Positions 1 to 13,055 of a DNA stretch of 13,055 nt are shown here, piece after piece (the stretch's first letter is position 1; every line of letters begins with the position of its first letter). This DNA comes from Deltaproteobacteria bacterium (GTDB lineage Bacteria > JAUYMQ01). The notes beneath the pieces are model-generated. The model searched no databases and had not been told where the DNA came from. It saw nothing but the letters and a program-made list of their open reading frames with translations. Both the position numbers and the translations under genes were made by a program. The DNA is taken from assembly GCA_030698575.1 (NCBI GenBank), contig JAUYMQ010000055.1, positions 1-13,055 of the forward strand, read 5' to 3'.

Positions 1-1
1 G

Positions 2-142
2 ATGGCCCAGTACGCGTCGAGACAGCGGGCCTTGGCAGTCCTGGCCGAGCTAACCATCTGGATCGTCGACGGCGGCCACCCGCGAGGGACTAAGCACGAC
101 GGGACGGTGTTCCGTTTCCCGCCTGACAGAGAGGAGGCATGA
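2..142 (+). CDS. Hypothetical protein, possibly only the C-terminal end
   Basis: An open frame of 46 codons begins with ATG at the second base of the window and ends with TGA at 140-142. Its third codon positions are strongly GC-rich, like the confident genes downstream, which supports real coding. Because the frame is open to the window edge, the ATG may be internal and the true start may lie outside. The product is basic in the middle (HPRGTKHDG) and ends in PPDREEA. I recognise no family. A GAGGAGG ribosome site for the next gene lies inside its last codons, so the two genes are probably translated together. Confidence 0.5.
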   Translation: MAQYASRQRALAVLAELTIWIVDGGHPRGTKHDGTVFRFPPDREEA

Positions 143-145
143 TCG

Positions 146-376
146 GTGATCACCGAGGCGTACGAGTCCCGAACCATGCGGGCGGCCGAGCTTGAACTTT
201 GCGAGTGCGGCTCGGTCGTGGTAGACGACGTACGGCTCGCGACGGCCCTGGTAGCCACCGCGAAGTGCGCCGGCATGTGCAGAGTCGCCGTGCGGCCTCT
301 CGCGGGCAGCGGGTATCTCGTGGAGGCGCTGCCCAGGCCGTGGCTGCGAGTCCTGAGAGGAGGGCGAACCGAATGA
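146..376 (+). CDS. Small hypothetical protein (76 aa)
   Basis: The frame starts at GTG 146, eight bases after a strong GAGGAGG ribosome site at 131-137, and ends with TGA at 374-376. An ATG at 176 in the same frame is a weaker alternative start. The product is a small soluble protein with three Cys residues in the first half (CEC, then CAGMC) that could bind metal, though the spacing fits no family I know. Its stop overlaps the ATG of the next small gene (ATGA). I cannot assign a function. Confidence 0.6.
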   Translation: MITEAYESRTMRAAELELCECGSVVVDDVRLATALVATAKCAGMCRVAVRPLAGSGYLVEALPRPWLRVLRGGRTE

Positions 377-489
377 AGCGTGCGCTGTGCTACTGGTCAG
401 GGCCGGTGCGGCTGTTGCAGAGCTTGCTGGCTCGGGGAGGCGTGGGGATGGTGGGGGTGGTGTCGGAGGCTAGCGTGGGGAGGCGGTGA
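373..489 (+). CDS. Very small hypothetical protein (38 aa)
   Basis: ATG at 373 overlaps the TGA of the previous gene and the frame ends at TGA 487-489, which in turn overlaps the GTG start of the next gene. This double stop-start overlap is the main support, since translational coupling at both ends would be unusual by chance. The product starts MKRALCYWSG and has a Gly/Val-rich stretch (GGVGMVGVV) that could be weakly hydrophobic. No family is recognised. The 3' half is very G-rich (434-480), so the codon pattern alone does not prove coding. Confidence 0.4.
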   Translation: MKRALCYWSGPVRLLQSLLARGGVGMVGVVSEASVGRR

Positions 490-821
490 GCCAGATGCAG
501 GAGGCAGAGGCGAAATTCGAGGCCGAGGCCACGCAGTATCTGCTCCCTGACGGCGAGCAGCGGACCCGTGTTATCGAGTTGCCGGAATCGCTGCGGCCGC
601 AATACGAGGCGATGCGGGCGTGTGGGTGCCGGCTGACGGGAGAGATGCTGCGCACCGGCGAGGTTTCGTTCGCGATTGAGCACCCGGAGGCCGATTACGA
701 CCTGGTCGTCGTTCCCAACGGCCCAGAAGGCACGGCAACATGGCACGACATGATTCGCCGGCTCGACCGAGCTGAGTTCGAGAAGTGGCTGGCGCAGTTC
801 GGGGAGGAGAGCGCGTCATGA
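486..821 (+). CDS. Hypothetical protein (111 aa)
   Basis: The frame starts at GTG 486 within a GTGA overlap with the preceding gene; the GGGGAGG at 477-483 can serve as ribosome site. It ends at TGA 819-821, overlapping the next ATG. The product is acidic, begins with an Ala/Glu-rich helix-like segment (QEAEAKFEAEATQY) and continues with a mixed segment containing FAIEHPEADYDLVVVPNG. There is no signal peptide, membrane segment or recognised motif. It is probably a phage accessory protein of unknown role, co-translated with its neighbours. Confidence 0.65.
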   Translation: MSQMQEAEAKFEAEATQYLLPDGEQRTRVIELPESLRPQYEAMRACGCRLTGEMLRTGEVSFAIEHPEADYDLVVVPNGPEGTATWHDMIRRLDRAEFEKWLAQFGEESAS

Positions 822-1303
822 TCTACCTCGCCGGCATGCCTGACCTGCGCACCGAGCCGCCCGAGCCGTGCTGGGGACATTGTGCCTGGTGTCCTCGGGT
901 GCTCGGCGAGTTCGACGAGGGCGAGGTTGTGCGCGGAGCCCTGCTTTGCGGGGACTGCGCGTACCGTGACAGCATCGGATGGGAGGACGAGGAGATGGAC
1001 GCGCACGAACTGCGGGAGATGCTGGTGGAGATGATCGAGGCCATCGAGTTCCATGCGATCGGCTTGAGCGAGGGTGCGAAAAAGCTCGCGTCGGGCCGCA
1101 TCGAGGCCGAGCGCATCGGCCACCAGTACAGCGACGACAGGATGCACTGGCTGCGGGCGTTTGGCGAGCTCGACGCAGCCAGCAGGGAAGCGCTGGGGCG
1201 ACTCGATGCCACAGCGGAGATGCTGCGGGTGCGGGCCGAGAGCGTGCGGGAGGAGTTGGGGGACGAGAGGACACCCGCGGTTGCAGCCACGGGTGTCAGG
1301 TAG
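818..1303 (+). CDS. Small zinc-knuckle protein with helical C-terminal half (161 aa)
   Basis: I chose ATG 818 because it overlaps the upstream TGA (ATGA) and follows GGGGAGGAG at 801-809 by the usual distance; an in-frame GTG at 785 lies inside the upstream gene and lacks such a site. Residues 19-26 (CWGHCAWC) and 45-48 (CGDC) give a Cys-rich pattern that looks like a structural zinc site. The rest, from about residue 60, is charged and helix-prone (MDAHELREMLVEMIEAIEF) and may form a short coiled coil. I do not recognise the family. Zinc site plus helix suits a nucleic-acid or protein adaptor, but that is inference. The gene's last bases contain a GACACCCG/CGGGTGTC hairpin (1270-1297). Confidence 0.65.
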   Translation: MIYLAGMPDLRTEPPEPCWGHCAWCPRVLGEFDEGEVVRGALLCGDCAYRDSIGWEDEEMDAHELREMLVEMIEAIEFHAIGLSEGAKKLASGRIEAERIGHQYSDDRMHWLRAFGELDAASREALGRLDATAEMLRVRAESVREELGDERTPAVAATGVR

Positions 1304-1319
1304 GAGCGGCTGGATGGAG

Positions 1320-1369
1320 GCTCCCGTCCCCTCTATCTTAGCAGGGGGCGGGAGCGCAAGCAACTCCCG
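1320..1369 (+). promoter_or_regulatory. Competing hairpins in the leader of the SMC-like ATPase gene
   Basis: This 79-base gap is the longest in the left half of the window. GCTCCCGTCCCCT (1320-1332) can pair with AGGGGGCGGGAGC (1343-1355), 13 pairs with one G-U. The segment CGGGAG (1349-1354) can instead pair with CTCCCG at 1364-1369, just before the GAGGAGG ribosome site of the next gene. The two pairings exclude each other. There is no T-run after the first stem, so it is not a standard intrinsic terminator. A role in translation or transcription control is inferred. Confidence 0.35.
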
Positions 1370-1382
1370 AGGAGGGCGAGCG

Positions 1383-2678
1383 TTGAACACGATCACCATC
1401 AACAAAATCGAGATCGAGAACGTCAAACGTGTCAAAGCTGTCAAGGTCGAGCCGACAGCCAACGGCCTGACGGTGATCGGCGGCAGGAACAGGCAGGGGA
1501 AGACATCCGTACTGAATGCCATCGCCTGGGCGCTCGGTGGTGATCGTTACCGACCCTCCGAGGCCCAGCGCGAAGGATCGGTTATCCCGCCGACGTTGCA
1601 CATTGTGATGAGCAACGGTCTGGTAGTCGAACGCAAGGGGAAGAACTCGGACCTGAAAGTGACCGACCCGTCCGGGCAAAAGGCTGGCCAGCGCCTTCTC
1701 GATGAGTTCGTCGAGCAACTGGCTCTCGACCTGCCCAAGTTCATGCAGGCCACCGACAAGGAGAAAGCCGACACACTTCTGCGCATCATCGGTGTGGGTG
1801 AAAAGCTTGCTGAACTGGAGCAGCAGGAAAAGTCGTTGTATGAGCAGCGGCGCACCATTGGGCAGATCGGCGACCAGAAGGAAAAGTTCGCCAAGGAGCA
1901 GCCCTACCATCCCGACGCACCCAAAGAGCCGGTGTCGGCGTCCGACCTGATCAAGCAACAGCAGACCATCCTTGCTAAGAACGGCGAGAATCAGCGCAAG
2001 CGGGAAAACCTGCAGAGTCTCCAGGCACAGTACAAACAAATCAACGCACAATTCGAGGAGCTAGTTGCCAAGCGAGCAGCTATCGCCGCCGACCTGGATA
2101 CAGCCTGCAAGTCCGCCCAGGACCTGCAAGACGAATCCACCGCCGCGCTGGAAGGCAACATCTCACAAATCGAGGAGATCAACCGCAAGGTCCGGGCCAA
2201 CCTCGACAAAGGCAAAGCCGAAGAAGATGCCCTGGACTACGCCAACCAGTACGCTTCCCTGACCACCGCAATCGACGAGACACGGCAGGCGAAGGTCGAT
2301 CTGCTCAAAGGGGCCGATCTTCCTCTTCCCGACCTCTCGGTCACAGACGGCGCCCTCACCTACCGCGGGCAGCGGTGGGACAACATGAGCGGCACCGAGC
2401 AGCTGCAAGTCTCCACGGCGATCGTGCGCAAACTGAATCCCAAGTGCGGGTTTGTTCTTCTCGACAAGCTCGAACAGATGGACCTAGACACCCTGCGTGA
2501 GTTCGGAGCGTGGCTTGAGGCCGAGGGTCTACAGGCCATCGCTACGCGGGTCAGCACCGGTGAGGAATGTACTATTCTCATCCAAGACGGCTATGTCGTC
2601 GGCGCCGAGCAGGCCGAACCCGTGACGGCACCCGCTGCCACAAACGGGAACAGCTCATGGAAAGCGGGGGAGTTCTGA
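1383..2678 (+). CDS. SMC/RecF-like phage ATPase with central coiled coil (431 aa)
   Basis: The probable start is TTG 1383, just after a GAGGAGGGCGAG ribosome site; the frame is open further upstream, but that part overlaps the previous gene in another frame. Residues 1-60 form an N-terminal ATP-binding half with Walker A at 34-41 (GRNRQGKT), preceded by the IEIENVKR segment typical of RecF/SbcC/SMC proteins. Residues about 140-310 are charged and heptad-like, consistent with a short coiled coil. The C-terminal half has a degenerate ABC signature (MSGTEQ, 335-340) and a Walker B-like segment (FVLLDKLEQMD, 357-367), where Lys follows the Asp and a Glu comes three residues later. At 431 residues it is much shorter than SbcC/Rad50, as is usual for phage versions. 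It probably acts in DNA repair or recombination with the next two genes. The C-terminus (SSWKAGEF) resembles that of the DUF669 protein. Confidence 0.85.
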   Translation: MNTITINKIEIENVKRVKAVKVEPTANGLTVIGGRNRQGKTSVLNAIAWALGGDRYRPSEAQREGSVIPPTLHIVMSNGLVVERKGKNSDLKVTDPSGQKAGQRLLDEFVEQLALDLPKFMQATDKEKADTLLRIIGVGEKLAELEQQEKSLYEQRRTIGQIGDQKEKFAKEQPYHPDAPKEPVSASDLIKQQQTILAKNGENQRKRENLQSLQAQYKQINAQFEELVAKRAAIAADLDTACKSAQDLQDESTAALEGNISQIEEINRKVRANLDKGKAEEDALDYANQYASLTTAIDETRQAKVDLLKGADLPLPDLSVTDGALTYRGQRWDNMSGTEQLQVSTAIVRKLNPKCGFVLLDKLEQMDLDTLREFGAWLEAEGLQAIATRVSTGEECTILIQDGYVVGAEQAEPVTAPAATNGNSSWKAGEF

Positions 2679-3739
2679 TGCAGATCACACGCGGCAAGGT
2701 CCCCGGAGCGCAAAAGGCCACAATTTATGGCCCCGAAGGAATCGGTAAGTCGACTCTGGCGGCGAAGTTCCCGAACCCTCTGTTCATCGACACCGAGGGC
2801 AGCACAAAGCACATGGACGTGGCCAGGACGCCCAACCCCAGCAGCTGGGCGATGCTGTTGAGTCATGTTGCTTACGTCAAGGCCAACCCAACGGTCTGCG
2901 ACACCCTCATCATCGACACGGCGGATTGGGCAGAGACGTTGTGCATCGCACATATCTGCGCCGAGAGGCAGTGGAAGAGCATCGAGGACGCTGGTTACGG
3001 GAAGGGATACACCTACCTAGAAGAGACCTTCGGCAAGCTGCTCAACATCCTGAACGACGTGATTGAGTGCGGTATTCACGTCGTGTTCACGGCCCACGCG
3101 CAGATGCGCAAGTTCGAGCAGCCCGATGAGGCTGGGGCGTATGACCGGTGGGAGATGAAGCTGGAGAAAAAGATCGCGGCGCTCATCAAAGAGTGGGCTG
3201 ACATGGTGCTGTTCGCCGGCTATCAGACTTACGTGGTCAACGTCGACGGCCAAGGCGTCGAGAAGGGTAAGAACAAGGCCCGCGGCGGCAAGCGGATCGT
3301 TTACACGCAGCATCACCCTTGCTGGGATGCTAAGAACCGGCATGACCTCCCCGCCGAGCTGGATCTGGACTTCGCGGGAATAGCGCATTGCTTTCCGCTC
3401 CGGTCGGTGCCGGCTACCAAGGTTCCGGCGGTCAATGTGGCAGCAGATCCATCGAAGCCGGCTGATCCAACACCAGCTCGCATCGAAGAGCCCACATTGC
3501 CCACTGCTGCGCCCCCAGCAACGGACGGTCTGGAAGCCCAAGGCGTCCCCCGACCTCTCGCCGACCTCATGCTTGCAGACGGCGTATCTGTCGCCGAGAT
3601 TCAAGAGGTAGTCGCCGAAAAGGGCTACTTCCCTGCTGATACGCCGTTCGCCAACTACCCCAAGGATTTCGTCGAGGGCGTGTTGATCGCGGCATGGCCG
3701 CAAGTGTCGGCGGCGATCAAAGAGCTGGTTCCGTTCTAG
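2678..3739 (+). CDS. Sak4-like RecA-fold ATPase (single-strand annealing/recombination protein)
   Basis: ATG 2678 overlaps the upstream stop (TGATG) and follows GCGGGGGAG. The 353-residue product has Walker A at 18-25 (GPEGIGKS), an acidic FIDTEG segment at 36-41, Walker B at 76-84 (TLIIDTADW), a sensor-like HVVFTAHAQ at 134-142 and KNRHDLPAEL near 219-228. This layout is that of the phage AAA_24/Sak4 family, a RecA core reduced to the ATPase, which promotes annealing of single strands with an SSB-like partner. Residues about 245-285 are a Pro/Ala-rich linker and 290-353 a small helical extra domain ending in ELVPF. That tip recalls the PF terminus of SSB proteins, though it lacks the acidic run. 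The DUF669 gene next door is the likely partner. Family assignment is confident; the C-terminal domain's role is unknown. Confidence 0.88.
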   Translation: MQITRGKVPGAQKATIYGPEGIGKSTLAAKFPNPLFIDTEGSTKHMDVARTPNPSSWAMLLSHVAYVKANPTVCDTLIIDTADWAETLCIAHICAERQWKSIEDAGYGKGYTYLEETFGKLLNILNDVIECGIHVVFTAHAQMRKFEQPDEAGAYDRWEMKLEKKIAALIKEWADMVLFAGYQTYVVNVDGQGVEKGKNKARGGKRIVYTQHHPCWDAKNRHDLPAELDLDFAGIAHCFPLRSVPATKVPAVNVAADPSKPADPTPARIEEPTLPTAAPPATDGLEAQGVPRPLADLMLADGVSVAEIQEVVAEKGYFPADTPFANYPKDFVEGVLIAAWPQVSAAIKELVPF

Positions 3740-3772
3740 GAGTCACACATCCAAGGGAGGCGTCTAACGCGC

Positions 3773-4234
3773 ATGGCTGATCAAGGGCACGAACTGGGAT
3801 GGGACAGCTCAATTGAGAACGACGGCTCTGATTTTGTCGTATTGCCCGAGGGAGATTACGACTTCGAGGTAGTCGACTTCGAGAGAGCCCGACACCCCGG
3901 CAGCGAGAAGTTGCCGCCATGCAACAAGGCCGTCGTACACATCCAGATCAAGGGCCAAGAGGGCGCGTCTACGATCCGGCACAACCTCTTCCTCCACTCG
4001 ATTACAGAGGGCATGCTCTGTGCCTTCTTCACGGGCATCGGCCAACGGAAAAAGGGTCAGAAAGTCACGATGAACTGGAATGCAGTCGTTGGCGCCCGGG
4101 GGCGTGCCAAGGTCGGGATCCGGAAGTGGACCAATGATTCCGGTGAAGAGAAGGTGTTCAACGAGATCAAGCGCTTCTATGAACCGGAGGCAAAGGCGCA
4201 GCAGCAGCCGTCGTATCAGGCGGGGAATTTCTGA
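3773..4234 (+). CDS. DUF669 family protein, probable ssDNA-binding partner of the annealase
   Basis: The 153-residue product starts at ATG 3773 behind AGGGAGG (3754-3760, a rather long 12-base spacing). It shows the typical DUF669 pattern in order: LPEGDYDFEVVDFERAR (24-40), PPCNKAVVHIQIKG (48-61), LFLHS (72-76), GIGQRKKG (88-95), MNWNAVVGARGRAKV (100-114) and NEIKRFYEP (130-138). DUF669 proteins are common in phage recombination cassettes beside Sak4, Erf or AAA ATPases; an SSB-like role is often proposed from context and fold, and I infer it here. Residues 139-147 are a Gln-rich linker followed by a conserved-looking tail, SYQAGNF. The gene's last bases also form the ribosome site of the helicase gene (TGATG overlap). 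Confidence 0.88.
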   Translation: MADQGHELGWDSSIENDGSDFVVLPEGDYDFEVVDFERARHPGSEKLPPCNKAVVHIQIKGQEGASTIRHNLFLHSITEGMLCAFFTGIGQRKKGQKVTMNWNAVVGARGRAKVGIRKWTNDSGEEKVFNEIKRFYEPEAKAQQQPSYQAGNF

Positions 4235-5853
4235 TGGCGACCGCCACGATGGATCTCCGTCCGTATCAGGTCGAGAGCAAAAATGCCATCCAAGCGGAGT
4301 GGGCAAAGGGGAACCGCCGAACTTTACTCGTCTTGCCAACCGGCACGGGAAAAACCATCGTCTTCTCCAAGCTGGCCGAAGACTGCGTTCGTGATGGTGA
4401 GCGGGTTTTGATACTCGCTCACCGGGGCGAACTCCTTGAGCAAGCGGCCGATAAGTTGAACCAGGCCACTGGGCTGGGTTGTGCTGTCGAGAAGGCCGAG
4501 GAGACCTGCCTTGACAGCTGGTTTCGGGTTGTCGTCGGCTCGGTGCAATCCATGATGCGAGAAGGCCGCCTGGCCCGGTTCGACCCGGAGTACTTCGGAA
4601 CGATCATCGTGGACGAAGCTCACCACGTTCTCTCGGAAAGCTATCAACGTGTGCTGCGCCATTTTGATGGCGCCAAGGTCCTGGGGGTAACAGCGACCAG
4701 CGACCGCGGCGACATGCGCAACCTGGGCGAGTATTTCGAGAGCCTGGCTTACGAGTACACGCTTCCCAAGGCGATCCGGGAAGGGTATCTGTGTCCGATC
4801 AAGGCGCAGACCATCCCGCTCCGGCTGGACCTGACCAGCGTGGGTGTGCAGGCCGGAGATTTCAAGACGTCCGATTTGGGATCGGCCCTCGATCCTTACC
4901 TTCATCAGATCGCAGAAGAGATGGCCGAGCATTGCTTGGATCGGCGCACTCTCGTGTTTCTGCCGCTCATCGCCACGAGCCAGAAGTTCCAGACCATCCT
5001 TGCCGCCAAGGGCTTCCGGGCCGTCGAGTGCAACGGCGAAAGCCGGGATCGTTCGGAGGTTCTGCGTGACTTTGCAGGCGGCAAATACGACGTTCTCACG
5101 AACTCGGCCTTGCTCACCGAGGGTTACGACTGCCCGCCCATAGACTGCATTGTGGTTCTCCGGCCTACCAAAATCAGAAGCTACTATTCCCAGATGGTGG
5201 GCCGCGGGACCCGACTCTATCCCGGCAAAGACCATCTCCTTCTCCTGGACTTCCTCTGGCACACGGAGCGCCACGAGCTCTGCCACCCCGCCCACCTCAT
5301 CTGCGAGTCAGATGATGTGGCGCAAAAAATGACGGCCAACATTGAGGAGTCCGGCTGCCCGGTAGACATCGAGCAAGCCGAGAGGGAAGCGTCAGAAGAT
5401 GTGGTCGAAGCCAGGGAGCAGGCCCTCGCCCAGAAACTCTCCGAGATGAAGCGGCGCAAGCGGGCCCTGGTCGATCCGCTGCAATTCGAGATGTCCATTC
5501 AGGCCGAGGACCTCGCCGGGTATGTGCCGAGCTTCGGTTGGGAGATGGGGCCACCCACAGAAAAGCAAGTGGGCGCTCTTGAAAAGGCGGGCATCTTGCC
5601 GGACGAAGTCGAGAGTGCCGGGAAGGCGTCAAAGATCCTCGATCGGCTGAGCATACGCCGCATAGAAGGGCTGACCACACCGAAGCAGATTCGCTTCCTC
5701 GAGGGACGGGGGTTCGAGCATGTGGGCCAGTGGCGGTTCGAGTCGGCCAAGGGTTTGATCGACCGGATTGCCTCCAACGGCTGGCGCGTGCCGCGAGACA
5801 TTGATCCATCCAAGTACACGCCAGCTGAGCCAGCGGAGGCGTGGCCCGCATGA
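4234..5853 (+). CDS. DEAD/DEAH-box SF2 helicase (539 aa)
   Basis: ATG 4234 overlaps the upstream TGA. All main SF2 motifs are present: motif I LPTGTGKT (34-41), Ia LILAHRGELL (59-68), II VDEAHH (126-131), III VTATS (152-156), V TEGYDCP (295-301) and VI QMVGRGTR (320-327). It should be an ATP-driven DNA translocase or helicase of the phage/UvsW-like group that remodels forks or recombination intermediates. After the two RecA lobes comes a charged helical segment (375-411). The C-terminal part has two similar units, TEKQVGALEKAGI (442-454) and TPKQIRFLEGRGF (482-494), the second ending in LIDRIASNGWRVP; this looks like a duplicated DNA-binding appendage. It is translationally coupled to the primase gene by an ATGA overlap. 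Confidence 0.92.
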   Translation: MATATMDLRPYQVESKNAIQAEWAKGNRRTLLVLPTGTGKTIVFSKLAEDCVRDGERVLILAHRGELLEQAADKLNQATGLGCAVEKAEETCLDSWFRVVVGSVQSMMREGRLARFDPEYFGTIIVDEAHHVLSESYQRVLRHFDGAKVLGVTATSDRGDMRNLGEYFESLAYEYTLPKAIREGYLCPIKAQTIPLRLDLTSVGVQAGDFKTSDLGSALDPYLHQIAEEMAEHCLDRRTLVFLPLIATSQKFQTILAAKGFRAVECNGESRDRSEVLRDFAGGKYDVLTNSALLTEGYDCPPIDCIVVLRPTKIRSYYSQMVGRGTRLYPGKDHLLLLDFLWHTERHELCHPAHLICESDDVAQKMTANIEESGCPVDIEQAEREASEDVVEAREQALAQKLSEMKRRKRALVDPLQFEMSIQAEDLAGYVPSFGWEMGPPTEKQVGALEKAGILPDEVESAGKASKILDRLSIRRIEGLTTPKQIRFLEGRGFEHVGQWRFESAKGLIDRIASNGWRVPRDIDPSKYTPAEPAEAWPA

Positions 5854-8066
5854 ACGGCAACGGCAAGCTCGACCTGGGAATTCTAAGTCACATCGACCCG
5901 TCCGCTCTCCATTATCAGGAGTGGCTCTCCGTCGGCATGGTCCTCAAAGACCAGGGCTACACGGCGTCCCAGTGGGATGCGTGGAGTCAACGCGACTCGG
6001 GCCGATACAAGGCGGGCGAGTGCTATCGCAAATGGGATGGGTTCCACGGGTCGAGCAACCCGGTCACCGCGGCGACCATCGTCCAACTAGCCAAAGAGCA
6101 GGGGTGGATGCCCCAAAGCGGCGCAGATGCCTATGAACTCGAATGGGATGCGGTCATTGGCTCGAAGGACGAGAAGGTGATCATCGACCGCAACTGGATC
6201 GAGGGCGTCGAGGTCGTCGAGCCGGACGAATGGGACCCCATCGGGCAGTTGGTTACGTACCTGGAGACGCTGTTCGAGGCGGGCGAGAATGTCGGCTACG
6301 TCACAGAAAGCTGGGAAAAAGACGGGAAATATCTGCCGAGCAAGGGGGCCTGGGACCGTACCGCCGGCGAGCTGATTCAAGCGCTTGCCGGGTGCAAAGG
6401 GGACATCGGTGCTGTCATAGGCGACATCAAGCCCGAAGTCGGCGCTTGGATCCGTTTCAACCCGCTTGACGGCAAGGGCGTCAAGAACGAAAACGTCACG
6501 GACTACCGATACGCCCTGGTCGAGTCGGACGACACGGACGTCGATCGGCAACACGCCATCATCAAGGCGCTGGAGTTGCCCGCGGCATGTTTGGTCCATT
6601 CAGGCGGCAAGAGTCTCCATGCCATCGTCAAGATCGAGGCAGCGACCTATGAAGAGTACCGCAAACGTGTTGACTACCTATACAATGTCTGCAGCAAGAA
6701 CGGACTCAAGATCGACTCTCAGAACCGCAACCCTTCGCGCCTCTCGCGGATGCCGGGTGTCATGCGGAACGGTCGCAAACAATTTCTCGTCGGCGTCAAC
6801 ACCGGGAGGGGGTCGTGGGCGGAGTGGTACGAATGGATCGAGGGCGTCAATGACGATCTCCCAGAGCCCGAAGCGCTCGCGTCGGTATGGGATAAGCTAC
6901 CCGATCTTTCGCCACCTCTCATCGCCGGGGTACTCCGCCAAGGTCACAAGATGCTTCTGGCAGGGCCGTCCAAGGCCGGCAAGTCCTATGCCCTAATCGA
7001 ACTGTGCATCGCCATCGCCGAGGGGCGCAAATGGCTGGACTGGATCTGTGCCCAAGGCAAAGCGATGTACGTCAATCTTGAGCTGGACCGGGCCAGCTGC
7101 CTGCATCGGTTCAAAGACGTGTACGGCGCACTGGGGTGGGATCCGGCTAACCTCGCCAACATCGACATTTGGAACCTTCGGGGCAAAGCCGTTCCCATGG
7201 ACCGCCTGGCACCGAAGCTCATTCGCCGGGCCCAGAAGAAGAACTACATCGCCATCGTCATTGACCCCATTTACAAAGTCATCACGGGCGACGAGAACAG
7301 CGCCGACCAGATGGCCAACTTCTGCAACCAATTCGATCGGGTGTGCGCCGAACTCGGGGCGGCTGTGATCTACTGCCACCACCACTCCAAGGGCCAACAG
7401 GGCGGGAAGCGCAGCATGGATCGGGCTTCGGGGTCCGGCGTATTCGCCCGTGACCCCGACACCTTGCTGGACCTGATCGAGCTGGACCTGACCGAAGACA
7501 TTATCAAGCAGCAGCAAAACAACGCTGTATGCAAAGCCGCCATGGCGTTGCTGGAGGAGCACGGCAAGGCGGGCGAGGTGTCACAGGACGACGCCTGCAG
7601 CCAGAGGGCCGTGCTGGAGGCGTGCAAGCGGCTCCTGGACCCCAACACCCTCCAGACGTTCGCAAGGGCCATTGATGGCATCAGGGACGCCGCTGCGTTG
7701 CGGTCGGCGTGGCGCATCGATGGCACCCTGCGGGAGTTCCCGAAGTTCGCGCCGGTAGACGTCTGGTTCGACTATCCCATTCACCGGACGGACGCCGCTG
7801 GCGCTCTCAAAGACGCGGAGGCCGAGGGGGAAGGGCCCGCATGGAAACGGGCAATCAAGAGACGAAAACCCAAAGAGTCGAAGGCCGCGGAGCGCAAACG
7901 AGCGGTCGAAGTGGCCTATGAAGCGTGCGGGATCGAGGGGGAAATCACCGTCGAAGCCATCGCGGAGTACATGGGCGTGACAACCAAGACAGTGAAAAAC
8001 AGGATAAAGGAACACGGCGGATTCGAGATCGACGGCAATGTCGTAGGAAAGAAAAAAACGTCCTGA
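5850..8066 (+). CDS. Fused primase-helicase: PriCT, primase core, RepA-like hexameric helicase, HTH
   Basis: ATG 5850 is preferred because it overlaps the helicase stop and sits about ten bases after GCGGAGGC; GTG 5841 is too close to that site. Of 738 residues, about 11-90 match a PriCT-2 module (YQEWLSVGMVLKD through CYRKWDGFHG). Residues 195-320 match an archaeo-eukaryotic-type primase core: GAWIRFNPLDG (198-208), acidic VESDD (224-228), HSGGKSLHAIVKI (250-262) and NPSRLSRMPGVMR (294-306). Residues about 355-545 are a RecA-fold RepA-like helicase with Walker A GPSKAGKS (372-379), Walker B IVIDPIY (469-475), YCHHHSKG (508-515) and RASGSGVFARDPD (525-537). A Lys/Arg-rich linker (664-684) leads to a helix-turn-helix (697-722, ITVEAIAEYMGVTTKTV). 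It probably binds the origin, unwinds it and makes primers. The repeat-rich region directly downstream may be its target. Confidence 0.9.
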   Translation: MNGNGKLDLGILSHIDPSALHYQEWLSVGMVLKDQGYTASQWDAWSQRDSGRYKAGECYRKWDGFHGSSNPVTAATIVQLAKEQGWMPQSGADAYELEWDAVIGSKDEKVIIDRNWIEGVEVVEPDEWDPIGQLVTYLETLFEAGENVGYVTESWEKDGKYLPSKGAWDRTAGELIQALAGCKGDIGAVIGDIKPEVGAWIRFNPLDGKGVKNENVTDYRYALVESDDTDVDRQHAIIKALELPAACLVHSGGKSLHAIVKIEAATYEEYRKRVDYLYNVCSKNGLKIDSQNRNPSRLSRMPGVMRNGRKQFLVGVNTGRGSWAEWYEWIEGVNDDLPEPEALASVWDKLPDLSPPLIAGVLRQGHKMLLAGPSKAGKSYALIELCIAIAEGRKWLDWICAQGKAMYVNLELDRASCLHRFKDVYGALGWDPANLANIDIWNLRGKAVPMDRLAPKLIRRAQKKNYIAIVIDPIYKVITGDENSADQMANFCNQFDRVCAELGAAVIYCHHHSKGQQGGKRSMDRASGSGVFARDPDTLLDLIELDLTEDIIKQQQNNAVCKAAMALLEEHGKAGEVSQDDACSQRAVLEACKRLLDPNTLQTFARAIDGIRDAAALRSAWRIDGTLREFPKFAPVDVWFDYPIHRTDAAGALKDAEAEGEGPAWKRAIKRRKPKESKAAERKRAVEVAYEACGIEGEITVEAIAEYMGVTTKTVKNRIKEHGGFEIDGNVVGKKKTS

Positions 8067-8077
8067 CGTTGTTTTCC
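8046..8077 (+). repeat. Degenerate inverted repeat over the primase stop codon
   Basis: AACGTC (8057-8062) and GACGTT (8065-8070) are perfect inverted arms around CT, inside wider purine/pyrimidine arms beginning GGAAAGAAAA and ending TTTTCC. The outline (GGAA, A-run, ACG, then CGTT, T-run, TTCC) resembles the three perfect repeats downstream, with a different centre. It overlaps the TGA at 8064-8066. The T-run after the stem means it could also act as a weak transcription terminator for the primase transcript. Confidence 0.5.
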
Positions 8078-8105
8078 TCGCACCTTGACAACTAAATACC
8101 CTGGC

Positions 8106-8134
8106 GGAAGAAAACATGATTTGCGTTTTCTTCC
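8106..8134. repeat. Inverted repeat copy 1 (10-bp arms, 9-base loop)
   Basis: GGAAGAAAAC (8106-8115) and GTTTTCTTCC (8125-8134) are perfect inverted arms around ATGATTTGC. The arms are polypurine on one side and polypyrimidine on the other. The central nine bases differ from copy 3 at only one position. Confidence 0.85.
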
Positions 8135-8148
8135 CTCGGGGAAATGAG

Positions 8149-8183
8149 GGAAGAAGAAAACACGATCTGCGTTTTCTTCTTCC
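8149..8183. repeat. Inverted repeat copy 2 (13-bp arms, 9-base loop)
   Basis: GGAAGAAGAAAAC (8149-8161) and GTTTTCTTCTTCC (8171-8183) are perfect inverted arms around ACGATCTGC. Relative to copies 1 and 3 an AAG triplet is added in the left arm and the matching CTT in the right arm, so pairing is kept. It starts 14 bases after copy 1; TTCCCTC (8131-8137) and GAGGGAA (8146-8152) also form a hairpin that bridges the two copies. Confidence 0.85.
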
Positions 8184-8217
8184 AGGGAAACGAGAGAAAA
8201 ACACGTTACTTTCCCTG
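8183..8217. repeat. Inverted repeat CAGGGAAA/TTTCCCTG
   Basis: CAGGGAAA (8183-8190) and TTTCCCTG (8210-8217) are perfect 8-base inverted arms. The 19-base interior contains GAGAAAAACACG, which resembles the left half of the main repeat motif, so this may be a decayed copy. Confidence 0.55.
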
Positions 8218-8272
8218 CCTGCCCCGGGCCCCGGATGGAATTATATGGAACGGAATTGGAAGCAAAAAACGA

Positions 8273-8303
8273 GGGAAGAAAACACGATTTGCGTTTTCTT
8301 CCC
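8273..8303. repeat. Inverted repeat copy 3 (11-bp arms, 9-base loop)
   Basis: GGGAAGAAAAC (8273-8283) and GTTTTCTTCCC (8293-8303) are perfect inverted arms around ACGATTTGC. It lies 89 bases after copy 2 and is followed by TGGAAGCAAA, which also occurs at 8257-8266 just upstream, so the copy is flanked by short direct repeats. Confidence 0.85.
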
Positions 8304-8408
8304 AGGTGGAAGCAAACGTGCCACGCTGGGGTTTTGGCGTTTTCATCTCGCCGGCCCCGAATTGGAAATTCGCCGAAACAGGCTCTGCAAAGGGGTTTGG
8401 AGGTACAT

Positions 8409-8424
8409 TGTGACGATGATCACA
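8409..8424. promoter_or_regulatory. CRP/FNR-type palindrome TGTGA-N6-TCACA
   Basis: TGTGACGATGATCACA has both half-sites of the classical CRP consensus with the correct six-base spacing. No CRP-family gene is in the window and the host is unknown, so binding is unproven. The palindrome could equally be an operator for a phage regulator. Confidence 0.35.
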
Positions 8425-8483
8425 GGGAAGAAAAAAACACCTCTTAAAAGAGAACCCTTCGGTTTCCCTCGCTTCGCTCACCC

Positions 8484-8546
8484 GTCACGGGGGAAAGAAA
8501 GCCGCCCGCTCTTGCGGGGCGGCGTCTTCCTTCCCCCAACCGTGAC
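8484..8546. repeat. Long imperfect hairpin (63 bases)
   Basis: GTCACGG (8484-8490) pairs with CCGTGAC (8540-8546). Inside, GGGGGAA (8489-8495) faces TTCCCCC (8531-8537), GAAA faces a CTTC-type segment with small bulges, and GCCGCCCGC (8501-8509) pairs with GCGGGGCGGC (8514-8523) with one bulge around a TCTT loop. No T-run follows, so a standard intrinsic terminator is unlikely. It is followed by the most AT-rich bases of the region. Confidence 0.6.
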
Positions 8547-8609
8547 TAAGAAAATATTTCCAAACCAAAACCAGATGTAAAAATGTGGCATCAGGAGGAC
8601 GGAAGAAAA

Positions 8610-8879
8610 ATGGACGGAGAGAGATTGAACGCCAATGGCAACAAAGCGTTTCTTGGTACGCATCGGAACCTCCAATGCGTTAGACAAATGCCCGAACTCC
8701 GGCACAAGGTTGGCGACGCGTTCGACATCAACAAAAGCGAAGTAGTGAAATGGCTGATCGAGCAACCAGAAGTCAGACAGTACATTTTCGACTTGGTCCG
8801 GGGCGGCGACAAGAGACGCGAACAGCTCATCGCCCACGATCCCGAGCGCGGCACATGGAAGGGCGTCGGCTCGACATGA
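8610..8879 (+). CDS. Small hypothetical, helical phage protein (89 aa)
   Basis: ATG 8610 is chosen because AGGAGG (8593-8598) lies the right distance upstream. An earlier in-frame ATG at 8583 has no ribosome site before it. The product starts MDGERLNANG and has a mixed central part (VGDAFDINKSEVVKWLIEQPEVRQYIFDLVRGG, in two consecutive helices), which looks like a small DNA- or protein-binding helical module. No family is recognised with certainty. The stop overlaps the RusA start (ATGA), so it is coupled to resolvase synthesis. It is the first gene after the candidate origin. Confidence 0.65.
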   Translation: MDGERLNANGNKAFLGTHRNLQCVRQMPELRHKVGDAFDINKSEVVKWLIEQPEVRQYIFDLVRGGDKRREQLIAHDPERGTWKGVGST

Positions 8880-9277
8880 GGCTGGAGTTCTTCGTCACCA
8901 TGCGCCCGCCCACGACAACACACCAGACCCAAGCCGTGCGAGTGGCAAACGGCAAGCCAATGTTTTACGAACCGGCAGAACTCAAAGCGGCCCGCGCCAA
9001 GCTCATTGCACATCTGGGCAAGCACACACCACCCGCGCCGTACACCGGCGCCGTGCGACTCGTCGTCAAGTGGTGTTTCCCGCTCACCGGCAAGCACAAG
9101 AACGGCGAGTACAAGACCACCCGTCCTGACGTTACCAACCTGCAGAAACTGCTCGAAGACGTTATGGCGGATCTGGGATTCTGGAGAGACGATGCCCTAA
9201 TAGCCAGTGCCATCACGGAAAAGTTCTGGGCCAAGGTCCCCGGCATCTACATCGCTATCCAGGAGCTGGAACTGTGA
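8876..9277 (+). CDS. RusA-like Holliday junction resolvase (133 aa)
   Basis: ATG 8876 overlaps the preceding stop. The fold-defining pieces are present: an N-terminal strand MRLEFFVTMRPPTTTH, a second strand VRLVVKWCFP (60-69), then KTTRPDVTNLQKLLEDVM (80-97), GFWRDDALIAS (101-111) and a closing strand GIYIAIQEL. RusA cuts Holliday junctions as a homodimer using a cluster of Asp residues. D85, N88 and D105/D106 are here, but the second Asp expected in the DxDN motif is Thr (T87). This may reduce activity or be a tolerated variant. The length fits the family (about 120-140 residues). It would resolve branched DNA made by the recombination cassette before packaging. Confidence 0.85.
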   Translation: MRLEFFVTMRPPTTTHQTQAVRVANGKPMFYEPAELKAARAKLIAHLGKHTPPAPYTGAVRLVVKWCFPLTGKHKNGEYKTTRPDVTNLQKLLEDVMADLGFWRDDALIASAITEKFWAKVPGIYIAIQELEL

Positions 9278-9292
9278 GGGGGGAGAGCGATC

Positions 9293-9838
9293 ATGCGCAA
9301 CAAACACCCCGGCCCTTGCTACCGTTGTGGCGAGAATGTCGGCGCTGGCGAGGGACACTTCGAGCGACACAAAGGCGGTTGGCGACTACAACATGCTACC
9401 TGTGCAATCAAGTACCGAGGGACTGACAAAAACATGCCGGAGCGACCTGCCGTGAACCGCGCCGCATTGCAAACCGAACGGGTTGGCGATTCAAAGATCG
9501 TTCCTGATCCTCGACCAGAGTTAAAATACGACTCTGCCGAATGGACCCGGCTCCTCGCAAGGGTCGAGGCCTTCGACCCCATGTGTGCCGGCGTGTTGCA
9601 CGGGTTCCGGTGTGGCGGGCTCAGGCTCCATCGGGGCGGGAAAGGGTACACCCTGCGACCCGAGTTCGATCCGGCGACGTCGATCTGGGCCGATGAATCG
9701 GCGTACAAGGCAGACCGGGACGCATGGCTGGTGCCGCATACCGAGGTAATCATCACGGCGTTGAGGTGGCTCGGGAGTCCGGTCGAGGCCGCCGAGCACG
9801 CAGTTGCGACCGGAAACGTCACTGTGATTGTCGAGTAG
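9293..9838 (+). CDS. Hypothetical zinc-finger protein (181 aa)
   Basis: ATG 9293 follows GGGGGGAGAG at the usual distance. The N-terminus has CYRC (9-12), then histidines and a Cys (HFERHKGGWRLQHATC, ending near residue 37), a C2HC-type finger often seen at the start of small phage proteins. A linker rich in charged residues follows. The rest (about 75-181) has SAEWTRLLARVEAFDP, a Cys-containing HGFRCGGLRLHRGG and a helical end (VIITALRWLGSPVEAAEHAV). I do not recognise this part. DNA binding is inferred from the finger only. Confidence 0.7.
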   Translation: MRNKHPGPCYRCGENVGAGEGHFERHKGGWRLQHATCAIKYRGTDKNMPERPAVNRAALQTERVGDSKIVPDPRPELKYDSAEWTRLLARVEAFDPMCAGVLHGFRCGGLRLHRGGKGYTLRPEFDPATSIWADESAYKADRDAWLVPHTEVIITALRWLGSPVEAAEHAVATGNVTVIVE

Positions 9839-9851
9839 GGGAGGCGCGACG

Positions 9852-10364
9852 TTGGAGACAGATGCTGCAAAGGCCAGACAGACGATGGACAATGCTCTCT
9901 CCGAACACGCAGACGCCATCGCCAAGGCGGGAGTACCAACGGAGGCCGAGATGCGGGAAGCCGATGTTCCGTGGCCCGAAACCGAGGAGGAGCTGCTCTC
10001 CTACATCCACGGCCTAGTGGATCGCCCGCACGACTACGGAACGTGTGCCTATGCCATGAGCATGGCAGCGACGGCGGCCTTTCGGTACGTCGCCAACCAT
10101 CTGGGCACAAGTGGATTCCAGGCTAGCTGCGCCGACATGGATATTCTGCGGCGCACGAGGAGCTTCAAGTGGGGCAGACTTGTCGACTTCGAGAAGCTGC
10201 TCTACCCGCAGTATCTCAACAACGAGCATTTTCCGTCTCCGGGAGCGCTCATCTATGAGCACAGGGAAGAGCTCTCGAAGCGCGCGAAGGCGCTTCTGGA
10301 ACAGTCAGATGGCATGGTTCATCCAGAGGTGTTGGCGCACTGGAGACTGTTGGCGGAAGCCTGA
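9852..10364 (+). CDS. Conserved phage protein of unknown function (170 aa)
   Basis: The best start is TTG 9852, seven bases after GGGGAGG (9838-9844); an in-frame GTG at 9828 overlaps the previous gene and has no ribosome site. Residues 50-103 (SYIHGLVDRPHDYGTCAYAMSMAATAAF then LGTSGFQASCADMDILRRTR, read as consecutive segments) and LLYPQY (116-121) match a pattern I recall from many prophages, always as an uncharacterised protein. The C-terminal third is helical. There are no catalytic motifs, membrane segments or signal peptide. The gene closes the block between candidate origin and tRNA region. Confidence 0.75.
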   Translation: METDAAKARQTMDNALSEHADAIAKAGVPTEAEMREADVPWPETEEELLSYIHGLVDRPHDYGTCAYAMSMAATAAFRYVANHLGTSGFQASCADMDILRRTRSFKWGRLVDFEKLLYPQYLNNEHFPSPGALIYEHREELSKRAKALLEQSDGMVHPEVLAHWRLLAEA

Positions 10365-10371
10365 TTCCTTC

Positions 10372-10621
10372 CCGCCCCCACGCACCGGGGCGGACACCAC
10401 GACCGGGAGGGATGCGATGGGAGCAGCATCGACAGGTGCATGGACGCACGGCGGCCCCATGCGGGCCGCGAGCCAGCCGGGGGCTATATCCCGGCACGTG
10501 CTCCGACGAGACATCCGGTGCAACTCCGGTACGGAGCGCCGGTGCCACGCAGTTGGCATGGAGGGACTAGCTGCTACATGAGCCTCCCATCTGCGGCCTG
10601 CCGGGAGCCGATCCCGGCACC
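10372..10621 (+). ncRNA. Candidate structured RNA region upstream of tRNA-Asp
   Basis: About 250 bases hold a close series of hairpins: CCGCCCC/GGGGCGG (10372-10393), CGATG/CATCG (10415-10431), GTGC/GCAC (10436-10449), GCGGCCC/GGGCCGC (10451-10469), GCCGGG/CCCGGC (10476-10495), GCTCCG/CGGAGC (10500-10537), TGCCA/TGGCA (10543-10558), CGCAG/CTGCG with an inner ATGGAGG/CCTCCCAT (10548-10595) and TGCCGGGA/TCCCGGCA (10599-10619). GGAGCA (10420-10425) can close with TGCTCC (10499-10504) around three hairpins, giving a tRNA-like four-way outline. GC-rich DNA folds readily, so this is a candidate only. A 54-codon frame at 10417-10581 is the rival reading. Confidence 0.3.
10417..10581 (+). CDS. Doubtful small ORF (54 aa)
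   Basis: ATG 10417 follows GGGAGG (10405-10410) by six bases, a good ribosome site, and the frame ends at TGA 10579-10581. The product (MGAASTGAWTHGG, later VLRRDIRCNSGTERRC) shows no recognised motif. It covers the hairpin-dense region, and the other two forward frames are also partly open here, as is common in GC-rich DNA. I list it because of the ribosome site, but the structured-RNA reading is at least as likely. Confidence 0.22.
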   Translation: MGAASTGAWTHGGPMRAASQPGAISRHVLRRDIRCNSGTERRCHAVGMEGLAAT

Positions 10622-10622
10622 T

Positions 10623-10698
10623 GGCCCCGTGGCTCAGTGGTGAGAGCGCCTGCCTGTCGAGCAGGATGCCGCGGTTTCGATTACCGCCAGGGTCGCCA
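10623..10698 (+). tRNA. tRNA-Asp (anticodon GTC)
   Basis: A full cloverleaf of 76 bases can be drawn: acceptor GGCCCCG (10623-10629) with CAGGGTC (10688-10694), D arm GCTC/GAGC (10632-10647), anticodon arm CCTGC/GCAGG with loop CTGTCGA (anticodon GTC at 10656-10658), five-base variable loop, T arm GCGGT/ACCGC with loop TTCGATT, discriminator G and encoded CCA (10696-10698). The discriminator G and GTC anticodon fit aspartate identity. The acceptor stem has one C-A mismatch (C at 10628 against A at 10689) and one G-U pair, so charging may be imperfect or the mismatch may be corrected or tolerated. Phages often carry tRNAs to adjust codon supply. Confidence 0.93.
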
Positions 10699-10721
10699 GG
10701 AATTGCGAAGGAGGGCTCGGG

Positions 10722-11129
10722 ATGCCTGTGGCGCGGGTTTGTGAGACGTGCGAAAAGCGGTTTTTCGTGAGGCCGTCAAAGGTCGCGGATGGAAGGGGGA
10801 AATTCTGCTCCCGCACATGCCAGGGCAAGGCTCATGCACACATCCTGATAGTCGGGGCAACAGGCAGCGGCAATCCCGCTTGGAAAGGCGGGGTGACACA
10901 AGACAATTACAGGTACACGAAGCGCTATAGGGAGCGGCATCCCGAAGCCAGACAAGCCCAGATAGCAGTGAGCGTGGCGCGGAGGTCTGGCCGATTGATA
11001 CCTGGTCCTTGCGCGGATTGTGGTTCTGCGGATAACATCCACGCTCACCACGAGGACTACAGCAAGCCGCTGGACGTCGTGTGGTTGTGCGCAAGCTGCC
11101 ACCGCGTGCGTCACGGAGCGACTTGCTGA
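10722..11129 (+). CDS. HNH endonuclease with N-terminal zinc finger (135 aa)
   Basis: ATG 10722 follows AAGGAGGG (10707-10714) closely. Residues 7-33 form a Cys4 finger (C7, C10, C29, C33). A NPAWKGG segment (51-57), common in phage HNH proteins, precedes the nuclease core at 97-131: CADC (97-100), HAHHEDY (107-113), WLCASCHRVRH (121-131). The two CxxC pairs bind structural zinc and the histidines form the metal-dependent active site, so it should nick or cut DNA. It begins 23 bases after the tRNA, is free-standing, uses more AGG/ATA codons than its neighbours and may be a homing-type insertion. A packaging-related HNH is less likely because no terminase is nearby. Confidence 0.85.
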   Translation: MPVARVCETCEKRFFVRPSKVADGRGKFCSRTCQGKAHAHILIVGATGSGNPAWKGGVTQDNYRYTKRYRERHPEARQAQIAVSVARRSGRLIPGPCADCGSADNIHAHHEDYSKPLDVVWLCASCHRVRHGATC

Positions 11130-11170
11130 GGCTGCCACCAGCAAGAGCAAGCGAGAGGATGAGGACGAGA

Positions 11171-11428
11171 ATGGCAGAGCAAGCGACCACGACCTACGAC
11201 GCGCTTTCGGCGATTGAGGCGCAACGGGAGTACGTGAAGCGGACGGGTTCGCCGAATTTCGCGCCGGCGGACGGTCGCTGTTACGACTGCCGCAGGAGCA
11301 TCTACCGACGCATCGAGCACGCGGGGGGATGGGAAGGCAAGCCGTATGCGACCGGGCACACGGTGGAGGAGGCCGCCACGGAGCTGATAACCGGATGCCC
11401 GCACTGTAACTACAGCTTTTGCGAGTGA
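11171..11428 (+). CDS. Small zinc-ribbon protein (85 aa)
   Basis: ATG 11171 is preferred over ATG 11159 because GAGG about six bases upstream fits it better. The product starts MAEQATTTYDAL. It contains CYDC (42-45) and CPHC (76-79), a two-knuckle zinc ribbon, with a central GGWEGKPYATGHTVEEAATELI segment and ends in FCE. It resembles small phage zinc-ribbon proteins of unknown role. The TGA is immediately followed by the palindrome GGGCGCGCCC (11429-11438). Confidence 0.65.
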   Translation: MAEQATTTYDALSAIEAQREYVKRTGSPNFAPADGRCYDCRRSIYRRIEHAGGWEGKPYATGHTVEEAATELITGCPHCNYSFCE

Positions 11429-11474
11429 GGGCGCGCCCAAGCACCGGCAAGACGAGGCGAGAGGAGCGAGGCAG

Positions 11475-11705
11475 ATGCTTCACGCTCGGGAGGACTACAA
11501 CCGCATCCAGGACCCGGAAGGCAAGATCCCAGAAGGAGAGCCGGTTTTTCTCTTGCGGGCTCAAGACCAGGTCGCGGCAGAGGTTGTGCGCTTCTGGGCG
11601 CGACTCCATGAACTGCAGGGCGGAGACCCGGGGATGGTGCTCGTGGCACGGGAGCAGGCGGATCGCATGGACGCATGGCCATGGAAAAAGCGTGCAGACA
11701 TGTGA
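11475..11705 (+). CDS. Conserved small phage protein of unknown function (76 aa)
   Basis: ATG 11475 lies a few bases after a purine-rich ribosome site (GAGGAGCGAGG). The pattern LHAREDYNRIQDPEGKIP followed by EPVFLLRAQDQVAAEVVRFW and a final AREQADRMDAWP is one I recall from many phages and prophages as an uncharacterised conserved protein. The product is short, soluble and mostly helical in its second half. No catalytic motif is visible. It sits before a hairpin-rich non-coding stretch. Confidence 0.75.
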   Translation: MLHAREDYNRIQDPEGKIPEGEPVFLLRAQDQVAAEVVRFWARLHELQGGDPGMVLVAREQADRMDAWPWKKRADM

Positions 11706-11710
11706 CCCCA

Positions 11711-11861
11711 CGGCGGACTGGTCCCCATCCGCCGACCAACGGGACCGCCACCCGCAAGCCCGGCTCCACCCCCCAACCCCCGTGGGGCTGGGCTTGCGGT
11801 GCCAGGGCCTCACGCCGGAGCCACCGCTGCCGCAGGAGGTTGCCCTGCCTCCTGCGGTGGG
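11711..11861 (+). promoter_or_regulatory. Three successive strong hairpins between genes
   Basis: The 170-base gap after the conserved small protein contains CGGCGGA/TCCGCCG (11711-11734), an 18-pair stem CCGCAAGCCCGGCTCCAC/GTGGGGCTGGGCTTGCGG (11752-11769 with 11782-11799, only two G-U pairs, loop CCCCCAACCCCC) and CCGCAGGAGG/CCTCCTGCGG (11830-11857), the last extendable by CCACC/GGTGG with a bulge. None is followed by a T-run. Terminator, RNA stabiliser or control of the next gene's translation are all possible. Confidence 0.5.
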
Positions 11862-11875
11862 GGGGAGATGGAGGG

Positions 11876-12079
11876 ATGGACGTGCACGAGTACGATGGAG
11901 TGCGCCGAGTCACCTACGAGGGCGGCGCGCAGTTCGTCCCTGTCTGCAAGCGGTGCGGGAGGTTTGTCGTGGCAGACGACTCGATCATGTCGAACGGCGC
12001 GGGCGTGAAGAACGAGCCGAACTCGACCTGTCGGCGTTGTGAGCGCACCTATATGGTCTTCGAAGGGTTCGTGGGGTAG
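11876..12079 (+). CDS. Small zinc-ribbon protein (67 aa)
   Basis: ATG 11876 is chosen because the frame's upstream extension runs through the hairpin region, and GGGGGGAG just before it can serve as ribosome site. CKRC (24-27) and CRRC (53-56) form a two-knuckle zinc ribbon, separated by a FVVADDSIMSNGAG segment. The product ends MVFEGFVG and stops with TAG at 12077-12079. No family is recognised. A structural zinc is inferred from the four cysteines. Confidence 0.65.
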   Translation: MDVHEYDGVRRVTYEGGAQFVPVCKRCGRFVVADDSIMSNGAGVKNEPNSTCRRCERTYMVFEGFVG

Positions 12080-12098
12080 CGAGATGGGAGATGACGAG

Positions 12099-12350
12099 AT
12101 GGCCAGTCTCACCGAAGACAAGGGCCTACTCTACGGCCGCATCTACACGCTGCTGCGCACCTACCGATGCCAGAACACCATAGACGAGGACGGCAACCCG
12201 CTGGAGCTGGTGGACGTGCTGACGCCGGAGGGGTCGGGGAGCATCGCGCCGGGGGAAGAGGAGATCGAGCTGCTGGCGGATGCGCTGTGGACGGATGTCG
12301 TTGCGGAGATCGGGGCGGCCGGGAAAGGAGCACCCCCATGCCCGAAATAG
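12099..12350 (+). CDS. Hypothetical protein (83 aa)
   Basis: ATG 12099 follows GGGAG (12086-12090) at a normal distance; ATG 12084 in the same frame would add five residues and is possible. The product starts MASLTEDKGLLYGRIYTLL and is acidic in its second half (APGEEEIELLADALW). It has no recognised motif. Its last 13 bases overlap the start of the next gene, and the AAGGAG ribosome site of that gene lies inside it. Confidence 0.6.
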   Translation: MASLTEDKGLLYGRIYTLLRTYRCQNTIDEDGNPLELVDVLTPEGSGSIAPGEEEIELLADALWTDVVAEIGAAGKGAPPCPK

Positions 12351-13055
12351 CTGCGGGAGCCCCGCAGACCGCGCCTGAGCTGAGCCCCGGCAAGAGTCCG
12401 GCTCGGGTGACGGCAGAGGCCCCCGCAAGAGAACAGGGTTCACCGAACGGGCACATCGCCCTTCCGTATGGCGAGTTCCTGGCGAGCAAGCGGATTGCAA
12501 GCCGCGATGCGGGTCTATCCGTTGATCCCGGTGCGCTCCACCCGCTGCTTCATCCGTTCCAACGCCACATCACCGACTGGGCGCTCCGCAAGGGGAAGGC
12601 GGCGGTGTTCGCCGATTGCGGTTTGGGCAAATCGCCGATTCAGCTACAGTGGGCGCAGCAAGTGCACGAGCACAGCGGCCGCGACGTGCTGATCCTCGCC
12701 CCCCTCGCGGTCAGCAAGCAGACCGTGCGCGAGGGCGTCAAGTTCGACGTTCCGGTCAACATCTGCAGGCGCCAGGAGGATGTCCGCCCTGGCGTCAACA
12801 TCGCCAACTACGAGATGCTGCAGCACTTCGACCCGGCTGAGTTCGGCGGCATCGTCCTGGACGAGTCCAGCTGCCTTAAAAGTTACTCTTCCGTCTACCG
12901 CCAGCAGATAACGGAGTTTGCCTCCTCTCTTCCCTCTCGGCTCGCCTGCACCGCGACCCCAGCCCCGAATGACCTGATCGAGCTGATCAACCATGCCGAG
13001 TTCCTGAGCGTGATGCAGGGCAAAGAGATCATCGCCCTCTTCTTCACGCAGGACG
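12338..13055 (+). CDS. SNF2-like SF2 helicase, N-terminal part (cut by window end)
   Basis: ATG 12338 follows AAGGAG (12325-12330); the frame stays open to the last base, giving 239 residues. After a Pro/Ala-rich N-terminal extension of about 60 residues come a Q-like segment (LHPFQRHITDWAL, 71-83), motif I ADCGLGKSP (92-100), motif Ia-like LILAPLAVS (118-126), motif II IVLDESSCLK (172-181) and motif III ACTATPAPND (203-212). The DESS form of the DExx box is that of a phage-encoded SNF2-type helicase group. The second RecA lobe lies beyond the window. It should be an ATP-driven DNA translocase, distinct from the DEAH helicase upstream. Confidence 0.88.
   Translation, partial: MPEIAAGAPQTAPELSPGKSPARVTAEAPAREQGSPNGHIALPYGEFLASKRIASRDAGLSVDPGALHPLLHPFQRHITDWALRKGKAAVFADCGLGKSPIQLQWAQQVHEHSGRDVLILAPLAVSKQTVREGVKFDVPVNICRRQEDVRPGVNIANYEMLQHFDPAEFGGIVLDESSCLKSYSSVYRQQITEFASSLPSRLACTATPAPNDLIELINHAEFLSVMQGKEIIALFFTQD

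Follow-up and report, generated by a model that had tools for sequence, protein, structure and literature searches.

The noncoding DNA directly behind the primase-helicase gene of the window (the whole 13,055-nucleotide stretch analyzed here) contains an array of inverted repeats that is probably the initiator-binding part of a phage replication origin. The array is followed by a split copy of the repeat built around a palindrome and then by a long hairpin, and this three-part anatomy is conserved in phrog_2597, the family to which the primase-helicase belongs. All four traits of the phrog_2597 origin family are found in the window: a primase gene upstream, an array that begins at its stop codon, a split copy, and a covarying hairpin on the coding strand. 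The array, a candidate opening site, and the hairpin lie directly behind a gene for a protein with primase, helicase, and winged helix-turn-helix (wHTH) domains. A replication origin would be expected to have such parts, and from this arrangement we infer binding, opening, priming, and origin function. On our best reading the candidate origin spans 8045-8546, which extends beyond the interval first noted from the sequence alone (8046-8303; here referred to as the sequence-only reading).

The window corresponds to one entire 13-kb contig with phage-type genes, encoding an SbcC-like ATPase, a Sak4-like annealing protein, a helicase, the primase-helicase, and a RusA resolvase. A tRNA-Asp (gtc) gene is located inside this phage module at 10623-10698. 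The primase-helicase matched the phrog_2597 profile with 1,164 bits over residues 13-739, and its helicase region was also recognized as an AAA_25 domain. Another contig of the same assembly (G000; contig C462, 1763-2188) encodes a further protein whose AAA_25 domain scores above the curated cutoff, and the Streptococcus satellite phages Javan2 (MK448355.1) and Javan594 (MK448557.1) encode distant relatives of the helicase part (~25% identity). When a profile of 52 relatives was compared with solved structures, RSF1010 RepA was the sole match (helicase domain, E = 2.4e-6), and RepA was also the closest fold to the helicase domain (Z = 16). Fold matches to the primase domain included the S-2L AEP domain (Z = 14.6) and RSF1010 RepB' with its ssiA initiator DNA (Z = 13.8). 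The AlphaFold2 model of the primase-helicase had a mean pLDDT of 80, and one made separately for the C-terminal 80 residues had a mean of 85; the C-terminal models consist of helices followed by a two-stranded wing. The best fold matches of this C-terminal domain were mostly winged-HTH regulators, all of them weak, and we infer that the domain is the reader of the repeats.

Table 1. Features of the primase-helicase gene and of the candidate origin behind it (window positions)
Feature	Position	Strand	Description
Primase-helicase initiator gene, phrog_2597	5841-8066	+	741 aa
Primase-helicase domains			Residues: PriCT_2 14-84; AEP primase fold ~132-334; RSF1010-RepA-like helicase ~376-655; winged HTH ~678-741
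C-terminal winged-HTH coding region	7872-8063	+	Residues ~678-741; recognition helix ~715-725, then beta wing (AlphaFold2 models)
Degenerate inverted repeat over primase stop codon (8064-8066)	8045-8078	.	AGGAAAGAAAAAAACGTCCTGACGTTGTTTTCCT
Inverted repeat copy 1	8106-8134	.	Perfect 10-bp arms, 9-nt center (ATGATTTGC)
Inverted repeat copy 2	8149-8183	.	Perfect 13-bp arms, 9-nt center (ACGATCTGC)
Degenerate copy	8183-8217	.	8-bp arms CAGGGAAA/TTTCCCTG, AAACACGTTA within center
Inverted repeat copy 3	8273-8303	.	Perfect 11-bp arms, 9-nt center (ACGATTTGC)
Split repeat copy	8424-8469	.	Half-sites AGGGAA and TTTCCCT around palindrome CTCTTAAAAGAG (8441-8452); candidate strand-opening site
Long hairpin GTCACGG...CCGTGAC	8484-8546	+	Candidate primase assembly or priming site

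The three perfect copies of the repeat lie exactly where the sequence-only reading had placed them, with the arm lengths and nine-base centers that it described, and copy 2 has the matched extra triplets that it noted in the two arms. It also correctly recognized a degenerate copy over the primase stop codon. This copy has counterparts in close relatives, in which the KKT-stop codons form the first repeat. The reading was incomplete as to extent, having missed the degenerate copy that adjoins copy 2, the split copy, and the hairpin. Copies 1 to 3 were the sole matches to the consensus in the window when up to three mismatches were allowed, and no match was obtained in 200 dinucleotide shuffles; an exact motif search of the 4.1-Mb assembly containing the window returned no copies beyond these three. 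The total arm score was 61, compared with a mean of 1.4 and a maximum of 80 among 2,000 shuffles. Owing to the purine-rich composition of the region, an occasional shuffle has a high arm score, and since rare shuffles reach such totals, the case for the array rests on the identity of the motif and its conservation in relatives.

A refuting observation named at the outset was the lack of the repeats at this place in homologous phages, and the comparison of relatives gave the opposite result. Relatives were collected in viral contigs, in bacterial genomes, and among annotated phages, and 89 were kept as nonredundant; a set of 98 genomes contained few sequence relatives, all distant. In 94% of the 89 relatives, the DNA immediately behind the primase gene had an inverted-repeat load above the 95th percentile of the coding control. 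The mean load per 400 bp was 39 around and behind the primase stop codon, compared with 1.7 for DNA inside the gene and 1.6 for DNA at +800 (P ~ 1e-28). Four loci had no such load just 3' of the primase (L005, L006, L008, and L120). In L006 and L008, an extra open reading frame separates the primase stop codon from the array, which is shifted ~550 nt downstream and is still accompanied by the hairpin, and L120 probably has the same arrangement; in L005 (2392 onward), only part of the array follows the primase before the sequence becomes unrelated, apparently through an insertion. At the C terminus, the primases of L016, L092, and L114 seem to bear no relation to the usual wHTH, yet in L016 the gene was still followed by repeats. 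Among the inverted-repeat peaks of the BCJA1c and Dulem virus 35 genomes, the array ranks only second, a point against the origin reading. A DNA-level comparison of the region with phage records yielded only short matches in primase-coding sequence, the noncoding part being too diverged. The arm sequences themselves vary widely among relatives (GGGACA; GTGAAAA; GGCGGC with ACCAT centers; TTTTC; GGAAG) yet remain inverted repeats, which indicates that symmetry has been maintained during sequence turnover.

If the wHTH reads the repeats, the sequence of the array should follow the wHTH and not the overall phylogeny. We tested this prediction with 66 loci, thinned to less than 85% core identity, using the k-mer similarity of the noncoding arrays. 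Array similarity was correlated with HTH identity when core identity and GC content were taken into account (partial rank correlation of 0.51), a value reached in 0 of 1,000 permutations, none of which exceeded 0.26. The corresponding correlation with identity of the catalytic core, given the HTH, was -0.03, and control DNA taken inside the gene and at +700 showed the reverse of the pattern for the array. Along the DNA, the signal peaked ~0 to 200 bp after the gene. Along the protein, it was near zero up to residue 655, rose gradually to the stop codon, and was highest at residues 712-739, which comprise the recognition helix and the wing; the identity of residues 724-739 is in part set by the repeat lying across the end of the gene. 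These data favor the earlier proposal that the conserved symmetry reflects a dimeric protein site or a hairpin under selection, because the array follows the wHTH and not the core.

The wHTH-coding DNA, the array, and the hairpin share a stretch of no more than 700 bp and might be co-inherited, which raises the question of whether the array and the wHTH codons simply travel together by recombination and match with no functional cause. The rise of the signal toward the end of the gene fits such linkage, as do the mutual correlations of hairpin, array, and wHTH similarity. We considered the hairpin as independent evidence against linkage, and it failed in this role, since its similarity itself tracks that of both the array and the wHTH. 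The signal is nearly gone at +300 to +400 bp downstream, however, and linkage alone does not yield arms that keep their symmetry through sequence turnover; we regard it as the least probable of the alternatives, a little below the two discussed below. Because the HTH codons, the array, and the hairpin are neighbors and mutually correlated, co-inheritance contributes in some measure to the match between array and wHTH.

In most relatives, the array is followed by a copy of the repeat whose half-sites are separated by a short palindrome. This palindrome is generally AT-rich and is located ~45 to 20 bp ahead of the hairpin. Palindromes whose arms reach at least 7 bp were present in this interval in 72% of loci versus 4% of shuffles, some of them being junctions between repeat copies. 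The palindrome in the window is weak, with 5-bp arms and an AT content of 67%.

To describe the hairpin, a covariance model was built from 28 relatives with the window left out. Two-sided changes occurred in 12 of its 18 pairs, and the observed covariation score was reached by 0 of 500 shuffles. This model recovered the window hairpin (E = 6.4e-9) and also found further relatives outside its training set; a scan of the window with the phage hairpin model gave one clear hairpin and otherwise weak matches. Folded as DNA, the window hairpin is more stable than shuffled sequences (z = -4.6). Its outer stem contains the half-site of the array (GGGGAAAG/CTTCCCC in the window), a feature seen also in relatives, and the initiator may therefore contact the hairpin as well. 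When 2.9 million viral contigs were scanned for exact occurrences of the most frequent hairpin sequence, there were 19, and 19 of 19 were 123 to 319 bp after a phrog_2597 primase gene.

The hairpin model scored 44 bits on the plus strand versus 15 on the minus strand, and the alignment uses G-U pairs on the coding strand. Such a preference would be seen if the array and hairpin were mRNA structures serving processing, stability, or antitermination in the replication operon, but a priming site in single-stranded DNA predicts it equally. An RNA element also leaves it unexplained that the array sequence follows a DNA-binding domain; an Rfam scan of the window matched no family except tRNA, and terminator-like matches were weak, most of them falling on the opposite strand or within the hairpin. 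We thus consider an RNA element unlikely. The repeats themselves were separately evaluated as an intrinsic terminator, and this candidate was rejected, as the matches were few and weak, with the best on the minus strand.

Inverted repeats between genes, with one copy overlapping a gene end, are also what an operator array could look like, and the predicted wHTH weakly resembles dimeric regulators, the typical binders of such operators. In that case the repeats would be bound by the primase wHTH, or by some other regulator of the phage, chiefly for transcriptional control of the downstream recombination genes or the primase operon, and would have no role in initiating replication. Against this, the region from 7900 to 8700 contains only a single weak sigma-70-like promoter match, on the minus strand; the downstream gene changes between relatives and the array and hairpin do not; and a regulator alone would account for neither the split palindromic copy nor the hairpin. 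An operator array is accordingly about as improbable as an RNA element.

The preferred reading remains a probable replication origin, and the suggestion that the repeats are origin iterons of the upstream, HTH-ended initiator is supported. We propose that a single protein, encoded upstream and predicted to combine an archaeo-eukaryotic-type primase, a hexameric RepA-like helicase, and a C-terminal wHTH, would carry out the initial steps. Once made, the protein would bind, through its wHTH and probably as dimers, the inverted repeats behind its own gene. The bound proteins might then form helicase rings and melt the neighboring palindrome, which has a half-site on either side. The exposed top strand could fold into the hairpin, near or at which the primase domain would make the first primer, to be extended by a host or phage polymerase. 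In the complete genomes of three relatives (BCJA1c, FP_Lugh, and Dulem virus 35), GC skew indicated no consistent position and speaks neither for nor against this origin. In literature searches that covered mainly open-access journals, neither a description of this origin family nor an experiment on it was found. With this region, a large phage family, including phages of Streptococcus, Paenibacillus, Bacillus, Faecalibacterium, and Flavonifractor, among others, has a specific candidate origin.

Experimentally supported origins occupy the same position as the window array in phage Sfi21, in pRN1, and in the PICIs. In Streptococcus thermophilus phage Sfi21, a 302-bp noncoding origin and phage-inhibitory sequence is annotated immediately 3' of the primase gene, and in extra copies this origin is reported to block the phage, so that origins of such a kind can give phage resistance. 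Sfi21 and DT1, taken together in this comparison, resemble the window in having a noncoding origin directly 3' of the primase, a likeness of position only. The neighboring helicase of DT1 is homologous to that of the window (25% identity). The DT1 primase, however, is divided between two proteins, one of the Prim-Pol/PriCT_1 type and one of the D5 type. Homology of the window protein with the DT1 primase proteins was rejected, as no significant alignment was obtained, and the hairpin model had no match in the Sfi21/DT1 origin.

The SaPI/PICI rep-ori, in the published passages considered, lies immediately 3' of the initiator gene and has two sets of iterons flanking an AT-rich region, and so resembles the window in its position and in having repeats around such a region. 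As described there, the PICI iterons are on both sides of the AT-rich region, while the window array is one-sided and its palindrome is flanked by single half-sites; these passages describe no hairpin, in contrast to the conserved hairpin of the window. pRN1 and Bordetella phage BIP-1 share with the window both a primase-helicase-wHTH protein and a stem-loop directly 3' of its gene. In these systems the primase is of the AEP type, the sequence of the stem changes while its fold is kept, and the stem-loop is required for replication in pRN1. They differ from the window in having an SF3 helicase and no reported iterons, compared with a RepA-like helicase and inverted repeats, and specific binding was not found for ORF904.

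By analogy, the closest working parallel is the IncQ plasmid RSF1010. At its oriV, RepC binds iterons, RepA unwinds the DNA, and RepB' primes at the ssi hairpins (ssiA and ssiB). As proposed for the window, repeats for a binding protein are followed by unwinding and then by one or more hairpins for an AEP primase, and in fold RSF1010 RepA and RepB' rank first or near the top among solved structures matched to the window helicase and primase, the likeness to RepA being at the domain level. RSF1010 differs in using three separate proteins, iterons read by RepC, and two hairpins, where the window has one fused protein, inverted repeats, and one clear hairpin. Because the DT1 primase is unmatched, the PICI layout differs, and the RSF1010 proteins are separate, we do not place the phrog_2597 origin in the Sfi21, PICI, or RSF1010 type.

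The comparison does link a fused phage protein to the helicase and primase of RSF1010. We give roughly even chances to a further idea, namely, that this one protein does the jobs that RSF1010 splits among RepA, RepB', and RepC and that its wHTH, the array starting at the gene's stop codon, and a strand-specific priming hairpin form a swappable specificity cassette whose members evolve jointly and independently of the conserved primase-helicase core. If true, such a widespread replicon would offer a readable protein-to-origin code across many phages. The reading predicts the DNA that each initiator recognizes, so specificity could be tested by exchanging wHTH domains and arrays.
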